A stretch of 64,000 nucleotides of DNA from Natrinema versiforme (lineage in GTDB: Archaea > Halobacteriota > Halobacteria > Halobacteriales > Natrialbaceae). Each line of letters starts with the position of its first letter. Position 1 is the stretch's first letter. A program made the position numbers and the translations under genes. Positions 1 through 64,000 of this stretch are shown here, piece by piece. The notes under the pieces are model-generated. The model saw only the letters and a program-made list of their open reading frames with translations. It did no database searches and was not told where the DNA came from. The stretch spans positions 2,480,001 through 2,544,000 of the forward strand of contig NZ_CP040330.1 in assembly GCF_005576615.1 (NCBI RefSeq), written 5' to 3'.

Positions 1-499
1 CCAGCGCCAGCGCGATCTCGACGTTGCGCTTCTCGCCGTGACTCAGTTCGTCACACGGCGTCTCCGCGATGGGCGTGAGGTTTGTGAGCTCGAGCAGCTC
101 GTCGATGTCCTGATTAAGCTCCTCGTCGCTGTCCGGGCGCGAGCGCATGTCGAACGTCCGTCCCTCGTGGGCGATCCGTGCGACCTGCAGGTTCTCGCGC
201 ACGGTCAGCCCCTCGAAGATATTCGTTATCTGGTAGGACCTCGAGAGGCCGCTGCGGGCGACCTCGTGGGGCGGCGCGTCGGTGATCTCGCGCATCTCGC
301 CGTCCTTGCGGAGCCAGATCTCGCCGCTGGTCGGTTCTAACACACCGGTCAGCAGGTTGTAGAAGGTCGTCTTACCGGCCCCGTTGGGGCCGATGATGCT
401 GGTGACGTCCTCGTCGTCGAACGCGAGCGAGACGTCGTCGGTGGCGATCAGGTCGCCGAACTGCTTGCGGAGGTCCTCGGTTCGGAGCACCGTGGTCAT
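1..499 (-). CDS. livG: Branched-chain amino acid ABC transporter ATP-binding protein (partial)
   Basis: This is the N-terminal part of an ABC ATPase that would energise uptake through the adjacent LivH/LivM permeases; the 3' part lies outside the window. The reading frame starts MTTVLRTEDLRKQFGDL. It contains a Walker A (GPNGAGKTTF), the LivG-like run SGLSRSYQITNIFEGLTV with its Q-loop region, and the start of the ABC signature region (DELSHGEKR). The ATG overlaps the livM stop as ATGA, so it is translationally coupled as the distal gene of the operon. A LivF partner is expected beyond position 1 but cannot be seen. LivG rather than LivF is inferred from the order and the SRSYQ segment. Confidence 0.88.
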   Translation of the reverse strand, partial: MTTVLRTEDLRKQFGDLIATDDVSLAFDDEDVTSIIGPNGAGKTTFYNLLTGVLEPTSGEIWLRKDGEMREITDAPPHEVARSGLSRSYQITNIFEGLTVRENLQVARIAHEGRTFDMRSRPDSDEELNQDIDELLELTNLTPIAETPCDELSHGEKRNVEIALAL

Positions 500-1683
500 C
501 GGTCGACACCTCCGTCATCGCGGCCGGTCGATGTGAGCCGTGCCATCGCGCGTCTGAACGTCGCGCCGATCGATTCGCGAACGAACGCCGCGGCGGCACC
601 GACGCCGTCACGCTGGTACGCCGCGTGGACGTCGAGGAGCCAGTCCCGGCCCATGAACAGCCCGCCGGCGGCCCCCTGCTTGAAGTAGAGGACGACGACG
701 ATGAGCATGATCCCGAAGAACAGCTGCCACTGGTCCTCGAGCGCCGGGAACCGGCTGATTCCCCAGCGGACGTAGAGGTAGATGAACGCGCCGACGATCG
801 GGCCGACGAAAAAGGTCGCACCGCCGATGACCGTCGCGACGACCGGGATCGCGCTCGTCGACCAGTGTGACATATTCGGCGTCGCGACGCTCGCGAAGCC
901 GGCGATCAACACGCCGGCGACCCCGACGAACAGCGCCGAGACGACGAAGGTCATCCACCGGTGGACCGTCACGTTGACGCCGAGGGCGGCCGCTCGGTCC
1001 GGGCTCTCTCGGAGCGCCTTACAGATCGTCCCGAACGGCGAGTTGACGATCCGCCAGACGGCGTAGATCGACGCGACGACGACTGCCGCCGTCAGGTAGT
1101 AGTAGAGCCGCCGGTCGCCGAGTCTGAACTCCGTGCCGCCGACCTCGACGAACCCGAGGACCACGAAGATGCCGTCGGTCCCGTTCGTGAGGCCGTAGGG
1201 GTTCTGCTCCAGCAGCACGAAAAACAGCATCCCGAACGCGAGGGTGATCAGCGCGAAGTAGATCTCCTCGAGGCGGACGCTGAGGTAGCCGACCGGAATC
1301 GCGAGGACGAGCACCAGCAAGAGCCCGACCAGACCGCCGACGACGAGCGTCGCCAGCGGCGCGAGCCCGGTGCCGACGACGTCGGCGATCGGCTGCTGGT
1401 AATCTCGCATCACGATCGCGAGTCCGTACGCGCCGCCCGCGTAGAACATCGCGTGGCCGAACGAGAGCAGTCCGGTGTAGCCGTACAGCAGGTTGAACGC
1501 GACGGCGAACAGGGCGATGATCAGGAACTCCGTGAACAGGAACACCTGAAACGGCGGGGCGAACGAGACCAACAGCAGGCCGAGCAGGCTTAGCAGGACG
1601 AACCGCTCTCTGGTCCAGCCGCTGACCGCCTGCCGGCCGAAGGTCCCGATCCGATCGACGACGCCGTCGTTTTGGGTGCTCAT
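496..1683 (-). CDS. livM: Branched-chain amino acid ABC transporter permease LivM
   Basis: A 395-residue polytopic inner permease of the LivH/LivM family (BPD_transp_2). Typical features are the segment NLLYGYTGLLSFGHAMFYAG near residue 65, the motif SPFGTICKALRESPDRAAALG near residue 215 (EAA-like loop contacting the ATPase), and the late segment VIGGATFFVGPIVGAFIY. About ten hydrophobic helices can be seen. The start codon overlaps the livH stop (ATGA) and the stop overlaps the livG start, so the three are one transcript. The true substrate may be amino acids, urea or short amides, because this family is broad. The N-terminal about 20 residues are charged and cytoplasmic, and the C-terminal 40 residues are basic. 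Confidence 0.9.
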   Translation of the reverse strand: MSTQNDGVVDRIGTFGRQAVSGWTRERFVLLSLLGLLLVSFAPPFQVFLFTEFLIIALFAVAFNLLYGYTGLLSFGHAMFYAGGAYGLAIVMRDYQQPIADVVGTGLAPLATLVVGGLVGLLLVLVLAIPVGYLSVRLEEIYFALITLAFGMLFFVLLEQNPYGLTNGTDGIFVVLGFVEVGGTEFRLGDRRLYYYLTAAVVVASIYAVWRIVNSPFGTICKALRESPDRAAALGVNVTVHRWMTFVVSALFVGVAGVLIAGFASVATPNMSHWSTSAIPVVATVIGGATFFVGPIVGAFIYLYVRWGISRFPALEDQWQLFFGIMLIVVVLYFKQGAAGGLFMGRDWLLDVHAAYQRDGVGAAAAFVRESIGATFRRAMARLTSTGRDDGGVDR

Positions 1684-2573
1684 TCGCCGATCCCTCCGAA
1701 GAGTCCCTCGGGTTTGAACAGCAACACGACGACCATCGCGGCGAAGGGAACCGCCATGTTACCGGACCCGAGGAACTGGGTCGCGAAGCTCTGCATCATC
1801 CCGACGACCATCGCCCCGACGAACGCGCCGGACAGCGAGCCGAGCCCGCCGATGACGACGATGATGAACGCGTCGATGATGACCTGATCGCCGAGGGCCG
1901 GACTGATCGACTGGATCGGTGCCGCGAGGGCACCCCCGAGGCCGGCGAGGAAACTCCCCGCGAAGAACACCGCGGTGTACAGCCGCGGGACGTCGACGCC
2001 GAGCATCGACGCCATCTCTCGGTCGGAGGACGTTCCCCGGACGAGCGAGCCGAAGTAGGTCTTCGTGATGAACAGCCACAGGCCGATCATCACGGCGACC
2101 GCCGCGACGATCACGAACAGTCGGTACGCGCGGAACTGGCTTCCGGCGATCTGTACCGTAAAGTCGAGAATCGCGGGCGCGTCCGTTCGGTAGGACTGGG
2201 ACCCCCAGCGGTACCGAACCGCCTCGTGAATGACGAGGACGAAGCCGAACGTGACGATCAACTGGTCGAGGTCGCTCTCGAGGCGCTCGTACAGGGGCCG
2301 GATCGTCGCGACCTCGATCGCCGCACCGACGACGCCGACGGCGAGCGCGCCGAGGAGGACGGCGAGCCAGAAGTTGTCGACCACGTTCGTCGCGACGCTC
2401 AGCGCGAAGTACGCGCCGAGCATGTAGAATGCGCCGTGGGCGAAGTTGAGCACCCCGAGGACGCCGAATATCAGGCTCAGTCCGACGGCGATGAGGAACA
2501 ACCGGCTCCCGAGACTGAGGCCGACGACGACGTCCGAGAGGCCGACGAGCGGAAATACGTTTATCGGGTACAT
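1680..2573 (-). CDS. livH: Branched-chain amino acid ABC transporter permease LivH
   Basis: A 297-residue permease partner of LivM. Diagnostic segments are GLSLIFGVLGVLNFAHGAFY near residue 32, RGTSSDREMASMLGVDVPRL near residue 180 (EAA-like loop) and IVVIGGLGSLSGAFVGAM near residue 237. It sits 21 bp after the substrate-binding protein and overlaps livM by 4 bp. Length and topology are normal for the family. It should form a heterodimeric channel with LivM in the cytoplasmic membrane. Nothing looks broken. Confidence 0.92.
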   Translation of the reverse strand: MYPINVFPLVGLSDVVVGLSLGSRLFLIAVGLSLIFGVLGVLNFAHGAFYMLGAYFALSVATNVVDNFWLAVLLGALAVGVVGAAIEVATIRPLYERLESDLDQLIVTFGFVLVIHEAVRYRWGSQSYRTDAPAILDFTVQIAGSQFRAYRLFVIVAAVAVMIGLWLFITKTYFGSLVRGTSSDREMASMLGVDVPRLYTAVFFAGSFLAGLGGALAAPIQSISPALGDQVIIDAFIIVVIGGLGSLSGAFVGAMVVGMMQSFATQFLGSGNMAVPFAAMVVVLLFKPEGLFGGIGE

Positions 2574-2594
2574 GTCAATAATGGTTCTGTCGGG

Positions 2595-3866
2595 TTATAC
2601 GCCCGTGGGCAGGTCCGAGTCGCCGAGCGCGTCTTCGATCTCCTCGGGAGAGGCCTCGTACCGCTCGACCGGCTCTAACCTGTTGCTTCCCCACTCGTCG
2701 GAGTAGCTGACTTCGCCCCAGATGGACGCGACCGTCGCCTGATTGGTCTCCTCGTTGAACTCGTACTCTCCGACGGGACCCGTGTGCTGCATACCGGAGA
2801 ACGTCTCGATGAGATCGTCGGCGTCGGTGCCGCCGGCCTCTTCGATCGCCTGCCTGTACAGGTACAGCGCCCGGTAGGCACCCTCCGCGTTGTACGTCGG
2901 TAGCGTGTCGTACTCCTCGACGTAGGTCTCGCGGAACGTCTGGTTCTCCTCGGTGTCGGGAACGAACGGATCGTACCGCGTCGAGGCGTGTGTCCCCTCC
3001 GGAATCGGATCCCCGTCGGCCGGCAGATCCGTCCCCATGCCGACGCTGACCAGCGTGTGATCGATCTGGTCGAACCAGCCGGAACCCTCGGCCTGCCCGA
3101 GGAACGTCGTCAGGTCCGCCCCCCACAGCGGCGTGATCACGCCGTCCGGCTCCGCGTCGAGAATCGAGCTAATGTACGGCGAGAAGTCGTTCGTCTCGAG
3201 CGGCGAGAACTGCTCGGCGACGAACTCGACGTCGTTGCCCATGCCCTCGTTGAAGGCGCGGAAGTAGTCCCACGTCTCCTCGCCGAACGCGTAGTCGGGG
3301 CCGAGCGTCGCCCACTCGGTCCCGTCGAGTTCCGAGACGACGCGTGCAGCGCCGTACATGTCGTGCGTGACCGTGTTGGAACACCGGAACACGTAGTCGT
3401 TCCCGACCGAGTTCTCGTGTTCGCCTTCCGGCGAGGTCAGGAACGGCGTCGCCGCGTGCGTGACCATCAGCGGAATCCGGTTCTGGGCGACCTGCGGTGC
3501 GATCGCCTGTGCGACGCCGCTGCTGTCCAGCCCGAACAGCCCGTCGACGTTTTCTTCCTCGATCAGGCTCGTCATCTGTCGGTTCGCCGTCTGGGCGTCG
3601 CCTTCCGTATCCCGGACGATCACCTCGACGTCCTCCCCGTCGATCCCGCCGTCGTCGTTGATCTCGTCGACCGCGAGTTCGAATCCTCGCTCGGCCTCCT
3701 CCCCGTACAGCGAGGCGAACCCGGATCGGATGTACATCGCACCCAGTGTGACGCCGCTGTCGCCCCCGCCGCCGAGACAGCCAGCAACCGATGCGAGACC
3801 GGCTCCGACCGTCGCCGTCTTCAGGAACGTTCGTCGATCATACCTCGTGAGATTCCGTTGTTTCAT
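2595..3866 (-). CDS. ABC transporter substrate-binding lipoprotein (LivK-like)
   Basis: A 423-residue periplasmic-type binding protein (Peripla_BP_6) anchored outside the cell. The N-terminus carries a twin-arginine signal (DRRTFLK) followed by a lipobox ending at Cys30, so Tat export and lipid anchoring are expected, as usual in haloarchaea. A Gly/Asp spacer follows, then the bilobal domain, including DGLFGLDSSGVAQAIAPQVA. I chose the ATG at 3866 because a strong Shine-Dalgarno-like run (GGGAGGT) lies just upstream and the Tat signal begins there; an in-frame extension to 3923 is unlikely. It is the first gene of livKHMG. The ligand cannot be read from sequence: branched-chain amino acids, amides or urea are all possible. 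Confidence 0.9.
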   Translation of the reverse strand: MKQRNLTRYDRRTFLKTATVGAGLASVAGCLGGGGDSGVTLGAMYIRSGFASLYGEEAERGFELAVDEINDDGGIDGEDVEVIVRDTEGDAQTANRQMTSLIEEENVDGLFGLDSSGVAQAIAPQVAQNRIPLMVTHAATPFLTSPEGEHENSVGNDYVFRCSNTVTHDMYGAARVVSELDGTEWATLGPDYAFGEETWDYFRAFNEGMGNDVEFVAEQFSPLETNDFSPYISSILDAEPDGVITPLWGADLTTFLGQAEGSGWFDQIDHTLVSVGMGTDLPADGDPIPEGTHASTRYDPFVPDTEENQTFRETYVEEYDTLPTYNAEGAYRALYLYRQAIEEAGGTDADDLIETFSGMQHTGPVGEYEFNEETNQATVASIWGEVSYSDEWGSNRLEPVERYEASPEEIEDALGDSDLPTGV

Positions 3867-3935
3867 GTTACCTCCCACCTCGTGTGTAGTGTTATTATCT
3901 TCCACAGACAACCACGTCCACAAGTGGGAAATAAG

Positions 3936-3946
3936 TGTATATAAAC
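3936..3946 (-). promoter_or_regulatory. TATA box of the liv operon
   Basis: On the minus strand this reads TTTATATAC, a good archaeal TATA element. It lies about 70-80 nt before the livK ATG, which predicts a transcript with a leader of roughly 45 nt that contains the Shine-Dalgarno run. This fits a leadered mRNA, unlike many other genes here. Confidence 0.55.
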
Positions 3947-4134
3947 ATGATGTATATATTCAGATAAAAACTGGTATGAGTTACTCGAGTTCGGTCGAGA
4001 TATCCCGCTCCCGTCCTTCCGTTGTAGCCACTAGTGATTGGTAATCCGACACACCCATTCTGATGTTATATAACCGAGCACGAGCAGTCACCGGCCGCTC
4101 GAATTCGTCCGTCATTCGGTTATTATAATATAAC
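3947..4134. other. Divergent AT-rich intergenic region
   Basis: The 380-bp gap between livK and the pilus ATPase gene is clearly richer in A/T than its surroundings and holds the two divergent core promoters. I see no open frame with coding character, no RNA gene and no convincing operator in it. Confidence 0.5.
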
Positions 4135-4145
4135 TTATATATTTA
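4135..4145 (+). promoter_or_regulatory. TATA box of the pilus operon
   Basis: The run TTATATATTTA is the best TATA-like element before the ATPase gene. Initiation would fall near 4165-4170, giving a leader of about 80 nt before the preferred ATG. A T6 tract and GAGGGGTGAG (4221-4230) lie in that leader. Confidence 0.5.
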
Positions 4146-4246
4146 CGAAAACTGCTGGAAACGATACGAAACCGCCGGACGTAGGATTATCAGAAATGGT
4201 AATGGGCGGATGAATTTTTTGAGGGGTGAGCGTTCGTGTAGACGCA

Positions 4247-7200
4247 ATGGCTATTGACGAGGCCGACCAATCGGATGCCGGGGACTTTTCTGAGGGGGAG
4301 GCATCCGACTCTGCGTCGGAAGACGAGCGGTCTCATGGGGCTGACCCGATATCGAACTCGGCCGTCAGCGTCGGCGAGTACACGTGGGAAGAGTTCATGG
4401 ACGAGTACGGGTACGGCGACGAGATTTCCGAGCTGTATCCGGACGACGCCGAACTGAACGCAACGGACGATCAACTCGGACTCGATACCGACGAGACCGT
4501 CGGCTCGAGGGTCCCGAGCGGGGACGACTGGAATCAGGTCGAGTTCGATCCGGAATCGTATCTCGGACACCATCCGGACGATCTCGCGGACCGCGTCCTG
4601 CCCACCGCCGGCGACGACGCCGCCACGCTCTGGGATATCTTCTGTGAGTACGTCGATCCGGAAACGACGCCGGTCGTCAAGGACACCTGGACCTGGGAAC
4701 ACTACAAGTGGGAGTACTACTACGACGAGGACGGCAGTCGCCCGCGCGACGGTGACGGCGAGATCGTCCGTCACGACGAGAAGGAGGCGCTGGGTTTCGA
4801 TCCGGACACGTTAGAGGCGCGTCTCGCGGCCGGTAACGACGCCGCGCTGGAACTCGACGATATCGTCGAGGAACGGACGGTCAACGTCCAAGCGGACATC
4901 GAGGAAGACGAGTTCTTCTCGACGGCCGCGGGCAACACCACCGTCTCCAATCGCTACGACCTCGAGAAGGCCGTTCCCTTCGAGAAGAAGACTCACTTCC
5001 GGGAAGTCGAGCGCTACTGGGTGAACAAACCCTACGCCTACGTCGTCATCTTCCACTCGGAGAAGGAAAACGAGAAGAAGTACTACATGATCGAGCCCTA
5101 CCGGAACGAGATCGAGATCGAACTCCAAGAGTTCCTCTCGGGCAAACTCCGGAAGGCGATCAAGTACTCCGAGGACGGCATCAAGGAGCAGTCGAGCGAG
5201 GACGGCCGCCGGACGGTCATCGAGGACGAGACCCGGCGACTGCTGAAGCGGTACGACCTCTTCGAGGCGACCTCCGGCGAGACCGCCGAGGGAATCCTCG
5301 AGACGCTCCGTGGACTTCTCGACGACGACGAAACAGAGGCCGAGAACGCGGGTCCGAGTCAACTCGAGGGAATCGAAGTACGTCCCGAGCCGGCGATCCT
5401 CGCCGACGACCCGGACACCCTGAGCGAGTATCAGGTCGAGAAGTTGCTCTACCTGCTCAAACGGGACTTCATCGGCTACGAGCGCATCGACGGGATCAAA
5501 CACGACATCAACGTCGAGGACATCTCCGTCGACGGCTACAACTCGCCGGTGTTCGTCTACCACTCCGAGTACGAGCAGATCATCTCGAACATCTACCACG
5601 GCGAGGACGAACTCGACGACTTCGTCGTCAAACTCGCCCAGCGATCGGGCAAGGGGATCAGCAAGCGGCTTCCACAGGTCGACGCGACCCTGCCCGACGG
5701 CTCGCGCGCCCAGCTCACGCTCGGCGAGGAAGTGTCCGACCACGGGACCAACTACACGATCCGGCAGTTCAAGGACGTCCCCTTTACCCCGATCGACCTC
5801 ATCAACTGGAACACCTTCTCGCTCGACGAGATGGCTTTCCTCTGGCTCGCCATCGAGAACCACAAGAGCCTGATCTTCGCCGGTGGTACCGCATCCGGGA
5901 AGACGACCTCGCTGAACGCCGTCTCCCTCTTTATCCCCTCGAGCGCCAAGATCGTCTCGATCGAGGACACCCGTGAGGTCGAACTCCCCCAGCGAAACTG
6001 GATCGCCAGCGTCACCCGACCGTCGTTTTCCGACGACGAGCAGGGCGACGTCGACGAGTTCGACCTGCTCGAGGCCGCGCTTCGCCAGCGGCCCGACTAC
6101 ATCGTGATGGGCGAGATCCGTGGCGAGGAGGGACGGACGCTCTTCCAGGTCATGTCGACCGGTCACACCACCTACACCACCTTCCACGCCGACTCCGTCG
6201 ACGAGGTTCTCAAGCGGTTCACGACGGACCCGATCAACGTCTCGAAGACGATGTTCACGGCGCTGGATCTGGTCTCGATCCAGACCCAGACACGGGTCCA
6301 GGGGCGGAAGGTCCGCCGGAACAAGTCCCTGACCGAGATCAACCACTACGAGGCCGAACACGACGAGATCAACGTTCAGGACGTCTACCAGTGGCAGGCC
6401 GAAACCGACGAGTACCTCAAGATGGGGGACTCGAACACCTTAGAAGAGATCCAGTTCGACCGCGGGTGGAGCAACGAAAAGCTCGAGGAGGAACTGTTCA
6501 AGCGGGAGATCATCCTCGCCTACCTCATCAAGAACGAGCTGAACACGTACGCGCAGGTCGCCGCGACGGTCCAAGCGTTCATCAACGACCCCGATACGAT
6601 CCTCACGCTCATCGCGAACGGCCAACTCGAGGACAGCCTCGAGGACCTCCGCGAGATGGAGAGCGTGCTGATCGACGTCGATCCCGAAAAAGAGGAACTC
6701 GTGCCCCGGCCCGAGTCGACCAGCGAGACGTACAACCTCTCGATGGACATCCTAGAGCGGGCCGAGGAATCGGTCTTCGAGGAGTTCCGCGGCGAGGTGC
6801 CAAGCGGTCTCGCGAGCGCGCTCGGCGAGGTCGAGACGGAGAGTACGATCGACGTCGACTCCGCCGACAGCGAGGAGTTCGAGTTCGGCGGCGATGTCGA
6901 TGACACCGTCGACGAGAGCGCGTGGGAGTTGGGCGACAGTTCGACCGAGTTCGCGATCGAGGGCGACGACGGCGGGGACGAGCCGGCGTGGCTGAGCGAA
7001 GACACCGGATTCGATGTCGAAGCTAGTGACGGCGCAACCGCAGACGCGCCTGCCGCCGCTGAGAGCGCCGCGTCCGCCGACGAGACGGCCACCACCGACG
7101 CCGGTTCCGAAACGGCGTCGAACACAGCCGCCGAGACGGCGACCGCCGGCGATACGAGCAGTCCCGGTGGTTCGACCGCCTCGAGTAGCGAAACGGGAGA

Positions 7201-8287
7201 CGACTCGGCCACAGGCGCTGAAACAGCAGCCGCGGATACGGGGGCGGAGCTACCGGCCCGTCTGGAGACGGAATCCGAACCGAGTCGATCGACCGCGGCG
7301 GGTTCGACGGCAGAACCGGCCGATACCGGCGCGGACGGAACTATGGGCTCGAGTTCGGATGGGTCGGACGGGTCGGATGATTCGACGGTTCTCCCGCACG
7401 AAGATGCCGAAGACGGGGATCTCGGCGGGTTGTTCGATGACATGGGCGGGACGATCGACGAAATCGACGGCCCCGACTCGGAAGGGGCAGCCGCGACCGG
7501 CGATTCGACGGCATCCCCTCGACCGGACACCTCCGGATTCGACTCGATGTTCCCGGAAGACAATCTCGATTCGATCTTCGATCCGGAATCGGCAGACGAG
7601 ACATCTGCGGATGATTTCAGCGAGCAGTTCGAGTCCGCCGACTCGGCCTCGGAGATGACCGCTGAGACCGATGCGCCGTCGACGGACACACCGAGCGACT
7701 CGACGACGGAACCGACTGCTGAGAGCGCATCCGACACCGAGTCGAAGCCGTCCACCGACGACGCAGCGACTCCCGACGACGCGAACGCAACGGCCTCGAG
7801 CGACGAGCCGGAGCCACCGACGATCGATATCGACGACAGTACTGCGGACCCGCCGGACGGTTCAGCCGACGATAGCGAACCGATAGCCGGAACGGAACCG
7901 GAATCGGGTTCGGACAATGCAGCCGATGACGAGCCGGCTGCGGGAACGACCCCCGCTTCTCGAGACCGGCCGAGCGCCGGACGCGAGCCGAACGCCGGCG
8001 ACGAACCGCCGGTCGAGGACCCGTCACCGAGCGACGAGTCGACGGCCGAGGCTCCACGCTCGCAGGACGGAGCTGACGACGGAGACGGCGACTCGATATT
8101 CGGCGGCGGATCGGAATCCATCTTCACCGACGACGACGCGGACGACGCCGACGACGACGGCTCGCTGTTCGACGGCGGCGACTCGAGCGACGAGTCGATT
8201 TTCAAAGGCGGCGACGACGAGGAGTCGACGGAGAACAACGGCGGTATCTTCGGCGCTGAGGATAGCGACGAGGACAGCGACTCATGA
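4247..8287 (+). CDS. Type IV pilus (PilB3/FlaI-like) secretion ATPase with giant acidic tail
   Basis: A 1346-residue cytoplasmic hexameric ATPase that would power assembly of a type IV pilus-like structure. Domains in order: an acidic N-terminal extension with two repeated WEEFMDEYGYG/WEHYKWEYYYD-like segments (about residues 40-165); an N-terminal T2SS_E domain; and the ATPase core with Walker A GGTASGKT near residue 546, the acidic box IVSIEDTREVELPQ, and the Walker B/His-box run RPDYIVMGEIRGEEGRT to TTYTTFHADS near residues 617-650. From about residue 868 to the end lies roughly 480 residues of Asp/Glu/Ser/Thr/Ala-rich sequence. ATG 4247 was preferred over an in-frame GTG at 4226, which itself sits in the GAGGGGTGAG run; this is uncertain. 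It overlaps pilC by ATGA. The downstream minor-pilin-like genes argue for a pilus rather than an archaellum. Confidence 0.88.
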   Translation: MAIDEADQSDAGDFSEGEASDSASEDERSHGADPISNSAVSVGEYTWEEFMDEYGYGDEISELYPDDAELNATDDQLGLDTDETVGSRVPSGDDWNQVEFDPESYLGHHPDDLADRVLPTAGDDAATLWDIFCEYVDPETTPVVKDTWTWEHYKWEYYYDEDGSRPRDGDGEIVRHDEKEALGFDPDTLEARLAAGNDAALELDDIVEERTVNVQADIEEDEFFSTAAGNTTVSNRYDLEKAVPFEKKTHFREVERYWVNKPYAYVVIFHSEKENEKKYYMIEPYRNEIEIELQEFLSGKLRKAIKYSEDGIKEQSSEDGRRTVIEDETRRLLKRYDLFEATSGETAEGILETLRGLLDDDETEAENAGPSQLEGIEVRPEPAILADDPDTLSEYQVEKLLYLLKRDFIGYERIDGIKHDINVEDISVDGYNSPVFVYHSEYEQIISNIYHGEDELDDFVVKLAQRSGKGISKRLPQVDATLPDGSRAQLTLGEEVSDHGTNYTIRQFKDVPFTPIDLINWNTFSLDEMAFLWLAIENHKSLIFAGGTASGKTTSLNAVSLFIPSSAKIVSIEDTREVELPQRNWIASVTRPSFSDDEQGDVDEFDLLEAALRQRPDYIVMGEIRGEEGRTLFQVMSTGHTTYTTFHADSVDEVLKRFTTDPINVSKTMFTALDLVSIQTQTRVQGRKVRRNKSLTEINHYEAEHDEINVQDVYQWQAETDEYLKMGDSNTLEEIQFDRGWSNEKLEEELFKREIILAYLIKNELNTYAQVAATVQAFINDPDTILTLIANGQLEDSLEDLREMESVLIDVDPEKEELVPRPESTSETYNLSMDILERAEESVFEEFRGEVPSGLASALGEVETESTIDVDSADSEEFEFGGDVDDTVDESAWELGDSSTEFAIEGDDGGDEPAWLSEDTGFDVEASDGATADAPAAAESAASADETATTDAGSETASNTAAETATAGDTSSPGGSTASSSETGDDSATGAETAAADTGAELPARLETESEPSRSTAAGSTAEPADTGADGTMGSSSDGSDGSDDSTVLPHEDAEDGDLGGLFDDMGGTIDEIDGPDSEGAAATGDSTASPRPDTSGFDSMFPEDNLDSIFDPESADETSADDFSEQFESADSASEMTAETDAPSTDTPSDSTTEPTAESASDTESKPSTDDAATPDDANATASSDEPEPPTIDIDDSTADPPDGSADDSEPIAGTEPESGSDNAADDEPAAGTTPASRDRPSAGREPNAGDEPPVEDPSPSDESTAEAPRSQDGADDGDGDSIFGGGSESIFTDDDADDADDDGSLFDGGDSSDESIFKGGDDEESTENNGGIFGAEDSDEDSDS

Positions 8288-10356
8288 GCCTGCAGACCGA
8301 CGACAGTGGCGGCTCGGGCATGTCGGCCAGTTCCGACGCGCTCGGCGATCGGTTCTACCCCCTCTACGATCGACTGTTCGGCGAGGATAGCGAGTTCGTC
8401 GGCGACGTCGAGACGAAACTGGCCCAGGCCCGGATGACGGATACGGTCGAACTCTACCTCTCACGGGCGCTCGGGATCGGCTTTATCAGCGGGCTCAGTC
8501 TCTGGCTGATCGGCCTACTGCTCGGCTACGGCATCTTCGCCATCGGCCTCCTCTCGAACGAGGCGCTCATCGGCATCCCGGTCGGCCACGGGCTCTTCCT
8601 CGACATCATCGAGATGCTTCGCGTCCCGGCCGTCGTCTTCGTTACCGGGCTGGTATTCGGGTCGATCGGCTTTGCGATCGGGTTCGGATCGATGGTCGCG
8701 ATCCCCTACTCGCGCGCCTCGACCCGCAAGCGCGAGATCAACATGCTCCTGACCGACTCGGTCTCGTTCATGTACGCCCTGTCGGTCGGGGGGTTGAACC
8801 AACTCGAGATCATCGAGGCGATGGCTGAGGCCGACGACACCTACGGTGAGGTCGCAAACGAGTTCCAGAGCATCGTCAAGGAGACCGAATACTTCGACAT
8901 CGACTACCGAACTGCGATCCGAAAGCAGGCGCTGGAAACGCCGAGCGACGACCTCTCGCAGTTCCTGACCGACATGCTCTCGATCGTCAACAGCGGTGGC
9001 GACATGGAGAGCTTCCTGCAGGACAAGAAAGAAAAGCACATGCGAACCGCAAAGCAGGAACAGGAACTCACCCTCGAGACGCTCGAGTTGTTCGGCGAGA
9101 TGTACATGACGCTGTCCCTGTTCCCGCTGCTTCTGATCATCATCATGGTCGTCATGAAGATGATTCCGGACGCGACCGTGACGGACAACATGCTCTACAT
9201 GGTCGTCTACGGACTCATTCCGATGATCGGCGTCGCTTTCATCGTGCTCGTCTCGACGGTCAAACACGACGAGCCCGGTGACGGCTTCCTCTCGATGGGA
9301 GATACCGATCAGCGGACCGAAACGGGGCAGGACGACGGGCTGTTGAGCCTCGGACTCGTCGAGCAGTTCACCGGCGAGCACAGCGTCTTCGACCGGATCA
9401 AGAACCGCGAGGGGACCTACGAGACGATGGAAGTCCTGCGCAAGCCCCATCTCTTCTTCCGCGACAATCCGTTGATCACCCTCGCGCTAACTGTCCCCCT
9501 GACACTGGTCATCGTCGTCACGGCCGTAGTCAACGGCGCAGCGCCGCTGTCGTGGGCGGAACTCCTCGACAAACCGATCTGGGGGACGTTCCTCTACATC
9601 TACCTGCCGCTGTATATCACCGCGATCCCCCTCGCGATCTTCCGGGAATGGAACGTTCGTCACCGGAATTCCGTCGTCAACAAACTCTCCGAGGACCTCC
9701 GCAAACTCTCGAGTTCGAACGACACCGGACTGACGCTACTCGAGTCATTCAAGGCCGTCTCCGATACCACGAACGGCAAACTGGCCCGCGAGTTCGAGAT
9801 GATGCACACGAAGGTCAACTACGGGATGAGCCTCAAGGAGGCGCTCATCGAGTTCAACAACAAGTACCACATTCCGCGACTCGCTCGGACGACGCGTCTG
9901 ATTACCGAAGCACAGGAGGCGTCGAACCAGATTTCGGACGTGCTCCGAACGGCTGCGACCGCGAGCGAGAACCACGACGATATCGAGCGCGAGCGGAAAT
10001 CCCGAACGCGGATGCAGATCGTGATCATCATCATGACGTTCATGACGGTACTCGCGGTGATTGCGATCCTCAAAACGCAGTTCATCGATACGATGGCCGG
10101 CCTCAACGCCGGCGGGAGCGGTGCCGAGGCCGGTGGATCCAGTGCCGGTGGCGGGGGCGCAACGAGCGGGGCGAACCTCAGCGAGAACATCGACGTCGAC
10201 ATGCTCTCGGTGTTGTTCTTCCACGCGGTGACCTTACAGGCGATCATCTCGGGATTCATCTGCGGCTACATCCGAGATGCCGACCTGCTGAGCGGGTTGA
10301 AATACGCGGTCGGACTGTCGTCGATCGCACTCATCGGCTGGATGCTGGTGGCCTAA
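8284..10356 (+). CDS. Type II/IV secretion platform membrane protein (PilC3/FlaJ/TadC-like)
   Basis: A 690-residue membrane platform with two T2SSF modules, one near residues 155-300 and the other near residues 460-620, each beginning with a cytoplasmic helical domain. About nine hydrophobic helices are visible, for example SLFPLLLIIIMVVMKM and MQIVIIIMTFMTVLAVIAI. It pairs with the ATPase just upstream, overlapping by ATGA. A glycine/serine-rich loop (about residues 610-640) precedes the last helices. The double-module architecture is typical of haloarchaeal PilC proteins. It should sit in the cytoplasmic membrane and couple ATPase motion to pilin insertion. Confidence 0.88.
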   Translation: MSLQTDDSGGSGMSASSDALGDRFYPLYDRLFGEDSEFVGDVETKLAQARMTDTVELYLSRALGIGFISGLSLWLIGLLLGYGIFAIGLLSNEALIGIPVGHGLFLDIIEMLRVPAVVFVTGLVFGSIGFAIGFGSMVAIPYSRASTRKREINMLLTDSVSFMYALSVGGLNQLEIIEAMAEADDTYGEVANEFQSIVKETEYFDIDYRTAIRKQALETPSDDLSQFLTDMLSIVNSGGDMESFLQDKKEKHMRTAKQEQELTLETLELFGEMYMTLSLFPLLLIIIMVVMKMIPDATVTDNMLYMVVYGLIPMIGVAFIVLVSTVKHDEPGDGFLSMGDTDQRTETGQDDGLLSLGLVEQFTGEHSVFDRIKNREGTYETMEVLRKPHLFFRDNPLITLALTVPLTLVIVVTAVVNGAAPLSWAELLDKPIWGTFLYIYLPLYITAIPLAIFREWNVRHRNSVVNKLSEDLRKLSSSNDTGLTLLESFKAVSDTTNGKLAREFEMMHTKVNYGMSLKEALIEFNNKYHIPRLARTTRLITEAQEASNQISDVLRTAATASENHDDIERERKSRTRMQIVIIIMTFMTVLAVIAILKTQFIDTMAGLNAGGSGAEAGGSSAGGGGATSGANLSENIDVDMLSVLFFHAVTLQAIISGFICGYIRDADLLSGLKYAVGLSSIALIGWMLVA

Positions 10357-10357
10357 T

Positions 10358-10888
10358 ATGAGTCGCAAACGAACACGCAGGGGAGGAAAATCCCGGCGGC
10401 CGCGGACGATCTCGATCTCGCTGGATCGGCGGGGCCAGACTACGCAGGATTTCGCCATCGGTATCGGCGTCTTCCTGCTAGCGATCGCCTTCGTCTTCTC
10501 GTTTCTCCCGACGGTCGTGACGCCATTCGACTCGTCGATCAGTGGCGCGGAGACGGCACAAGCCGACCGGATTGCGGACCGAATCGTCCACAACACGTCG
10601 ACTGGATCGGGGAACGAAATCGATCCGACGGCATTCAACACGACGTATGCAAACGGGGATTTGACCGAGAATCTCAGCCTTCGCTCGAGCAATGGACATC
10701 AAATCGATAACGTGAATATCAGTATCGAGACGTTCGGTGACAGTGCCACGATCGATGAGCAGGCAAACCGGACATCCGGTGACGTGTACGACGAGCAGGC
10801 GGCAGCCAGTTCGGCACGTATCGTCACGATCAAAGACGGGTCCGGGAACTGCGACCCCGCCTGTCGACTCGTCGTGAGGGTGTGGTAA
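10358..10888 (+). CDS. Pilin-like protein of the pil operon (DUF7287-like)
   Basis: A 176-residue protein with a basic N-terminus, then RRGQTTQDFAIGIGVFLLAI, resembling an archaeal type III (prepilin) signal with processing after the Gly, followed by an extracellular domain. The start lies one base after the pilC stop. From memory it resembles the haloarchaeal DUF7287 family found after pilB/pilC genes; that name is unverified. It contains two Cys residues near the C-terminus (NCDPAC) that could form a disulfide outside the cell. It is probably a minor pilin or assembly factor. Confidence 0.7.
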   Translation: MSRKRTRRGGKSRRPRTISISLDRRGQTTQDFAIGIGVFLLAIAFVFSFLPTVVTPFDSSISGAETAQADRIADRIVHNTSTGSGNEIDPTAFNTTYANGDLTENLSLRSSNGHQIDNVNISIETFGDSATIDEQANRTSGDVYDEQAAASSARIVTIKDGSGNCDPACRLVVRVW

Positions 10889-10889
10889 T

Positions 10890-11528
10890 ATGCGTGGAAC
10901 CGACGACCGAACCGATACGGACCGCGGACAGGCCTACACCCTCGAGGGATTCATCAGCGCGCTGATCGTGTTGATGGCCGTCCTGTTCGCGCTGCAGTCG
11001 GCCGTGATCACGCCGACGACGGGTGGATTATCCGACCGGACGGTCCAGGCCCAGATTCAACAGGAGGCACAGGACGCGCTGATCGTCTCAAATCAGGACG
11101 GGAACCTCTCCGAGGTGACCCGAAACTGGGACCGAGAGGGCGGCTTCGAGAACGCGGAGCAGCCGCCGGCACCCGAGGAAGAGAATCAGACCTACTCGGT
11201 GAACCAGTTCGCGAACGAATCTACGCTGGGACACGTCCTCAAAGAACGGTTCAGTGAAAACGGCTGGAGTTATAACGTCGAGTTGCACCCGGAAGAGGGC
11301 GGGAAGCGAACGTTCGTCTATCAGGGCAGTCCCCCCTCGAGTGCGTTGACCGCGAGTTACACCGTCACGCTATACGACAACCAGACGGTAACCTCCGACT
11401 CGAACACCGACGAACTCCGGGACGCTGCCGAGGACGGAAACAATTACGAGATGATCCCACGGAAATATACAGATGACGATGAAACGCCGCTCTACAACGT
11501 CGTAGAGGTGCGGGTGATACTATGGTAA
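10890..11528 (+). CDS. Pilin-like protein of the pil operon (DUF7288-like)
   Basis: A 212-residue protein with a short acidic/basic N-terminus and DRGQAYTLEGFISALIVLMA, a type III signal-like helix, then a soluble extracellular domain with several N-x-T/S sequons (NQT, NES). It starts one base after the previous stop and overlaps the next gene by 7 bp, so it lies inside one transcript. It resembles the haloarchaeal DUF7288 family from memory. It is probably an exported minor pilin. Confidence 0.7.
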   Translation: MRGTDDRTDTDRGQAYTLEGFISALIVLMAVLFALQSAVITPTTGGLSDRTVQAQIQQEAQDALIVSNQDGNLSEVTRNWDREGGFENAEQPPAPEEENQTYSVNQFANESTLGHVLKERFSENGWSYNVELHPEEGGKRTFVYQGSPPSSALTASYTVTLYDNQTVTSDSNTDELRDAAEDGNNYEMIPRKYTDDDETPLYNVVEVRVILW

Positions 11529-11974
11529 CCCGACGACGCGAGCGCGCACAGGTGATCCTCATCGGCGCGGTTTCGCTCGCGTTCATCATTCTAGGCATCG
11601 TCGTCGTTTTCAACGGCGTTCTCTATACGGAGACGCTATCCTCCGGCGGGACGAGTCAGAGTGCGAGTGACGCCGACGTAATCGAACACGAGATTGACCA
11701 GAGCATCGGGTGTCTGCTCGTAGAGGTGGAAGACCAATCGGGTGCGAGTGACAACAGTACGTTAGAGGATCAGGCAGTAGCCAACATCTCGGCGTTCAAT
11801 ACGGCCTATCAGAACACGACGGCTCACTCGACACCGGCGGCCGTGAATATCAGGGACATCGAAGCGACCGCTAATAGCGATCCAACCTTGGAAAACGTCA
11901 ATGTAACCGTCGTGTACGACTCGAATTCGCTCAGCCACAGACGAGATCTGACCATCCAACCGAGGTGTCCCTGA
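11522..11974 (+). CDS. Pilin-like protein of the pil operon (DUF7261-like)
   Basis: A 150-residue protein starting RRRERAQVILIGAVSLAFII, another Arg-Ala-Gln junction into a single hydrophobic helix, then an extracellular domain rich in Asp/Ser/Asn with N-glycosylation sequons. It overlaps the preceding gene by 7 bp and ends one base before the next start. Two cysteines (one near residue 61 and one near the C-terminus) are visible. It resembles the DUF7261 family from memory. The likely role is minor pilin or tip component. Confidence 0.7.
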   Translation: MVTRRRERAQVILIGAVSLAFIILGIVVVFNGVLYTETLSSGGTSQSASDADVIEHEIDQSIGCLLVEVEDQSGASDNSTLEDQAVANISAFNTAYQNTTAHSTPAAVNIRDIEATANSDPTLENVNVTVVYDSNSLSHRRDLTIQPRCP

Positions 11975-11975
11975 C

Positions 11976-12458
11976 ATGCCCACGATCGGCCAGCAAAACG
12001 AGCGCGACCGCGCCGTGTCAATCACGCTCACTCACGTCCTCACGATCGGTATCACGACGATTCTCATCGCCATGCTGTTGACGGCATCAGGAACCATGCT
12101 CGAGTCAGAGACCGAACGCAGCGCCGACGCCTCGCTCGAGACGGTCGGCGAACGGATCGCCGACGAAATCGGCAACGTCGATCAGATCGCGAATGGAACC
12201 GACGATAGCGTGACTCTGACGACCGAGCATCCGCGGACGGTCGCGAGTTCTCGGTACACTATCGAATTACGAACCGACTGTGACGAGCCGCTGCTCGACG
12301 AAGTAGACTGTGTGACACTGACCGCGGAGGACACCGATGCCGTCGCTCACGTGCCGATCAAGACTGACGAAACTATCAGTGAGACGTCGGCGACCGGCGG
12401 CACGATCGAAATCGTCTACGAAAGCGATGAGATATCGATCAGGAGTCGATCCCGATGA
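11976..12458 (+). CDS. Pilin-like protein of the pil operon (DUF7266-like)
   Basis: A 160-residue protein beginning with polar residues and then DRAVSITLTHVLTIGITTIL, a type III signal-like helix related to the RAVS-type N-termini of archaeal pilins. The ectodomain is acidic and has a Cys pair (DCDEPLLDEVDC). It overlaps the next gene by ATGA. It resembles DUF7266 from memory. A pilin-like export route through PibD is inferred, not shown. Confidence 0.7.
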   Translation: MPTIGQQNERDRAVSITLTHVLTIGITTILIAMLLTASGTMLESETERSADASLETVGERIADEIGNVDQIANGTDDSVTLTTEHPRTVASSRYTIELRTDCDEPLLDEVDCVTLTAEDTDAVAHVPIKTDETISETSATGGTIEIVYESDEISIRSRSR

Positions 12459-13243
12459 GACGAACACAACCGATGACGGCTGCGTCAGAACAGCGCGGCG
12501 ATAGGGCAGTCTCCGACGTGCTCGCATTTATTCTCGTGTTCGCGATCATCCTCAGTTCCGTCACGTTGCTGTCGATGACCGGACTCCAGGCGATGCGAGA
12601 CTATCAGGAGGCCGAACAACTGCAAAACGCCGAACGGGCGATGGAGGCGCTCGCCGTAAACTTCAACGACGTCATCAGATACGATGGAATCGAGCAACGC
12701 TACGGCGAACTCGCGTTGCGTGAGGGGACGGTCAGGACCGGCGATAGCGGAACGACGTTGACGATCTCGATCGATGGGGATCCGATAGACGATGCTCGGT
12801 TCGACGGGTACGGAGACGGGGCCGGGGCCACCATTGACCTCGGCGAATTCACGTACACGTCCGAGGGAGATCGAATCGCCTACGAGGGCGGCGGCCTCGT
12901 CCGGAGCGACGAGTCGGAGTCCTGGAGCCTTGTCAGCAAACGACCGCAGTTGCGATGCGGTGACGAAACGGCGGTTATCTCGCTCGTCAGGGTCTCGGCG
13001 GATGACCGATCGATACAGAGCAGTGACGGGCTCGGGTTCACGATGTCCGTCGAAGATCGTAGTAGTAAGGTCTACAATGAGACGAGCGACGTGGATATCT
13101 CCGTCGAAGAAAGCGATTACGATGATGCGTGGAGTTCGACGCTCGACAGTGGAAACTGGGATGCGGGAACGTGCGACGTCGGCGATGCCGGTGATCCCGG
13201 TCGCGTCGTCGTGACGCTGGTCGATGTCGACATCAAGTACTGA
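12455..13243 (+). CDS. Pilin-like protein of the pil operon (DUF7289-like)
   Basis: A 262-residue protein, the last and largest of the five. The N-terminus GDRAVSDVLAFILVFAIILS matches the archaeal pilin type III signal (charged, Ala, Val, then a hydrophobic helix). A heptad-like helix (EAEQLQNAERAMEALAVNFN) and a beta-rich ectodomain follow. It starts inside the previous stop (ATGA) and ends 20 bp before a convergent gene. It resembles DUF7289 from memory. An internal ATG 18 bp downstream is an alternative start. Confidence 0.7.
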   Translation: MRRTQPMTAASEQRGDRAVSDVLAFILVFAIILSSVTLLSMTGLQAMRDYQEAEQLQNAERAMEALAVNFNDVIRYDGIEQRYGELALREGTVRTGDSGTTLTISIDGDPIDDARFDGYGDGAGATIDLGEFTYTSEGDRIAYEGGGLVRSDESESWSLVSKRPQLRCGDETAVISLVRVSADDRSIQSSDGLGFTMSVEDRSSKVYNETSDVDISVEESDYDDAWSSTLDSGNWDAGTCDVGDAGDPGRVVVTLVDVDIKY

Positions 13244-13263
13244 TCGGATCGGCCGACTCCCGA

Positions 13264-14586
13264 TTACTCTTTCTCCCAATCACCGGTCAGCATCGCCCGC
13301 AAACCAGCGCGAGCGGCCAGCGCCTCGACTCGAGCCGCCAGCTCGTCGACATTACCCGCAGTCGCGAGATAGAGGCCGTTCGAGAGCTGTGTCGACGCGG
13401 CCATCGGCGAGCCGTCGGCGTGAGTGGGCTCGGCGTTCAGGACCGTGTCGTCGGCGTCGTCGGGACTCCACGGAACCTCGACCCCGGAGAGGCCGCGTTC
13501 GAAGAGGTATTCGGCGGTTTCCACGAGCGCTCCCTCAGCTGTCGAGTGGCCGATCGCACCGATCGAGCCGCGCTCGTTGAAGAACCGAACGACGTATTCG
13601 CCGTCCGTCCTCGCCGTGGCGCTTCCGTCGTCACCCTCGGCGTCCGTCTCGGTGTCGGTAGCCGATCGCGTCTGTCCGTCGTCTCGAGCGGCGGACGCTG
13701 ATTCATCGTTCGGTTCGGACCCGGTCGTATCGTCCGTGTCCGGTTCGGCAGCGGCATCCGTGCTCGAGCCCGCAACGTGTTCCGGATCCACCGTCGCGTC
13801 CGTACCGGCCTCGGAACTGCCGTCGCTATCGGGCTCGGACCCGTTCGTTCCGGACCGGGGGGCGGGGTCGCTGCCGGCGGTCGTCGGCGTTCCGTCGTCA
13901 GTGATCGCCGATTCGCTGAACCGAATCGAGACATCCGACGCGGTGTCCCGGCCGTTCGGATCGTCCTCGGCGAACGCGACGACGAGCCGGTCGAGGAACC
14001 GGTCGGCCGCGGATTCGAACTCGTCGGCGTAGACGTCGCCCTGAACGGTGGCCGCCGCGAGCCGATCGACGATCGAGTCGACGAGTTGCGGTCGCTCGAC
14101 GGCGAGCTGTCTGGCGACGTGGGTTCTGGCGTGTTGCTCGAGCCGACGGTCGAGGGTCTCCCTCGAGTAGTTGTCGAGGGCCGATTCGCTATCGGCGAGT
14201 TCGGAGAGCCTGAGCGCGCGGTACTCGACGTCGGTCGTGCCCGCGAGCAGGAGGTACTCGCGGCCGTTCGTGTAGATCGCGCGGTCGACGCCCGTCCAGG
14301 CCATCGCTTTCCGGAGCGCGTTCGCTCGGGATTCGTCGAGCGAGTCGTCGTAGGTTTCGACGGCGACGAACAGCGCCGGAACCGAATCGATCGACGGCAC
14401 GTACTCGAGCCGAGTACCATCGACGGAGCGGTCCGTGACACACGAGTCGGCACGGCAGCCCCAGCCGAGCGTCTCGAGGAAGGGTTCGACGAGCGAGGTC
14501 CGGGTCTCCCGGCGGGAGGTCGGCGGCGCGGCGTCGACCAGTGCCCCGACGCGGGCGACGAACGATCGGAGGTCGGGCGAAGGCAT
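13264..14586 (-). CDS. HsdR N-terminal-like (PD-(D/E)XK fold) protein with acidic linker, probably not a nuclease
   Basis: A 440-residue cytoplasmic protein between the pil and che loci. The first 180 residues resemble the type I restriction HsdR N-terminal fold: ETRTSLVEPFLETLGWG, then LEYVPSIDSVPALFVAVETY and GVDRAIYTNGREYLLLAG. The usual catalytic D...ExK is not intact here; the positions read LEY and VET, with no lysine. About 100 residues of Asp/Ser/Thr/Glu-rich low complexity follow (about residues 210-310). The end is a small conserved-looking domain (YVVRFFNERGSIGAIGHSTA to the end). No methylase or specificity subunit is nearby, so it is not a restriction system. The function is unknown; a nucleic-acid or protein binding role is possible. 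Confidence 0.65.
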   Translation of the reverse strand: MPSPDLRSFVARVGALVDAAPPTSRRETRTSLVEPFLETLGWGCRADSCVTDRSVDGTRLEYVPSIDSVPALFVAVETYDDSLDESRANALRKAMAWTGVDRAIYTNGREYLLLAGTTDVEYRALRLSELADSESALDNYSRETLDRRLEQHARTHVARQLAVERPQLVDSIVDRLAAATVQGDVYADEFESAADRFLDRLVVAFAEDDPNGRDTASDVSIRFSESAITDDGTPTTAGSDPAPRSGTNGSEPDSDGSSEAGTDATVDPEHVAGSSTDAAAEPDTDDTTGSEPNDESASAARDDGQTRSATDTETDAEGDDGSATARTDGEYVVRFFNERGSIGAIGHSTAEGALVETAEYLFERGLSGVEVPWSPDDADDTVLNAEPTHADGSPMAASTQLSNGLYLATAGNVDELAARVEALAARAGLRAMLTGDWEKE

Positions 14587-14699
14587 CCGTCGGGAGTATA
14601 CGGCGGACCGTCATGTAACGAGTGGTTGTCTTCCAGTCTGCGAACAGGACCGCGTGATCAGTTTGGAACTGGGGCCCACCCAAGGCGTCCCGCCGTCGG

Positions 14700-15581
14700 T
14701 TACCGCTCTCGCTGGTAGATCCGCAAGCGGGCCTCGCGGACGGCGAAGGACGACTGGAGGTTGGGCGGAATCGTCTCGGCCTTGCCGATGACGAGGTAGC
14801 CGTCCGTTCGAAGCGAGCGGGCGATCGTCTCGAGCATCGGCCGTTTGTACGCGTTGTCGATGTAGATGAACAGGTTGCGACAGATGACGAGGTCGAATCC
14901 CGACTTCGGTTCGTCGTTGATCAGGTCGTGGCGCTGAAAGCGGACGTTTCGTCGTACGTCGTCACCGATCCGATAGGTTCGGCCGTCGACGTCGACGTAC
15001 TGCCGGTAGTCGTCGAGAAAGGAGAGCTGCTCGTCCAGATCGATCGTTCTCGATTCCTCGTAAACCCCCGCTTGAGCCGTCTCGAGTGCGGGTGTGCTGA
15101 TGTCGGTTCCGAGGACGTAGACGCTGGATTCGTCGATCTCCGGATCGTCGCGAGCGAGCATCGCGAGCGAGTACGGCTCCCGGCCGTCGGCACACGCGGC
15201 GCTCCAGATCCGGACGGTGGCACTGTTTTTGGACAGTTTGCGGAGGATAGTTCGAATCCCCGACCAGACATCGGGGTTCCGAAAGAAGCCGGTGACGTTG
15301 ATGCTCAACGCCTCGAGTAGCGCCTCCTGCTCGGCCGGATCGGCTCGCAGTTTCTCGAAGTACGCGCCGTAGGTGTCACGCTGCGTGCGCCGCATTCGCG
15401 AGGAGACGCGTCGGTCGAGATAGCTGTCGTTGTAGTGGCTCGTCGCGAACGCCAGTTCGTCCTCGACGAACGCGAGAAGGTCGGCGAAGACATCGTCATC
15501 GCCGCTGGGCGCATCGCTCCCGCTGTTGGTGGTGTGGTCGTCGGGATCGATTCCGGTGTCACCAGCACCGTCGCCGATCAC
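14700..15581 (-). CDS. cheR: Chemotaxis methyltransferase CheR
   Basis: A 293-residue S-adenosylmethionine-dependent glutamate methyltransferase that adapts transducers. After an acidic N-terminal extension of about 35 residues come the CheR N-domain (YLDRRVSSRMRRTQRDTYGA) and the catalytic domain with FFRNPDVW, the SAM loop IWSAACADGREPYSLAML, GTDIS and DLVICRNLFIYID. The start is a GTG overlapping the cheD stop (GTGA). It is the last gene of the che operon. The length is normal once the acidic extension is removed. Confidence 0.93.
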   Translation of the reverse strand: MIGDGAGDTGIDPDDHTTNSGSDAPSGDDDVFADLLAFVEDELAFATSHYNDSYLDRRVSSRMRRTQRDTYGAYFEKLRADPAEQEALLEALSINVTGFFRNPDVWSGIRTILRKLSKNSATVRIWSAACADGREPYSLAMLARDDPEIDESSVYVLGTDISTPALETAQAGVYEESRTIDLDEQLSFLDDYRQYVDVDGRTYRIGDDVRRNVRFQRHDLINDEPKSGFDLVICRNLFIYIDNAYKRPMLETIARSLRTDGYLVIGKAETIPPNLQSSFAVREARLRIYQRER

Positions 15582-16093
15582 AATTCCGTCACTCCGTTGT
15601 CCCCGTCGGACGTCTTCACGGTGAGTATTCCCGTGCCCGGCGTGAACTCGACGGTCCGGCCGTATTCGCCGCCGACGTCTTCCGCCTCGAGGGGCACACC
15701 GAGTTTCTCGAGTTCCGCCTTCGCGGCGACGATGTTGCGCTGCCCGACGCCGTCGCCGAAGCTCTCGAACTCGAACATATCGCTACCGCCGGCCATCTTC
15801 GCTTCGACGGCGGTGTAGTTGGCTCCCCGCTCGACCATTCGGCGGAGGAGCGCTCGGATCGCCGTATCGGCGTACTTGCCGGGTTTGCGATCGCTGTTGT
15901 CCGCGTCGTCGCCGTCGGGCAACATGACGTGTGCTAACCCCCCGATTCCGGTGTTCGGATCGTACAGCGCGATGGCGAGACACGAGCCGAGCCCGTAGGA
16001 TTTGAGCGTGTCGTCGCCGTCACTGACGACCAGTTCCGAGATGCCGACCTGGACCGGCGTCGGTGCGCCCGGTTCGGTGCCGTAGGTTTTCAT
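15578..16093 (-). CDS. cheD: Chemoreceptor glutamine deamidase CheD
   Basis: A 171-residue deamidase with the catalytic Cys in LKSYGLGSCLAIALYD and the His in GGLAHVMLP, both in the expected spacing, plus the conserved AKMAGGSDMF. In archaea CheD deamidates transducers and binds CheC, and the gene for CheC lies immediately upstream with an ATGA overlap. It is fully intact. Confidence 0.94.
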   Translation of the reverse strand: MKTYGTEPGAPTPVQVGISELVVSDGDDTLKSYGLGSCLAIALYDPNTGIGGLAHVMLPDGDDADNSDRKPGKYADTAIRALLRRMVERGANYTAVEAKMAGGSDMFEFESFGDGVGQRNIVAAKAELEKLGVPLEAEDVGGEYGRTVEFTPGTGILTVKTSDGDNGVTEL

Positions 16094-17358
16094 GCGTTAT
16101 CGACTTCCTGGAACTCCGCCGTCGTCGGGGCCTCCTCGATCCGATCGACGTCTAAGTTGTTCAGCGCTCGCTCGAGGTCCGATTCGTCGGGGATCGCGTA
16201 CACTTCGCAGTCGAACTCGCGGCCGTCGGCCATGACGACCGTGTCGAAGACGAACGCGAAGTCCTGGTTTTCCCCGAGTTGGATGATCACCGGATCGACA
16301 GCCGCAGCGCCGATATCGTGGATGAACTCCGGCGTCGAGTGGTCGATCGTCGTATCGAGGACGTTCGCCCAGCCGTCGAGGAAGCCGCTGGCCATGATGT
16401 TACCCAGCTCTTTGATCGCGCTGGTTCCCATCTCCCCGAAGCCGTCCTCGTCGACCTCCATGGGGACCATCGCGTCGACGATTTCGTGAGCGGACTCCTC
16501 GTCGAATAAGAAGAGGAGATAGCCGCTCGGCATCCCGTCGAACTCGAAGGCGACGCCGACGAGTTTCTCGTCGGCGACCTGTTCGGGAATCGCCTCGAGC
16601 GAGACGAAGTTCAGCCGGCGGATATCGATGCTGGTGTCGATGCCGGTCAGCGTCGTCGCCGTCTTGGCGACCTCTTCGGCACCGCGTTCGGCCATTCGGT
16701 CGAAGCCGTCGAGTTTGTCGTACTCGATGCCCCCGCTCGTGCGCAGGCGCTCCAAGAGCTTCGACATCGACTCGCGTTTCGGGAAGAGGTAGTGGCTGAA
16801 GCCGACCTCGGTGCCGACGGTTTCGATCCGGCTCTGGAAGAGCAAGGCGAGGTCGTCGTCGGCCGGTGCCTCGTCGATATCGCCGAAAAAGGGCTCGGCG
16901 GTCTGGCCCTCGACGAACTCGGGCGTCGAGACGTCGATGACGGTCTCCAAGACGTCGGCCCAGCCGTCGATGAAGCCGCTGTTCATGATGTGACCAACTT
17001 CCGTCGCGGCGCTTTCGGTCATCTCGTCGAAGCCGTCGATTTCGCTGACGTCGGCGTCGACATCCGCGTTGGGGCCGGCCTCGGCCAGCAGCGTTTCGAC
17101 GATCCGGAGCGCGTTCTTCCGGTCGAAAACGACGACCGAGTAGCCTTCGATCCCGCCGGTCAACTTGACGCGAACGCCGACTTTCTCCGTCGAATCCTCG
17201 AAGTCGCGCTGGATCTCCTGTCCCCGCATGAAGTTGAGTTTCGTCACGCCGACCTGCGTCTCGACGCCCAGCATGTGTGTGAGTCGGCCCGCCGCTAATC
17301 CGGCCCCCTCTCGAGCCATTCGGTAGAACGTGCCGAGTGCGTTGACGTCGAGTTTCAT
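16090..17358 (-). CDS. cheC: Two-module CheC-type phosphatase/adaptation protein
   Basis: A 422-residue protein built from two consecutive CheC modules (about residues 1-195 and 205-405). The phosphatase signature is S-x3-E-x2-N. In the second module it is canonical (SAIKELGN); in the first it reads SAATEVGH, with His replacing Asn. The first-half motif of each module is also degenerate. It would dephosphorylate CheY-P or bind CheD. It lies between the single-module cheC and cheD with ATGA overlaps on both sides. A second, long CheC next to a short one is known in haloarchaea. Confidence 0.9.
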   Translation of the reverse strand: MKLDVNALGTFYRMAREGAGLAAGRLTHMLGVETQVGVTKLNFMRGQEIQRDFEDSTEKVGVRVKLTGGIEGYSVVVFDRKNALRIVETLLAEAGPNADVDADVSEIDGFDEMTESAATEVGHIMNSGFIDGWADVLETVIDVSTPEFVEGQTAEPFFGDIDEAPADDDLALLFQSRIETVGTEVGFSHYLFPKRESMSKLLERLRTSGGIEYDKLDGFDRMAERGAEEVAKTATTLTGIDTSIDIRRLNFVSLEAIPEQVADEKLVGVAFEFDGMPSGYLLFLFDEESAHEIVDAMVPMEVDEDGFGEMGTSAIKELGNIMASGFLDGWANVLDTTIDHSTPEFIHDIGAAAVDPVIIQLGENQDFAFVFDTVVMADGREFDCEVYAIPDESDLERALNNLDVDRIEEAPTTAEFQEVDNA

Positions 17359-17960
17359 GCGGGTTGGACGTCGATGCCGTTGACCATTTCCACGAACTCT
17401 TCCAAGTCGGGGAATGCGTAGATTTCGGCTTCGATCTGGTAGCTGGGGACGGACAGATCGGAATCAAAGAACAGGGCGAGATCGTCACCGCCGAGACTCG
17501 CCGTTCGGGTAACGATGTCCTCCGTCGGCGCGTAGACGAGCTGCGGTGCGGCGATATCGATCGCACGCCCGAGCACGTCGGCCCAGCCGTCGATGAAGCC
17601 GCTGGCCATCATGTTACCCATCTCCTCGACGGCGCTGCGGGCCATCTTCCCGGAGACATCGCCCATGTCGTCGACGACGTCGCGCAGCATGATCGCGGTG
17701 ATCTTCTTCGCGCTCGCCTCGGGGAAGAGGATGAGGATGTGTCCGTGGGGCGGGTCGAGCAGCCGGACGCGGACGCCGACCCGCTTCCCGCCGTCGAGTT
17801 GGGACTCGATGTCCTCGACGTCGATGAAGTTGGTCTTCGTCACCTCCATCTGGGCGTCCTCGCCGGTCAGTTTGCTCATGTTGTCGGCGACGCCGTTCGT
17901 CCCGACCTTCGCCATTTCGTTTATGAAGCTCAGCTTTCGAATATCGACCATCATCGTCAT
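17355..17960 (-). CDS. cheC: CheC-type chemotaxis phosphatase
   Basis: A 201-residue single-module CheC. The phosphatase signature SAVEEMGNMMASGF is intact with Glu and Asn in place. The N-terminus has several nearby Met codons (MTMMVD), so the exact start is uncertain by up to three codons. It follows cheA by 34 bp and overlaps the two-module cheC by ATGA. The role is CheY-P dephosphorylation and/or regulation of CheD. Confidence 0.9.
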   Translation of the reverse strand: MTMMVDIRKLSFINEMAKVGTNGVADNMSKLTGEDAQMEVTKTNFIDVEDIESQLDGGKRVGVRVRLLDPPHGHILILFPEASAKKITAIMLRDVVDDMGDVSGKMARSAVEEMGNMMASGFIDGWADVLGRAIDIAAPQLVYAPTEDIVTRTASLGGDDLALFFDSDLSVPSYQIEAEIYAFPDLEEFVEMVNGIDVQPA

Positions 17961-17994
17961 AGGTTTCTCCGTCGGTGTCGGTGTTCGTGTTCGT

Positions 17995-20900
17995 TCATAG
18001 TGTCGTCACATCCAGTATGTTGACTACTTCCCCTCGTCCCCGCACCGTCGCACCGCTGATCCCCGGAATGCCGCTCATCACGCCCTCGAAGGGCTTGACG
18101 ACGACTTCCTGCTGTCCGTGGACGTGATCGCAGTGCAGCGCCACTTCCCGTACCTCGTCGCGAATGCGGACGACCATGCCGTCGCCGTTCGCACCGGTCG
18201 CCGGCGTCTCGAGGACATCGGCGAGCGAGAGAACGGGATAGTCGCCGTCCTCGCCGGGGAGGAGGAAGTCGCCATCGGTCGTCTCGATCGCGGTCGCCGC
18301 CTCGATGTCCTGGACGGCCTTGGTCGGGACGCCGAACTCCTCGCCGCCGCTCTCGACGAACAGGATCTCGTCGATCGCGACCGTCACCGGGAGCGTCATC
18401 GTGACGGTCGTCCCGTCACCCTCGTCGCTGTCGATCGAGACCGTGCCGTCGAAGTCCTCGATCGTCCGTTTGACGACATCCATCCCGACGCCGCGGCCGC
18501 TGACGTCGGTCACCTCGTCGGCCGTCGAGAGACCGGGATGGAAGATCAGATCGTAGGCGTCCTCGTCGGGGAGCGACTCCGCGTCCGACTCGTCGAGGAT
18601 ACCGGCCTCGACGGCTTCGGAACGGAGCCGATCGGGGTCGAGCCCACTCCCATCGTCCTCGACGGTGATGGTGACGCGGTCCCGCGAGCGGTCGGCGTGG
18701 ACCTCGACGGCCCCTTCGCGGGGTTTGCCGACCTCCTCGCGGCGTTCGGGGGCCTCGATCCCGTGGTCGACGGCGTTGCGAACCAGATGGATCAGCGGGT
18801 CGCCGATCCGATCGAGAATACTCCGGTCGAGTTCGACGTCCTCGCCGGTCATCTCGAAGGCGACCTCCTTGTCCTGATCGCGGGCGATGTCGCGGACGAC
18901 CCGCGGGAGGCGGTTCGTCACCGACTGGAGCGGCACCAGCCGGATGTCCATCACCGTCTCCTGAAGGTCCGTCGTCAGGTCCGACAGCGCGTCGAGTTCC
19001 GTCTCGAGCGCCGAGCCGCCGTCGTTCGAATCGGCCGCGTGCCGGAGTCGAACGCGACTCGTCACCAGCCCCTCGACGAGAGTCAGCAGCGAGTCGATCT
19101 GCTCGACGTCGACCCGGACCGACTGGATCTCGTCGGTCTCGTCGTCGGCGTCCGGCCGATCGCTCGTCTCGGGCAGGGAGATATCCGGAATTTCCATCTC
19201 CGGCTCGTCGACGATCCGCACCACGTCATCGTCGTCGCCGTCGTCATCCGAGGCGGTCGAATCGTCGCCGAAGGAGGCGGCCGAGGGCAGACTCGAGTCG
19301 TCGGCGTCGGATGCCGATGCCGGCGAATCGAAGCCGGCGTCGTCGGTCTCGAAGTCGCCGGTTCCGGCGAACGCCTCGTCGGATCCCTCGTCGAACTCGG
19401 CCTCGAAGTCGTCGTCCGAATCCGTCTCGGACTCGACCGGGTCGGCCGAGAGGTCGTCGAACGAGTCGTCATCGACCCCGAACTCCTCGTCCCCGAACGG
19501 ATCCGTCTCGTCGTTCGCGGCCTCGAAGTCGTCGTCGAAGGCTGCCGTCGGCTCGAAGTCGTCCGCGGCGGACTCACCGAACGAGTCGGTCGTCGACTCG
19601 TCGTCCGCGTTCTCGTCCGCGGCTGTCGCAGTATCGACCGATTCCGCGGCTACCGCGGTGTCGTCCGGTTCCTCGATCGCCGAAGCGTCCTCCCGTTCCG
19701 CAACTGCCGACGTATCGTCGGTTTCGGCGGTCTCGAGGTCGGCCTCGGCGGTGGCGTCCGCAGCCTCGGCGCTGGCCGCGGCCGTTTCGGGCACAGCATC
19801 CTCGACCGACTCGGTGTCGGTGCCGTCGCCATCGTCGCTGACAGAGCCAGTATCGGCCGACTCGACAGCACCAGTAGAGCGCGCGTCTGCCGGTTCCTCG
19901 TCGGTGACCGTGTCGGCTCCGTCCTCGCCGTCGAGTTCGGCTGCCGCGCCATCGTCGCCGGCAGTCTCGTCGCTCGAGACGGCGGGTTCTGAACCGACCG
20001 ATTGGATGTCGGAATCAACCGGCTGGGTGTCGGTAGCAGCCGGTTGGTCGTCGGTTTCGGCCGGCGATGACGCCTCGAGTGCGTCGTCTCCGGCGGCGAC
20101 AGCATCGGAATCCGTCGCCGTCATATCATCGTCTCCGGTTTCCGACACGTCGTCCTCGTCGAATGCGAGGTCGTCGACGGCATCGTCGAGGTCGTCCTCG
20201 GTGGACTGAGCCGCTTCGGCAGCATCGCTCTCAGCGGTCGTCTCGTCGACGGCGATCGCTTCGTCGACGTTATCATCGGACGGTTCCGCGTCGACAAGCA
20301 TCTCGTCGATCGCATCCTCGGACGGTTCCGCGCCGTCGTCCGATTCCGCGTCGACCAAGATGTCGTCGACCGCGCTCTCGGACGGCTCCGCGTCGTCGAG
20401 GAACGAATCGTCGTCGGCGTCGTCGCCGAGGAGTTCGTCCATGTCGACTTCTTCCTCGTCGTCGAACTCGTCGAACTCGAGTTCCTCGAGTTCGTCCTGT
20501 AACTCGTCGAAGCCGACCATCTCGACCTCGTCTTTGAGTTCGTCGAAGACCGCACCGGCATCGTCGACTTCGTCGGCGTCGTCGGCGTCCGATTCCGTGT
20601 CGGCTTCGGATGTCCCCTCGGCGGCCGCCTCGTCCTCCTCGAGGGAGTCGGCCGGCGGTTCGCCGGGTTCGGCCTCGAGTTCGGCGACGTCGTCCTCGTC
20701 GAGCAGGTCGTCGAACGAGCCGGCTTCGCCCATGTCCTCGAAGGCGTCGAGTTCCTCGTCCTCGACGTCCTCGACCATCTCGTCTAAGTTGTCGAACTCG
20801 TTGAACTCGTCGAGCAGGTCATCGACCTCGAGGTCTTGGGCTTCGTCCGACGAGATGTCGTCGCCGGGTTCCGCGCCGGCGGGCGGCTCCGCGGCCTCGG

Positions 20901-21627
20901 CAGTCTCGAATCGATCGCTGACGTCGACGATTTCGAAGTCGTCGACCTCCTCGACCGGCTCGAGGCCGGAGGAAATCGCGGCTTCGCCGACCGCGGTCCC
21001 GAAGACCGCGTCGAACGCGGTGCCGTAGTCCGCGGCCTCGATCGCCTCGCGGGGCGGCTCGGTGCCGATCAGATCGAACGCGTCGATCAGGGCGTCGACG
21101 ACCAGTTCGCCGTTGTTGACCCCCTCGCGCTGTGCGATCGCGAGCCGCGCGAGATAGACGTTGTGAGCGTCGTCGGCCGGTGGTTCGAACCGGGCACAGA
21201 CATCGTCGATCTCGCTCGTCGTGGGCGTTCCGACGCGAGCCGCCGCGCCGTCCGCGTCCGCGAGGTGGTCGCGAAGCGCCTCGATGGTGGCCGACGGATC
21301 GGTCTCGATCTCGCCGGACTCGGCGACCTCGTCGACCATCGTCTCGAGTTCGTCGACGGCGTCGAAGATGACGTCCATCAGCTCCGCCGTCACTTCGGTC
21401 TCGTTGGCGCGGACGGCATCGAGCAGATCCTCGATCGCGTGGGCGAGGTCGCTGGCCGACTCCAGCCCCATCGCCCCGCAGTTACCCTTGAGGGTGTGTG
21501 CGATCCGGAAGATGTTCTCCATCGCCTCCTCGTCGTCGGGATCGCGCTCGAGCGTGAGTAAGGCGTTGTTCAGTTCCGTAATCCGTTCTTCGCTCTCCTG
21601 AACGAAGTCTGTCAGATAATCAGTCAT
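17995..21627 (-). CDS. cheA: Chemotaxis histidine kinase CheA with very long acidic linker
   Basis: A 1210-residue kinase that autophosphorylates on His44 (FRIAHTLKG in the Hpt domain) and passes phosphate to CheY and CheB. Order: Hpt (about 1-105), a P2-like response-regulator docking domain (about 130-235), about 590 residues of acidic low complexity (about 240-830), dimerisation (VDVEQIDSLLTLVEGL), HATPase with LIHLVRNAVDHGIE and DDGSGLDPD, and a C-terminal CheW-like domain to residue 1210. The frame is open 61 codons upstream, but ATG 21627 is chosen because the Hpt domain begins there and it overlaps the cheB stop (ATGACTGA). It is much longer than the about 670 residues of well-known haloarchaeal CheA. 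Confidence 0.93.
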   Translation of the reverse strand: MTDYLTDFVQESEERITELNNALLTLERDPDDEEAMENIFRIAHTLKGNCGAMGLESASDLAHAIEDLLDAVRANETEVTAELMDVIFDAVDELETMVDEVAESGEIETDPSATIEALRDHLADADGAAARVGTPTTSEIDDVCARFEPPADDAHNVYLARLAIAQREGVNNGELVVDALIDAFDLIGTEPPREAIEAADYGTAFDAVFGTAVGEAAISSGLEPVEEVDDFEIVDVSDRFETAEAAEPPAGAEPGDDISSDEAQDLEVDDLLDEFNEFDNLDEMVEDVEDEELDAFEDMGEAGSFDDLLDEDDVAELEAEPGEPPADSLEEDEAAAEGTSEADTESDADDADEVDDAGAVFDELKDEVEMVGFDELQDELEELEFDEFDDEEEVDMDELLGDDADDDSFLDDAEPSESAVDDILVDAESDDGAEPSEDAIDEMLVDAEPSDDNVDEAIAVDETTAESDAAEAAQSTEDDLDDAVDDLAFDEDDVSETGDDDMTATDSDAVAAGDDALEASSPAETDDQPAATDTQPVDSDIQSVGSEPAVSSDETAGDDGAAAELDGEDGADTVTDEEPADARSTGAVESADTGSVSDDGDGTDTESVEDAVPETAAASAEAADATAEADLETAETDDTSAVAEREDASAIEEPDDTAVAAESVDTATAADENADDESTTDSFGESAADDFEPTAAFDDDFEAANDETDPFGDEEFGVDDDSFDDLSADPVESETDSDDDFEAEFDEGSDEAFAGTGDFETDDAGFDSPASASDADDSSLPSAASFGDDSTASDDDGDDDDVVRIVDEPEMEIPDISLPETSDRPDADDETDEIQSVRVDVEQIDSLLTLVEGLVTSRVRLRHAADSNDGGSALETELDALSDLTTDLQETVMDIRLVPLQSVTNRLPRVVRDIARDQDKEVAFEMTGEDVELDRSILDRIGDPLIHLVRNAVDHGIEAPERREEVGKPREGAVEVHADRSRDRVTITVEDDGSGLDPDRLRSEAVEAGILDESDAESLPDEDAYDLIFHPGLSTADEVTDVSGRGVGMDVVKRTIEDFDGTVSIDSDEGDGTTVTMTLPVTVAIDEILFVESGGEEFGVPTKAVQDIEAATAIETTDGDFLLPGEDGDYPVLSLADVLETPATGANGDGMVVRIRDEVREVALHCDHVHGQQEVVVKPFEGVMSGIPGISGATVRGRGEVVNILDVTTL

Positions 21628-22837
21628 CGTTCTCACCGTCCGTCGTGAACGCGTCGACGATCGCGCCGACGATGCCGTCGGCGGGCGCGACCGTCTCGAC
21701 ACAGCCGGTTTCGATCGCCTGACAGGGGATACCAAAGACCGGACTCGTCGCCTCGTCCTGTGCGATCGTGTGGCCGCCCGCGGCCTTGATCGCCTCGATC
21801 CCGGCCGCACCGTCGCGGCCCATCCCGGTCAGGACGACGCCACAGAGCCCGTCTGCGACCCGTTCGGCGGCGCTTTCCATCGTCACGTCGATCGCCGGCC
21901 GCACGCCGTGGACTCGGTCGCCGTCGTCGAGTCGCAGACGGAGGGCGCTGCCGACGTTGCTGGCCACCTCGAGGTGGGCGTTCCCGGGCGCGATCGCCGC
22001 CTCGCCGGGTCGGATTCGGTCGCGGTCCGCGGCCTCGCTGACATCGTACGCGCTGTGTGAGTCGAGGCGTTCCGCGAACCGTTCCGTAAAGCCCGGCGGC
22101 ATGTGCTGGACGACCAGTACCTTCGCCTCGAGGTCGGCCGGGAGCCGCTCGAACAGACGTTCGACGATCTTCGGCCCGCCGGTCGACGCGCCAATGACGA
22201 CCGTCGGCGCGTCCGCGCGCTCGCCCTCGACGGCGACGGGGGCCGTCTCCTCGTCGGATTCGGAGCCGGTTCCGATCCCGGGCGACGCGTTCGGCGCGGC
22301 CGTCCCGCGATCGGGAGAGAGTCGGGCGTCGGAGCCGCCGCCCGCGACGGCGTTTCTGGTCGCGGTTTCGCGCGCCGGGCTGCCGGCGCGTCCCGTTCGG
22401 GTCGCGTGGGCGGTCGCGGCGGCCCGTGCGAGCGCGACCGACGACACGTCGGCCTCGGCGAGTTCGTCGACTTTCGCGACGACGTCGTCCGTGAGGTGAG
22501 CGATGTTCCGCGAGTCCGAGCCGTCGGGCTTGTGGAGGAAGTCCACGGCCCCGCGTTCTAAGGCATCGAGCGTGGCTTCCGTGCCGCGTTCGGTGTGAAC
22601 GCTGAGCATGAGAATCGCGGTTGGATTCGACGTCATGATCCGCTCGACAGCGTCGATACCGCCCATCTCGGGCATCTCGACGTCCATCGTCACGACATCA
22701 GGGTCGAACGCGTCCACGGTCTCGACCGCCTGCGACCCGTCCGCTGCCGTTTCGACATCGTAGTCTGCCGCCTCGAGCGCGTTGCCGATGACTGTCCGCA
22801 TAAACTTCGAGTCGTCGACAACGAGTACTCGCGTCAT
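21620..22837 (-). CDS. cheB: Chemotaxis protein-glutamate methylesterase CheB
   Basis: A 405-residue response regulator/esterase. The receiver domain has VVDDSKFMR and the phospho-acceptor Asp52 in TMDVEMPEMGG. The methylesterase domain has the catalytic Ser in IGASTGGP, His in VVQHMPPGFTERFA and Asp in GMGRDGAAG. A linker of about 70 residues (about 130-205), Ala/Thr/Arg-rich then acidic, joins them. It overlaps cheY (ATGA) upstream and cheA downstream. Confidence 0.95.
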   Translation of the reverse strand: MTRVLVVDDSKFMRTVIGNALEAADYDVETAADGSQAVETVDAFDPDVVTMDVEMPEMGGIDAVERIMTSNPTAILMLSVHTERGTEATLDALERGAVDFLHKPDGSDSRNIAHLTDDVVAKVDELAEADVSSVALARAAATAHATRTGRAGSPARETATRNAVAGGGSDARLSPDRGTAAPNASPGIGTGSESDEETAPVAVEGERADAPTVVIGASTGGPKIVERLFERLPADLEAKVLVVQHMPPGFTERFAERLDSHSAYDVSEAADRDRIRPGEAAIAPGNAHLEVASNVGSALRLRLDDGDRVHGVRPAIDVTMESAAERVADGLCGVVLTGMGRDGAAGIEAIKAAGGHTIAQDEATSPVFGIPCQAIETGCVETVAPADGIVGAIVDAFTTDGENDD

Positions 22838-23196
22838 GCAGCGACGACGTCCGAAAGGGCCTTTCTGACGCTGGGTTCCTCGAACGGTTTCGTGACGTAT
22901 CCGTCCGCGCCAGCCTTCACGGCGAGTTTCATTTTCTCACGCTGTCCGACGCTCGTACACATGATGACGCGGGCGTCCGGGTCGATCTTCTTGATCGCCG
23001 CGGTCGCTTTAATGCCGTTACACTTCGGCATCACGATGTCCATCATGACGATGTCGGGATCGTGTTCTTTGTACAATTTAACGGCTTCAGCGCCGTTGGA
23101 CGCCTCTCCGAGAATGCGGTAATCCTGTTCCAAGATCTGGCGCAGTAGATTCCGCATAAAATGAGAGTCGTCTACGATGAGCACCCCTGTCGACAT
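22834..23196 (-). CDS. cheY: Chemotaxis response regulator CheY
   Basis: A 120-residue single receiver domain. The acidic pair is VDDSHFMRN, the phospho-acceptor Asp53 lies in VMMDIVMPKCNG, and the conserved Thr and Lys are in MCTSVG and YVTKPFEEP. It is the first gene of the cheYBACCDR operon. In haloarchaea CheY-P reaches the archaellum motor through CheF; no cheF or archaellum gene is in this window. Confidence 0.95.
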   Translation of the reverse strand: MSTGVLIVDDSHFMRNLLRQILEQDYRILGEASNGAEAVKLYKEHDPDIVMMDIVMPKCNGIKATAAIKKIDPDARVIMCTSVGQREKMKLAVKAGADGYVTKPFEEPSVRKALSDVVAA

Positions 23197-23233
23197 TCAG
23201 TTAGTACACCAAATCCCCGTAGAGATACAACTA

Positions 23234-23244
23234 CCATAAATGCT
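23234..23244 (-). promoter_or_regulatory. TATA box of the che operon
   Basis: On the minus strand GCATTTATGG lies about 40-45 nt before the cheY ATG, predicting a leader of only about 10-20 nt. The 136-bp gap to cheW otherwise shows nothing I can identify. Confidence 0.5.
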
Positions 23245-23332
23245 GTCTCCCGATTATCAGACGTGATAAGGTCGAATACGCCCCGGAGACACCACTCAGG
23301 ACACTAGATCTGAAACGGGCCGTCTACGGCGG

Positions 23333-24136
23333 TTATTCGGAGTGGCCGGACGCCTGTAGCAGACGGTCGATATCGATCACTGCGGTCGCCTCGACGACGA
23401 TTTCGCGCGTGGATTCATCGCCCTCGTCCTGGTCGTCCGCGTCCGCGGTGTCGTCCGCCGTCGGTTCGACCTCGAACGCCTCGCCGACCGACTCACCGAT
23501 CCCGCTGTCCGTCCCTCGAGCCGACGAGAGAACCGCGGAGCCGCCCGCGGCGTCCAGTCCACCGGCTCCGGGCGCAGCCGTCACACTGGCGGCGTCGTCG
23601 GCCGGATCGTCGGCCACCGCACTCCCGAGATCGGCGCGTGGCTCCCGTTCCTGCGTGACGAGCGCAACGATCAGGGGATGTTCGAGGGCGTCCCCCGAGA
23701 GGTCACTGGTCTCGACCGCGTCGCCCTCGAGTATATCGCTCTCGGGGATCGTTTCGACGCCGATGACGTCGTCGACCCGGATCGCGACTGACTGCTGGTC
23801 GCTCGACCGATCGAGCACGAGCAGGCGCTCGCGGCCCGACCGGGTTTCGGTGACGGGAAAGTGAACGGTCGGATCGATGACCGCGGTGATCTCCCCGCGG
23901 AGGTCCATCAGTCCCTCGATCGCCGGCGGCGAGCGCGGGACTCGCGTCAGGTCCGCCGGCGGTTCCGCGAGCGTTCTGACCGCGTCGACCGGGAGCGCGA
24001 GCCGGTGTTCGCCGACGCCGACGAAGACGAACTGGGCGAGTCGTTCCTGCTCGCCGTCGTCGCCGTCCGCGTCGCGGGTCCGATCGGCGTCGTCGATATC
24101 GATTCCGAGAAGCTTTTCCGAGAGATCCGGGGCCAT
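23333..24136 (-). CDS. cheW: CheW coupling protein with acidic insertion
   Basis: A 267-residue adaptor that links transducers to CheA. The CheW fold starts at LAQFVFVGVGEHRLALPVDA, with RGEITAVIDPTVHF and DQQSVAIRVDDVIGVETIPE in order. About 90 residues of Ala/Asp/Gly-rich sequence (about 165-245) interrupt the fold before the last strand and helix (REIVVEATAVIDIDRLLQAS). Typical CheW proteins are 140-170 residues, so the insertion accounts for the excess. A TATA-like box about 30 nt upstream suggests a leaderless transcript separate from cheY. Confidence 0.9.
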   Translation of the reverse strand: MAPDLSEKLLGIDIDDADRTRDADGDDGEQERLAQFVFVGVGEHRLALPVDAVRTLAEPPADLTRVPRSPPAIEGLMDLRGEITAVIDPTVHFPVTETRSGRERLLVLDRSSDQQSVAIRVDDVIGVETIPESDILEGDAVETSDLSGDALEHPLIVALVTQEREPRADLGSAVADDPADDAASVTAAPGAGGLDAAGGSAVLSSARGTDSGIGESVGEAFEVEPTADDTADADDQDEGDESTREIVVEATAVIDIDRLLQASGHSE

Positions 24137-24162
24137 GGTCCTGTTCGTGTATCAGGGTCCAT

Positions 24163-24171
24163 CAATAAAAC
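24163..24171 (-). promoter_or_regulatory. TATA box of cheW (minus)
   Basis: The minus-strand run CGTTTTATTG is centred about 31 nt before the cheW ATG at 24136, the spacing expected for a leaderless mRNA. Confidence 0.5.
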
Positions 24172-24355
24172 GTTGACTCCACCGTGATAGTCACACAGTC
24201 CAAAACGTTCACCTGTGTCACCATCACCCTCACCATCTCGTTTACACGGCACCGAGAGCGCGTTTCGCGTCGACGACCGCCGCTTAGTGTGCCGTAACCA
24301 GTACTAGTCATCTCTGATTCTACAGTTACGTCGCGCTATGTCGCGCATCGGAACG

Positions 24356-24364
24356 CTTATTTTT
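24356..24364 (+). promoter_or_regulatory. TATA box of the second cheW (plus)
   Basis: CTTATTTTT is centred about 28 nt before ATG 24388, which predicts transcription starting at or within a few bases of the start codon. Confidence 0.55.
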
Positions 24365-24387
24365 CGAACGGACATCCGTCAGGTGGA

Positions 24388-24843
24388 ATGGGATCGGCAT
24401 CGAACGACGACGGCGGGACCGACGACCGAGTCACGGTACTCACGTTCGACCTCGAGGAGAAGCGATACTGTGTCAGGGCCGAGTCGGTCGCCTCCGTTCT
24501 CGGCGTCGCGGACGATGACCCCCTCGCGGCCGCCGACGATCCGTGGAACGCGGGGACGCTTTCTGCCGCCGGCGAACGGGTCAGAGTCGTCGACCTGCCG
24601 CGGGTATTCGGGTCGTCGTTCCGGACGGCAGACCGGGTCGACGATCCGAAACTCCTCGTCTTTTCGGTCACCGACGGCGACGGCCGTTACTACGGCTGGC
24701 TCGTCGACGATATCGACGTGACCAGACGCGTCCGACCCGCCTCGCTCGAGGCCCCGCACATGGCGACGACTCACGTGAAAGGGCGACTCGAGATCGACGG
24801 CGACGAAGTCGTCTGGCTCGACGAGCGGACGATCCACTCCTGA
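24388..24843 (+). CDS. Second CheW-like coupling protein
   Basis: A 151-residue CheW-domain protein, divergent in sequence from the cheW on the other strand. Recognisable parts are VTVLTFDLEEKRYCVRAESV, GERVRVVDLPRVFG, and YYGWLVDDIDVTRRVRPASL. It is divergently transcribed from cheW across a 251-bp gap that I read as promoter space only. It probably couples a distinct set of transducers to CheA. It is short but complete. Confidence 0.85.
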   Translation: MGSASNDDGGTDDRVTVLTFDLEEKRYCVRAESVASVLGVADDDPLAAADDPWNAGTLSAAGERVRVVDLPRVFGSSFRTADRVDDPKLLVFSVTDGDGRYYGWLVDDIDVTRRVRPASLEAPHMATTHVKGRLEIDGDEVVWLDERTIHS

Positions 24844-24897
24844 CTGTCGCTCCGAATTCGACGGCGGCGACGGTGCGGCAGAAACAGACTACGGGAA

Positions 24898-25668
24898 CTA
24901 CGGGAAGCCCGGCGGCCCGCCGTCCGAATCGTCGTCAGTGTCCACGTCGAGGCCGAACTCCTCTCGCTGTTCTTGGAGCTGTTTGACCTGTCGGTAGTAG
25001 TACCCGATGCCGATGCCCCCGAGTAGGATTGCCGCCCCGACGAGTCCGAGGAACAACGGAATGTCACGCGTGAGATAGTAGCGCAGCGAAACCGTGCTGT
25101 CGAGTTCGTCCCAGTAGAGTCGCTCCCGGCCGTCGACGATTTCGCGTTCGTACCCGTTCGGCGAGGCGTCCCCGAACAGGAAGTTCGTCGTCCGGTGGCC
25201 CTCGGGCAGCGTCACCTCGTAGGAGCCCTCGACGTAGGCCGGCAGTTGGAACGTCTTTCGGCCGGCGTCGCCCGAGAACGCGAGCGTGCCGTTTCCGTCG
25301 GGCACCTGGACAGTGGTCTCCGAACGGCTCTGATCGACCTCGAGTTCCGAGCCGGTCAGTTCGGTGCCGTTGGGATGCCAGTAGCGGACGCTATTGATCT
25401 CTAGCGGCTCGTCGTGGAAGAGTGCCGACCGGTACAGCGACAGTTCCTCCGTTCCATTGAGGTCGTAGACCGCCCGGAACTCGCCGCTCTCGATGACGCT
25501 CCCGTCTTCGACCTCGATGGCGACGTCGGCGTCGCTGTCACGCAGATCGCTGTAGTCCTGCTCCTGATCGAGTTGTTCGTCCGATACCCCGCCGAAAAGC
25601 GCCGAGCAGCCGGCTACCGTCGTGAGCAACACGACCGCGATCGTCGCGAAAACGAGCCGTCGGTTCAT
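24898..25668 (-). CDS. Lipoprotein, DUF5803-like
   Basis: A 256-residue exported protein. The N-terminus MNRRLVFATIAVVLLTTVAG is followed by Cys21, a lipobox. A beta-rich ectodomain follows, then one C-terminal helix (LFLGLVGAAILLGGIGIG) and a charged tail. It sits one base after the DUF2110 gene and downstream of tfe; that trio is, as I recall, conserved in haloarchaea (DUF5803). I preferred ATG 25668 over an in-frame upstream start that would overlap the previous gene. The function is unknown. Confidence 0.75.
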   Translation of the reverse strand: MNRRLVFATIAVVLLTTVAGCSALFGGVSDEQLDQEQDYSDLRDSDADVAIEVEDGSVIESGEFRAVYDLNGTEELSLYRSALFHDEPLEINSVRYWHPNGTELTGSELEVDQSRSETTVQVPDGNGTLAFSGDAGRKTFQLPAYVEGSYEVTLPEGHRTTNFLFGDASPNGYEREIVDGRERLYWDELDSTVSLRYYLTRDIPLFLGLVGAAILLGGIGIGYYYRQVKQLQEQREEFGLDVDTDDDSDGGPPGFP

Positions 25669-25669
25669 G

Positions 25670-26353
25670 CTAAGGGACGACACAGCGGAGTTCGGCCGGG
25701 AGGTATTCGCCCACGCTCGCGAGCAGCCCCGGCGGATCGGTGTTTTCCGTACAGATGACGCTCTGCTCGAGCAGGCCGAGCCGTTCGACGGTCACATAGT
25801 CCTGTGCGTGGCCGGCGCGGTTGAGCGTCGCTCGGACCTCGGCCCGGGTCGCGCTGTTGACGTTGAGTCGGCCGTCGCCGCGGGTCCACTCGTAGAGGCG
25901 ATCCTGCTCGTCCTCGGCGAGCCGCGACGGCTCCTCGCCGTCGCCGCCGTAGACGAACCGCAGGGGCAGGTGCTGGACCAGCCCGTAGCGCTCGCGGATC
26001 TGCGTCGCCGACCCCGGACCGAGCCCGAGTTCGTCGGTCGGGATCCGCACGCCGTCTCCCTGCCCGGCGTCGAGGACGAACCCGTCCTCGTCCCACGACT
26101 CGAGCGTGCCGACGTAGGTCTCGCCGGCCTCGAGGTCGGGGACGATTTCGCCGAACTCCTCGCGAAGGACGTTTCGCGCAACGGTAGCGTCCTCGCCTTC
26201 GATCGTTACCGACGGGAAGTCGTCGTGGCGGATGCCGATCTCGAACTCGACGTCGAGTTCGCCGATCTCGTTTGCCACCAGCGAGCGCAGCGAATCCAGC
26301 GAGCGCTCTCGAGCGTCGCCTTCGACGTACAGTTTGGTTGCGAGTACGACCAT
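25670..26353 (-). CDS. DUF2110 family protein
   Basis: A 227-residue cytoplasmic protein of the archaeal DUF2110 family (recognition from memory of MVVLATKLYVEGDARERSLD and of its position after tfe). It shows an N-terminal alpha/beta domain, a small beta-barrel-like segment (YVGTLESWDEDGFVLDAGQG) and a helix-hairpin-helix-like region (LNVNSATRAEVRATLNRAG). The latter two suggest RNA or DNA contact. The ATG shares one base with the tfe stop, so expression is coupled to that general transcription factor. Confidence 0.8.
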   Translation of the reverse strand: MVVLATKLYVEGDARERSLDSLRSLVANEIGELDVEFEIGIRHDDFPSVTIEGEDATVARNVLREEFGEIVPDLEAGETYVGTLESWDEDGFVLDAGQGDGVRIPTDELGLGPGSATQIRERYGLVQHLPLRFVYGGDGEEPSRLAEDEQDRLYEWTRGDGRLNVNSATRAEVRATLNRAGHAQDYVTVERLGLLEQSVICTENTDPPGLLASVGEYLPAELRCVVP

Positions 26354-26877
26354 CAGGCGTCCGCGTCGATGTTGAGTTCGTCCTCGAGGGCGTCGAGGCG
26401 GTCGTCCATCGCAGTGACCAGTCGGTTGTTGTCCATCGATTCGAGCGGCGACCCACACTCGGGGCACTCGAAGTTGAAGTCCATCGCCTCGCCGAACTCG
26501 AAGCGAATCGAACAGATCTCACAGAGGTAGAACTCGTGATTGCGCTCGTACTCCCGGCGCTCGTCGAGCGCCTCGTGGAGCCGATACATCTCCTCCTCGA
26601 GGTTCTCCGGGATGTTGTCGTACTCGAAGGTCCAGAGGTAGGTCAGCCACCCCGAGTCCTCGTCGCGCAGTCGCCGATACGTGGCGAGATCGTTCTCGTA
26701 GAGAATGAACAGCGCGCGCCGCACGTCGTTCAACTCGAGGTCGAGCTCCTCGGCGAGCTCCTCGTCGGTCACTTCCCCGTCCGGGGGTGCCGCCGCGACG
26801 GGCATCCCCTTGGGACCGACCAGCTCGTGCAAATATTTCTGGATCACCGGGTCCTCGAGCAGGTCCTCAAAAGCCAT
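26353..26877 (-). CDS. tfe: Transcription initiation factor E subunit alpha (TFE)
   Basis: A 174-residue general transcription factor that helps open promoter DNA with RNA polymerase, TBP and TFB. The N-terminal winged helix contains DEELAEELDLELNDVRRALF and LATYRRLRDEDSGWLTYLW; the C-terminal zinc ribbon has two CxxC pairs (LCEICS and FECPECG). Length and order match archaeal TFE. It leads a three-gene unit. A TATA-like box lies about 29 nt upstream, so the mRNA is probably leaderless. Confidence 0.96.
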   Translation of the reverse strand: MAFEDLLEDPVIQKYLHELVGPKGMPVAAAPPDGEVTDEELAEELDLELNDVRRALFILYENDLATYRRLRDEDSGWLTYLWTFEYDNIPENLEEEMYRLHEALDERREYERNHEFYLCEICSIRFEFGEAMDFNFECPECGSPLESMDNNRLVTAMDDRLDALEDELNIDADA

Positions 26878-26900
26878 TACCTACGTGTAACGGCATGAGG

Positions 26901-26910
26901 CCATTAAGTC
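26901..26910 (-). promoter_or_regulatory. TATA box of tfe
   Basis: The minus-strand run GACTTAATGG is centred about 29 nt before the tfe ATG, the leaderless spacing seen repeatedly in this window. Confidence 0.4.
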
Positions 26911-26979
26911 TTATCAAGTACCCCGCCCGCGATGGCGCAGTGCTGGTTGTCGCCGCTATTGAAACATCATTCGAGACGC

Positions 26980-27220
26980 TCGGATGAGCCCCGTATTACT
27001 CCGGACCGGGGTTCACGTAGCGGTGGCGCGCGCTGGGGTGCGTCGAACAGCGAGTGAGACGGACCCCGAAGCTGCGCGAGGGATGAGTGAGCGACGCCGG
27101 AGCGAGCGAATCGGTTGGGGAGGGCGTGGCGATTCCCTGCCGCCACGAGAGCAGCGCACTCGTCTTCACCGGTGACCTCCACGTACCGATTGAACAGAAC
27201 AGGTCTCAGTTCGATACTCA
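26980..27220. repeat. Non-coding stretch resembling a dispersed haloarchaeal intergenic sequence
   Basis: The 424-bp gap between tfe and the MBL gene has no credible gene. Its middle is rich in gagcga/gcgag-type words and in GGTTGGGGAGGGCGTGGCG, a type of sequence I remember from intergenic regions of other haloarchaea. Open frames across it give Arg/Ala/Pro-rich products without domains. Dispersed repetition is inferred from memory and needs a search. Confidence 0.35.
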
Positions 27221-27268
27221 ACGGTTATAAGATGGTGAAGTTCGATTGATCGGCGCGTTCGGACGCGA

Positions 27269-27277
27269 CGTTTATGG
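27269..27277 (+). promoter_or_regulatory. TATA box of the MBL hydrolase gene
   Basis: CGTTTATGG is centred about 29 nt before ATG 27302, consistent with a leaderless transcript. Confidence 0.5.
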
Positions 27278-27301
27278 TGCTGGCTGGCACGTCTCGAGAC
27301 G

Positions 27302-28297
27302 ATGACTACCGATGCGTCGTGCGGTGCCGTGCGGGCCGACTCCGATCTCTCGTGCATTCGTCGCCTCGAGTTCGACGTTCCGTGGCCGCCGAAACACGTC
27401 GCCGCCTACCTGCTCGAGGGGCCCGAACCGATCCTGATCGACGCGGGTGCACCCGGCGAGGACGGCGGGTCGGAACTGCGGGACGGACTCGCCGAATTCG
27501 GCTACGAACCGGCCGATATCGACCACGTCCTCGTGACTCACGTCCACAGCGACCATATCGGCCAACTCCCGGCGCTTCGAGACACCGGCGCGACGGTGCA
27601 CGTCTCACAGGCGGCGATTTCGCGGCTCGAGCGCGATCTCGAGACCGTCCGGTCCGGACTCCGGGAGACGGCGCGATCGGCGGGCTATCGGGGCGAGGAC
27701 GGCGACGACGTCCTCGAGGAGGAACTCGAGTCGCGCCGCAGGGACCGGCGATTAATCGATGCCGAAACCGTCCAGCCGTTCGATCCCGTGGGGCCGGTTT
27801 CTGTCGGTGGCCGCGAGTTCGAAGTCTTCGAGACGCCCGGCCACGAGATCGATCACTGTTGCTACGAGACGACTGTGGACGGAACGACGGTCCTCTTCGC
27901 GGGCGATACGCTCATCGAACCGTTCCGCGCCGGGGCCTTTCAGGTCGGGTTCGACCGCGGGGCCTACGAGGGGGTCGAGGCCTACGACGAGGCGATGGAC
28001 CGGCTGGCCGAGACGACCGCGACGCACGTCTTCCCCGGCCACGGCCCTGCGTTCGAGGACCCCCAGCGCGTTATCCGGACGACGCGCGAGCGACTGGATA
28101 CGCTCCTCGAGGAGACGCGGACGGCACTCGAGGCGATCGAACCCGCGACGCCGCTTTCGATCGCCGAAGAGCGGGTCGGAAACGTCCGCTATCACGCGCC
28201 GGTTCTCGATACGCTCGGGGCACTGGGAACGCTCGAGAACCGAGGCTCGGTTTCCTACGAGACCGACGACGGCGTCCGCTACTACGAAACGCAGTGA
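27302..28297 (+). CDS. Metallo-beta-lactamase fold hydrolase
   Basis: A 331-residue metallohydrolase. Metal ligands are visible in THVHSDHIGQLP (HxHxDH), in ETPGHEIDHCCY, the bridging Asp in LFAGDTLIEP and the last His in FPGHGPAF. A helical C-terminal winged-helix-like extension (about 250-331) follows, as in many stand-alone MBL proteins that act on thioesters or lactones. The neighbouring acyl-CoA synthetase makes an acyl-thioester substrate plausible, but this is only context. Confidence 0.88.
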   Translation: MTTDASCGAVRADSDLSCIRRLEFDVPWPPKHVAAYLLEGPEPILIDAGAPGEDGGSELRDGLAEFGYEPADIDHVLVTHVHSDHIGQLPALRDTGATVHVSQAAISRLERDLETVRSGLRETARSAGYRGEDGDDVLEEELESRRRDRRLIDAETVQPFDPVGPVSVGGREFEVFETPGHEIDHCCYETTVDGTTVLFAGDTLIEPFRAGAFQVGFDRGAYEGVEAYDEAMDRLAETTATHVFPGHGPAFEDPQRVIRTTRERLDTLLEETRTALEAIEPATPLSIAEERVGNVRYHAPVLDTLGALGTLENRGSVSYETDDGVRYYETQ

Positions 28298-28336
28298 AAA
28301 CGCCGATCCGGACCGGTCGCGACGGGGGCGGCGGGA

Positions 28337-29914
28337 TTACCCCTCGCCTTCCTCGAGTTTGTACTTCTGGATCTTCCCGCTCGTCGTCCGCGGGAGTTCC
28401 TCGATGAACTCGATCTCGCGCGGGTGTTTGTAGCTGGCCATCTCCTCGAGACAGAACTCGGTGAGTTCCTCGGCCGTGATATCGCTGCCGAGGGCGACGC
28501 CCTCGGCGGGGACGACGAACGCCTTCGGCACCTCGTTGCGCCGGTCGTCCGGAATCCCGACGACGGCGACATCGGCGACGGCCTCGTGCTCGAGCAGGAG
28601 GTTCTCGAGTTCGCTGGGATAGACGTTGTAGCCAGCGGTGTTGATCATGTGCTTCTTGCGGTCGACGATCTCGTAGTAGTTGTTCCCGTCGCGGCGGGCG
28701 ATGTCGCCGGTCCGGAAGTAGCCGTTCTCGGTGAAGGCCGCCTCGGTGGCCTCGGGCAGGTTGAGATACCCCTTCATGACCTGCGGCCCGCGGACGACGA
28801 GTTCGCCCTCCTCGCCGGGCGGGACTTCGTCGCCCGATTCGTCGACGATCTTGCAGTCGGTCATCCGCAAGGGCTGGCCGATCGTGCCGTGTTTCAGGCC
28901 GAACGTGGAGCCCGACTGCGTGTGGGTCGCGCCGTGGGTCTCGGTGAGGCCGTATCCCTCGGAGATATTCACGCCCGCAGTCTCCTCGAATCGCTCTTGG
29001 ACTGCCGTCGAAAGCTTCGCGCCGCCCTCGGACGCTGACTCGAGGCTGGTGAGATCGTACTCGCCGAAGCCCTCGGCCTCGACCATGTCCGCGTACATCG
29101 TCGTCACGCCCACGAAGTGGGTGATTCCCTCGTCCTCGATGAGTTGCATGCACTCCTGGGCGTCCCACTCGAGTGCGCTACGGAAGTAGAGCCGCCCGCC
29201 GCCGACCAGCGGCTGGAGGGCGGTGTGCGTAAAACCGGTGATGTGGTACAGCGGGAGCCACGTCAGACTGCGGATGTCGTCGGGGTCGACGTCGACGTTC
29301 GAGGCGGTCAGCGGCCACAGGAGCTGTGCCCGCGTGTTGCCGTGGGTGAGCTGGACCCCCTTCGGATCGCCGGTCGTCCCGGAGGTGTAGGGCAGCAGCG
29401 CCACGTCGTCGTCGGCGCGGTCGACCAGCGTCGGCTCGCCGCGCAGTTCTTCGAAGGCGTGATCCTCGGGGTCCCGGGGCCAGTCCTCGCTTTGAATCGT
29501 GATGATTTCCGGCTCCATCCCCGCGTCCGTGATCGCCTCGTCGACCACCTCGCGCAGCGCCGGGTGGGTGACGATCGCCGTCGCTGCCGTGTCCTCGAGC
29601 TGGTAGGCCACTTCGCGGCGTTTGTACTGGGGATTGACCGGCGAGATCTCGACGCCGGCCTTGAACGCGCCGAGGGAGGCGACGAGGTACTGCGGGCAGT
29701 TCGGCAGGAAAACCAGCATCCGGTCGCCGGGCTCGAGGCCGAGATCGTGGAGGCCGCCGGCGAGTTCGGCTGTCCAGTCGCGTAGCTCGTCGTGGGTCCA
29801 GCGGCGGCCGTGGTGCTCCATCGCTTGGCTCCCGCCGTGGTGTACTGCGGTCTGGTCGAACAGTTTCGCGACGTTCCCCGCTCGCGCGGACTGATCGACC
29901 GCTTCCAGATCCAT
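28337..29914 (-). CDS. Long/medium-chain acyl-CoA synthetase (class I adenylate-forming)
   Basis: A 525-residue ATP-dependent acyl-CoA ligase. It has the AMP-binding P-loop (LLPYTSGTTGDPKGVQLTHG), the A5 motif EGYGLTETHGATH, A7 YFRTGDIARRDGNNY, A8 DRKKHMINTAGYNVYPSELE and the C-terminal catalytic Lys in RTTSGKIQKYKL. The chain length of the substrate cannot be read; the family includes fatty acid, aryl and short-chain ligases. A TATA-like box about 28 nt upstream suggests a leaderless mRNA. Confidence 0.9.
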   Translation of the reverse strand: MDLEAVDQSARAGNVAKLFDQTAVHHGGSQAMEHHGRRWTHDELRDWTAELAGGLHDLGLEPGDRMLVFLPNCPQYLVASLGAFKAGVEISPVNPQYKRREVAYQLEDTAATAIVTHPALREVVDEAITDAGMEPEIITIQSEDWPRDPEDHAFEELRGEPTLVDRADDDVALLPYTSGTTGDPKGVQLTHGNTRAQLLWPLTASNVDVDPDDIRSLTWLPLYHITGFTHTALQPLVGGGRLYFRSALEWDAQECMQLIEDEGITHFVGVTTMYADMVEAEGFGEYDLTSLESASEGGAKLSTAVQERFEETAGVNISEGYGLTETHGATHTQSGSTFGLKHGTIGQPLRMTDCKIVDESGDEVPPGEEGELVVRGPQVMKGYLNLPEATEAAFTENGYFRTGDIARRDGNNYYEIVDRKKHMINTAGYNVYPSELENLLLEHEAVADVAVVGIPDDRRNEVPKAFVVPAEGVALGSDITAEELTEFCLEEMASYKHPREIEFIEELPRTTSGKIQKYKLEEGEG

Positions 29915-29936
29915 GATTTGTGGTACCGAGGGCCGT

Positions 29937-29947
29937 GCTTAAAATTG
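29937..29947 (-). promoter_or_regulatory. TATA box of the acyl-CoA synthetase gene
   Basis: The minus-strand run CAATTTTAAGC is centred about 28 nt before the ATG at 29914. The remaining 129-bp divergent gap shows no other clear feature. Confidence 0.45.
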
Positions 29948-30043
29948 TACCCCACACAGTACCGGGACAGAGCATTCGATCGTACCGATAGGCTGCTGAC
30001 TCGAGCGATACACTTACCACTGTTATTGTATTACGGACGACAA

Positions 30044-30712
30044 ATGACCTCCGGGTCCGTCACGTGGCTCCGCAATCGGATCGACACCGCGGATATCGTC
30101 ACGGTAGGTGTCTTCGCCGGCGTCCTCTTCGCTCTCGGCGTTGACGCATCCATCATCGGGATGGTCCTCGTGGCCGCAGTCATCGCGCCGCTCGGCGAAG
30201 TCGCGTTCGACAGCGCAGACATCGATCCGGCACTCGCTCGGATCGGGTTCGGTTCGTTTGCCGTCATCGCCGGTGTCGTCCAGTTCCGGGATGGCGGCCT
30301 CTGGTTCGGCAGCGCCCTCCTCGCGGCGGGTTGTTGGATCTGCCTCGACGGGTTGTATGCACGACACAGCGGCGGAGCGACCACCGATGGCGAACCGGAC
30401 ACGACTGCTGAGGCCATGACGAAAGACGAGGTTGCCCTTGTGGGCCAGCACAACCAGTGGGTTCTCGAGGCGCTCCGCGAGGCCGACCGCCCGCTCACCA
30501 GCGACGAAATCTGCGACCAGACCGGCCTTCCAAACGAGGACCTCGAGCGGCTACTGGAGATTCACGGCGAGTCGGGGCCGATCGAACGAGTCGGAAACGG
30601 GTATACGATCGACGAGGACGAGATGGGTGCCGGCCCGTTCGTCCGAAATCTCGTGGGGACGGTCAGTAGTCGGCTCGGTCGGCCGTTCCGGCTGTTTCGA
30701 CTGGGTGACTGA
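30044..30712 (+). CDS. Membrane protein with C-terminal winged-helix domain
   Basis: A 222-residue protein I do not recognise as a named family. The first 120 residues hold about four hydrophobic helices (IVTVGVFAGVLFALGVDASI; MVLVAAVIAPLGEVAF; GFGSFAVIAGVV; LWFGSALLAAGCWICL). The C-terminal part (about 140-205) looks like a winged helix: QWVLEALREADRPLTSDEIC with a recognition-helix-like LPNEDLERLLE. It may be a membrane-tethered regulator. ATG 30044 was chosen because the membrane segment begins there; the frame is open further upstream. Confidence 0.6.
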   Translation: MTSGSVTWLRNRIDTADIVTVGVFAGVLFALGVDASIIGMVLVAAVIAPLGEVAFDSADIDPALARIGFGSFAVIAGVVQFRDGGLWFGSALLAAGCWICLDGLYARHSGGATTDGEPDTTAEAMTKDEVALVGQHNQWVLEALREADRPLTSDEICDQTGLPNEDLERLLEIHGESGPIERVGNGYTIDEDEMGAGPFVRNLVGTVSSRLGRPFRLFRLGD

Positions 30713-30760
30713 GTCGACGGCCGACCTTCGGTACCGCGGGACCGTTCGCTTTGCGCGTCG

Positions 30761-31327
30761 CTAGTCTCGCTCCGCGTCAGCGTCCGGGTCCGCCGACTCG
30801 ACGCGCTTGCCCGTCTCCATCGGGAGCACCTCCCGATCGGCACCGCTCCACTCCTGATCGAGTTCGCGGCCCTCGAACAACCGGTCGAGGAAGACGGCGA
30901 GACCGGCCACTTCGGAGTGGGGCTGGTTGGTGACGCCGACGTTCCAGTCGGCTTCCTCGTAGACGTCGAAGGGAACCTTCTCGGAGCCGACGACGAGTAA
31001 GAGCGACTCGCCCTCGGTCGCGTGGGCCGACCGAATCTCGTCCTCGACGTCTTGGACGCGCTCGCCGTACATCGTGAGGTGGACGACCCGCCCCTCCCAG
31101 TCGCGGATGACGGCTTGGGGCGACTCCGTGAGTTCGGCCTCGAAGGGGCCGCCAAACCGATCGGTGATGTCCGCGACGGTCTCGAGCGACTGGCCGGCGT
31201 TGTCGGGAAAGAGCACGCGGTCGGCACCCAGCGCCCGCGCGGTCAGTCCGACGTGGGTCGTCATCCGATCGTCCCGACCGGGGCGGTGGCCGAGCCGGAG
31301 GACGACGACCTCGCTATCGTCGTGCAT
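30761..31327 (-). CDS. tRNA (cytidine(56)-2'-O)-methyltransferase (aTrm56)
   Basis: A 188-residue SPOUT methyltransferase that would modify C56 in the tRNA T-loop. Family marks are VVLRLGHRPGRDDRMTTHVG at the N-terminus, the knot segment LLLVVGSEKVPFDVYEEADW and NVGVTNQPHSEVAGLAVFLD. This enzyme is archaeal and stand-alone. ATG 31327 was chosen; an in-frame GTG four codons upstream is the alternative. It is convergent with the membrane/winged-helix gene, 48 bp apart. Confidence 0.92.
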   Translation of the reverse strand: MHDDSEVVVLRLGHRPGRDDRMTTHVGLTARALGADRVLFPDNAGQSLETVADITDRFGGPFEAELTESPQAVIRDWEGRVVHLTMYGERVQDVEDEIRSAHATEGESLLLVVGSEKVPFDVYEEADWNVGVTNQPHSEVAGLAVFLDRLFEGRELDQEWSGADREVLPMETGKRVESADPDADAERD

Positions 31328-31406
31328 GTGCGAACTCACTCTCGGACGGGGTTAGGGGGTTTCGTTTTCCAACCGAACTTTTTGTGCCTCGGGTTCGCTC
31401 GTGGTT

Positions 31407-31726
31407 CGAGAGACCGGAGGCCTCTCGTCATCACGAAAGACGCTTCGCGTCTTTCGAACGACTTTGCTTGCTCACCGCTCGTCTGCTCACGGGCGCGTAG
31501 CGCCCGTTCGCATGGCCCGCGGGACCGAAGGTCCCGCGCTGGCACAAAAACGACCTCAGAAATCGGAGATTTCTGATGGGCCCGCGAGAGCAGAGCTCTC
31601 GCGGACTTCGATGAAAAACGCCGAGAGAGCGAAGCTCTCTCGAGCCCTCGTTCGTTCCTTCGGAACTCACGAGGAAGACCGAGCGCGCCAAGGGCGCGCT
31701 CGGTGAACCGCTCGCTTCGCGAGCGG
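31407..31726. repeat. Array of at least nine perfect hairpins with 3-nt loops
   Basis: The 515-bp gap between the Trm56 and cupin genes holds consecutive inverted repeats whose stems differ in sequence but whose loops are all exactly 3 nt. Perfect stems are at 31434-31456 (10 bp, loop TTC), 31489-31507 (8, GTA), 31518-31538 (9, GAA), 31556-31576 (9, GGA), 31582-31604 (10, AGA), 31622-31642 (9, GAA), 31654-31666 (5, TTC), 31678-31704 (12, AAG) and 31708-31726 (8, TTC). One more at 31407-31427 has a single mismatch (loop GGA). No gene is supported here; open frames through it are by-products of the palindromes. Confidence 0.85.
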
Positions 31727-31811
31727 ATGCTGCGCTGCACCCACCGATCGGTTCGTTCCCCTCTCGTGCCCCGATCAGTCGTGACCTGACACGATTCGAG
31801 GCTCGAGAACG

Positions 31812-31819
31812 CTTATACT
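31812..31819 (+). promoter_or_regulatory. TATA box of the cupin gene
   Basis: CTTATACT is centred about 28 nt before ATG 31843, consistent with a leaderless transcript. Confidence 0.55.
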
Positions 31820-31842
31820 GTTGTGCCTACCAGTCACAGGCT

Positions 31843-32319
31843 ATGGAGAAGGTCAACGAATCGACGCTTGATTGGAACGAGTCCGATCACGGGGAGACTG
31901 CGTTCCGTCGAAAGGAGCTCTCGAGCGCCGTCGACGCCGACGACCTCGGCTGCAGCCTCTACGAACTGCCGGCCGGGATGCGGTCGTGGCCCTATCACTA
32001 CCACACGGCCAACGAGGAGGCGATCTACGTGCTGGCGGGCGACGGCCAACTCAAAGCCGAAGACGGCCTCGAGCCGCTTTCGGCCGGCGACTACGTGGCG
32101 CTCCCGGCGGACGAACGCGGCGGTCACAGGGTCGTCAACGACGGCGAGGAGCCGCTCCGGTATCTGGCGATATCGACGATGAACGAGCCGGATATAACCG
32201 TCTACCCCGAGATGGAGAAATTCGGCGTCTTCGTCGGTTCACCGCCGGGCGGCCGCGACGAGCGGTCGCTCGAGGGCTACTACAACCTCGACGACGAGAC
32301 GGCGTACTGGGACGAGTAG
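31843..32319 (+). CDS. Cupin domain protein
   Basis: A 158-residue single cupin. Motif 1 is WPYHYHTANEEAIYVLAGDG with the expected two His and one Glu metal ligands; motif 2 is GDYVALPADERGGHRVVN with the last His. A C-terminal tail (PPGGRDERSLEGYYNLDDET) resembles a conserved haloarchaeal/proteobacterial cupin subgroup. The substrate is unknown. It is a monocistronic gene preceded by the hairpin array. Confidence 0.85.
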   Translation: MEKVNESTLDWNESDHGETAFRRKELSSAVDADDLGCSLYELPAGMRSWPYHYHTANEEAIYVLAGDGQLKAEDGLEPLSAGDYVALPADERGGHRVVNDGEEPLRYLAISTMNEPDITVYPEMEKFGVFVGSPPGGRDERSLEGYYNLDDETAYWDE

Positions 32320-32401
32320 CGGGTCGGAGCCGGCCTCGAGCGGCGGTCGACGACCGGCCTCTCCGATAGGCTTTTTCGGTCCCCTGCGAAAGGGTCACAC
32401 T

Positions 32402-32437
32402 ATGGTCGCTTTCAGGAACCGGGTGGTGCGCCGATGA
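32402..32437 (+). CDS. Possible 11-codon upstream minigene
   Basis: An ATG at the expected transcript 5' end opens an 11-residue frame (MVAFRNRVVRR) whose TGA stop overlaps the ATG of the next gene as ATGA. A T-rich run (CTTTTT, 32370-32376) lies about 29 nt before this ATG, so the mRNA may start here leaderless and reach the next gene by reinitiation. It is too short to judge from coding bias. Confidence 0.4.
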   Translation: MVAFRNRVVRR

Positions 32438-32655
32438 CGGGTGCCGGTGAGTGGCTCCGGACCGCACGGGAGGAGCGGTGGGGGATACTGACGGACCTCG
32501 CGTTCGCGGTCGTCTGGGTGACGATCGTCGAGACGGTCAACTACCTGCTCGGGCCGCCGACGTTGGTGTACTACATGCTCATGCTCGCGGGAATCGTCGC
32601 GTACTTCGGGTTCATCTGGAACTTCGAACTCGCGACCAGACGCCAGAACCAGTAG
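32434..32655 (+). CDS. Small two-helix membrane protein
   Basis: A 73-residue protein of unknown function with two hydrophobic helices (LTDLAFAVVWVTIVETVNYL and LVYYMLMLAGIVAYFGFIW) and charged ends. The ATG overlaps the stop of the short upstream frame (ATGA). There is no obvious Shine-Dalgarno sequence. I do not recognise a family. It stands between the cupin and a convergent universal stress protein gene. Confidence 0.6.
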   Translation: MTGAGEWLRTAREERWGILTDLAFAVVWVTIVETVNYLLGPPTLVYYMLMLAGIVAYFGFIWNFELATRRQNQ

Positions 32656-32776
32656 TCTCGACGGCCGGTTCTGGACCGGTTGCTCGGACGACCCCGTCAA
32701 AGTAGCACCGACAGCGCCGCCGACTGTTCTCGCCGCCTGCCGGATCGGATTCGCCGTCGCTACCCGAGTGGCGTCG

Positions 32777-32787
32777 CGAAAAAAGCT
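32777..32787 (-). terminator. T-tract terminator after the uspA/symporter unit
   Basis: On the minus strand a T6 tract (GCTTTTTTCGC) lies 15-25 nt beyond the stop codon of the universal stress protein gene. Short T-tracts of this kind act as archaeal terminators. Confidence 0.5.
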
Positions 32788-32800
32788 GCGTCCCGATCGA

Positions 32801-33262
32801 TTAGTCGCTTTCGTCCGTATCGATGACGAGGACCGGTGCGCGGGTCGAGCGGAGCGTCCGTTCGGTCACGCTGCCGAGCAGCGCCCGTCTGACGCCCGAC
32901 CGGCCGTGCGATCCCATGACGACGAGATCGATTCCGTTGTCGGCGACGTAGTTGGCGATCATGTCGTGGGGCCGTCCCGCCGAGACGTGCTCGACGGTTT
33001 CGATCCCCCGTTCGGCCGCGCGGTCGGCTACGTAGCCGGTGGCGCGTTCGGCGCGTTCCCGCACCTCGTCCATCTCGCCGTAGTGGCCCTGCTCGATGCG
33101 GTCGAGTTGCTCGCCGCCGAGGCTGAGACTCATCGCGTTGGTATCAACCACGTACAGGGCGTGTACATCGGCCCCGTACTGTTCGGCGAGATCGAGCGCG
33201 TGCTCGACCGCCATCTCGGCCGTGTCGCTCCCGTCGGTCGGAACGAGTATGCGTTCGTACAT
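32801..33262 (-). CDS. Universal stress protein UspA family
   Basis: A 153-residue UspA-fold protein. It starts YERILVPTDGSDTAEMAVEH and ends with the ATP-binding glycine motif VVMGSHGRSGVRRALLGSVT (G-x2-G-x9-G-S/T), so it probably binds ATP. It follows the acetate symporter by 4 bp and is in its transcript. USP genes next to transporters are common in haloarchaea and may regulate them. Confidence 0.92.
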   Translation of the reverse strand: MYERILVPTDGSDTAEMAVEHALDLAEQYGADVHALYVVDTNAMSLSLGGEQLDRIEQGHYGEMDEVRERAERATGYVADRAAERGIETVEHVSAGRPHDMIANYVADNGIDLVVMGSHGRSGVRRALLGSVTERTLRSTRAPVLVIDTDESD

Positions 33263-33266
33263 TGTC

Positions 33267-34958
33267 TTAGTCGTCCGCGGGGGTCTCGCCCCCGTCGGTC
33301 ACGACGTCTTCGGCAGTCTGTTGCTGGCGCATCGGTTCGGGGCTGTGACACTGCCGAACGACGCGCTTGGTCTCCATCGGCGGTTCGTCGGTCATCAGCG
33401 AGACGATGATGGTCACCGCGAAGACGATCGGCAGCGTGATGAGCGCCGACCCGATGGCCGGCATCCACTGGGCCAGCCCCGCCGACAGCGGGGCCTCGAG
33501 CGAGGAGACGTAGTTCGGCACGATCTCGTTGATCATCGGGATCGACCAGCCAACGAGCCCGGTGGTCATGCCGGCGAGTGCGCCCGGACGGTTGGCGTTC
33601 TCCCACCACATCCCGAGGAAGAACATCGGGAACAGCACGGAGCCGGCCAGCGCGAACGCGTAGCCGACGAGCGCGGCGATCGACGACGCGGGGTCGAGTG
33701 CGGCCAGCGTCGTCAGCACGCCGAGCGCGACGATCGAGAGGCGACCGACGAAGATCTGCTGGCGCTGGGTCGCGTCCTCGTTGATGATGTTCGTGTAGAT
33801 GTCGTGGCTGATCGCCGAGGAACCGGCGATGAAGAGGCCGGCGATCGTCGCGATCGCCGCGGCGATCCCGCCGGCCGCGATCAGTCCGACGAACCACTGG
33901 GGCAGGTTCGACAGCTGGGCCGCCAGCACGACGATGACCTCACTGGCTGCACCGGTCATGCCGGGGTCGCCGTAGGTCGGGTTGACGTTCTGCGTGTAGA
34001 GGTCGGTCCCGAACGCCGCGAACGCCGGGGCGCTCCAGTAGAGGATGCAGATGAAGAACAGCCCCCAAACCGTCGACCAGCGGGCCGTTCGTTCGCTCTC
34101 GACCGTGTAGAACCGCACCAGCACGTGGGGCAGTCCGCAGGTCCCGACGATCAGCGAGAACGTGGTCGCGACCCAGAGGTAGTAACTCGAGGTCGCGAAC
34201 GGCTCGGAGAACTCGCTGCCGAGGTCGTCGATCAGCATCCCGTACTCGAGTTGGGGTAGCACCGTCGAGTAGCCGTTCGTGTAGCCGACGACGAGCAGGC
34301 CGACCACGAACGCCAGAATGAGGATGACGTACTGGACAGCCTGGTTCTTCGTCGCGCCCATCATACCGGACAGCGTCAGGTACGCGACGGTGATGATCAT
34401 CATGGCGACGACCATCACCTGGTAGCCGTCGAGGCCGGGGATGAGGCCGCCGTAGTCACCGAAGATGTACAGGCCGACGAGCGCCATGCCCTTTGCCTGC
34501 CCGATGGCGTAGACGAACCCGATGAGGAACGTCGTCACGGCCGCGATGGCGCGTGCGCTGTCGGAGTTGAATCGATCACCGACGAAGTCGGGTGCCGTGT
34601 ACTTCCCGAACCGGCGCAGCTGTGCGGCCATGAAGATCAGGAGGATGAAGTAACCCGTCGTCCAGCCGACGACGTACACCAGCCCGTAGAAGCCGGCCAG
34701 TGCGATCGAGGCCGCCATCCCGAGGTAGGAGGCCGCCGACATCCAGTTCGCGCCGATCGCCATCCCGTTCTCCAGATTCCCGATGGAGCGGCCGGCGACC
34801 CACATGTCCTCGGTGTCGGCCACGCGGAAGACGAAGCCGATGGCGAGGAACAGGCCCAGCATCCCAACCACGAGGAGCGCGGGGAGAATCTTGAACGAGA
34901 TGTCCATCGCCTCCGGGAGGAGACTCTCCTGTAACGGAACGACCGGAACGCCCGTCAT
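33267..34958 (-). CDS. Sodium/acetate-type solute symporter (ActP-like, SSS family), large subunit
   Basis: A 563-residue sodium:solute symporter with 12-13 hydrophobic helices. The N-terminal core has the helix RSIGNLENGMAIGANWMSAA and the SSF signature area ATKNQAVQYVILILAFVVG. It is the VC_2705/ActP-type branch that pairs with a DUF4212 small subunit, encoded just upstream with an ATGA overlap. The context (two acetyl-CoA synthetases upstream) makes acetate or another short monocarboxylate the best guess. Confidence 0.9.
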   Translation of the reverse strand: MTGVPVVPLQESLLPEAMDISFKILPALLVVGMLGLFLAIGFVFRVADTEDMWVAGRSIGNLENGMAIGANWMSAASYLGMAASIALAGFYGLVYVVGWTTGYFILLIFMAAQLRRFGKYTAPDFVGDRFNSDSARAIAAVTTFLIGFVYAIGQAKGMALVGLYIFGDYGGLIPGLDGYQVMVVAMMIITVAYLTLSGMMGATKNQAVQYVILILAFVVGLLVVGYTNGYSTVLPQLEYGMLIDDLGSEFSEPFATSSYYLWVATTFSLIVGTCGLPHVLVRFYTVESERTARWSTVWGLFFICILYWSAPAFAAFGTDLYTQNVNPTYGDPGMTGAASEVIVVLAAQLSNLPQWFVGLIAAGGIAAAIATIAGLFIAGSSAISHDIYTNIINEDATQRQQIFVGRLSIVALGVLTTLAALDPASSIAALVGYAFALAGSVLFPMFFLGMWWENANRPGALAGMTTGLVGWSIPMINEIVPNYVSSLEAPLSAGLAQWMPAIGSALITLPIVFAVTIIVSLMTDEPPMETKRVVRQCHSPEPMRQQQTAEDVVTDGGETPADD

Positions 34959-35449
34959 TCGTCGACACCTCCGTCAGAGCGTTGCTCCGACGAGGCTCGC
35001 GATTCGTCGGATCGCTCACCGCCGTCAGCAGCAGCGGCCTCGCCGCCGCGGCTGGTTCCGCCGGCGGTCGCGTGATCGATGCCGTACTTCTCGTCTAACG
35101 CGTCGCGCTTTCGCGAGTACCAGAACGACAGGATCAGCGCGCTGGTCGGCGCGCCGAAGGCGACGAGGAAGTAGTGCAGCGGGAAGCCGAGCACCGGCAT
35201 CTGCGTCGTCATCGCGTCGGTCGCGAGGTACGTCGCCGTCACCGGGCCCCAGACCGCGAGGATCCAGATGGCGAAGCCGGTCCAGACGATGCGCAGGTGA
35301 TCGCGCATGAACGGCGTACTCGGGTTCAGCAGGTTCACCTCCGAGCCGAGGTAGTCGGTGTTTCGGTGGGCTTGGCCGGCCTGTCCGGCCACGCCACCGT
35401 CCGTTGCGGTTCGGTTGTCGGCTGAGTCGTGAGTGTTATTATCTGGCAT
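34955..35449 (-). CDS. Symporter small subunit, DUF4212
   Basis: A 164-residue small membrane protein. After a polar N-terminus come two helices (IVWTGFAIWILAVWGPVTAT and PLHYFLVAFGAPTSALILSF) and the motif WYSRKRDALDEKYGID, typical of DUF4212. A Gly/Ala/Ser/Asp-rich tail follows. The family regularly precedes ActP-like symporters and is thought to form a two-component carrier with them. It is 59 bp downstream of acs and overlaps the symporter gene. Confidence 0.88.
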   Translation of the reverse strand: MPDNNTHDSADNRTATDGGVAGQAGQAHRNTDYLGSEVNLLNPSTPFMRDHLRIVWTGFAIWILAVWGPVTATYLATDAMTTQMPVLGFPLHYFLVAFGAPTSALILSFWYSRKRDALDEKYGIDHATAGGTSRGGEAAAADGGERSDESRASSEQRSDGGVDE

Positions 35450-35508
35450 ATGTATGCGAATCGTGTGAGTGTGTCGTTGTTGAATCTCGAAAATCGAACG
35501 GCGATCGA

Positions 35509-37485
<1,977 letters not shown>

Positions 37486-37570
37486 GGTACACCCACTCAA
37501 TCGAGTACATCCATAGTAAAGGCGGCCTCTAGTTGTGCAAAATCGACCCGATACTCGGAGGGGAACCTAG

Positions 37571-37588
37571 CATATATTGACTATATTA
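37571..37588 (-). promoter_or_regulatory. AT-rich core promoter region of acs
   Basis: The minus strand has overlapping TATA-like runs (CTAATATAG and CAATATATG) about 85-105 nt before the acs ATG, predicting a leader of about 60 nt. A perfect 14-bp palindrome lies about 25-40 bp further upstream. Confidence 0.45.
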
Positions 37589-37611
37589 GGTCCTGATAGC
37601 CGACCGCCGCC

Positions 37612-37625
37612 CCCGAACGTTCGGG
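37612..37625. promoter_or_regulatory. Perfect 14-bp palindrome upstream of acs (candidate operator)
   Basis: CCCGAACGTTCGGG is a perfect uninterrupted palindrome in the 272-bp gap between the HTH-10 regulator gene and acs, 127 bp before the acs start. It is not followed by a T-tract on the transcribed strand, so it does not look like a terminator. Operator function is inferred from position only. Confidence 0.4.
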
Positions 37626-37757
37626 TTTTCGAGTGCGAAACGGGGGTTCCGAGCGATAACAGATGACAATGAACGTGTATTTTGGCGCTGAATTCGTCCG
37701 GAACCGACGGACTCTCTAGAGACTTAGTCTCGATGGCCGACGGTGTGCGGTCACGGC

Positions 37758-39974
37758 CTACCCGTCCGGATCGTCGAGGAACGTCCGGAGCAGTTCGTGT
37801 TGGCCCTTCCGAAGGTGGTTGTGCAGTGTCGGCGAGGAGACCCCCATTGCGTCGGCGACTTCCTCGGCCGTGCTCTCCCGTGGCCAGTCGTAGTAACCGC
37901 CGAAGTAGGCCGCTCGGAGCGCGGCCTCCTGTCGGTCGGTCAGCCGGTCCTCGAGGCCCTCACGGAACTCGCGGGCCGTCTGGACGGTCCGTTCGGCCTC
38001 GCGTTTCCCGAGCAGTTCGGAGTCGGGAAACGCCGAGCGGAGGCCGTCGATGATCGTCCGGAGGTCGGCGTCGGCCGCGCAGTCGCCGGTGAGCGTCGCC
38101 GCGCCGGCCTCGAAGATCGCTTCGTGGACGGTCACGCCGTACTCGGTCAGCGTGACGATGGGACAGGAGCCCTCGATGACGAACTCGACGCGCCAGCCGT
38201 CCTCGTCGGTCTCGACTAGCCGGCAGTCCTCGATCCCGGGCGCGGCGTCGGCGAGGTCGAAGACGTCGGCGGGCGACGCCCCCTCGAGCCGGACGTAGTA
38301 GAGCTGGGTCGACTCGTCGATCGGGACCAGCGAGTCGAGTTCGAACCGGCAGTCGAGTTGGCGCGAGGCGTCGACGAAAAAGGAGCGGTCGTCCCGACAG
38401 GCGACCTCGAGTTCGATCACGCGATCGGACAACAGGAGGTTCCGCCGGCGAATGGCGGCGATGGCGTAGCCGACCTGTCGGCCGATCGTCGCGAGCCACG
38501 TGCGCTCGTCCTCTCCGAACGCCGCCGGTCGGTCGGTCGCGACCGAGAGCGTCCCGTAGACGGTATCGCCGTACGCGAGCGGGACTTTCGCGACGGCCCC
38601 CGCAAACGAATCGCCGTCCTCGAGCGTCGCCGTCACGTCATCCGCGACCGTAACCGCCTCGTCCCGCGACCGGGCGGTCTCCGTCGGCTCCGCATCCGCA
38701 AGGGACTCGACCGGCTCGTCCGCCCGCCACTCGTCGGGAACGAGCCGCTCGACCGCATCCGGATCGATCCCGCCGGACGCGCGCCACTCCCGGCGGCGAT
38801 CCGAAATCGTCGCCCGGTCGATCCACGCGGCGTCGTAGGCCTCCCCGTCGGTGAGCGCGGTACACGTCGTCGTCTCGACCTCTTCGTGATCGGTCGACTC
38901 GAGCAGCGCGTCGGTCACGTCCCAGTGTCGCCGGGCGACCGCGTACAGCCCCTCGAGTTCGTCGCGGCGCTCCCGGACGGTCTCGAGTTCCTCGTGGGCG
39001 GCCGTTCCGTCGCGGACGAAGACGGCGAAGCCGCGGTGGCGGCCCCGATCGTCCCGCAGCGGCGAGACGACTTCGGTCGCGCGAAAGCGCGAGCCGTCCT
39101 TGTGGACCCGCCAGCCGTCGGTTTCGCAGCCGGACTCCTCGACGGCCCGCGAGAGCGTGCGGTCGGGCGCGCCGTCCTCGACGGCGTCGTCGGTGTAGAA
39201 CGCGGAGACGTGCGTGCCGACGATCTCGCCGGCGCGGTAGCCGAACAGCGCGGCCGCGCTCCGGTTCCAGCGTTCGACGTAGCCGTCCGCATCGAGGCGG
39301 ACGAGCGCGTACCGGTCGCTCGCGGCCAACAGGAGCCGGACGACGCTGTCGTCGCTCACCGCGGGCCCGGTCTGGGGATCGCCGGATCGGGGACCCGACG
39401 GCTCCTCGACGGCGTCGAATGCGTCGACGATCTGGGAGTCGGTCGGCTCGGGCAGGTAGGACTCGAGGGCTTCGAAGCTGCGCCAGCCGCCTGCGGTCTT
39501 GACGACACGGGGGTTCACGTCGTGGTCGACCAGCGCGGTGTGGGCGAAGTACTGGCGGAGATCGCTCGTAGAGATATCGGCGAGACTGCGGTCGTCGGCC
39601 AGTTCGCTCGCTCGTTCGGCGACGTCCGAGACCAGCATCTGTAGCCGGCGGGGCGTCACGGTGAAGATCAGGTCGTCCGTCGAGAGGTCGTTACTGCGGG
39701 CGTAGCGTCGGAGTTCCCGTTCGACGCGGGTCGGCAGGTACGCTGTTCGGGACTCTCGCTCGTCGTCGGTCGGCACCCGGATCAGGTACCGCGGCGGATC
39801 GATCCGTACCTGATCGATATCGTCGATCGTGAGCCGCGTCAACTCGACCGGCCGAAGCCCGACATCCCCGCAGAGCCGGATCACCAGCGCCTCCCGGTAG
39901 GTTTCGGCCGCGTCGAGCAGCGACTCGTACTCCCGCCGCCCGAGTACGTCCCCCACACTCCCCTCGAGACTCAT
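37758..39974 (-). CDS. Bat-type HTH-10 regulator with N-terminal tyrosine recombinase-like domain, PAS and GAF
   Basis: A 738-residue sensor/regulator. Domains by approximate residue: a tyrosine recombinase-like domain (10-180, GDVGLRPVELTRL, TSDLRQYFAH, GGWRSFEALESYL); PAS (215-325, YALVRLDADGYVERWNRSAA); a coiled helix; GAF (350-510); the bacterio-opsin activator associated domain (525-675); and a C-terminal HTH_10 (685-735, LTDRQEAALRAAYFGGYYDW). The recombinase part keeps two Arg and the Tyr but lacks the usual Lys and the His residues, so catalysis is doubtful. ATG 39974 is chosen by a TATA-like box about 36 nt upstream; an upstream in-frame GTG is less likely. It sits between two acs genes and probably regulates them. 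Confidence 0.85.
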   Translation of the reverse strand: MSLEGSVGDVLGRREYESLLDAAETYREALVIRLCGDVGLRPVELTRLTIDDIDQVRIDPPRYLIRVPTDDERESRTAYLPTRVERELRRYARSNDLSTDDLIFTVTPRRLQMLVSDVAERASELADDRSLADISTSDLRQYFAHTALVDHDVNPRVVKTAGGWRSFEALESYLPEPTDSQIVDAFDAVEEPSGPRSGDPQTGPAVSDDSVVRLLLAASDRYALVRLDADGYVERWNRSAAALFGYRAGEIVGTHVSAFYTDDAVEDGAPDRTLSRAVEESGCETDGWRVHKDGSRFRATEVVSPLRDDRGRHRGFAVFVRDGTAAHEELETVRERRDELEGLYAVARRHWDVTDALLESTDHEEVETTTCTALTDGEAYDAAWIDRATISDRRREWRASGGIDPDAVERLVPDEWRADEPVESLADAEPTETARSRDEAVTVADDVTATLEDGDSFAGAVAKVPLAYGDTVYGTLSVATDRPAAFGEDERTWLATIGRQVGYAIAAIRRRNLLLSDRVIELEVACRDDRSFFVDASRQLDCRFELDSLVPIDESTQLYYVRLEGASPADVFDLADAAPGIEDCRLVETDEDGWRVEFVIEGSCPIVTLTEYGVTVHEAIFEAGAATLTGDCAADADLRTIIDGLRSAFPDSELLGKREAERTVQTAREFREGLEDRLTDRQEAALRAAYFGGYYDWPRESTAEEVADAMGVSSPTLHNHLRKGQHELLRTFLDDPDG

Positions 39975-40005
39975 CGATTCTGTTCGGCCATTCTGGCGGC
40001 GCGAA

Positions 40006-40015
40006 CATAATTGTA
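40006..40015 (-). promoter_or_regulatory. TATA box of the HTH-10 regulator gene
   Basis: The minus-strand run TACAATTATG is centred about 36 nt before ATG 39974, allowing a leader of only about 10 nt. Confidence 0.4.
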
Positions 40016-40106
40016 TCGCCACTGAACAACGTTTCTGGCAGATACTCGATTGCAGTGGGCAATAGCCGAGGAGAGTACGTTTCGCGATCGTCGGAACAGC
40101 GAAATC

Positions 40107-42107
40107 CTATCGGATCGATCCGTCGGGGTCGCCCTCCTCGCCGATCTCGGCCTGGATCTCGCCGACGATCTCCGGGTTTCGCAGGGCGCTGGTATCGCCG
40201 AGTTCCTCGCCGTTCGCGACGTCCTCGAGCAGGCGGCGCATGATCTTGCCCGAGCGGGTCTTGGGCAGTTCCGGGGTGAAGATCACCGCTTCGGGCCGAG
40301 CGATCGGGCCGATCGCGGACTCGATGTTGTCGCGGATCGCGCACCGGACCGCCGCGTCGGAGTCGTGACCGCTCTCGGTGCTCACGTACGCGTAGACCTC
40401 GGTGTCCCCGGTCGGACTCGAGCGACCGACGACGGCGGCCTCGGCGACGCCGTCGACATCGGCGATCGCGCTCTCGATCTCCATGGTGCCGAGCCGGTGG
40501 CCGGAGACGTTGATGACGTCGTCGACCCGCCCGAGGACGGTGATGTAGCCGTCCTCGTCGATCCGGGCCGTATCGCCGCTGAAGTAGCGCCACGCGTCCT
40601 CGTCGGGATCGGAGAACCGCCGCCAGTACTCCGTGACGAACCGCTCGTCGTTGTCGTACAGCGTGCGGGCCATCCCCGGCCACGGGCGGGCGATCGTGAG
40701 ATAGCCCGTCTCGCCGGGGTCGACCTCGTCGCCGGCTTCGTCGACGATTCGGGCGTCGATTCCCGGCAGCGGCGGGCCGGCGGAGCCGGGCTTCATCTCG
40801 TCGAGTCCCGGTAGCGTCGAGATCGTGACCGCGCCGGTCTCGGTCTGCCACCACGTGTCGACGACCGGGCAGTCGCCGCCGCCGATGTGTTCGCGATACC
40901 AGTTCCACGGGCGCGGGCTGATCGGCTCGCCGACGGTGCCGAGCAGCCGCAGCGACGACAGGTCGTGGGCGTCAGGGTAGTCCGATCCCCACTTCATGAA
41001 CGCGCGAATGGCCGTCGGCGCGGTGTAGAAGACATCGACGGCGTTCCGGTCGACGATCTCCCAGAGCCGATCGCGGTCGGGATAGTCCGGTGTTCCCTCG
41101 TACATCACCGTCGTCGTCCCCAGCGCGAGCGGGCCGTAGACGATGTAGGAGTGACCGGTGATCCAGCCGATGTCGGCCGCACACCAGTAGGTGTCCTCGG
41201 GTTTGACATCGAGGACGGCGTGGCTCGTCCACGCGACGTGGGCGAGATAGCCCCCCGTCGAGTGGACGACGCCCTTCGGCTCGCCAGTGGTCCCGGAGGT
41301 ATACATCAGGAACAGCATGTCCTCGGCGTCGCGGGACACCGGCTCGACGGTCGCGCCGGCGAACTCGTCGCGGAGGTCGTGATAGTCCCACTCGTCGTCG
41401 CCGAGGACGTGGGGCAGGTCGTCGCCGAGCCGATCCACGACGACGGTTCGAACGTCCTGCTCGAGGCCGATGCGGGCGTTGTCGGCCTTGCTCTTCTGGT
41501 TGAAGGCGTCGCCCCGGCGGTAGTAGCCGTCGCAGGTGACCAGATACTCGCTGTCGGCCGCGTCCATCCGCGTCGCGAGCGCGTCCGCGGAAAGCCCGGC
41601 GAAGACCACGCTGTGGGGTGCGCCGATGCGGGCACACGCCAGCATGGCGATCGGCAACTCGGGGATCATCGGCAGGTAGATCGTCACCACGTCGTCTTCC
41701 TCGACGCCGAGGTCCCGTAACGCCGCCGCGAACTCGTTGACCTCGACGTAGAGGTCCCGATAGGTGTAGGTCCGGCGCTCGCCCTGCTTGCCCTCCCAGC
41801 GGATCGCGGCGTGGTTCTTGCGCCCCGACTCGAGGTGTCTGTCCAGACAGTTGTACGAGGCGTTGAGGCGTCCGTCCGCGAACCAGCGATAGAAAGGGGC
41901 GTCTGCCTCCTCGAGGACGGTGTCGTAGGCCTCGTCCCACGAGAGGAGGTCGGCCGCGCGGTTCCAACACTCCGGCCAGTTCGTCTCGAACGCCTCGTGG
42001 ATCCCCGGATCGGAGACGTTCGCCTGCTCGACGAACGACTCGGGCGGGGTGTGGGTAGGTCCGATGGGTGCGGACGCGTCTCGGTCCCACCCGTTCCGAT
42101 CGACCAT
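40107..42107 (-). CDS. acs: Acetate--CoA ligase (second copy)
   Basis: A 666-residue paralogue of the acs at 35509-37485, closely similar throughout, with the same P-loop (FLMYTSGTTGEPKGVVHSTG), DTWWQTETGA, GRVDDVINVSGHRLGTMEIE and catalytic Lys (KTRSGKIMRRLL). The N-terminal 20 residues differ. Differences are spread evenly and it is intact, so it is an old duplication rather than a pseudogene. The two copies flank the HTH-10 regulator. They may differ in affinity or in preference for acetate versus propionate; sequence alone does not tell. Confidence 0.94.
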   Translation of the reverse strand: MVDRNGWDRDASAPIGPTHTPPESFVEQANVSDPGIHEAFETNWPECWNRAADLLSWDEAYDTVLEEADAPFYRWFADGRLNASYNCLDRHLESGRKNHAAIRWEGKQGERRTYTYRDLYVEVNEFAAALRDLGVEEDDVVTIYLPMIPELPIAMLACARIGAPHSVVFAGLSADALATRMDAADSEYLVTCDGYYRRGDAFNQKSKADNARIGLEQDVRTVVVDRLGDDLPHVLGDDEWDYHDLRDEFAGATVEPVSRDAEDMLFLMYTSGTTGEPKGVVHSTGGYLAHVAWTSHAVLDVKPEDTYWCAADIGWITGHSYIVYGPLALGTTTVMYEGTPDYPDRDRLWEIVDRNAVDVFYTAPTAIRAFMKWGSDYPDAHDLSSLRLLGTVGEPISPRPWNWYREHIGGGDCPVVDTWWQTETGAVTISTLPGLDEMKPGSAGPPLPGIDARIVDEAGDEVDPGETGYLTIARPWPGMARTLYDNDERFVTEYWRRFSDPDEDAWRYFSGDTARIDEDGYITVLGRVDDVINVSGHRLGTMEIESAIADVDGVAEAAVVGRSSPTGDTEVYAYVSTESGHDSDAAVRCAIRDNIESAIGPIARPEAVIFTPELPKTRSGKIMRRLLEDVANGEELGDTSALRNPEIVGEIQAEIGEEGDPDGSIR

Positions 42108-42245
42108 ATCTCGTCCGAACCGTGGATGGTCAGGGGAATAAACGTTCCTCCAAATCGCCAGCCGGTGGGCAGAGACGGACGGCGCTGCGCAATCGTTCGC
42201 GAGAATCCATCCCCCAACAGTGTGGTCGGTCCCGCTCGAGGTCGG

Positions 42246-42743
42246 CTACGGTTCGTCCGTCGTCGAGTCGATATCGACGATTTCCTCGGTACCGTCGGTA
42301 TCGTGCCGGCGAACGACGTACACGTCGTAGCGCTGGTCGTTCGCGACCGGGCTCCCGACGCTCGACTGGGGCGCGATCACCGAGCCAGCGTTCTCCGAGC
42401 CGATGAAAACGACTGACGCCTCGATCTCGCCGGCGACGCGGCGGATCTCGCGGACGACGTTCGTCGTCGACGTCGCGGTCGGCTCGTCGGAGCTGACCCG
42501 CTCGACCCTGACTGTCGCTTCCGGCGCGACATCCGCGGCGCGCGTCTGCATCCCCGCCGCGATCGCCTCCGCGTCGAACGGCTCGCCCTGCGTGATCCAG
42601 CCCCGCTCTCGCGCGTAGTCGGCGTCGTCCGGAATCACCGTCAGGACGACGACCTCCTCGTCGAGCAGGTCGCCGAACGTCGACGCGCGCTCGAGCGCAT
42701 GGGTCGCCAGTTCCGAGCCGTCGAAGGGAACGAGCAGTGACAT
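42246..42743 (-). CDS. UspA-like stress protein, divergent
   Basis: A 165-residue USP-fold protein starting MSLLVPFDGSELATHALERA. The usual C-terminal ATP-binding glycine motif is not present (VVFIGSENAGSVIAPQSSVG stands in its place), so ATP binding is doubtful. It lies 138 bp upstream of the second acs start, in tandem with another USP gene. The role is unknown beyond stress-type regulation. Confidence 0.8.
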   Translation of the reverse strand: MSLLVPFDGSELATHALERASTFGDLLDEEVVVLTVIPDDADYARERGWITQGEPFDAEAIAAGMQTRAADVAPEATVRVERVSSDEPTATSTTNVVREIRRVAGEIEASVVFIGSENAGSVIAPQSSVGSPVANDQRYDVYVVRRHDTDGTEEIVDIDSTTDEP

Positions 42744-42856
42744 ACGACTACGTCACACGACAGCAGTGGTAAATGTTCTCCCTCTACTAACCGGGCACTC
42801 ACATCTGATACCGCCGTCCTGCGGGGTTCGCGACCGATCCGAGCCCGTCGGATTCG

Positions 42857-43279
42857 CTACCCGACAACCAGTACCGGGCGGTCCGCGGTTCTGACGACCC
42901 TATCGACGGTGCTCCCGAGCAGCGCACCCTTGAACGACGAGCGGCCGCGGGAGCCGAGGACGACCGCACCCGCGTCCACCTCGGCCGCGTACTCGAGGAT
43001 CTCCTCGTGGGGAACGCCGGACCGAACCACCGTCTCGACGGCCACGTCGCCCTCGGTCGCCGTCGTCTCGAGATCCGCGAGCCAGTCGTCCGCGCGCTCC
43101 TCGAGGTGTCGGCGGGCCTCCTCGGGGTCGACGATACCGCTGTCGTAATCGGTCCGCTCGTCGACGACGGCGATCCCGTACAGCGGCGCGTCGAACCGCT
43201 GGGCGAGCGCGACCGCGTGGTCGACCGCGGTGGCCGCGGCCTCACTGCCGTCGGTCGCGACCAGAACGGAGTCGTACAT
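42857..43279 (-). CDS. Universal stress protein UspA family
   Basis: A 140-residue UspA protein with MYDSVLVATDGSEAAATAVD and an intact ATP motif VVLGSRGRSSFKGALLGSTV. ATG 43279 is chosen because the fold begins there, although the frame is open 44 codons upstream. It is the third USP gene in 11 kb. It is divergently oriented from the HD protein gene across 133 bp, where I see no special feature. Confidence 0.9.
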   Translation of the reverse strand: MYDSVLVATDGSEAAATAVDHAVALAQRFDAPLYGIAVVDERTDYDSGIVDPEEARRHLEERADDWLADLETTATEGDVAVETVVRSGVPHEEILEYAAEVDAGAVVLGSRGRSSFKGALLGSTVDRVVRTADRPVLVVG

Positions 43280-43412
43280 GGACGTCGATACGGCCCGCCT
43301 CGAGAAAGGCCTATGGCTCGTCGGCCGCCGTCCGGAGACGCTCTCGAAATCCGATCGTCTCTCTGATAGTTCAGAAGGATTGTAGTATCGGCCGGTGCTT
43401 CTCACGGCCACG

Positions 43413-44078
43413 ATGCCACAGGAATTGGCCCCCCTTGCTCGAGCGCTGTCGATGCCCTATTACGACGACGCCCTCCCGGCGCACGATCGGTTCCACGCCA
43501 CCCGCGTCCGAGACCTATCGATTCGGTTGGCAAACGACTGCGAAAGCGCCGTCGAGCGAGACGTCCTCGCTGCGGCGGCCTGGTTCCACGACATCGGTCG
43601 CCCGCTGGAGCGAACGGGCGAGATCGACGATCACGATGCGTGGGGCGCGGCCGAGGCCGCGGACCGCCTCGAGAGAGAAGGTGTCGCGGCGGACCGAATC
43701 GACGCCGTCACGCACTGTATCCGGGCGCACAGTATTCGGGCGAGTTCGCCGGAGCCGGAGACGCTGGAGGCGCGGCTGCTCTTCGACGCGGACAAGTTAG
43801 ACGCCGCCGGCGCACGCGGGATCGTCCGACTGTCCTGTATCGTCGGCGAACGGTCGGGGAGACGGGGCGAACCGTACGCGGTAATCGACGACGCGTCGGC
43901 ATCCGAAGTGGCTGTGTCGGGGCTGCCGGACATCACGCTCCTTCGAGAGTGGGTCGACGAGCGGCTGGACGCGCTGTACACCGAACCCGGACGTCGCCTC
44001 GGCGAGTCCCGCCGGCGGTTCGTCGACGACTTCTTCGCGCGCTTCGAGAACGAGATCGGCGTCGGCGGGACGCAGTAA
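43413..44078 (+). CDS. HD domain phosphohydrolase
   Basis: A 221-residue protein with metal-binding His/Asp pairs of the HD fold: HDRFHATRVRDLSIRL, AWFHDIGRPLERTG, CIRAHSIRAS and LFDADKLDAAGARGIVR. It resembles the YedJ-type HD hydrolases acting on nucleotides; the substrate is not known. ATG 43413 is preferred over an in-frame GTG six codons upstream. It is convergent with the ModE-like gene, 5 bp apart. Confidence 0.85.
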   Translation: MPQELAPLARALSMPYYDDALPAHDRFHATRVRDLSIRLANDCESAVERDVLAAAAWFHDIGRPLERTGEIDDHDAWGAAEAADRLEREGVAADRIDAVTHCIRAHSIRASSPEPETLEARLLFDADKLDAAGARGIVRLSCIVGERSGRRGEPYAVIDDASASEVAVSGLPDITLLREWVDERLDALYTEPGRRLGESRRRFVDDFFARFENEIGVGGTQ

Positions 44079-44083
44079 CTCGG

Positions 44084-44824
44084 TCAGTTGCCGTTGGCCC
44101 TCCGCACACGGTCCGCGACGCCGCGAGCCGCCGTCGCCTTCACCGAGGCGACGATTGAGCGGCCGGGCTCGAGCCCCAGCGCCTCGACGCTTCGCCGCGT
44201 GACGAGCGCGACGAGTTCCGTGTCGTCCGCATTCCCGCTCTTGTCACCGCCGTCGCCTCCGAGTTCGATCCCCACCCGCGCGACCGCATCGCCGGCCTCG
44301 AGCCACGAGACGGTCCCCGGAAACCGATTTCTGACGCTCGTCCCCTCTGCTCGGGGCACGTCGCTCGGTGCGTGCAGGCTGACGGCGTCGGATCGGATCG
44401 TCACGGACGCGCTCGCGGCGTCGGACGGCACGACCGCCAGCACGTCCCCGACACCGGTCGCGACGGTCGCGAGTTCGCCATCGCGGTCGACGACCGGGCC
44501 TGAAAGCACCGTCTCGTCGACGCGGGCGACGCCCTCGTAGGCCGCGACCAGCCGATCGAACCGCGCCAGCAGGTCTCTGGCCGTCCCCGTCAGGGAACTC
44601 CCGCCGCCGTTAGCCCCGCCGCGGGTCCGCTCGACCAGCGGGCCGATCGCCGCCTCGAGTTCGACCACCCGCTGTTGCAGCCGCGGATAGGAGCGCTCGA
44701 GGGCCTCGGCCGCGCCCGACAGCGAGCCGCGCTCGTCGATCGCGCGCAACATCGCGACGTCGCTGCGGTCGACTGCGACATCGTCGATCCGCAGATAGGG
44801 GTCGAACTCCTTTTCCATGGTCAT
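44084..44824 (-). CDS. ModE-like regulator with TOBE-type C-terminal domain
   Basis: A 246-residue DNA-binding protein. The N-terminal winged helix has the LysR/ModE pattern (AMLRAIDERGSLSGAAEALE, SYPRLQQRVVELEAAIG, with the ModE-type GGANGGGSSLT). A C-terminal oxyanion-binding TOBE/MOP-like domain follows (VRNRFPGTVSWLEAGDAVAR; RSVEALGLEPGRSIVASVKA). It should sense tungstate or molybdate and control the transporter upstream. It lies 61 bp after tupC as the distal gene. The two Met codons at the start are three codons apart. Confidence 0.85.
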   Translation of the reverse strand: MTMEKEFDPYLRIDDVAVDRSDVAMLRAIDERGSLSGAAEALERSYPRLQQRVVELEAAIGPLVERTRGGANGGGSSLTGTARDLLARFDRLVAAYEGVARVDETVLSGPVVDRDGELATVATGVGDVLAVVPSDAASASVTIRSDAVSLHAPSDVPRAEGTSVRNRFPGTVSWLEAGDAVARVGIELGGDGGDKSGNADDTELVALVTRRSVEALGLEPGRSIVASVKATAARGVADRVRRANGN

Positions 44825-44885
44825 CGGTGGCTCACGCGGTGGTCCCGACCGATCGCGATGGGACCGCTCGAGTCACCCTTCGCGG

Positions 44886-45749
44886 TCAGGCTGGAAGTTC
44901 GTTTTCATCGTACAATAGATCCCCACGGACGAAGCGAGCGGTCCGCTCGTCGCGCGGGTCGTCGAAGATCCGGTCCGGCGGGCCGACCTCGACGAGTTCC
45001 CCCTCGAGCAGGAAGGCGACGCGGTCCGAGATCCGCTCGGCCTGGTGCATGTCGTGGGTCGCGAGCAAGACGCCGCGGTCGCGCTCGCGGACCTGCTCGA
45101 TCGCCCGCTCGAGGATGGCCGTATTCCGCGGATCGAGATCGGAGGTCGGCTCGTCGAGGACGAGCAACTCCGGTCGCGGCGCGAGCGCGCGGGCGAACGA
45201 CACCCGCTGGGCCTCCCCGCCTGACAGCGACCCCGCATCGCGGTCCCACTCGTCCCGGAGCCCGACGAGTTCGAGCGCCTCGAGGGTGCGGTCGTCGACC
45301 GTCGGCGAGCCCCGAATCCAGCGAGTAACGACTCGCTGTGCGAAGTCCCGGAGCCGCTGGGACCACGGCCGGCGGACCCGGCCGCCGATATCCACGTTGC
45401 GCGCCACCGTCGTCTCGAACAGGCTCGCCCGCTGGAAGACCATGCCGATCCGCCGGCGGATCTCGAGTCGCTCGTCTCGAGAGCGAGCCCACGGGTCCGT
45501 CCCGTCACAGCGGACGACGCCGTCGGTCGGTCGCTCGAACAGGGCGGCCAGCCGCAACAGCGTGGTCTTGCCGGCCCCCGAGGGACCGATGATCGTCACG
45601 ATCTCGCCGGACTCGACCTCGAGTGAAACGTCCGTTACGATTTCCGTGCCGTCGACGCCGTAGGCGACATCCTCGAGCGCGAGGTTCATGGTCGTCTCAT
45701 CGGGATCGGACGCGAGGTTCTCGTGGGCGTCGTATCTCTCGTGCATCAT
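44886..45749 (-). CDS. tupC: Tungstate/molybdate ABC transporter ATP-binding protein
   Basis: A 287-residue ABC ATPase with Walker [16 protein letters not shown], the Q-loop MVFQRASLF, signature [16 protein letters not shown] and Walker [15 protein letters not shown] 50-residue insertion between the Q-loop and the signature ([17 protein letters not shown]) is typical of haloarchaeal members. It overlaps tupB by ATGA. The start at 45749 gives a 20-residue acidic extension before [11 protein letters not shown], which is the alternative start (45689). Confidence 0.88.
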
Positions 45750-46417
45750 CGACCTCCGAGTCGCAAGACGACTCCGTTGACGAGTAAGACGAGGACGAGC
45801 AACACCGCGCCGAGTACCAGCGCCGTTTCGAACTCGCCCTTCCGGACCTCGAACTGGATCGCGGTGGTCAGGGTTCGGGTCTTCGAGGTGCCGTCGGCGT
45901 AGGCGATGTTACCGCCCACGATGAGGACGGAGCCGACCTCGCTGATCGCTCGACCGAATCCGGCGAGAACGCCTGTGATGACGCCGTATCGGGCCTCTTT
46001 GAGCGTAATCAGGGCGACATCGGCTCGCGTGCCACCGACCCCGTAGGCGGCCCCCTGCACGGCGTCGTCGACGCTTTCGATCGCTGAGAGCGCGACGCCG
46101 GTGATCACGGGCGCGGCGAGGACGAGTTGGGAGATGATCATCGCCTCGGGCGTGTAGATGAGGTTCAGGGACCCCAGCGGCCCCTGATTCGAGAGGACGT
46201 ACCAGACGAGGAGTCCGACGACGACGCTCGGAAACCCCATCCCGGTGTTGATGACGGCGGTGACGAACCGCTTCCCCCTGAAGTCCGAAAAGCCGACGGC
46301 GAAGGCGATCGGCAGGCTCAGGGCGGTACTCAGTAGGACCGCGATCAGACTGACCGTCAGCGAGATCCGGATGATGCTCCGGAGATACGTCGGATCGGAG
46401 AACGCTTCGAATGCCAT
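45746..46417 (-). CDS. tupB: Tungstate ABC transporter permease
   Basis: A 223-residue BPD_transp_1 permease with five to six helices and the EAA-type loop [40 protein letters not shown] is characteristic of TupB/WtpB permeases. It lies 27 bp after tupA and overlaps tupC. The membrane channel role is clear; tungstate over molybdate is inferred from the TupA-type binding protein. Confidence 0.9.
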
Positions 46418-46444
46418 TAGTGGTGTGGGGAGAGCCGACCGCGA

Positions 46445-47365
46445 TCAGTCGTCCGAGGAGTCAGGTTGCCACCCTTCGGGGACGTACTGCTGGAAGTTCG
46501 GGTCCTCCGACAGCGCCTCGGGATAGAACAGTTGTTCGCCGTTCGCGGTGAACTCCTCGATGATCTGCTGGCCCTCGGGGCTCGTGAAAAACCCGATGTA
46601 CGACATCGCGAGGTCGTAGTTGACGTTCGGATGAATCTCGGGGTTGACCGCCATGATCCCGTACGGGTTCGCGAGTAGCTCCGGGCCGCCCTCGATCGGG
46701 CCTTGCACCAGGATCTCGAGGTCGAGGTCGTCCCGCGAGAGGTAGGTGCCCCGATCGGCGAGCGTGTAGGCCCCCGACTCGTTCGCGTTGGTCAACGTCT
46801 CGCCCATCCCCTGCCCGAGTTCCTGGTACCACTCGCCGCCGGGTTCGACGCCGGCCTCGTCCCAGATCACGAGTTCCTTCGTGTGCGTTCCGGACTCGTC
46901 CCCGCGGGAGACGAACGTCGCCTCGGCGCTCGCGATCGCGTCGAAGGCGGCCGCCGCGCCCTCGGCGTCGCCGATGCCGGCCGGATCGTCGCTCGGGCCG
47001 ACGACGACGAAATCGTTGAACATCAGATCGCGCCGGTTGACGCCGTACCCCTCCTGCATGAACTCGTCTTCGCGCGAGCGGGCGTGGACCAGAATCACGT
47101 CCGCGTTCCCGTCTCGAGCGGAACGGATCGAGGCACCCGTTCCCTCCGCGTTGGCCGCGACTCGCACGCCGTATCGCTCCCTGAAGGCTTCGTTAATTTC
47201 GGTGAGCAGTCCCGTCGCTTCCGTACTCGTCGTCGTCGCGAGTGCGAGTTCCTCGTCCGCGATCGAGCCTTCCCCATCGTCATCCCCCGATCCGATGCAG
47301 CCCGCAACGGCCGTCGCAATCCCCGCCGCGCTCGCCCCGAGGACCTCCCGGCGTCGATATTCCAT
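46445..47365 (-). CDS. tupA: Tungstate-binding lipoprotein
   Basis: A 306-residue exported binding protein with a Tat-type signal (YRRREVLG) and a lipobox Cys23. The mature part has the TupA hallmarks [50 protein letters not shown] and the oxyanion loop [16 protein letters not shown] 47365 is chosen because the signal starts there and a TATA-like box lies about 31 nt upstream. It is the first gene of tupABC-modE. Tungstate would serve tungsten aldehyde oxidoreductases elsewhere in the genome. Confidence 0.92.
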
Positions 47366-47391
47366 ATTGGGAACAACGATGGAAGACACTC

Positions 47392-47400
47392 CTATAAACG
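47392..47400 (-). promoter_or_regulatory. TATA box of the tup operon
   Basis: The minus-strand run GTTTATAGG is centred about 31 nt before the tupA ATG, the leaderless spacing. Confidence 0.5.
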
Positions 47401-47517
47401 TACCGCTCCGAATAGTCGCCAGCGGTTACGACTCCCGATCGAGGCGGCGCTACCGGCGAAATAGTAACGGTTTCCGGTTACGAAACGGCGACCGGAACGG
47501 CGTCGACCGTCGACGAA

Positions 47518-47982
47518 TCACTCGGACTGTGCGACCGCCGCGACGACGTTCTGGACGTACCGCATGCTCGTCGCGATCGACATGATCCCGTCCATTAGCG
47601 CCTGCTGGGATGCGCCGTCCGGATAGATGCGGTACTCGACCTGCACCGTCTCCGCTTCGCGCAACTGACAGGAGATCCCCTCCTCGTCGAGAAACGTGTA
47701 GAACCCCGGCGTCGCCGCCAGCATCGGTCCGACGTACCGGAGCAACTCGGCGCGTTGCTGATCGTCGCGGAGCAGATTTCTGGTTTCCTCGGTGTCGAAC
47801 CCGCTGCGGCCGACGATTCGAACCGGGCCGAACTCGCCCTCCTTGATCACGTGGACCGGCAGGTGCGAGAGTTCGACCTGAAAATTGAACGCGGTGTCCT
47901 CGTCGGTGTGCTCGGTCACGTCGCGGATCGCCGTGTCGTCGAGCCAGTGGCGGACCTGCGTCTCGCTGATATGGGTTGTCAT
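47518..47982 (-). CDS. Small cytoplasmic protein, possibly DUF2299-like
   Basis: A 154-residue alpha/beta protein of unknown function. It begins THISETQVRHWLDDTAIRDV and has a beta-rich middle (FNFQVELSHLPVHVIKEGEF) and a long C-terminal helix (ALMDGIMSIATSMRYVQNVV). It recalls the archaeal DUF2299 family and the type III secretion chaperone-like fold, from memory only. It is a single gene between the tup operon and the acidic four-gene operon; a TATA-like CCTTATTC lies about 25 nt upstream. Confidence 0.6.
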   Translation of the reverse strand: MTTHISETQVRHWLDDTAIRDVTEHTDEDTAFNFQVELSHLPVHVIKEGEFGPVRIVGRSGFDTEETRNLLRDDQQRAELLRYVGPMLAATPGFYTFLDEEGISCQLREAETVQVEYRIYPDGASQQALMDGIMSIATSMRYVQNVVAAVAQSE

Positions 47983-48149
47983 ACCCGGTCGTCGACGGCG
48001 AGGCGAATAAGGTTTCAGCGGGAGTACGCATGGCTTCGCCCGGCTTCGTCTCGCTCCGTCTCGAGCGGGCTTACCCGGTCCCGACTAGTCGCACCGGTCT
48101 CGAGCGAGTTCGAACCCCAACTGGCACCGACCGAACCCGATCCTGGCAC

Positions 48150-49058
48150 CTACCCGTGCTTGTCCGGCATCGTCGAGTGCCGTGCGGTCCCGCGCATGTC
48201 CGCCCGCTTCGACGGCGGCGGTGCCATCGTCGAGTGGCGACTCGGGCCGCCCGACGCCGAGCCCCGGTTTCCGTCGCTTCCGAGTCCGGATCCGAGGAGG
48301 CCCTCGTCGTCCTCCGCGTCCGTATCGTCCGTCTCCGCTTCCTCGGCCGCGGCTTCGTCCCCGTCCTCGGCATCGGTGGCCGGTTCGTCGGTATCGTCCC
48401 CATCCCCAGCGGATTCGCCGCTGGCGGCCCCCGCACTCGCCGACTCGAGTCGCTCTTTCAGTTCGGAGATTTCGTCGCCGAAGTCGGCGAACGAATCGCT
48501 CATCGCCGATCGGAGACGGTCCCCGATGTCACCGGTGGTCTCCGACTCGTCCGGGTCCTCACTCTCGGCCGTGTCCGCTTCGTCGCTCGTCGATTCGTCC
48601 GCTCCGTCCTCGCTACTCGCCGGTTCGGCGTCCGGTTCGTCGCTGCCGCTGTCGCTCTCCTCGCCGGCACCGCCGGCCTCGGCCCGCTCGCCGATCGTCT
48701 CCCGGAGGTCGCCGACGGCCGCCTCGAGCCCCCCATCGTCCGCTCGATCGGCGAGTTTCGAGAGGTGGAGCAACCGCTGGAGGTCCTCGAGGTTCTCCTG
48801 TTCGCCGCGGGCGATCGCCTCCGGAATCGAGCCCGGTTCGCTCCCGTCCTCGAGGGTGTCCAGCCCGACCGCCGCGAGCAACTCGTCGGGGTCTGCCGAT
48901 TCGAGCAGATCGCTCGCGTCCGCGGCGGCCTCGAGTAGGTCCGTCTCGGCCGACTCGTCGTCGCCGTCCGCATCGCCCCCGGAAACGATCGACCCACTGG
49001 ATGTGTCGGCCCGGTTCAGTACCTCGTGCACCCGATCGTGTAGTTGCGATTCGCTCAT
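48150..49058 (-). CDS. Acidic protein with basic RHSTM-repeat tail (last gene of acidic operon)
   Basis: A 302-residue protein, extremely rich in Asp/Glu/Ser/Ala. Two helical segments stand out: LEDLQRLLHLSKLADRADDG to ETIGERAEAG (about 92-130) and MSDSFADFGDEISELKERLE (about 187-210). The last 33 residues switch to a basic, proline-rich tail with RHSTM twice (SRHSTMAPPPSKRADMRGTA then RHSTMPDKHG). No known domain is recognised. It is 74 bp after the previous gene in the same direction. The tail may be a recognition or targeting tag. This entry is structural description only. Confidence 0.7.
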   Translation of the reverse strand: MSESQLHDRVHEVLNRADTSSGSIVSGGDADGDDESAETDLLEAAADASDLLESADPDELLAAVGLDTLEDGSEPGSIPEAIARGEQENLEDLQRLLHLSKLADRADDGGLEAAVGDLRETIGERAEAGGAGEESDSGSDEPDAEPASSEDGADESTSDEADTAESEDPDESETTGDIGDRLRSAMSDSFADFGDEISELKERLESASAGAASGESAGDGDDTDEPATDAEDGDEAAAEEAETDDTDAEDDEGLLGSGLGSDGNRGSASGGPSRHSTMAPPPSKRADMRGTARHSTMPDKHG

Positions 49059-49132
49059 TGGTCTCTCCGAGATTACCGCGTGGTGTCCGCCTCTTTCCCC
49101 TCTCCGAACGGGGTTCGATGCGTGTTAGTCGA

Positions 49133-49990
49133 CTACTCGGCTTCCGCCTCCGCTTCGGACTCCGACTCTTCGTCCGAATCCGACCCCTCGCCCGTCACCG
49201 TTTCGATGATCTCGTCGGTCATCTCCTCCCGGCTCAAATTCGCCTTCACGCCAACGTCCTTCGCGACCGACTGCAGATCGCTGTAGGACATCACCCCGAG
49301 GAAGTCCTCGAGGGTGTCCTTCCTGAGGTCCTCGAGGTCCTCCACGGACGGCTCGGACTCGTCCTCACCCTCATCGGCCGTATCGGCGTCCTCGTCAGCG
49401 TCTTCGGACGCTTCGGTATCCGGTTCGTCGCTTTCGTCGCTTTCATCATCCGCCTCGTCGGCGACCTGCTCGTCACCGCCGTCCTCCTCTTCCGCTTCGT
49501 CCACCGATTCCTCGTCTTCATCCTCGGACTCCGCCGGCTCCTCGTCTTCGTCCGTCGGTTCCGAGTCCGCTTCGTCCGCCGATTCGTCCTCGGCCTCGTC
49601 GCTCTCGCCGCCGCCGATCCCCTCGAGGAGTCCGTCGACGCTGCTCCCCTCGGTGACGCCCTTGGCCATCGACTCGAGGGACTCGCGGCCCTCCATCTCC
49701 GAGACCGAGTCACGGATGGCGTTCCGAATCGCCGTCGGGAGTTCCGACTGCAGGTCGCCGAGGTCCTTCCCTTCCTCGACGCCCTCGTCGATCGTCTCGT
49801 GGATCTCGCGGCCGATCGCGGTCCCCAGTTCGCGGCCGAGTTGCTCGCCGAACTGGCGGCCGACCGCGGCTCCGATTTCGCTCCCGTCGATGCTGTCCTC
49901 GATGCTGCCGTCGCCGAGCATATCGGCCACGTCGACCTGATTGCTGACCTCTTCGGCGACCATGCTCTTCAGCCCCGATCCGTCACTCAC
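49133..49990 (-). CDS. Glycine-zipper acidic protein with C-terminal Rho-N/SAP-like motif
   Basis: A 285-residue protein. Residues about 40-60 form a perfect GxxxG zipper with six Gly at four-residue spacing (GAAVGRQFGEQLGRELGTAI). A helical region (about 75-115) follows, then about 100 residues of Asp/Glu/Ser low complexity, then a small helical domain (EDLRKDTLEDFLGVMSYSDL, KANLSREEMTDEIIETV) like Rho-N or SAP folds, then an acidic tail. The GTG at 49990 is chosen because GAGGTGAT lies just upstream; another GTG at 49999 is inside that run. It is 56 bp after the previous gene. The function is unknown. Confidence 0.72.
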   Translation of the reverse strand: MSDGSGLKSMVAEEVSNQVDVADMLGDGSIEDSIDGSEIGAAVGRQFGEQLGRELGTAIGREIHETIDEGVEEGKDLGDLQSELPTAIRNAIRDSVSEMEGRESLESMAKGVTEGSSVDGLLEGIGGGESDEAEDESADEADSEPTDEDEEPAESEDEDEESVDEAEEEDGGDEQVADEADDESDESDEPDTEASEDADEDADTADEGEDESEPSVEDLEDLRKDTLEDFLGVMSYSDLQSVAKDVGVKANLSREEMTDEIIETVTGEGSDSDEESESEAEAEAE

Positions 49991-50046
49991 GGCGATCACC
50001 TCGCGTGTGATCCGATTCGGTGGTGTCGCGATTCCGTGTCATGGGC

Positions 50047-50574
50047 TTACTCCTCCTCGGCTTCCGCTTCCATCTCTTCGTCGTCTTCCGTCTCCTCGGT
50101 GGCGTCGTCCTGATCGGACGCCTCTTCCTCGCCCGATTCGGCGTCGCTCTCGCCTTCAGCCTCGGCTTCCGCGTCGCCTTCCTCCTCGGCTTCGCCGTCT
50201 TCGGATTCATCGGGTTCGGCGCTTTCCTCGTCCGCCGATTCCTCGTCCTCGTCTTCGTCCTCGGACTCCTCCGATTCCTCCTCTGCCGTCTCTTCGTCTT
50301 CGGCATCCTCCTCGGATTCGTCGTCCTCGCTCTCCGACTCGGCCTCGTCGCTGCTGAGCAGTTCCTCAACGACCATATCGCCGATCGTCCGGCCGAGGGA
50401 CTCGCCGACCTTCCGGCCGACGAGCGCACCGATCTGGCCGCCCAGCGCCGCGCCGAGGGGCATGTCCCCGTCGATCTCCTCTTCCCACTGGGTCCCTTCG
50501 ACCAGTTGATCGACATCGATGTTTTCCGTGATCTTCTCCGTGTCAATCCGCTGTGTGAGTGATTCGTCGCTCAT
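50047..50574 (-). CDS. Glycine-zipper protein with fully acidic tail
   Basis: A 175-residue protein in two parts. The N-terminal 75 residues hold a perfect glycine zipper with seven Gly spaced by four (Gly41, 45, 49, 53, 57, 61, 65; GAALGGQIGALVGRKVGESL and on), with charged residues on the other face. The remaining 100 residues are almost only Glu, Asp, Ser and Ala. The ATG overlaps the stop of the upstream gene (ATGA). The zipper resembles that of the next gene, which suggests the two pack together. Confidence 0.72.
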   Translation of the reverse strand: MSDESLTQRIDTEKITENIDVDQLVEGTQWEEEIDGDMPLGAALGGQIGALVGRKVGESLGRTIGDMVVEELLSSDEAESESEDDESEEDAEDEETAEEESEESEDEDEDEESADEESAEPDESEDGEAEEEGDAEAEAEGESDAESGEEEASDQDDATEETEDDEEMEAEAEEE

Positions 50575-51914
50575 GATGATGCCTCTGCCTGTGACGTCGC
50601 ATCGGGGCCGCCGCCGGACGCTTCCTCGTCGCTCTCGGGCTCGAGTTGCTCGATCAACTGTTCGATCACTTCGCTGACGACCGTCGCCACGAGTTCCTCG
50701 ACGGGGAACCCGGGGACGAGGCCGGCGAGTTTCTCCTTCAGCCAGCCGGCCGCTCTGGAGAGGGGACCGGGGGTCTCCGCTCCAGTCTCCTCCTCGTCTG
50801 CTGCCTCTTCGGGTTCCGCGGCTTCCTCATCTTCCGCTGCGGATTCTTCATCGGCTCCCTCCTCGGCCTCGGCTGGCTCTCCACCGAAGAGCCCGCGGAG
50901 CCACTCCACGGGCTTGGCGAGGATCGATTTCAGCCACCCGGCGGCCGACGAGAGCGGTCCAGTGGACTCACCGTCTTCGCCCTCTCCCTCAGCCGCTTCG
51001 TCCGCGTCACCCTCTGCTTCGTCACCGCCGATACCGAGCAGACTGGTGAGCCACTCCTTTGGCTTGCTGAGCAGTCCGGTGAGGAACTCCTTCGGTCGCT
51101 CGAGCAGCCCGCTGAGGGCCTCTTTGGCCTTTCCTGGGAGCTGCTTGAGCAGTTCTACCGGCTTACTCAGGAGCGACTTTACCTTGTCCAGCATGGCACC
51201 GGGACCGTCCAGCAGTCCCGTCACCGCCGACAGCAGATTTCCGAGCAGATTGTTCCCGCCCGGTCGCGCCGAGACGTCGAGTTGGACCGGATTCAGGTTC
51301 ACCTCGAGGCCGAGCACGTCGAGAAAGAGGCCGTCGAGGTCGAGGTGGAGGACGCCGGACGCGTCGTCGCCCTCGTAGACGTCTTCGGCGTCCTCGGCGT
51401 GGCCGTCCTCGCGGTCGTCGTCGACGAGGTCCCCGGTGTCCTCGCGTTCGTCCTCGTCTTCGCCGGCTTCCTCGTCTTCGTCGACCTCCTCTTCAATCCC
51501 TTCTTCGTCGGTCTCCTCTTCGTCAGCCTCCTCTTCGTCAGCCTCCTCTTTGGGGGATTCTTCTTCGACTTCCTCCTCAGCCTCTTCCTCGACCTCTTGG
51601 GACCCTTCCTCAGCTTCTTCTTCAGTCTCCGCTTCGGACTCTTGATCCGCTTCCTCAGCTTCCGTTTCGGCTTCTTCCTCGACCTCTTGGGACTCTTCTT
51701 CAGATTCCGATTCAGCCGCTTCGTCACCCTCGGGCGTGTCTTCGGCTTCGGCGTCCTCGTCGGCCTCTTCCATCTCCGCTTGCCCGCCGTCAGTCATCAC
51801 CCGGGGCGGCGGTCCCGCCTCCCGGTCTTCCTCATCGGGACGGCTCGAGGAGCGCTCGACCCTCGCGGGATCCGAACGGTCCTCGCGGCCGTCATGTGCG
51901 AAATCCTTGGTCAT
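50571..51914 (-). CDS. Acidic protein with LGNLL domain and repeated amphipathic KPxEWL helices
   Basis: A 447-residue protein, first gene of the acidic operon. Residues about 45-180 are nearly pure Glu/Asp/Ala/Ser. Residues about 190-237 form a compact hydrophobic domain (LDGLFLDVLGLEVNLNPVQL, then GGNNLLGNLLSAVTGLLDG). I recall similar domains in hypothetical actinobacterial proteins. Then come four amphipathic repeats (LLSKPVELLKQL, LLERPKEFLTGL, LLSKPKEWLTSL, ILAKPVEWLRGL) and two GPLS.AAGWLK segments, separated by acidic linkers. ATG 51914 is used; ATG 51797 is an alternative that removes a charged, proline-containing leader. There is no signal peptide. The function is unknown. Confidence 0.72.
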   Translation of the reverse strand: MTKDFAHDGREDRSDPARVERSSSRPDEEDREAGPPPRVMTDGGQAEMEEADEDAEAEDTPEGDEAAESESEEESQEVEEEAETEAEEADQESEAETEEEAEEGSQEVEEEAEEEVEEESPKEEADEEEADEEETDEEGIEEEVDEDEEAGEDEDEREDTGDLVDDDREDGHAEDAEDVYEGDDASGVLHLDLDGLFLDVLGLEVNLNPVQLDVSARPGGNNLLGNLLSAVTGLLDGPGAMLDKVKSLLSKPVELLKQLPGKAKEALSGLLERPKEFLTGLLSKPKEWLTSLLGIGGDEAEGDADEAAEGEGEDGESTGPLSSAAGWLKSILAKPVEWLRGLFGGEPAEAEEGADEESAAEDEEAAEPEEAADEEETGAETPGPLSRAAGWLKEKLAGLVPGFPVEELVATVVSEVIEQLIEQLEPESDEEASGGGPDATSQAEASS

Positions 51915-51986
51915 TATACGGACGAAGAGACGGCAGTGAGCGTTGTGGTGGTTGGCCTTGCGTATGCGACTCTCCGACAGGTACGG

Positions 51987-51997
51987 AACAAAAAAGT
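51987..51997 (-). terminator. T-tract terminator after the cobalamin-linked operon
   Basis: The minus strand reads GACTTTTTTGTT about 37-45 nt beyond the stop of the PQQ-propeller gene, a plausible archaeal terminator. It could instead serve as a weak TATA-like element for the acidic operon. Confidence 0.4.
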
Positions 51998-52031
51998 CGT
52001 CGCGGAAAATCGGTCGAACCGGCGACCGTCG

Positions 52032-53324
52032 CTACTCGAGCGAGCCGACCCGGAGCGCGTACTCGCCGCGGGTCTCGCCCTCGTCGTGGTACTCGACGGG
52101 TTCCTCGACGGCCGCGACAGTCTCGTTCTCGACGGCGGCCGCGGTCGCGATGCCGTCGACGCGCTCGCAGCCGCCGTCGCCGGACTCGAGGTCGAACCAG
52201 CGGACGGCGTGCGTATCGGGATCACGGACGCGGAAGTTCTGGGCGCAGGGCGCGACCAACCGCCCGCGGTCTGCGGCGAGACCGTGGACGAAGCCCCGAA
52301 CCGCGTCGTCCCACAGGAGGTCGCCGTCGGCGTCGAACGCGGCCACTCGGTGTTCGTTCGGATGGCGGGAGTCGGTCTCCCGGCTCTCGACCGCGTAGGT
52401 GTTGCCGGTCACGAACGCCACGCGGCCGTCGCTCGCGTACGCGTGGTTCGGATAGGCGTACAGCCGCTCGCCGTCGATCTCGGTCTCCGTCGCGAGGTCG
52501 ACGCGCCAGCGCTCGGCACCGCGGGGACCGAGCAGGTAGCCCCGCTTGTCGCCGTGGCTCGAGACCGCGATCGAATCGCCGTCGAACGAGACGTCGCCGA
52601 CGCGGCGGTCGCCCTCCGTGCCGGGGTCCCACGTCCACTCGAGGTCGCCCGATTCGGTTGCGAGGACGACCAGACCGGTGTCGTGGTCGCCCATACAGCG
52701 GTTGTAGCCGACCGCCAGTCGCTCGCCCGCAGTGTCGAGATCGAGCGCGATCGGCGAGGCGTCGGTCTCGTACGTCCAGCGGATCGAGCCGTCGGCGTCG
52801 AACGCGTAGACGGTGCTGTGCCACTGCCGCCGTTCGCCGTCGCGTTCGTAGCGCCGGGCAGCGGCGTAGAGTCGCTCGTTGCCGTCGGCGTCGATCCCCG
52901 TCTCACAGGCGACGACGTAGGGCAGGTAGAAGACGGTGTCTTTGACCGCCTCGCCGAGGTCGTCGACGGTGTCGTACCGCCAGCGCCGCGCTCCCGTCTC
53001 GGCGTCGTAGGCCGCGATCGTCCCGCTCTCGCCGCGGCCGGCGACGACGATCGTCTCATCGTGCTGGGCTCCATCGTCCGCGAGCGATGCGATTCCAACT
53101 GCATGGTCCGGATGATCGACCGTCCACCGGGCCTCGAGCGAGTCGGTTTCGCGGGCGGTGACGGTCCCGTCCCACTCGCCGGTGACGACGAGGTCGCCGG
53201 ATTCGGCGAACCCGACCGCGGATCGGGTCCACATGTGGCGGCTGCGGGCCGTTTCGATCTCGCCGAGCGGGACCGAGCGGAACTGGCGGGGCCGGTCGCG
53301 TTCGATATCGGCAGTGTCGGCCAT
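52032..53324 (-). CDS. PQQ-like beta-propeller protein of the cobalamin cluster
   Basis: A 430-residue soluble propeller with repeating blades of the type TVTARETDSLEARWTVDHPD, AAYDAETGARRWRYDTVDD-like strands, VYAFDADGSIRWTYETDASP and VAAFDADGDLLWDDAVRGFV. There is no signal peptide, so it is cytoplasmic, unlike BamB. It follows DUF3209 with two bases between the stop codon and the preferred ATG (53324); a GTG at 53330 is the alternative. The role in cobalamin supply is unknown; a scaffold or cofactor sensor is possible. Confidence 0.82.
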   Translation of the reverse strand: MADTADIERDRPRQFRSVPLGEIETARSRHMWTRSAVGFAESGDLVVTGEWDGTVTARETDSLEARWTVDHPDHAVGIASLADDGAQHDETIVVAGRGESGTIAAYDAETGARRWRYDTVDDLGEAVKDTVFYLPYVVACETGIDADGNERLYAAARRYERDGERRQWHSTVYAFDADGSIRWTYETDASPIALDLDTAGERLAVGYNRCMGDHDTGLVVLATESGDLEWTWDPGTEGDRRVGDVSFDGDSIAVSSHGDKRGYLLGPRGAERWRVDLATETEIDGERLYAYPNHAYASDGRVAFVTGNTYAVESRETDSRHPNEHRVAAFDADGDLLWDDAVRGFVHGLAADRGRLVAPCAQNFRVRDPDTHAVRWFDLESGDGGCERVDGIATAAAVENETVAAVEEPVEYHDEGETRGEYALRVGSLE

Positions 53325-53326
53325 CG

Positions 53327-53698
53327 TCACTCCTCGACGGGGAAGGTCTCGTGGAGCGTGTCGTGGGCGTCGCCGAGTCCGCCGACGATGTGCTCGCCCT
53401 GCGCGCTCAGCCGTTGCACGGCTCGCTCGGCATCGCGGACCGCCAGCAGCCGCCCCCGCGTGTAGTCGTACTCGGGGTCGTCACTGTCCATCGACGCGAC
53501 CTCCTCCTCGAGGTCGACCAGCGCCGCGTCGAGGTGGCGCTCGACCTCGGCGAGGCTGTCGGCCTCCGCGAGCCCCTGAATGGGGCCCTCGAGATGGCCT
53601 TCGAGTTCCTTCTCCGCGTGATCGCGGGCGCTGTCGTCCCCGACGCCGAGGACGTTCATCAGTCCGAGTCGTAGTGCTTCGATTTCGTAGCAGCTCAT
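53327..53698 (-). CDS. DUF3209 family protein of the cobalamin cluster
   Basis: A 123-residue helical protein starting MSCYEIEALRLGLMNVLGV, of the DUF3209 family that I recall as specific to haloarchaeal cobalamin clusters beside cbiX. Conserved-looking acidic and His residues (HAEKELEGHLEGP, GEHIVGGLGDAHDTLH) might bind metal. The frame is open upstream but ATG 53698 is where the conserved sequence begins. The function is unknown; assistance with cobalt insertion is a reasonable guess. Confidence 0.85.
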   Translation of the reverse strand: MSCYEIEALRLGLMNVLGVGDDSARDHAEKELEGHLEGPIQGLAEADSLAEVERHLDAALVDLEEEVASMDSDDPEYDYTRGRLLAVRDAERAVQRLSAQGEHIVGGLGDAHDTLHETFPVEE

Positions 53699-53745
53699 AG
53701 GTGTATGGTGAATTTCGGGTATCGAATTCTGGTTTCGTCTCAGTG

Positions 53746-54978
53746 CTACAGCGTCTGATCGACGAGGTCGCTGACGATGCGGTCCCGATCGAGGTGGTCG
53801 CCCACGATCCGTTCGGCGTCGTCGTCCTCGACGCCGCCGTACCAGATGCCGTCGGGGTAGACCGCGACCATCGGTCCGTCGCCACAGCGGCCGAGACACG
53901 AGGAGCGGGTGATGCGGGCATCGCAGTGCTCCGAGTCCCGCACTTCCTGCCGGAGTCGCTCGAGGACCGCCGGCGAGCCCATCTTCGCGCAGGTCTGGTT
54001 GGTACAGACCGCGACGTGCTTTTCGGGCGCGTCGTGGCTGTGGGGTTCGTCGTCGATGTCCTCGCGGTCGGCGTGGGCCTCCTGATGGGCCAGCGCCCGG
54101 AGCATGGCTCGCGCCCCGCCGACGTCTTCCTCATAGCCCTCGAGGTCGACCTTGTACTTGCACGTGTCACAGGACATCTCGACGCTGTCGGTGCGGGCCT
54201 CCTGCCAGCGGTCGGCGAAGACGTCCAGCAGCCGCGAGTCGGTGCCGAGCGGGTCGCCGGCCAGCGCGTCGACGTAGGGGTAGTCCGCGTCGAACTCCGC
54301 GGTCCAGTCCCGGACCCGCTGGGTCAACACGCCGTCGCCGAGCATGTACGGCAGGACGACGACCGCGTCGGGGCGGTGCTTCGAGAGTCCGTGCAGACTC
54401 TCCTCGAGCGTCGGCTCCGTGACGCCGATGAACGTCGCCTCGACGCGGTCGAACGCGCGGCCCTCGTAGAGCAGCCGGGCGAGTTTGTGCACGTCGCCGT
54501 TGGCGTCCGGATCGCTCGAGCCGCGGCCACAGACGACGACGGCCACGTCGTCTTCCGTCCGATCGACGCCCAGTTCCGCTTCGACCGCAGCGGCGCGGTC
54601 GTCAAGCAGGTCCAAGATCGCGGGATGGACCCCGAGATGCGACCCGTTGTTGATCTCGAGGTCGTGTTCGGCGCGGGCCTGTTCGATCGCCAGCGGCACG
54701 TCGTTTTTGACGTGGCTCGCGGCGAACAGCGAGCAGTGAACGACGGTTACCTGCGACGCGACGGGTGCGAGTTGCGCGAACGCCTCGTCGATCGCCGGCT
54801 CCGCGAGTTCGAGGAACGCGGCGTCGACCGGAATCCCCAGTCGGGACTCGAGGGCGGCGGCCAGTTCGCGGACCTGTTCGTTGGACTTCTCGCGCCGGGA
54901 GCCGTGACCGATCAGGAGGACGGCCTCGTCGTCGAACCCGGCTGTCGATGCGGGCGTGGTCTGGTCGGGTGTGCTCAT
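53746..54978 (-). CDS. cbiX: Sirohydrochlorin cobaltochelatase CbiX fused to a [2Fe-2S] ferredoxin domain
   Basis: A 410-residue protein. The N-terminal about 260 residues contain two CbiX modules (VLLIGHGSRREKSNEQVREL with metal His in GHGS and TVVHCSLFAASHVKNDVP; then VVVCGRGSSDPDANGDVHKL and VVVLPYMLGDG). A CxxC segment (MSCDTCKYKVDLEGYEED) follows near residue 267. The C-terminal 100 residues are a thioredoxin-like [2Fe-2S] ferredoxin with HVAVCTNQTCAKMGSPAVLE and SSCLGRCGDGPMVAVYPDG. It inserts cobalt into sirohydrochlorin early in anaerobic B12 synthesis. ATG 54978 (MSTPDQTT) is chosen although the frame is open upstream. Confidence 0.92.
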   Translation of the reverse strand: MSTPDQTTPASTAGFDDEAVLLIGHGSRREKSNEQVRELAAALESRLGIPVDAAFLELAEPAIDEAFAQLAPVASQVTVVHCSLFAASHVKNDVPLAIEQARAEHDLEINNGSHLGVHPAILDLLDDRAAAVEAELGVDRTEDDVAVVVCGRGSSDPDANGDVHKLARLLYEGRAFDRVEATFIGVTEPTLEESLHGLSKHRPDAVVVLPYMLGDGVLTQRVRDWTAEFDADYPYVDALAGDPLGTDSRLLDVFADRWQEARTDSVEMSCDTCKYKVDLEGYEEDVGGARAMLRALAHQEAHADREDIDDEPHSHDAPEKHVAVCTNQTCAKMGSPAVLERLRQEVRDSEHCDARITRSSCLGRCGDGPMVAVYPDGIWYGGVEDDDAERIVGDHLDRDRIVSDLVDQTL

Positions 54979-55004
54979 CGATATCGTGGATGTCGATCGG
55001 GTAG

Positions 55005-55691
55005 CTACTCGTCGTACGCCGCTGCCTGCTCGAGGCTCCGCTCGAGTTTGCGGCGGCGACTCGGGGCGAACAGCCCGGTTTCCTCGCAGTTCTCGTAGAG
55101 CCACGTGCCGAACTCGGGCGCGGCGTCGTCGTCGACGCCGAACCAGTAGCCGCCCGAGGAGGTCTCGGAGAGGTCGCCCATCGGCGCGTCGACCGGACAC
55201 TCGTCGATCAGTTCCCGCGCGAACGCGAGCAGGTCCCGATCGTCGTGGACGAACGAGATGCCGACGGTACCGCTCGAGGACTTGAAACAGACGGTGCCAC
55301 ACCCCTCGAGCAGGCCCCGGAGCAGTTCCCGATCGTAGTCCGAGAACGCGCCGAAGCGGTAGTTCCCACGGCCGTCGACTGGCAGCCCGAGCGCGCCGCT
55401 GCGACCGAGCAGCCCCGACTCGTCGCCGCCGATCGTCAGCGTGTACTCGTCTTCCGTGCGCGTGATCGAGGTGTCGTGGGCGTAGTCTCGAGTCGTCGTG
55501 TCGTGCTCGAGGTCGCCGCCGGCGACGGCGGCGAGCACCTGCGCTGATGCCTCGTCGTTGGCGACGACCTCGATGCCGTTATCGGAAACGTCGCCGCTCC
55601 CGGCGACGTGACCCCAGAAGTACGCCGTGGCGGCGTGACCCGCGAGCGGATCGGCCGGCACTTCGATTTCGGTCGCTTCGGTCTCGCTCAT
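55005..55691 (-). CDS. Cobalamin-cluster protein with a degenerate LAGLIDADG-like fold
   Basis: A 228-residue protein encoded between ferredoxin and cbiX, commonly just called cobalamin biosynthesis protein in haloarchaea. I read two LAGLIDADG-like repeats. The first helix is AYFWGHVAGSGDV (residues about 22-34) and the second is ELLRGLLEGCGTV (about 126-138), each followed by two strands, a helix and two strands. The end RRRKLERSLEQAAAYDE matches the basic last helix of that fold. The acidic catalytic residues at the motif ends are replaced (Ser and Cys), so nuclease activity is unlikely. It overlaps the ferredoxin stop (ATGA). The role is unknown. Confidence 0.75.
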   Translation of the reverse strand: MSETEATEIEVPADPLAGHAATAYFWGHVAGSGDVSDNGIEVVANDEASAQVLAAVAGGDLEHDTTTRDYAHDTSITRTEDEYTLTIGGDESGLLGRSGALGLPVDGRGNYRFGAFSDYDRELLRGLLEGCGTVCFKSSSGTVGISFVHDDRDLLAFARELIDECPVDAPMGDLSETSSGGYWFGVDDDAAPEFGTWLYENCEETGLFAPSRRRKLERSLEQAAAYDE

Positions 55692-55954
55692 TCGCCTACC
55701 TCCTCGACGATGATCGCGTCCGTCGGACAGGCCGCTGCAGCCTGCTGAGCTTCGTCGATGCGATCGTCGTCGAACGTTGCGACGACGCGCTCGGCGTTGT
55801 CGGTGACCTCGCCCTCGCAGTCGTAGACCGGGTCCGCGCCGGGGTCGACGGTCGCGAGCCCGTCCTCGCCCTCGATAAAGCGCGGGTCGCGGGTCAGGCA
55901 GGCAAAGATGCCGTCGCAGGCGTCCTTTTCGATTGTAACTTCGTATCGTGGCAT
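55688..55954 (-). CDS. Small ferredoxin of the cobalamin cluster
   Basis: An 88-residue ferredoxin. Cys residues are at 13 and 19 (ACDGIFACL), 46 (YDCEGEV) and 76 (AAACPTDAII). The second Cys of a normal CxxCxxC is Ile, so a [3Fe-4S] cluster, or a [4Fe-4S] cluster using the Cys at 46, is more likely than a standard one. Its placement between cbiH and cbiX suggests it passes electrons for the reductive steps of corrin synthesis. Confidence 0.85.
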   Translation of the reverse strand: MPRYEVTIEKDACDGIFACLTRDPRFIEGEDGLATVDPGADPVYDCEGEVTDNAERVVATFDDDRIDEAQQAAAACPTDAIIVEEVGE

Positions 55955-55975
55955 TGTGGGGTGTCCTCCGAATCC

Positions 55976-57016
55976 TCAGTAGTCGTACTTCGTCTCGTAG
56001 CCGCGCGGGGTGACCATCCGGTCGTCCCAGACGTAGGTGTCCTCGTTCCCGACGACGATCGTCGTCGTCATGTCGATGATCTCGCTCTCGCCTAACTCCT
56101 CGAGTTCGCCGAGTTCGGTGATCATCACCTGCTCGTCCTCGCGGCCGGCGCCGTGGACGATGCCAACGGGTGTGTCCGCGTCGCGGTGGGCCATGAGGAT
56201 CTCGCAGGCCTTCTCGAAGTTCTCCCGGCGCTTGCGGCTCCACGGGTTGTAGATCGTGATCGTAAAGGACTCCTTGGCGGCGGAGTGGAGTCGCGACTCG
56301 ATCTCGGGCATCGGGACGAGGTGATCCGACAGCGAGATCGAGACGGTGTCGTTGACCAGCGGCGCACCCAGTCGGGCCGCACAGGACTGGGCCGCCGGGA
56401 CGCCCGGCACGGCCTCGAAGTCGACCATCGACGCCGTCGCGCCCTTGGACTCGAGGATCTCGAGCGCGAGCCCGCCCAGTGCGTAGACGTTGGGGTCGCC
56501 GCTGCCGACGATGGCGACGTCGTTGCCTGCGAGCGCGCGGTCGATGGCTTCCTCGGTGCGGGACACTTCGCCGCACATCGGCGTGTCGTACAGCTCGTCG
56601 GCCGCTTCGGTGATCTCGTCCGGAATGAGGTCGATGTAGGTCGTGTAGCCGACGATATGGTCGGCCTCGAGCAGCGCGGTCTTCGCGCGATCGGTCATCC
56701 CCTCCGGGTGGCCCGGGCCGAGGCCGACGGCGCTCAGCTGGCCCGGTTCGGCGTCGAAGTCGTCGACCGTGGAGCCGACCTCCTTCTCGTTCGAACTGTC
56801 GTCGTCCGAACTCGCACCGCAACTCGAGGACGACGAGGAACTGGAACTCGAAGACGCTCCGCACTTCGAACTGCTCGAGTCGTCCGTACTCGTGCTCGAC
56901 GCGCCACACTTCGAACTCGAGCTATCGGTGCTGGCCTCGCTGTTGCTCTCCGTGCTCGAGGCTCCGCATTTGGAAGTCGATTCGTCGTCGGTGTCCGCGT
57001 TAGTGTCCGTACTCAT
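55976..57016 (-). CDS. cbiH: Cobalt-precorrin-3B C17-methyltransferase (CbiH) with Cys-repeat N-terminus
   Basis: A 346-residue SAM-dependent tetrapyrrole methyltransferase. The catalytic domain starts near residue 92 (LSAVGLGPGHPEGMTDRAKT), with IVGSGDPNVYALGG, FEAVPGVPAAQSCAARLGAP, ISLSDHLVPMPEIE and TITIYNPWSRKRRENFEKAC in CbiH order. The first 75 residues are unusual: a Ser-rich stretch with CGASS repeated four times (near residues 17, 36, 51 and 66). Ring contraction at C17 with cobalt is the family role. It follows its paralogue by 15 bp. Confidence 0.9.
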   Translation of the reverse strand: MSTDTNADTDDESTSKCGASSTESNSEASTDSSSSKCGASSTSTDDSSSSKCGASSSSSSSSSSSCGASSDDDSSNEKEVGSTVDDFDAEPGQLSAVGLGPGHPEGMTDRAKTALLEADHIVGYTTYIDLIPDEITEAADELYDTPMCGEVSRTEEAIDRALAGNDVAIVGSGDPNVYALGGLALEILESKGATASMVDFEAVPGVPAAQSCAARLGAPLVNDTVSISLSDHLVPMPEIESRLHSAAKESFTITIYNPWSRKRRENFEKACEILMAHRDADTPVGIVHGAGREDEQVMITELGELEELGESEIIDMTTTIVVGNEDTYVWDDRMVTPRGYETKYDY

Positions 57017-57031
57017 GGGTGTGGTAGTGTT

Positions 57032-57910
57032 TCAGAAGTCGTCGACATCACGCCCGCCGCGCGGGGTGACGAGGTACGTTCGGTCGTCGTTGCGCCACGT
57101 TTCGGTCTCGTGGTTGCCGATGATCAGCGAGGTGCCCATCCCGGAGACCTTGTCGTCGTGGTCGGCGGCCTCGCCGAGGGTGGTGATGAACTGGCTCTCG
57201 CCGTTCCGGCCGGCATCCGCGCGCCCGGCGTCGTTGACGATGGCCACGTAGGCGTCGTCGGTCCGCTCCTCGCGGACGATCTCGACGGCCTTCTCGTAGT
57301 TGCGCCAGCAGTTGTAGAGGACGATCACGAAATCGGAGATCGCCGCCGCGCGAAGCTTCTCCTCGATCTCGTCCCAGCCGCGCCACTTGTCCGACAGCGA
57401 GACCGTACAGAAGTCGTTACACAGCGGTGCGCCGACGTTGGCCGACCCGCCGAGTGCCGCGGTGAGACCGGGGACGATCTCGATCGGTACGTCCGTCGCG
57501 TCGTCCTCCTCGGCCATCTTGAAGATGAGGTCGGACTTGCCGTAGACCGACGGATCGCCGCCGGAGACGTGGGCTACGTCCTTCCCCTCGCGGACGTGGT
57601 CGAACGCCGCGCGGGCGAGTTCGATCTGGCGACCCATCGTCGAGCGGATGATCTCCTGCTCGAAGCCATCGTCGCGGACCGCGATGCCGTCATCGTCCGT
57701 CTCCTCCTCCGGCAGCAGGGTGCCGTCGTCGCGCAGGAACTCCTGATAGAGGCTCGAGGCGATGACGACCTCCGAGGACTCGATGACCTCCTTGGCCCGC
57801 TTGGTCATGTGCTCGGGCAGGCCGGGACCGATGCCGACGACGTAGAGCGTGCCGTGGTCGTCGGGGGTGCCGCCGGCCGTCGCGTCGGTCGATTCGGCGT
57901 CCGAACTCAT
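57032..57910 (-). CDS. cbiH: Cobalt-precorrin-3B C17-methyltransferase paralogue (CbiH)
   Basis: A 292-residue tetrapyrrole methyltransferase. It contains LYVVGIGPGLPEHMTKRAKE, VAHVSGGDPSVYGKSDLIFK, IEIVPGLTAALGGSANVGAP, VSLSDKWRGWDEIEEKL and VIVLYNCWRNYEKAVEIV. It belongs to the same family as the next gene; two CbiH-type genes in tandem are known in haloarchaea, and which one does ring contraction is not clear from sequence. ATG 57910 overlaps the cbiG stop (ATGA), and the frame is open further upstream without domain support. Confidence 0.9.
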   Translation of the reverse strand: MSSDAESTDATAGGTPDDHGTLYVVGIGPGLPEHMTKRAKEVIESSEVVIASSLYQEFLRDDGTLLPEEETDDDGIAVRDDGFEQEIIRSTMGRQIELARAAFDHVREGKDVAHVSGGDPSVYGKSDLIFKMAEEDDATDVPIEIVPGLTAALGGSANVGAPLCNDFCTVSLSDKWRGWDEIEEKLRAAAISDFVIVLYNCWRNYEKAVEIVREERTDDAYVAIVNDAGRADAGRNGESQFITTLGEAADHDDKVSGMGTSLIIGNHETETWRNDDRTYLVTPRGGRDVDDF

Positions 57911-58905
57911 CGGCCGATCGCCACCGTGACCTCGTTCTCGTAGCTGATTTTCTCGAGGATCAGTTCCTGCTCGGCTCCGCCGGCGATCGCCGACGCTTCC
58001 GAAACGCCCGGCCAGCCGATCAGCTCCTTCGATTTCGAGGGGGTCGGCCCCTCGTGTTCGAGCAGCGTCTCCTTGTCGAAGGCGACGACGCCCAGATCGA
58101 GTTCTTGGGCTGCCTCGAGCAGGCCTTCCTCGTCTTCCTTCCGGGTCGCGGTGCCGACGAACTCGACGTCCGCGAGGTCGTAGTCGGTCTGCTCGAGGGC
58201 GTCCTCCCACGCGGCGAGGAACGCCTCTTTGCTCGCGCCGGAGACGCTGCCGGTGCCGAGGACGCAGCCGTCGTCCTCGTTGCGCTTGAGCACCGTCACG
58301 TCGTCGCCGACGAGGACGGCCTTCGGGCCCTCGAGTCGCTCGACGGGGCCGAGATTGTCGTCGAGGACAGCGAGGTTGGTCTTGACCGTCGAATCGCCGT
58401 TGACGACGTGGGTGTCCATCGCCTTCGCGCGGGACTCGACGCCCTGCTTGCCGGCGGCCTCGCTCGCGGTGGTCATCGCCGGCACGGCACCCATCGTTGC
58501 CAGATCCTGGGCGACCTGATTCGCGCCGTGGTGGCCGCCCGTGATCGGAATCGCCCACGTCAGTTCCTCGTCGACGACGCAGATCGCGGGATCGTCCCAC
58601 TTGTCGTCGAGCAGGTGGGCCGTCTTCCGCATCGCGATCCCCGAGGCCATGAGCCCGATGAAACAGTCGTACTCGCCCCAATGTTCCTCGAAGACGTCGC
58701 CGTGGTACTCGATGATGTCGATCGCCTCGTAGCGATCGCCGATCTCCGCTTTGATCTCCTCGGCGGTGTCCATCTTCCGGCCGAAGGAGATGATCGCGAT
58801 CTCCTCGGCGACTTCGCCGTCCGAGTCCGCCGTCGAACAGTGGCCGCCGCCGGAGTCCGATCCAGAATCGTCCGTCGTATCCGCGTTCTCAGTGCCTGAA
58901 CTCAT
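57907..58905 (-). CDS. cbiG: Cobalt-precorrin-5A hydrolase CbiG
   Basis: A 332-residue enzyme that opens the delta-lactone of cobalt-precorrin-5A. An acidic leader with one Cys (GGGHCSTADSDGEVAEE) precedes the CbiG N-domain (DCFIGLMASGIAMRKTAHLL, AICVVDEELTWAIPITGGHH) and the C-domain (ATRKEDEEGLLEAAQEL to EASAIAGGAEQELIL). Start and stop fit; it begins the second half of the cobalamin operon after a 222-bp gap. Order and overlaps indicate coupling with cbiH. Confidence 0.92.
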   Translation of the reverse strand: MSSGTENADTTDDSGSDSGGGHCSTADSDGEVAEEIAIISFGRKMDTAEEIKAEIGDRYEAIDIIEYHGDVFEEHWGEYDCFIGLMASGIAMRKTAHLLDDKWDDPAICVVDEELTWAIPITGGHHGANQVAQDLATMGAVPAMTTASEAAGKQGVESRAKAMDTHVVNGDSTVKTNLAVLDDNLGPVERLEGPKAVLVGDDVTVLKRNEDDGCVLGTGSVSGASKEAFLAAWEDALEQTDYDLADVEFVGTATRKEDEEGLLEAAQELDLGVVAFDKETLLEHEGPTPSKSKELIGWPGVSEASAIAGGAEQELILEKISYENEVTVAIGR

Positions 58906-58980
58906 TGTGTAACTCCTCTCGTACCGAAATTGTCCGTTCCACGTCTAACCGACCCGTCCAGTCCACCGCTCGGGTGGGAC

Positions 58981-59097
58981 TGAAAGGGGCCAGTTCCCTC
59001 GGCGAAGGCGGACGAAGCAAGCACCGCAGGGAGGGAGCCCTGCGACCGACCGAGACGCGCAGCGAGGCCCCCGAGTCGAGGGAACTGGGGGCTTTCA
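58981..59097. repeat. Inverted-repeat element splitting the cobalamin operon
   Basis: Within the 222-bp cbiF-cbiG gap, arms at 58981-59001 and 59077-59097 are inverted repeats matching at 18 of 21 positions (TGAAAG....CAGTTCCCTCG and its complement). A second hairpin lies inside, 59025-59031 with 59038-59044 (CGCAGGG/CCCTGCG). The GTGGGACTGAAAGGGGC-type left end is a sequence I remember from other haloarchaeal intergenic regions. No open frame inside looks coding. It may be a miniature mobile element, a structured RNA or a processing site. Confidence 0.7.
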
Positions 59098-59127
59098 CCG
59101 TGGTTGCGGTCTCGAGTCCGAATCATC

Positions 59128-60024
59128 TCAATCATCGCTCGCCTCCGTTTCAGCCGAATTTTCCGAAGAACCGCGATTGGCCCAATCACCGTAGAGGAAG
59201 GATCGTTCGTAGCCCGCGCCGGTCACGGCGTCGCCGATGACGACCAGCGCCGAGGCCCGATACCCTGCCTCCTCCACTTTATCGGCGATATCGCCGATCG
59301 AACCGATGATCACGTCCTCGTCCGGCCACGAGGCGTGGTAGATCACCGCGACCGGCGTCTCGGGGTCGTGGTCGTCCTCGAGCAGTCGGTCCATCGTGTC
59401 CCGAACCGCGTGGGTGCCAAGGTAGATGCAGGTCGTCACGTCGCCCATCTCGACGAAGTCGGAGATGTGGTCCTCCTCCGGGGTCAGGGTCTTGCCCTGC
59501 GGCCGGGTGAACGCGACGTGATTCGAGACCTCGTTGAGCGTCAGTTGGGTCCGCAGCGTCGCACTGGCCGCGAACGCCGACGTGACGCCGGGGACGAAGT
59601 GGGTCGGCACGCCCTCGTGTTCCAGCGCGTCCATCTGCTCGAGCGCCGCGCCGTAGATGGCCGGATCGCCGCTGTGCAGGCGGACGACGTTGTCGCCGTC
59701 CTCGTAGGCGTCCCGCATCAGCGGGATCAGTTCCTCGAGGTCCTTCCCGACCGAATTCACGAGTTCGGCGTGGCCGCAGTACTCGTCCAACAGTTCGCTG
59801 TTGACCAGCGAACCCGCGTGCACGACGAGGTCGGCTTCCTCGAGCAGTTCCTTCCCGGCGACGGTCAGCAGTCGCGGGTTGCCGGGGCCGGCACCGACGA
59901 AGGGAATCCCCTCCTGTTCGTCGCCGGCGCTGTGCTCGAAGATCCGGTCGTCGAGTTCCTCGCGGCGGCGCTCGCCCTGGGAGTCGATCGCGTCCTGTGG
60001 GTCGTTCGGTGTGTCGTCAGTCAT
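59128..60024 (-). CDS. cbiF: Cobalt-precorrin-4 C11-methyltransferase CbiF
   Basis: A 298-residue SAM-dependent methyltransferase with PFVGAGPGNPRLLTVAGKEL, VVHAGSLVNSELLDE, VVRLHSGDPAIYGAALEQMD, PGVTSAFAASATLRTQLTLN and the CbiF mark AFTRPQGKTLTPEEDHISDF. ATG 60024 overlaps the cbiL stop (ATGACTGA). A polar N-terminal extension of about 40 residues is typical of haloarchaeal members. It methylates C11 of the macrocycle. Confidence 0.93.
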   Translation of the reverse strand: MTDDTPNDPQDAIDSQGERRREELDDRIFEHSAGDEQEGIPFVGAGPGNPRLLTVAGKELLEEADLVVHAGSLVNSELLDEYCGHAELVNSVGKDLEELIPLMRDAYEDGDNVVRLHSGDPAIYGAALEQMDALEHEGVPTHFVPGVTSAFAASATLRTQLTLNEVSNHVAFTRPQGKTLTPEEDHISDFVEMGDVTTCIYLGTHAVRDTMDRLLEDDHDPETPVAVIYHASWPDEDVIIGSIGDIADKVEEAGYRASALVVIGDAVTGAGYERSFLYGDWANRGSSENSAETEASDD

Positions 60025-60760
60025 CGATGGCCTCCGCCGTGTCCGCACTTGTCGCCTCTTCCGATCCGGACTCGTCGTCAGCGAAGGCGGCTGTCGCCTG
60101 CTCGACCTCGAGGTCCTCCTTCTCGGCGTAGGCGAGGGTGTAGTAGTCCCGTTCGTCGATCTCGCTTGGGTCGTCGGTGACGAGGGTCTCGCCCTGTTCC
60201 ATGAACAGCCGGCGGCCGTAGGTCACGTCGTAGCCGGCCGCGACGAGTCCCTCGTGGGTCGCCGGCGCGTCGGTGACCTTGAACAGGATCATCCGGTCCG
60301 GTCCCGTCGGACTCGCGCCGCTCGCGGCCTCCCGTAGGGAGAGCCCGGCACCGGCCTCGATCTCGACCCCCATCGCGGTCGCGAACGCGGTCACGGCGCT
60401 GACGCCGGGGACGATCTCGAGGTCGATGTCCGAATGGAAGGCGTCGATCGTCCGACGCAAGTGTCCGAAGGTCGAGTAGACGTTCGGATCGCCCAGCGTC
60501 ACGAAGGCGACATCGCCGTCGCGAGCGTTGGGTGCGATCTCCGCCGCGGCCTCCTTCCAGGCCGCTCGCAGCTTCTCTTCGTCTTTCGTCATCGGGAAGT
60601 CGAGGTCCCCGATCTTCGACTCGTCGACGTGGTTCAGCGCGACGGTCCGGGAGAGGCGGCCCGGCGAGTAGACCACGTCCGCGTTCTCGAGGACTTCCTG
60701 CCCGCGAACGGTCACGAGGTCTGCCTCGCCGGGGCCGAGTCCGACGCCGTAGAGCGTCAT
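60017..60760 (-). CDS. cbiL: Cobalt-factor II C20-methyltransferase CbiL
   Basis: A 247-residue methyltransferase starting MTLYGVGLGPGEADLVTVRG, followed by VVYSPGRLSRTVALNHVD, VAFVTLGDPNVYSTFGHLRR, LEIVPGVSAVTAFATAMGVE and LVTDDPSEIDERDYYTLAYA. These match CbiL/CobI. It overlaps cbiT upstream (ATGA) and cbiF downstream (8 bp). The last 20 residues are acidic and dispensable-looking. Confidence 0.93.
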   Translation of the reverse strand: MTLYGVGLGPGEADLVTVRGQEVLENADVVYSPGRLSRTVALNHVDESKIGDLDFPMTKDEEKLRAAWKEAAAEIAPNARDGDVAFVTLGDPNVYSTFGHLRRTIDAFHSDIDLEIVPGVSAVTAFATAMGVEIEAGAGLSLREAASGASPTGPDRMILFKVTDAPATHEGLVAAGYDVTYGRRLFMEQGETLVTDDPSEIDERDYYTLAYAEKEDLEVEQATAAFADDESGSEEATSADTAEAIDD

Positions 60761-61374
60761 TGTCGACTCTCCCCGCTACCGTCGGCTGCAACTGTCTTCC
60801 CGCCGTCTCCGTCCTCGTCGTCCGGCGTTGCACTCCCGACCAGCATGTACACCGGGTTGTCCGAGTTGAAACTCGTCGCCCCGGCGAGTTCGTAGCCGTG
60901 GCTCACCTGGAACTGGATGACCTCCTCGAGCAGGTCCCGCTCGCGGAAGGCCTCGGTCGCTTCGCCCGCGACCTCGAGCCGCGAGACGTTCATGACGACG
61001 CGGTCGATCTCGGTCTCGACGGCGTGGTCGAGGACCGCCTCGAAGTTCCGGCTCCCGCCCAGAAAGAGCGCATCGGCGTCGTCGGGCAGCCCCTCGGGCG
61101 CTTCCGCGTTGCGGAGTTCGACGTCCGCTCGCACGGCGTCCTCGTTCGCGGCGAGGTTCTTCTCGGTCGTCTCGAGTCGTTCGGGTTTCCGCTCGAGAGC
61201 GGTCACCCGCCCGGCTCGCTGTGCGGCTTCGATGGTGACGGCCCCCGTACAGGAGCCGACCTCCGCGAAGTGGTCGTCCGGCTCGAGCGCGAGCTTCGAG
61301 CGGACGACGGCGCGGACCTCCGACTTCGTGGGTCCGGCCTTCGCGTCGTGTGGAAGCGCGATGGGTGGCATCAT
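60757..61374 (-). CDS. cbiT: Cobalt-precorrin-6B C15-methyltransferase (decarboxylating) CbiT
   Basis: A 205-residue Rossmann methyltransferase with GPTKSEVRAVVRSKLALEPD, the SAM loop FAEVGSCTGAVTIEAAQRAG, ALERKPERLETTEKNL, DALFLGGSRNFEAVL and VVMNVSRLEVAGEATEAFRE. This is the CbiT half of CobL. It is the first gene of the cobalamin operon. An AT-rich palindrome overlaps the expected TATA position 25-38 nt upstream. Confidence 0.92.
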   Translation of the reverse strand: MMPPIALPHDAKAGPTKSEVRAVVRSKLALEPDDHFAEVGSCTGAVTIEAAQRAGRVTALERKPERLETTEKNLAANEDAVRADVELRNAEAPEGLPDDADALFLGGSRNFEAVLDHAVETEIDRVVMNVSRLEVAGEATEAFRERDLLEEVIQFQVSHGYELAGATSFNSDNPVYMLVGSATPDDEDGDGGKTVAADGSGESRQ

Positions 61375-61398
61375 CCGTTGGAACAGAGCCCGTCCCTA

Positions 61399-61412
61399 AA
61401 ACAATTTTGTTT
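61399..61412 (-). promoter_or_regulatory. Palindrome over the core promoter of the cobalamin operon
   Basis: AAACAATTTTGTTT is a 6-2-6 perfect palindrome centred about 31 nt before the cbiT ATG, exactly where the TATA element of a leaderless transcript would lie. It may be both the TATA box and an operator. No cobalamin riboswitch-like leader exists, since there is no room for one. Confidence 0.45.
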
Positions 61413-61531
61413 GGGGTAGAACAACTACGATTGCTCAGGTGGAGTTGGAGTAGGACAACGGGAGTTGTCGAACACAGCCGGACCGTTCGCTCAGACTGAA
61501 AATGCCGCCGAGAAGCCGCCGCAGCGGACGG

Positions 61532-62314
61532 TCACCACTCCATTCCGCCGTTGATTCCGAGGACCTGCCCGGTCATGTATTCGGCCTGATCGCCGGCAAG
61601 GAATCGGACCATGCCGACGATGTCCTCGGGGTCGGCGAACCGATCGAGGGGAATGTCCGCACGGATCTTCTCCTGAACTCGTTCGGGCACCTTCTCGAGC
61701 ATGTCCGTCTCGGTAAAGCCCGGCGCGACGCAGTTAGCCGTCGAGCCGTGGCTGGCGAGTTCGAGCGCCAGCGTCCGGGTGAACGCGAAGAGCCCGCCCT
61801 TCGAGGTCGCGTAGTTGGCCTGCCCGTAGTTGCCCTGCTGGCCGACCACGCTCGAGATATTGATCAGCCGGCCGTGCTCGGACGTTTTGATGTCCTCGTA
61901 GAACGCCTTCGTGCAGTTGAACGTTCCATTGAGGTTGACGTCGATGACCGTCTGCCAGTCCTCGTAGGTCATGTCCTCGAACGTCCGGTCGACGGTGATC
62001 CCCGCGTTGTTGACCAGCACGTCGATTTCGCCGAGTTCCTCGCGGACCGCCGCGGCCATCCGCTCGACGGCCGCCGGGTCCGACACGTCGGCCTGGACGG
62101 GAACCGCCGTCTCGCCGTTTTCCTCGATCGTCTCGGTGACCTCGCGTGCCTGTGCCTCCGAGGAGCGGTAGTTGACCGCCACGTCGGCACCGCAGCGAGC
62201 GAGTTCGAACGCGATCTCGCGACCGATCCCGCGAGACGATCCCGTTACGAGACAGGTTCGGTCGGTCAGCGGGCGACGCGACAGGGGCTCGAGGCGCTGG
62301 ACGGTTTCGGCCAT
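61532..62314 (-). CDS. 3-oxoacyl-(CoA/ACP) reductase, FabG/PhaB type
   Basis: A 260-residue short-chain dehydrogenase. It has the cofactor loop CLVTGSSRGIGREIAFELA, NNAGITVDRTFEDMTYEDW and NISSVVGQQGNYGQANYATS with the catalytic Ser, Tyr and Lys (YATSK). The end is GQVLGINGGMEW. The end and the NYGQANY segment resemble PhaB-type acetoacetyl-CoA reductases of haloarchaeal PHA synthesis; FabG-like fatty acid use is the alternative. An AT-rich box lies about 31 nt upstream of the ATG. Confidence 0.9.
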   Translation of the reverse strand: MAETVQRLEPLSRRPLTDRTCLVTGSSRGIGREIAFELARCGADVAVNYRSSEAQAREVTETIEENGETAVPVQADVSDPAAVERMAAAVREELGEIDVLVNNAGITVDRTFEDMTYEDWQTVIDVNLNGTFNCTKAFYEDIKTSEHGRLINISSVVGQQGNYGQANYATSKGGLFAFTRTLALELASHGSTANCVAPGFTETDMLEKVPERVQEKIRADIPLDRFADPEDIVGMVRFLAGDQAEYMTGQVLGINGGMEW

Positions 62315-62340
62315 ACGATTGCTACCATCGATAGTGTCTG

Positions 62341-62352
62341 TTAATTAATTAT
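62341..62352 (-). promoter_or_regulatory. TATA box of the ketoacyl reductase gene
   Basis: The minus-strand run GATAATTAATTAA is centred about 31 nt before the ATG at 62314, the spacing for a leaderless transcript. Confidence 0.5.
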
Positions 62353-62434
62353 CCACCAGTCGCATCGGGTGAATTTCTTTCGTGAGTACAATACGACCAG
62401 TGAGTCCGGTCTCCCGCGAGTGGCGACAAGGCGG

Positions 62435-63829
62435 CTACGGCTTCCGCCTAGCCGTCGGCGTCTGCTCCGTCTCATCGGCTCCGACCGGCCGATCGACGGC
62501 GGGGCCCGCACGTCGATCGTCAGCCGAGCGAGCGGCCGCTGTCGACGATCCGGTGTTCGCTTCGGTAAGTTTCACGACGGTCGTGCCGGCCGCGAGGTCG
62601 CCCAGCCGCTGGCCGTAGTCGGTTACCGCGGCGATGACACCGCCGAGGAAATAGCCGGCCGGGAGGAAATCGAGCGGGCGTACCGTCGTTCGAACGACCG
62701 CATCGCGGACCGTACACGGGGAGCCGTCGATCCGAACGACCGTCAGATCGAGGATCGATTTCCCGACGGTCTGCCCGTATATCGCTTCGCCGATCACGTA
62801 GTACGCCGGCGGCGACAGCAGCCACCAGCAGAGTGTGAAAGCGCTGAAAACCGCATCGCCACCGATCGAATGCGCCGAGTCGATACCGACGATGACTACC
62901 GGACCAGCGAGCGCGATCAGGGCGAGTACCAGCAAGTCGATCACCGTCGCCACGACTCGTCTGCCGAGGACGTTGCCCGCGGCTTCCATGTCGGGTCGAA
63001 CGTCGTGATCGTCCGACGCGAGGACCGCTTCGGGGTCGACCATCTCGCCCGATGCTCGCCACCGCGGTTTGAAGATGTCGACCGTCGTCAGACCGTGGTC
63101 GGCCGCCCGTTCGACCAGCCCCGGGAGGTGTGCATACCCGGTCGTGAGACAGATCCGCTCGTAGTCGTGGGTCGCCGCGAGCGTGGCGATGTCCTCGAGC
63201 ATCGCCTCGTTGCGCGCCTCGAGTGTGTACCTGATGAGACCGATTCCGCCGACGAGATACGACAGGGCGACGAAACTCGACCCGATATCGGTCCGGAAGA
63301 GATCGACAGCGACCAGCCCGCAGCCGACCGCGGTCAGCACCACTGCTGCAACGACCATCGGACGCCGGACGCCGTACCGGGATCGGACCGTCACGATAGC
63401 GAGCAGTCCGACAGCGAGTCCCGCCGCAACGAACGTCTCGGCCGGGTACGCGATCGCGAGCGCAAGAAACGCGACCCAGTTGGCGACGAGCCATCCGGGA
63501 CTCCGGTCCTCGAGGATCGCAAGCGGGTGGCGATCGACCTCGTGGACCGGCCGCTCCCCCGCCACCGCCTGGGCGGCGAGGGACTCGGTAGAGCGCAGAT
63601 CCCGATTGAACAGTGCGTACAGCGGCATCTGGAAGAGGAACACCAACTGGAGCCCGACAAAAAGGAACGGATACCGGAGGACGAGAGCGACCGCGGAACG
63701 AGCGGTCTCCCCGAGCCGCGGGTGTTCGACCGCGATCGCGTCCGCCCCACGCGAGAACTCCCGGAGGTCGTCTTCGACGACGCCCCGAGTGTTGGGGTGG
63801 ATCGACCCGAAGATCCTGAGCTTCGCCAT
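62435..63829 (-). CDS. TraB-like/RDD fusion membrane protein
   Basis: A 464-residue membrane protein with two recognisable parts. The first about 235 residues look like a split TraB/PrgY-type domain: RIFGSIHPNTRGVVEDDLRE and GADAIAVEHPR at the start, then several membrane helices, then NEAMLEDIATLAATHDYERI and TGYAHLPGLVERAADHGL. The C-terminal half is an RDD domain (NVLGRRVVATVIDLLVLALI, GQTVGKSILDLTVVRIDG, YGQRLGDLAAGTTVV). I know of no described role for this pairing; peptide processing or small-molecule transport are guesses. A TATA-like box is about 31 nt upstream. Confidence 0.78.
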   Translation of the reverse strand: MAKLRIFGSIHPNTRGVVEDDLREFSRGADAIAVEHPRLGETARSAVALVLRYPFLFVGLQLVFLFQMPLYALFNRDLRSTESLAAQAVAGERPVHEVDRHPLAILEDRSPGWLVANWVAFLALAIAYPAETFVAAGLAVGLLAIVTVRSRYGVRRPMVVAAVVLTAVGCGLVAVDLFRTDIGSSFVALSYLVGGIGLIRYTLEARNEAMLEDIATLAATHDYERICLTTGYAHLPGLVERAADHGLTTVDIFKPRWRASGEMVDPEAVLASDDHDVRPDMEAAGNVLGRRVVATVIDLLVLALIALAGPVVIVGIDSAHSIGGDAVFSAFTLCWWLLSPPAYYVIGEAIYGQTVGKSILDLTVVRIDGSPCTVRDAVVRTTVRPLDFLPAGYFLGGVIAAVTDYGQRLGDLAAGTTVVKLTEANTGSSTAAARSADDRRAGPAVDRPVGADETEQTPTARRKP

Positions 63830-63856
63830 CTATAGTCAAATTTCCAATCGTAGTCG

Positions 63857-63864
63857 CATAAATA
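63857..63864 (-). promoter_or_regulatory. TATA box of the TraB-RDD gene
   Basis: The minus-strand run TATTTATG is centred about 31 nt before ATG 63829. The remaining sequence to the window end (63865-64000) shows nothing I can support. Confidence 0.5.
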
Positions 63865-64000
63865 CAGCTATCTATGGCTCACCGAGAGTGGCCACGTTTG
63901 ATCGCCGCGAAGCAGAGATGCCGTCAACGCAGCCGGTCGGCGTGATCGGTGGGATTCACCGACCGACGAACGCTATCGCCGAGGACGAACCGAGATGCGT

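Follow-up and report, generated by a model that had tools for sequence, protein, structure and literature searches.

The spacer between the Trm56 and cupin genes of the genome studied here raises the question of how a row of hairpins came to have loops of a single length, three nucleotides. This array was analysed within a 64,000-nucleotide stretch of DNA (the window), and loop statistics were drawn from about 700 kb of the window genome and related loci. The reading that we favour, with a probability of roughly 0.75, is that very small mobile two-hairpin units (55-60 bp) have piled up in the spacer, with hairpin-mediated inversion of the loops in addition.

The hairpins of the spacer

The array is flanked by divergent genes, Trm56 on the minus strand and the cupin gene on the plus strand. 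Eight of its triloop hairpins have perfect stems of 8-12 bp; a ninth has a short core and a tenth one mismatch. The genes and hairpins are as follows.

30761..31339, minus strand: Trm56 tRNA ribose 2'-O-methyltransferase (PF01994), divergent neighbour of the array
31843..32319, plus strand: cupin-domain protein (PF07883), divergent neighbour of the array
31407..31427, no strand assigned: hairpin 0, 9 bp with one A-C mismatch, loop GGA; in Natrinema versiforme JCM 10478 the hairpin is perfect and reads GAGAGACC GGA GGTCTCTC
31434..31456, no strand assigned: hairpin 1, 10 bp, loop TTC; GAA in N. versiforme JCM 10478 with an identical stem (inversion)
31489..31507, minus strand: hairpin 2, loop GTA on the plus strand; second hairpin of inserted unit 1 on the minus strand
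31518..31538, minus strand: hairpin 3, 9 bp, loop GAA on the plus strand; first hairpin of inserted unit 1 on the minus strand
31556..31576, minus strand: hairpin 4, 9 bp, loop GGA on the plus strand
31582..31604, minus strand: hairpin 5, 10 bp, loop AGA on the plus strand
31622..31642, minus strand: hairpin 6, 9 bp, loop GAA on the plus strand
31646..31674, minus strand: hairpin 7, core 31654-31666 of 5 bp, loop TTC
31678..31704, no strand assigned: hairpin 8, 12 bp, loop AAG; CTC in N. versiforme JCM 10478, GAC/GTC in other species
31708..31726, no strand assigned: hairpin 9, 8 bp, loop TTC; GAA in N. versiforme JCM 10478 with an identical stem (inversion)

The nine perfect three-nucleotide-loop hairpins of the preliminary description were all found where it had placed them. 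The array does lie within the Trm56-cupin gap, but it occupies positions 31407-31726 of a spacer running from 31340 to 31842 and does not fill the whole. The same description held that the fixed loop length is not expected by chance, and the counts agree: in the intergenic DNA of the window (5.5 kb), eight three-nucleotide-loop stems of at least 8 bp are present against 0.1 expected from first-order Markov controls, while loops of every other length in the range 0-12 account together for one hairpin with a stem of at least 8 bp. Chance alone often produces perfect hairpins of 7-8 bp in coding DNA. However, an origin of the array through chance or GC-rich composition is refuted by this count and by the uniform loop length, together with the recurrence, covariation and near-zero controls given below, and we assign it next to no probability.

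Extra two-hairpin units and their families

The spacer was compared with that of Natrinema versiforme JCM 10478, the closest named relative. Apart from three blocks found only in the window, the two spacers correspond nearly base for base, with few substitutions and 95% identity. In the alignment these blocks are 60, 55 and 58 bp long and each contains exactly two hairpins; a separate indel scan placed blocks 1 and 2 identically and block 3 less exactly.

31481..31540, minus strand: inserted unit 1, 60 bp, M1 family, two hairpins; orthologous site empty in N. versiforme JCM 10478
31550..31604, minus strand: inserted unit 2, 55 bp, M2 family, two hairpins; missing from N. versiforme JCM 10478
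31617..31674, minus strand: inserted unit 3, 58 bp, two hairpins, dispersed copies having been seen for units 1 and 2; missing from N. versiforme JCM 10478

No clear target duplication was seen at the three empty sites. In three further Natrinema species the outer parts of the spacer are alike and units 2 and 3 are again missing; gain of the blocks in the window lineage would accordingly be a simpler reading of the alignments than loss. Elsewhere, a 49-bp two-hairpin unit is present in genome G031 and missing from genome G010 at the orthologous site. Most of the array is best read as separate two-hairpin units that were inserted, some of which belong to multi-copy families, a result that runs against the earlier exclusion of duplication as a source.

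A BLAST search with the array as query matches all 29 genomes of the genus, and its M1 and M2 pieces hit many further sites. Stems of the array recur as triloop hairpins throughout the genus, with 0 or 1 match per genome for the reversed-pattern control, and one stem has 49 matches in genome G023. The stems had been called unrelated, but several of them are in fact dispersed multi-copy hairpins. The architecture of M1 is TAGYGC-stem-nnn-stem-GCRnACCAT-N-CGAAC-stem-nnn-stem-GTGAG-N'-AG. A strict version of this pattern has 82 copies in 15 of the 29 genomes (reversed-pattern control, 0). Across Halobacteriales, a looser motif for the second hairpin reaches 34 of 77 genera (70 of 243 genomes), and its control matched once overall. 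Fourteen haloarchaeal plasmid records, and no phage records, were returned by an M1 similarity search. M1 thus appears to be a widespread, undescribed family of mobile two-hairpin units; no published description of an M1-type family was found in the open-licence literature.

Several other repeats were observed along with these families. A larger repeat (GCGGTGGCGCGCGCTG ... GCCACGAGAGCAG) lies at about 27018-27160 of the window and elsewhere often carries M1. Its sequence strings were not found in the open-licence literature, and the window stretch around it is missing from N. versiforme JCM 10478. An M2-type two-hairpin unit occupies the same place in an apparent IS transposase gene at five loci (L194, L201, L205, L214 and L240), with loops that differ among the five and are inverted in some pairs. 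At 12070-12179 of locus L066, in the window genome, three triloop hairpins follow the end of a gene, the first spanning the stop codon, with repeated ACATCGAAAA stretches in between. Finally, the tandem repeat GCCCCACACAGTCCCAGTAGAACCA at about 17855 of locus L277 (G031:C11, about 287855) differs in copy number between genomes G031 and G010.

Folding, target sites and loop inversion

A comparison of 39 distinct M1 sequences strongly supports pairing within the stems. Pairs are formed in 98.7% of cells, against 89.3 (sd 0.6) in shuffles and 25-46% in slid controls, and 82 cells carry double changes where shuffles give 24. In 78 of the 82 copies N and N' form a pair, which is GC, AT or CG. The loop of the second hairpin is three nucleotides long in 80 of 82 copies, although the search left this gap free (10-26 nt), while the stem varies in length; this test of loop length is valid for the second hairpin only, since the linkers, the length of the first hairpin and part of the stem positions were set by the pattern. 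Beyond the genus, gap lengths of the second hairpin are odd in 87 of 93 cases, and a three-nucleotide loop follows by a simple rule in 80 of 93. The preliminary description had proposed that some mechanism must make or keep triloop hairpins, and had suggested a comparison of strains for compensatory changes. Such changes are found in other species, with pairing kept, and together with the constant loop beside stems of varying length they uphold that part of the proposal; a hairpin-binding protein, which it had named as one such mechanism, is a possible keeper of the triloops, and no candidate was identified.

Loops of the second hairpin are GNA in 27 copies and TNC in 32, so that their orientation is not fixed; those of the first hairpin are GNA in 33 and TNC in 15. 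The CGAA/TGAG motif gives tandem G-A mismatches on one strand only, and therefore one strand of M1 is probably the one that folds, as judged from known G-A pairing. On the minus strand of the window, hairpin 2 is flanked by the tandem G-A motif CGAAC...GTGAG, and hairpin 7 extends beyond its core through two tandem G-A mismatches (CCTCGT-GA-GTTCC/GGAAC-GA-ACGAGG). One hairpin of the relatives was considered as an imperfect palindrome under repair and was rejected as such, being a tandem-G-A hairpin.

Covariation and a strand-specific tandem G-A motif are also what might be expected of structured transcripts (terminators, 3' UTR or leader RNA, or small RNA) in which selection on RNA folding keeps both stems and loops, and the minus strand does give a branched fold with a long closing stem. 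However, no Rfam family matches: six loci with related elements gave nothing at the gathering score, and the best matches in the window fall far below it. Neighbouring genes are only weakly biased in orientation (16 convergent, 8 divergent and 12 co-directional, n=36), the window copy lies between divergent genes, and a transcript leaves both the clean two-hairpin insertions and the insertion of M1 into M1 unexplained. This explanation is accordingly considered unlikely.

The insertion of M1 into M1 is seen in the TAGTGC flavour of the family. All 17 copies of this flavour are preceded by CGAA, TGAA or CGAG, with ACG or ATG downstream, and each has a CGAAC...GTGAG-type hairpin around it; for seven copies this hairpin belongs to another M1, and for the rest to two further hairpin contexts. 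At most 1 bp is duplicated at these insertion sites. Genome G032 has five inner units that are almost the same in sequence although the outer M1s around them differ from one another, a pattern that would fit recent movement of one unit. No CGAA-type target is present at the window's own M1 copy. It is possible, though we would put it at somewhat under even odds, that elements of about 60 bp spread into tandem-G-A hairpins of their own kind, so that arrays grow by nesting, through an enzyme that acts on the folded strand and belongs to no known type of transposase.

A second kind of change affects the loops. Two TTC loops of the window are GAA in N. versiforme JCM 10478 beside identical stems, and a third loop, AAG, is CTC there. 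A small set of seven element-type orthologous hairpins, drawn from two species pairs, was picked by eye from an intergenic list that also held other hairpins without inversion; three of their loops are inverted exactly, two more are inverted and differ by one substitution, and the remaining two have not changed. In matched hairpins of coding DNA from the same two species pairs (n=39), 37 loops are unchanged, two have single substitutions and none is inverted. Only clean pairs enter the inversion counts, because comparing all orthologous loops with one another brought together adjacent hairpins and stems that were not identical. The most frequent loops are TTC and GAA, and chance identity is possible for single cases; still, a change at all three loop positions beside unchanged stems, in DNA that is about 90-95% identical, is hard to explain otherwise. 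These inversions lend support to a replicative or recombinational process acting on the hairpins; replicative template switching had been suggested earlier.

Given such inversions, the hairpins might have originated in place by replicative template switching, which would make perfect palindromes and flip loops while leaving stems unchanged. One hairpin that has tandem G-A mismatches in relatives is a perfect palindrome in both the window genome and N. versiforme JCM 10478, in agreement with such a process. However, template switching would not yield one unit at many sites in many genera, does not target the arms of CGAAC...GTGAG hairpins, and leaves linkers such as ACCATnCGAAC unexplained; in addition, units 1 and 2 are matched elsewhere, in part, as units by BLAST. 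As the origin of the array it is very unlikely, but it can be a second process on units that already exist.

For the array itself, a pile-up of mobile units with loop inversion remains the preferred reading. The units would have been inserted beside or inside older hairpins of the Trm56-cupin spacer by a putative trans-acting enzyme that recognises a folded strand, most likely single-stranded DNA and the strand with the G-A pairs, and for which the arm of a similar hairpin would be the site of insertion. Separately, folded hairpins may be inverted through cruciform resolution or template switching.

Candidate movers and known elements

One set of candidates for such an enzyme would be the TnpA proteins of IS200/IS605-type transposons, if the units were terminal remnants of these transposons comparable to the PATEs of Haloquadratum. 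As in PATEs, there is a near-terminal pair of palindromes, with many haloarchaeal copies (PMC3119063). The lack of a target duplication and the short 5' target of PATEs may also be shared, since the 17 TAGTGC copies follow such a target with at most 1 bp duplicated, but the M1 copy of the window does not follow one. One M1-like unit, on a Halostagnicola larsenii plasmid (L337, 2490-2545), overlaps the last codons at the 3' end of tnpB on the opposite strand. However, the M1 signature (CCATnCGAA) was found near none of 30 TnpA loci (PF01797) and none of 30 TnpB loci (PF07282) of the genus. Several M1-rich genomes have no match to the Y1 transposase family (PF01797), among them G008 and G036, with 15 and 11 strict M1 copies, respectively, and no match at E <= 0.001. 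An origin as such remnants is thus quite unlikely.

Other mobile repeats also differ from M1. M1 begins with TAGYGC and ends with GTGAGnAG, with no terminal inverted repeat, and unlike a MITE it has neither that feature nor a clear duplication at the three empty sites. REP and REPIN sequences resemble M1 as intergenic palindromes that are often paired and have many copies. They are associated with RAYTs, which are Y1 transposases, whereas several M1-rich genomes are without a Y1 match, and no GTAG-type tag was seen in M1.

The nearest known kinds are the double-hairpin elements and GC clusters of mitochondria and the transposase-free repeats of Haloquadratum. M1 is a short, dispersed two-hairpin unit that is present or absent at orthologous sites, as double-hairpin elements are. 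The mitochondrial elements are likewise very short GC-rich hairpin units with loops that vary more than stems, sporadic spread and merging, and the yeast GC42-type GC clusters and double-hairpin elements of fungal mitochondria have putative target duplications of 2-3 nt (PMC4478555). In contrast, M1 is found on an archaeal chromosome, with three-nucleotide loops in its second hairpin, covarying stems and no clear duplication, and the target of one flavour is the arm of a tandem-G-A hairpin. The likeness is one of kind only.

The PATEs and SMRs of Haloquadratum walsbyi are, like M1, short haloarchaeal repeats with no transposase, and they have no target duplication (PMC3119063), a feature that M1 may share. 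The ends of PATEs are related to IS605-type transposons, whereas the test of M1 for such ends was negative. SMRs are about 80-110 bp long, have terminal inverted repeats, which M1 does not, and insert into palindromes of other elements by a mobilisation described as "enigmatic" (PMC3119063). For the inversions, a precedent exists in plastid DNA, where hairpin-loop inversions are short and tied to palindromes (PMC2903610); no mobile family is involved there, while the inversions seen here affect the three-nucleotide loops of a dispersed element.

Mobile units of this size that lack a recognisable enzyme have been described chiefly from mitochondria. The haloarchaeal family has numerous copies, empty sites and a target that is defined for one of its flavours, in a genetically tractable group of hosts, and would make the movement of such units testable; its loop inversions report naturally on the formation of hairpins inside living cells. 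Where such units occur, caution may be called for in annotating haloarchaeal spacers as terminators or small RNAs.

Follow-up and report, generated by a model that had tools for sequence, protein, structure and literature searches.

Gas vesicles are protein-walled buoyancy chambers, and GvpC is the protein that usually strengthens their wall. GvpC adds this strength without being essential (PMC9372576), and is encoded by one of the 14 gvp genes counted in haloarchaea (PMC4390858). Another of these products, GvpI, occurs in some species in an extended form, named as in PMC3403918 (e.g., Nmag_0338 and Htur_2370), and constructs of H. salinarum that lack GvpI produce extremely long vesicles (PMC7688916). 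According to a 2015 review, the clusters of Natrinema, Natrialba, Natronobacterium, Halopiger and Haladaptatus have neither gvpC nor gvpDE, and these organisms are Vac- in culture for a reason that is unknown (PMC4390858). The table of a 2022 review gives gvpACNO for those species (PMC9501494). That listing disagrees both with the earlier papers and with the genome analyzed here, that of Natrinema versiforme, in which the gvp cluster reads gvpM-L-K-J-I-H-G-F / A-N-O and has no gvpC. A profile search also found PF05465, the GvpC family, to be absent from this genome. We conclude that four genes elsewhere in the genome, here called P1 to P4, are most probably an accessory module of the haloarchaeal gas-vesicle system, one that may fill the place of GvpC in strengthening or shaping the wall.

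The four genes lie in a 64,000-nucleotide stretch of contig NZ_CP040330.1 (the window), with the following features.

50571-51914, minus strand: P1, an open reading frame of 447 aa
51195-51362, minus strand: P1 core domain (VLHLDLDGLFLDVLGLEVNLNPVQLDVSARPGGNNLLGNLLSAVTGLLDG), from an alignment with a mean column identity of 68%
50880-51194, minus strand: P1 amphipathic helical repeat region with four KPxEWL-type motifs, from motif count and helix prediction
50047-50574, minus strand: P2, an open reading frame of 175 aa, with an ATGA overlap with P1
50380-50454, minus strand: P2 glycine zipper (G41-G65), the glycines invariant or nearly so in 33 sequences
49133-49990, minus strand: P3, with a GTG start, after a 56-bp gap from P2
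49811-49885, minus strand: P3 glycine zipper with seven Gly in register, from an alignment of relatives and a model
49187-49348, minus strand: P3 C-terminal three-helix domain, putatively SAP/Rho_N-like, from an alignment, a weak profile match and a model
48150-49058, minus strand: P4, 302 aa, after a 74-bp gap from P3
48153-48251, minus strand: P4 conserved basic STMP tail, with S, T, P, R and D positions invariant

P3 is taken to start with the GTG at 49990, since the alignments with several relatives begin at that codon (e.g., MSDGSGLKNLVAEEV in L088). The original prediction, made from the letters of the window, described four consecutive genes on one strand with exactly this spacing, and the coordinates of the open reading frames agree. 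It also described acidic stretches in all four proteins. By composition count, acidic residues make up 34% of P1, 47% of P2, 38% of P3 (counted from an internal ATG, not from the GTG) and 29% of P4. As had been stated, no signal peptide is evident by eye in any of the four, and none matched a Pfam or NCBIfam family above its cut-off in profile searches. The module was said to have no known description, and we found none in the family libraries or in the literature searched. The papers searched, a set with most of the subscription literature outside it, mention GvpC-less clusters in the genera listed above and contain no description of the module, and none of them joins gas vesicles with a glycine zipper.

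P1 is an acidic protein that combines a conserved LGLEV...LLGNLLSAV domain with amphipathic helices of the KPxEWL type and a further amphipathic helix at its C-terminus. Four KPxEWL-type helices had been predicted in one of the proteins, and P1 has four [KR]PxE[LFW]L motifs, at residues 251, 273, 284 and 334; even two motifs were reached in none of 20000 shuffles of the repeat region. This region is predicted to be helical (AlphaFold pLDDT about 70-83 in its first part), and its length differs among relatives. The AlphaFold model of P1 as a whole has low confidence (pLDDT 60, pTM 0.28), and the core is poorly predicted. A tblastn search of plasmids with the P1 core gave no match; the search is an insensitive one, since Haladaptatus plasmid loci exist (L147 and L151).

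P2 and P3 both have a predicted self-association segment. In P2, the glycine zipper is followed by a long acidic tail; in P3, an acidic linker joins the zipper to the C-terminal domain. Self-association-prone segments had been anticipated, including two perfect zippers with seven and six glycines. The two zippers and the count of seven stand, and the count of six does not: P2 and P3 each have seven glycines in perfect four-residue register, and 2000 shuffles of each protein gave five at most. Alignments show little or no variation of the zipper glycines over 32 relatives (in the 276-aa form of P3, Gly 31, 39, 43, 47 and 51 are invariant and Gly 35 is nearly so), so the zipper pattern is under selection. 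In the model, the P3 zipper forms a helix of 37 residues, most of it with pLDDT above 85. An hhalign comparison (97.6%) identifies P2 and P3 as paralogs. The C-terminal domain of P3, modelled as three helices with pLDDT of about 94, weakly resembles SAP/Rho_N domains by profile and fold. Of 26 members, 13 matched the Rho_N profile weakly (E 9.5e-4 at best), and Foldseek matches to Rho, SAP and DEK domains were weak as well, each with E > 1. The P2-P3 paralogy and the SAP/Rho_N-like end of P3 were missed at first.

The module is widespread. Of 125 Natrialbaceae genomes, which represent 29 genera, 108 (26 genera) have the P1 core and 110 (27 genera) have the P3 core. Thirty-two fetched loci from about 25 genera have the order P1-P2-P3-P4 on one strand, with four exceptions: the P1 core is lost from L086, and one P4 end was undetected by blast in L078, L069 and L093. 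The genes that flank the module vary among loci. Among 391 Halobacteria genomes, sampled evenly, 130 have P1. The four genes are thus a conserved unit, as originally proposed, whose order is maintained across about 25 genera and not in a single species.

Within this sample, P1 and gas-vesicle genes go together. Genes of the gvpA family (PF00741) were found in 162 of the 391 genomes, and comparing the two lists by hand showed that all 130 genomes with P1 are among them, so that the module is present in 130 of 162 gvp-positive genomes. At the level of genera, all 40 with P1 are among the 53 gvp-positive genera of 86 (p about 1.6e-13, relatedness not being fully removed). In Natrialbaceae, 89 of 89 genomes with the module (P2-bearing) have gvp genes, and 10 of 12 genomes without it have none. 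The gvp clusters of the two others, G001 and G013, do not belong to the main Natrialbaceae clade of the tree described below. The C-terminal domain of P3 is missing from all 12 module-less genomes and from all 14 GvpC-positive genomes searched.

The genes are also neighbors in several families. A profile search of bacteria and archaea with P1 returned other haloarchaea, several of which have relatives of the module inside gvp clusters. For example, gvpF, G, H, J, K, L and M surround relatives of P1, of the zipper proteins and of P4 in Halocatena pleomorpha (L135), archaeon YIM A00010 (L133) and Halococcus thailandensis (L167). Of the fetched loci, 18 distinct ones have the module within or next to a gvp cluster (a raw count of 20, with two contigs fetched twice). 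The four module genes adjoin gvpA-gvpO in two Natrialbaceae (L188 and L189) and in L186; both Natrialbaceae loci read gvpA-gvpO-P1-P2-P3-P4 on a single strand. In most Natrialbaceae examined the module is apart from the main gvp cluster, and in the window genome the two are unlinked, about 0.8 Mb from each other.

Losses point the same way. Three congeners of the window genome (G063, G054 and G070) have neither the module nor gvp genes. All three retain the neighboring CbiX gene at 92-95% identity, and the flanking PQQ genes also stay. At the empty site of G070, P1-P4 and most of a DUF2299 gene are gone and the PQQ and transporter genes on either side are intact; P1-P4 and more are gone from G063; and decayed pieces of P1 and P3 remain in G054. 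These differing scars point to independent losses of the module, each in a genome without gvp genes. Since the gvp cluster is about 0.8 Mb distant in the window genome, linked deletion is not the explanation for the co-loss.

Co-occurrence, gene neighborhood, co-loss and the paralogy of P4 and GvpI described below together tie the module to gas vesicles. The link to a cytoplasmic protein particle that had been suggested for these genes was therefore well placed, with the gas vesicle as the particle. The further suggestion of a separate organelle or membrane coat is rejected on the same four grounds. The free-standing position of the module in most Natrialbaceae might suggest an independent particle or membrane-coat system that correlates with gas vesicles merely through ecology. 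However, several families have the module embedded in gvp clusters, P4 and GvpI are homologs, and the module was lost along with gvp genes, leaving distinct scars; we consider such an independent system very improbable. Several gvp-positive genomes have neither P1 nor GvpC. Thus, the module is not needed for a gvp cluster to persist, and P1 and GvpC are both optional. This speaks against the accessory-module reading, as do the poor prediction of the P1 core and the Vac- state reported for species with GvpC-less clusters (PMC4390858).

P4 provides a direct connection to a known Gvp protein. It has a helical N-terminal half, an acidic middle and a basic tail (...RHSTMAPPPSKRADM...RHSTMP), and an STMP-like tail also closes the GvpI of the window genome's own gvp cluster. 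There, the gene in the gvpI position encodes a 307-aa product with the tail RNPTAAATIP...RYSTVP. Alignment of P4 with the group of in-cluster GvpI proteins (from the gene between gvpH and gvpJ) gave an hhalign probability of 98.7 (E 3.5e-16). By this profile match P4 is a paralog, a second copy of the extended GvpI, and not an orthologous GvpI. P4 does not have the "short, very basic" character of the GvpI that limits vesicle length, being 302 aa long, acidic overall and basic in its tail only. The paralogy also bears on what the module does. Instead of coating the wall, its proteins might use zipper oligomers and the SAP-like domain of P3 to hold completed vesicles together or to anchor them at the nucleoid or the cell edge. 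P3 does join a glycine-zipper helix to a SAP/Rho_N-like domain, the long acidic linkers would fit tethers, and the module is dispensable for the gvp cluster. GvpI, however, acts in assembly, and with a GvpI paralog in the module we regard anchoring as unlikely.

P1 and GvpC exclude each other. Multi-repeat GvpC (PF05465) was found in 14 of the 391 genomes, all of them gvp-positive and none with P1; one P1-positive genome (G301) has a single weak PF05465 match (E 7e-4). P1 has no Pfam match to the Halo_GVPC repeats, and no sequence similarity to GvpC was detected. We built a tree with FastTree from GvpF, GvpL, GvpA and GvpG of 69 clusters. It included 14 GvpC-type clusters, namely 13 usable detected clusters and that of G013, whose gvpC was recognized by eye. 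All 14 form one clade with a support of 1.0, and clusters with neither protein are scattered among the P1 clusters (8 parsimony changes over three states). The exclusion is real, but it is essentially one split between lineages of gvp clusters. Many independent swaps between P1 and GvpC, which the counts (0 shared versus 14 and 130) might have suggested, are rejected, since the GvpC clusters form one clade. The GvpD/E cluster type is likewise rejected as the sole cause of the exclusion, because 6 of the 14 GvpC-positive genomes have no true GvpD.

A single lineage split argues weakly for functional replacement, so the coat role draws mainly on analogy. Replacement is favored by G013, a member of the Natrialbaceae that has a GvpC-type cluster and no module. 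P1 also resembles GvpC in having a variable number of amphipathic-helix runs. By this analogy a GvpC-like coat role of the module is plausible. The more specific proposal, that P1 is a second, non-homologous outer coat of the GvpC type, partnered by two zipper proteins and an additional GvpI, and that it replaces GvpC in most gas-vesicle-encoding haloarchaea, we put forward tentatively. Alternatively, the module might regulate gvp expression where a cluster has neither GvpD nor GvpE, P3 being the nucleic-acid binder. True GvpD is in no tested P1-positive genome and in 8 of 14 GvpC-positive ones, and P3 has the SAP-like domain. Yet the six remaining GvpC-positive genomes have neither GvpD nor P1, P1 and the zipper proteins look structural, and the SAP evidence is weak; a regulatory role appears improbable.

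In the mechanism that we favor, P1 would use its amphipathic helices to bind the vesicle wall, which it would reinforce or shape as GvpC does where a cluster encodes it. P2 and P3 would oligomerize through their glycine zippers, and their acidic tails may keep the assembly soluble. The SAP-like end of P3 might bind a partner, either nucleic acid or protein. As a second GvpI, P4 could tune vesicle growth or tie the accessory proteins together.

Located away from the gvp cluster in many genomes, the module is a candidate for the missing part of GvpC-less clusters, and it makes the question of the vesicle-negative GvpC-less species testable. It may also offer new wall proteins for engineered vesicles, for which GvpC is the main handle today.

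Some parts of the module have relatives outside the gas-vesicle system. Single-gene LGLEV...LLGNLL proteins of Nocardioides, Mycobacterium, Salipaludibacillus and Chloroflexi have the P1 core domain in common with P1. Unlike P1, these small bacterial proteins are apparently exported, with a hydrophobic N-terminus typical of export, and have neither gvp context nor zipper partners. The haloarchaeal gvp set (gvpACNO / gvpDEFGHIJKLM, Halobacterium salinarum type) is also related: the module co-occurs with gvp clusters, is nested in them in some lineages, and contributes in P4 a homolog of extended GvpI. However, none of the 14 described genes corresponds to P1, P2 or P3, all 14 genomes with GvpC lack the module, and in most Natrialbaceae examined the module is not linked to the gvp cluster. 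P4 and the extended GvpI (e.g., Nmag_0338 and Htur_2370) are homologous along most of the protein and have a basic ST-P tail in common, whereas P4 is encoded outside the gvp cluster and has a shorter tail, and the window genome carries both. GvpC (PF05465, Halo_GVPC) resembles P1 in part. Both have variable runs of predicted helical segments and acidic stretches, and in some clusters P1 lies in the direction of gvpA transcription at the usual place of gvpC. In contrast to GvpC, P1 has a different repeat unit and an extra LLGNLL domain, and in the 391 genomes it is never found alongside multi-repeat GvpC.

One genome, G066, carries a natural mutant of P1, the acidic protein of the four-gene module P1-P4: an internal deletion has removed its core domain and helices, although P2, P3 and gvp genes are still carried. 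Several haloarchaea have a second copy of the P1 domain that is interrupted by in-frame stops and is apparently decaying. Very long P1 variants also occur, and the one in L167 has repeat segments that, by eye, resemble carboxypeptidase-regulatory-like domains.

P1 variants and copies (L, fetched loci of relatives; G, genomes)
L086 (G066), about 9900-10400: P1 with internal deletion
G315:C2:335314, G387:C1:923644, G350:C106:13644, G377:C113:4372, G086:C13:488814: second P1-domain copies with in-frame stops
L183:7988-10303: P1 variant, 771 aa
L167:4996-6861: P1 variant, 621 aa

Single-gene proteins from Actinobacteria, Chloroflexi and Bacillota, apparently exported, also carry the P1 core domain (loci L139, L152, L154, L159, L171 and L173); the family has no model in the Pfam copy used.

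Several haloarchaeal gvp clusters encode an additional small protein between gvpO and P1, with two zinc-ribbon-like pairs of CPxC/CxxC type; Pfam gave nothing above cut-off for it. GvpO in the G000 gvp cluster combines an N-terminal DUF5763 domain (E 1e-17) with the GvpO domain, and comparable N-termini, with a visible CxxH-like pattern, are found in other P1-type clusters. A DUF2299-like gene immediately downstream of the module keeps this place in many relatives and is missing from others.

Neighboring genes
L182:9339-9692: small CPxC/CxxC protein
L183:7592-7933: small CPxC/CxxC protein
L184:6695-7030: small CPxC/CxxC protein
L190:8694-9029: small CPxC/CxxC protein
L180:11551-12090: GvpO with extra N-terminal domain (G000)
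47518-47982 (window): DUF2299-like gene

A gvp cluster table in a review assigns gvpC to Natrialba, Natrinema and others (PMC9501494). This listing conflicts with PMC4390858 and PMC3403918, and the gvp cluster read here likewise contradicts it.
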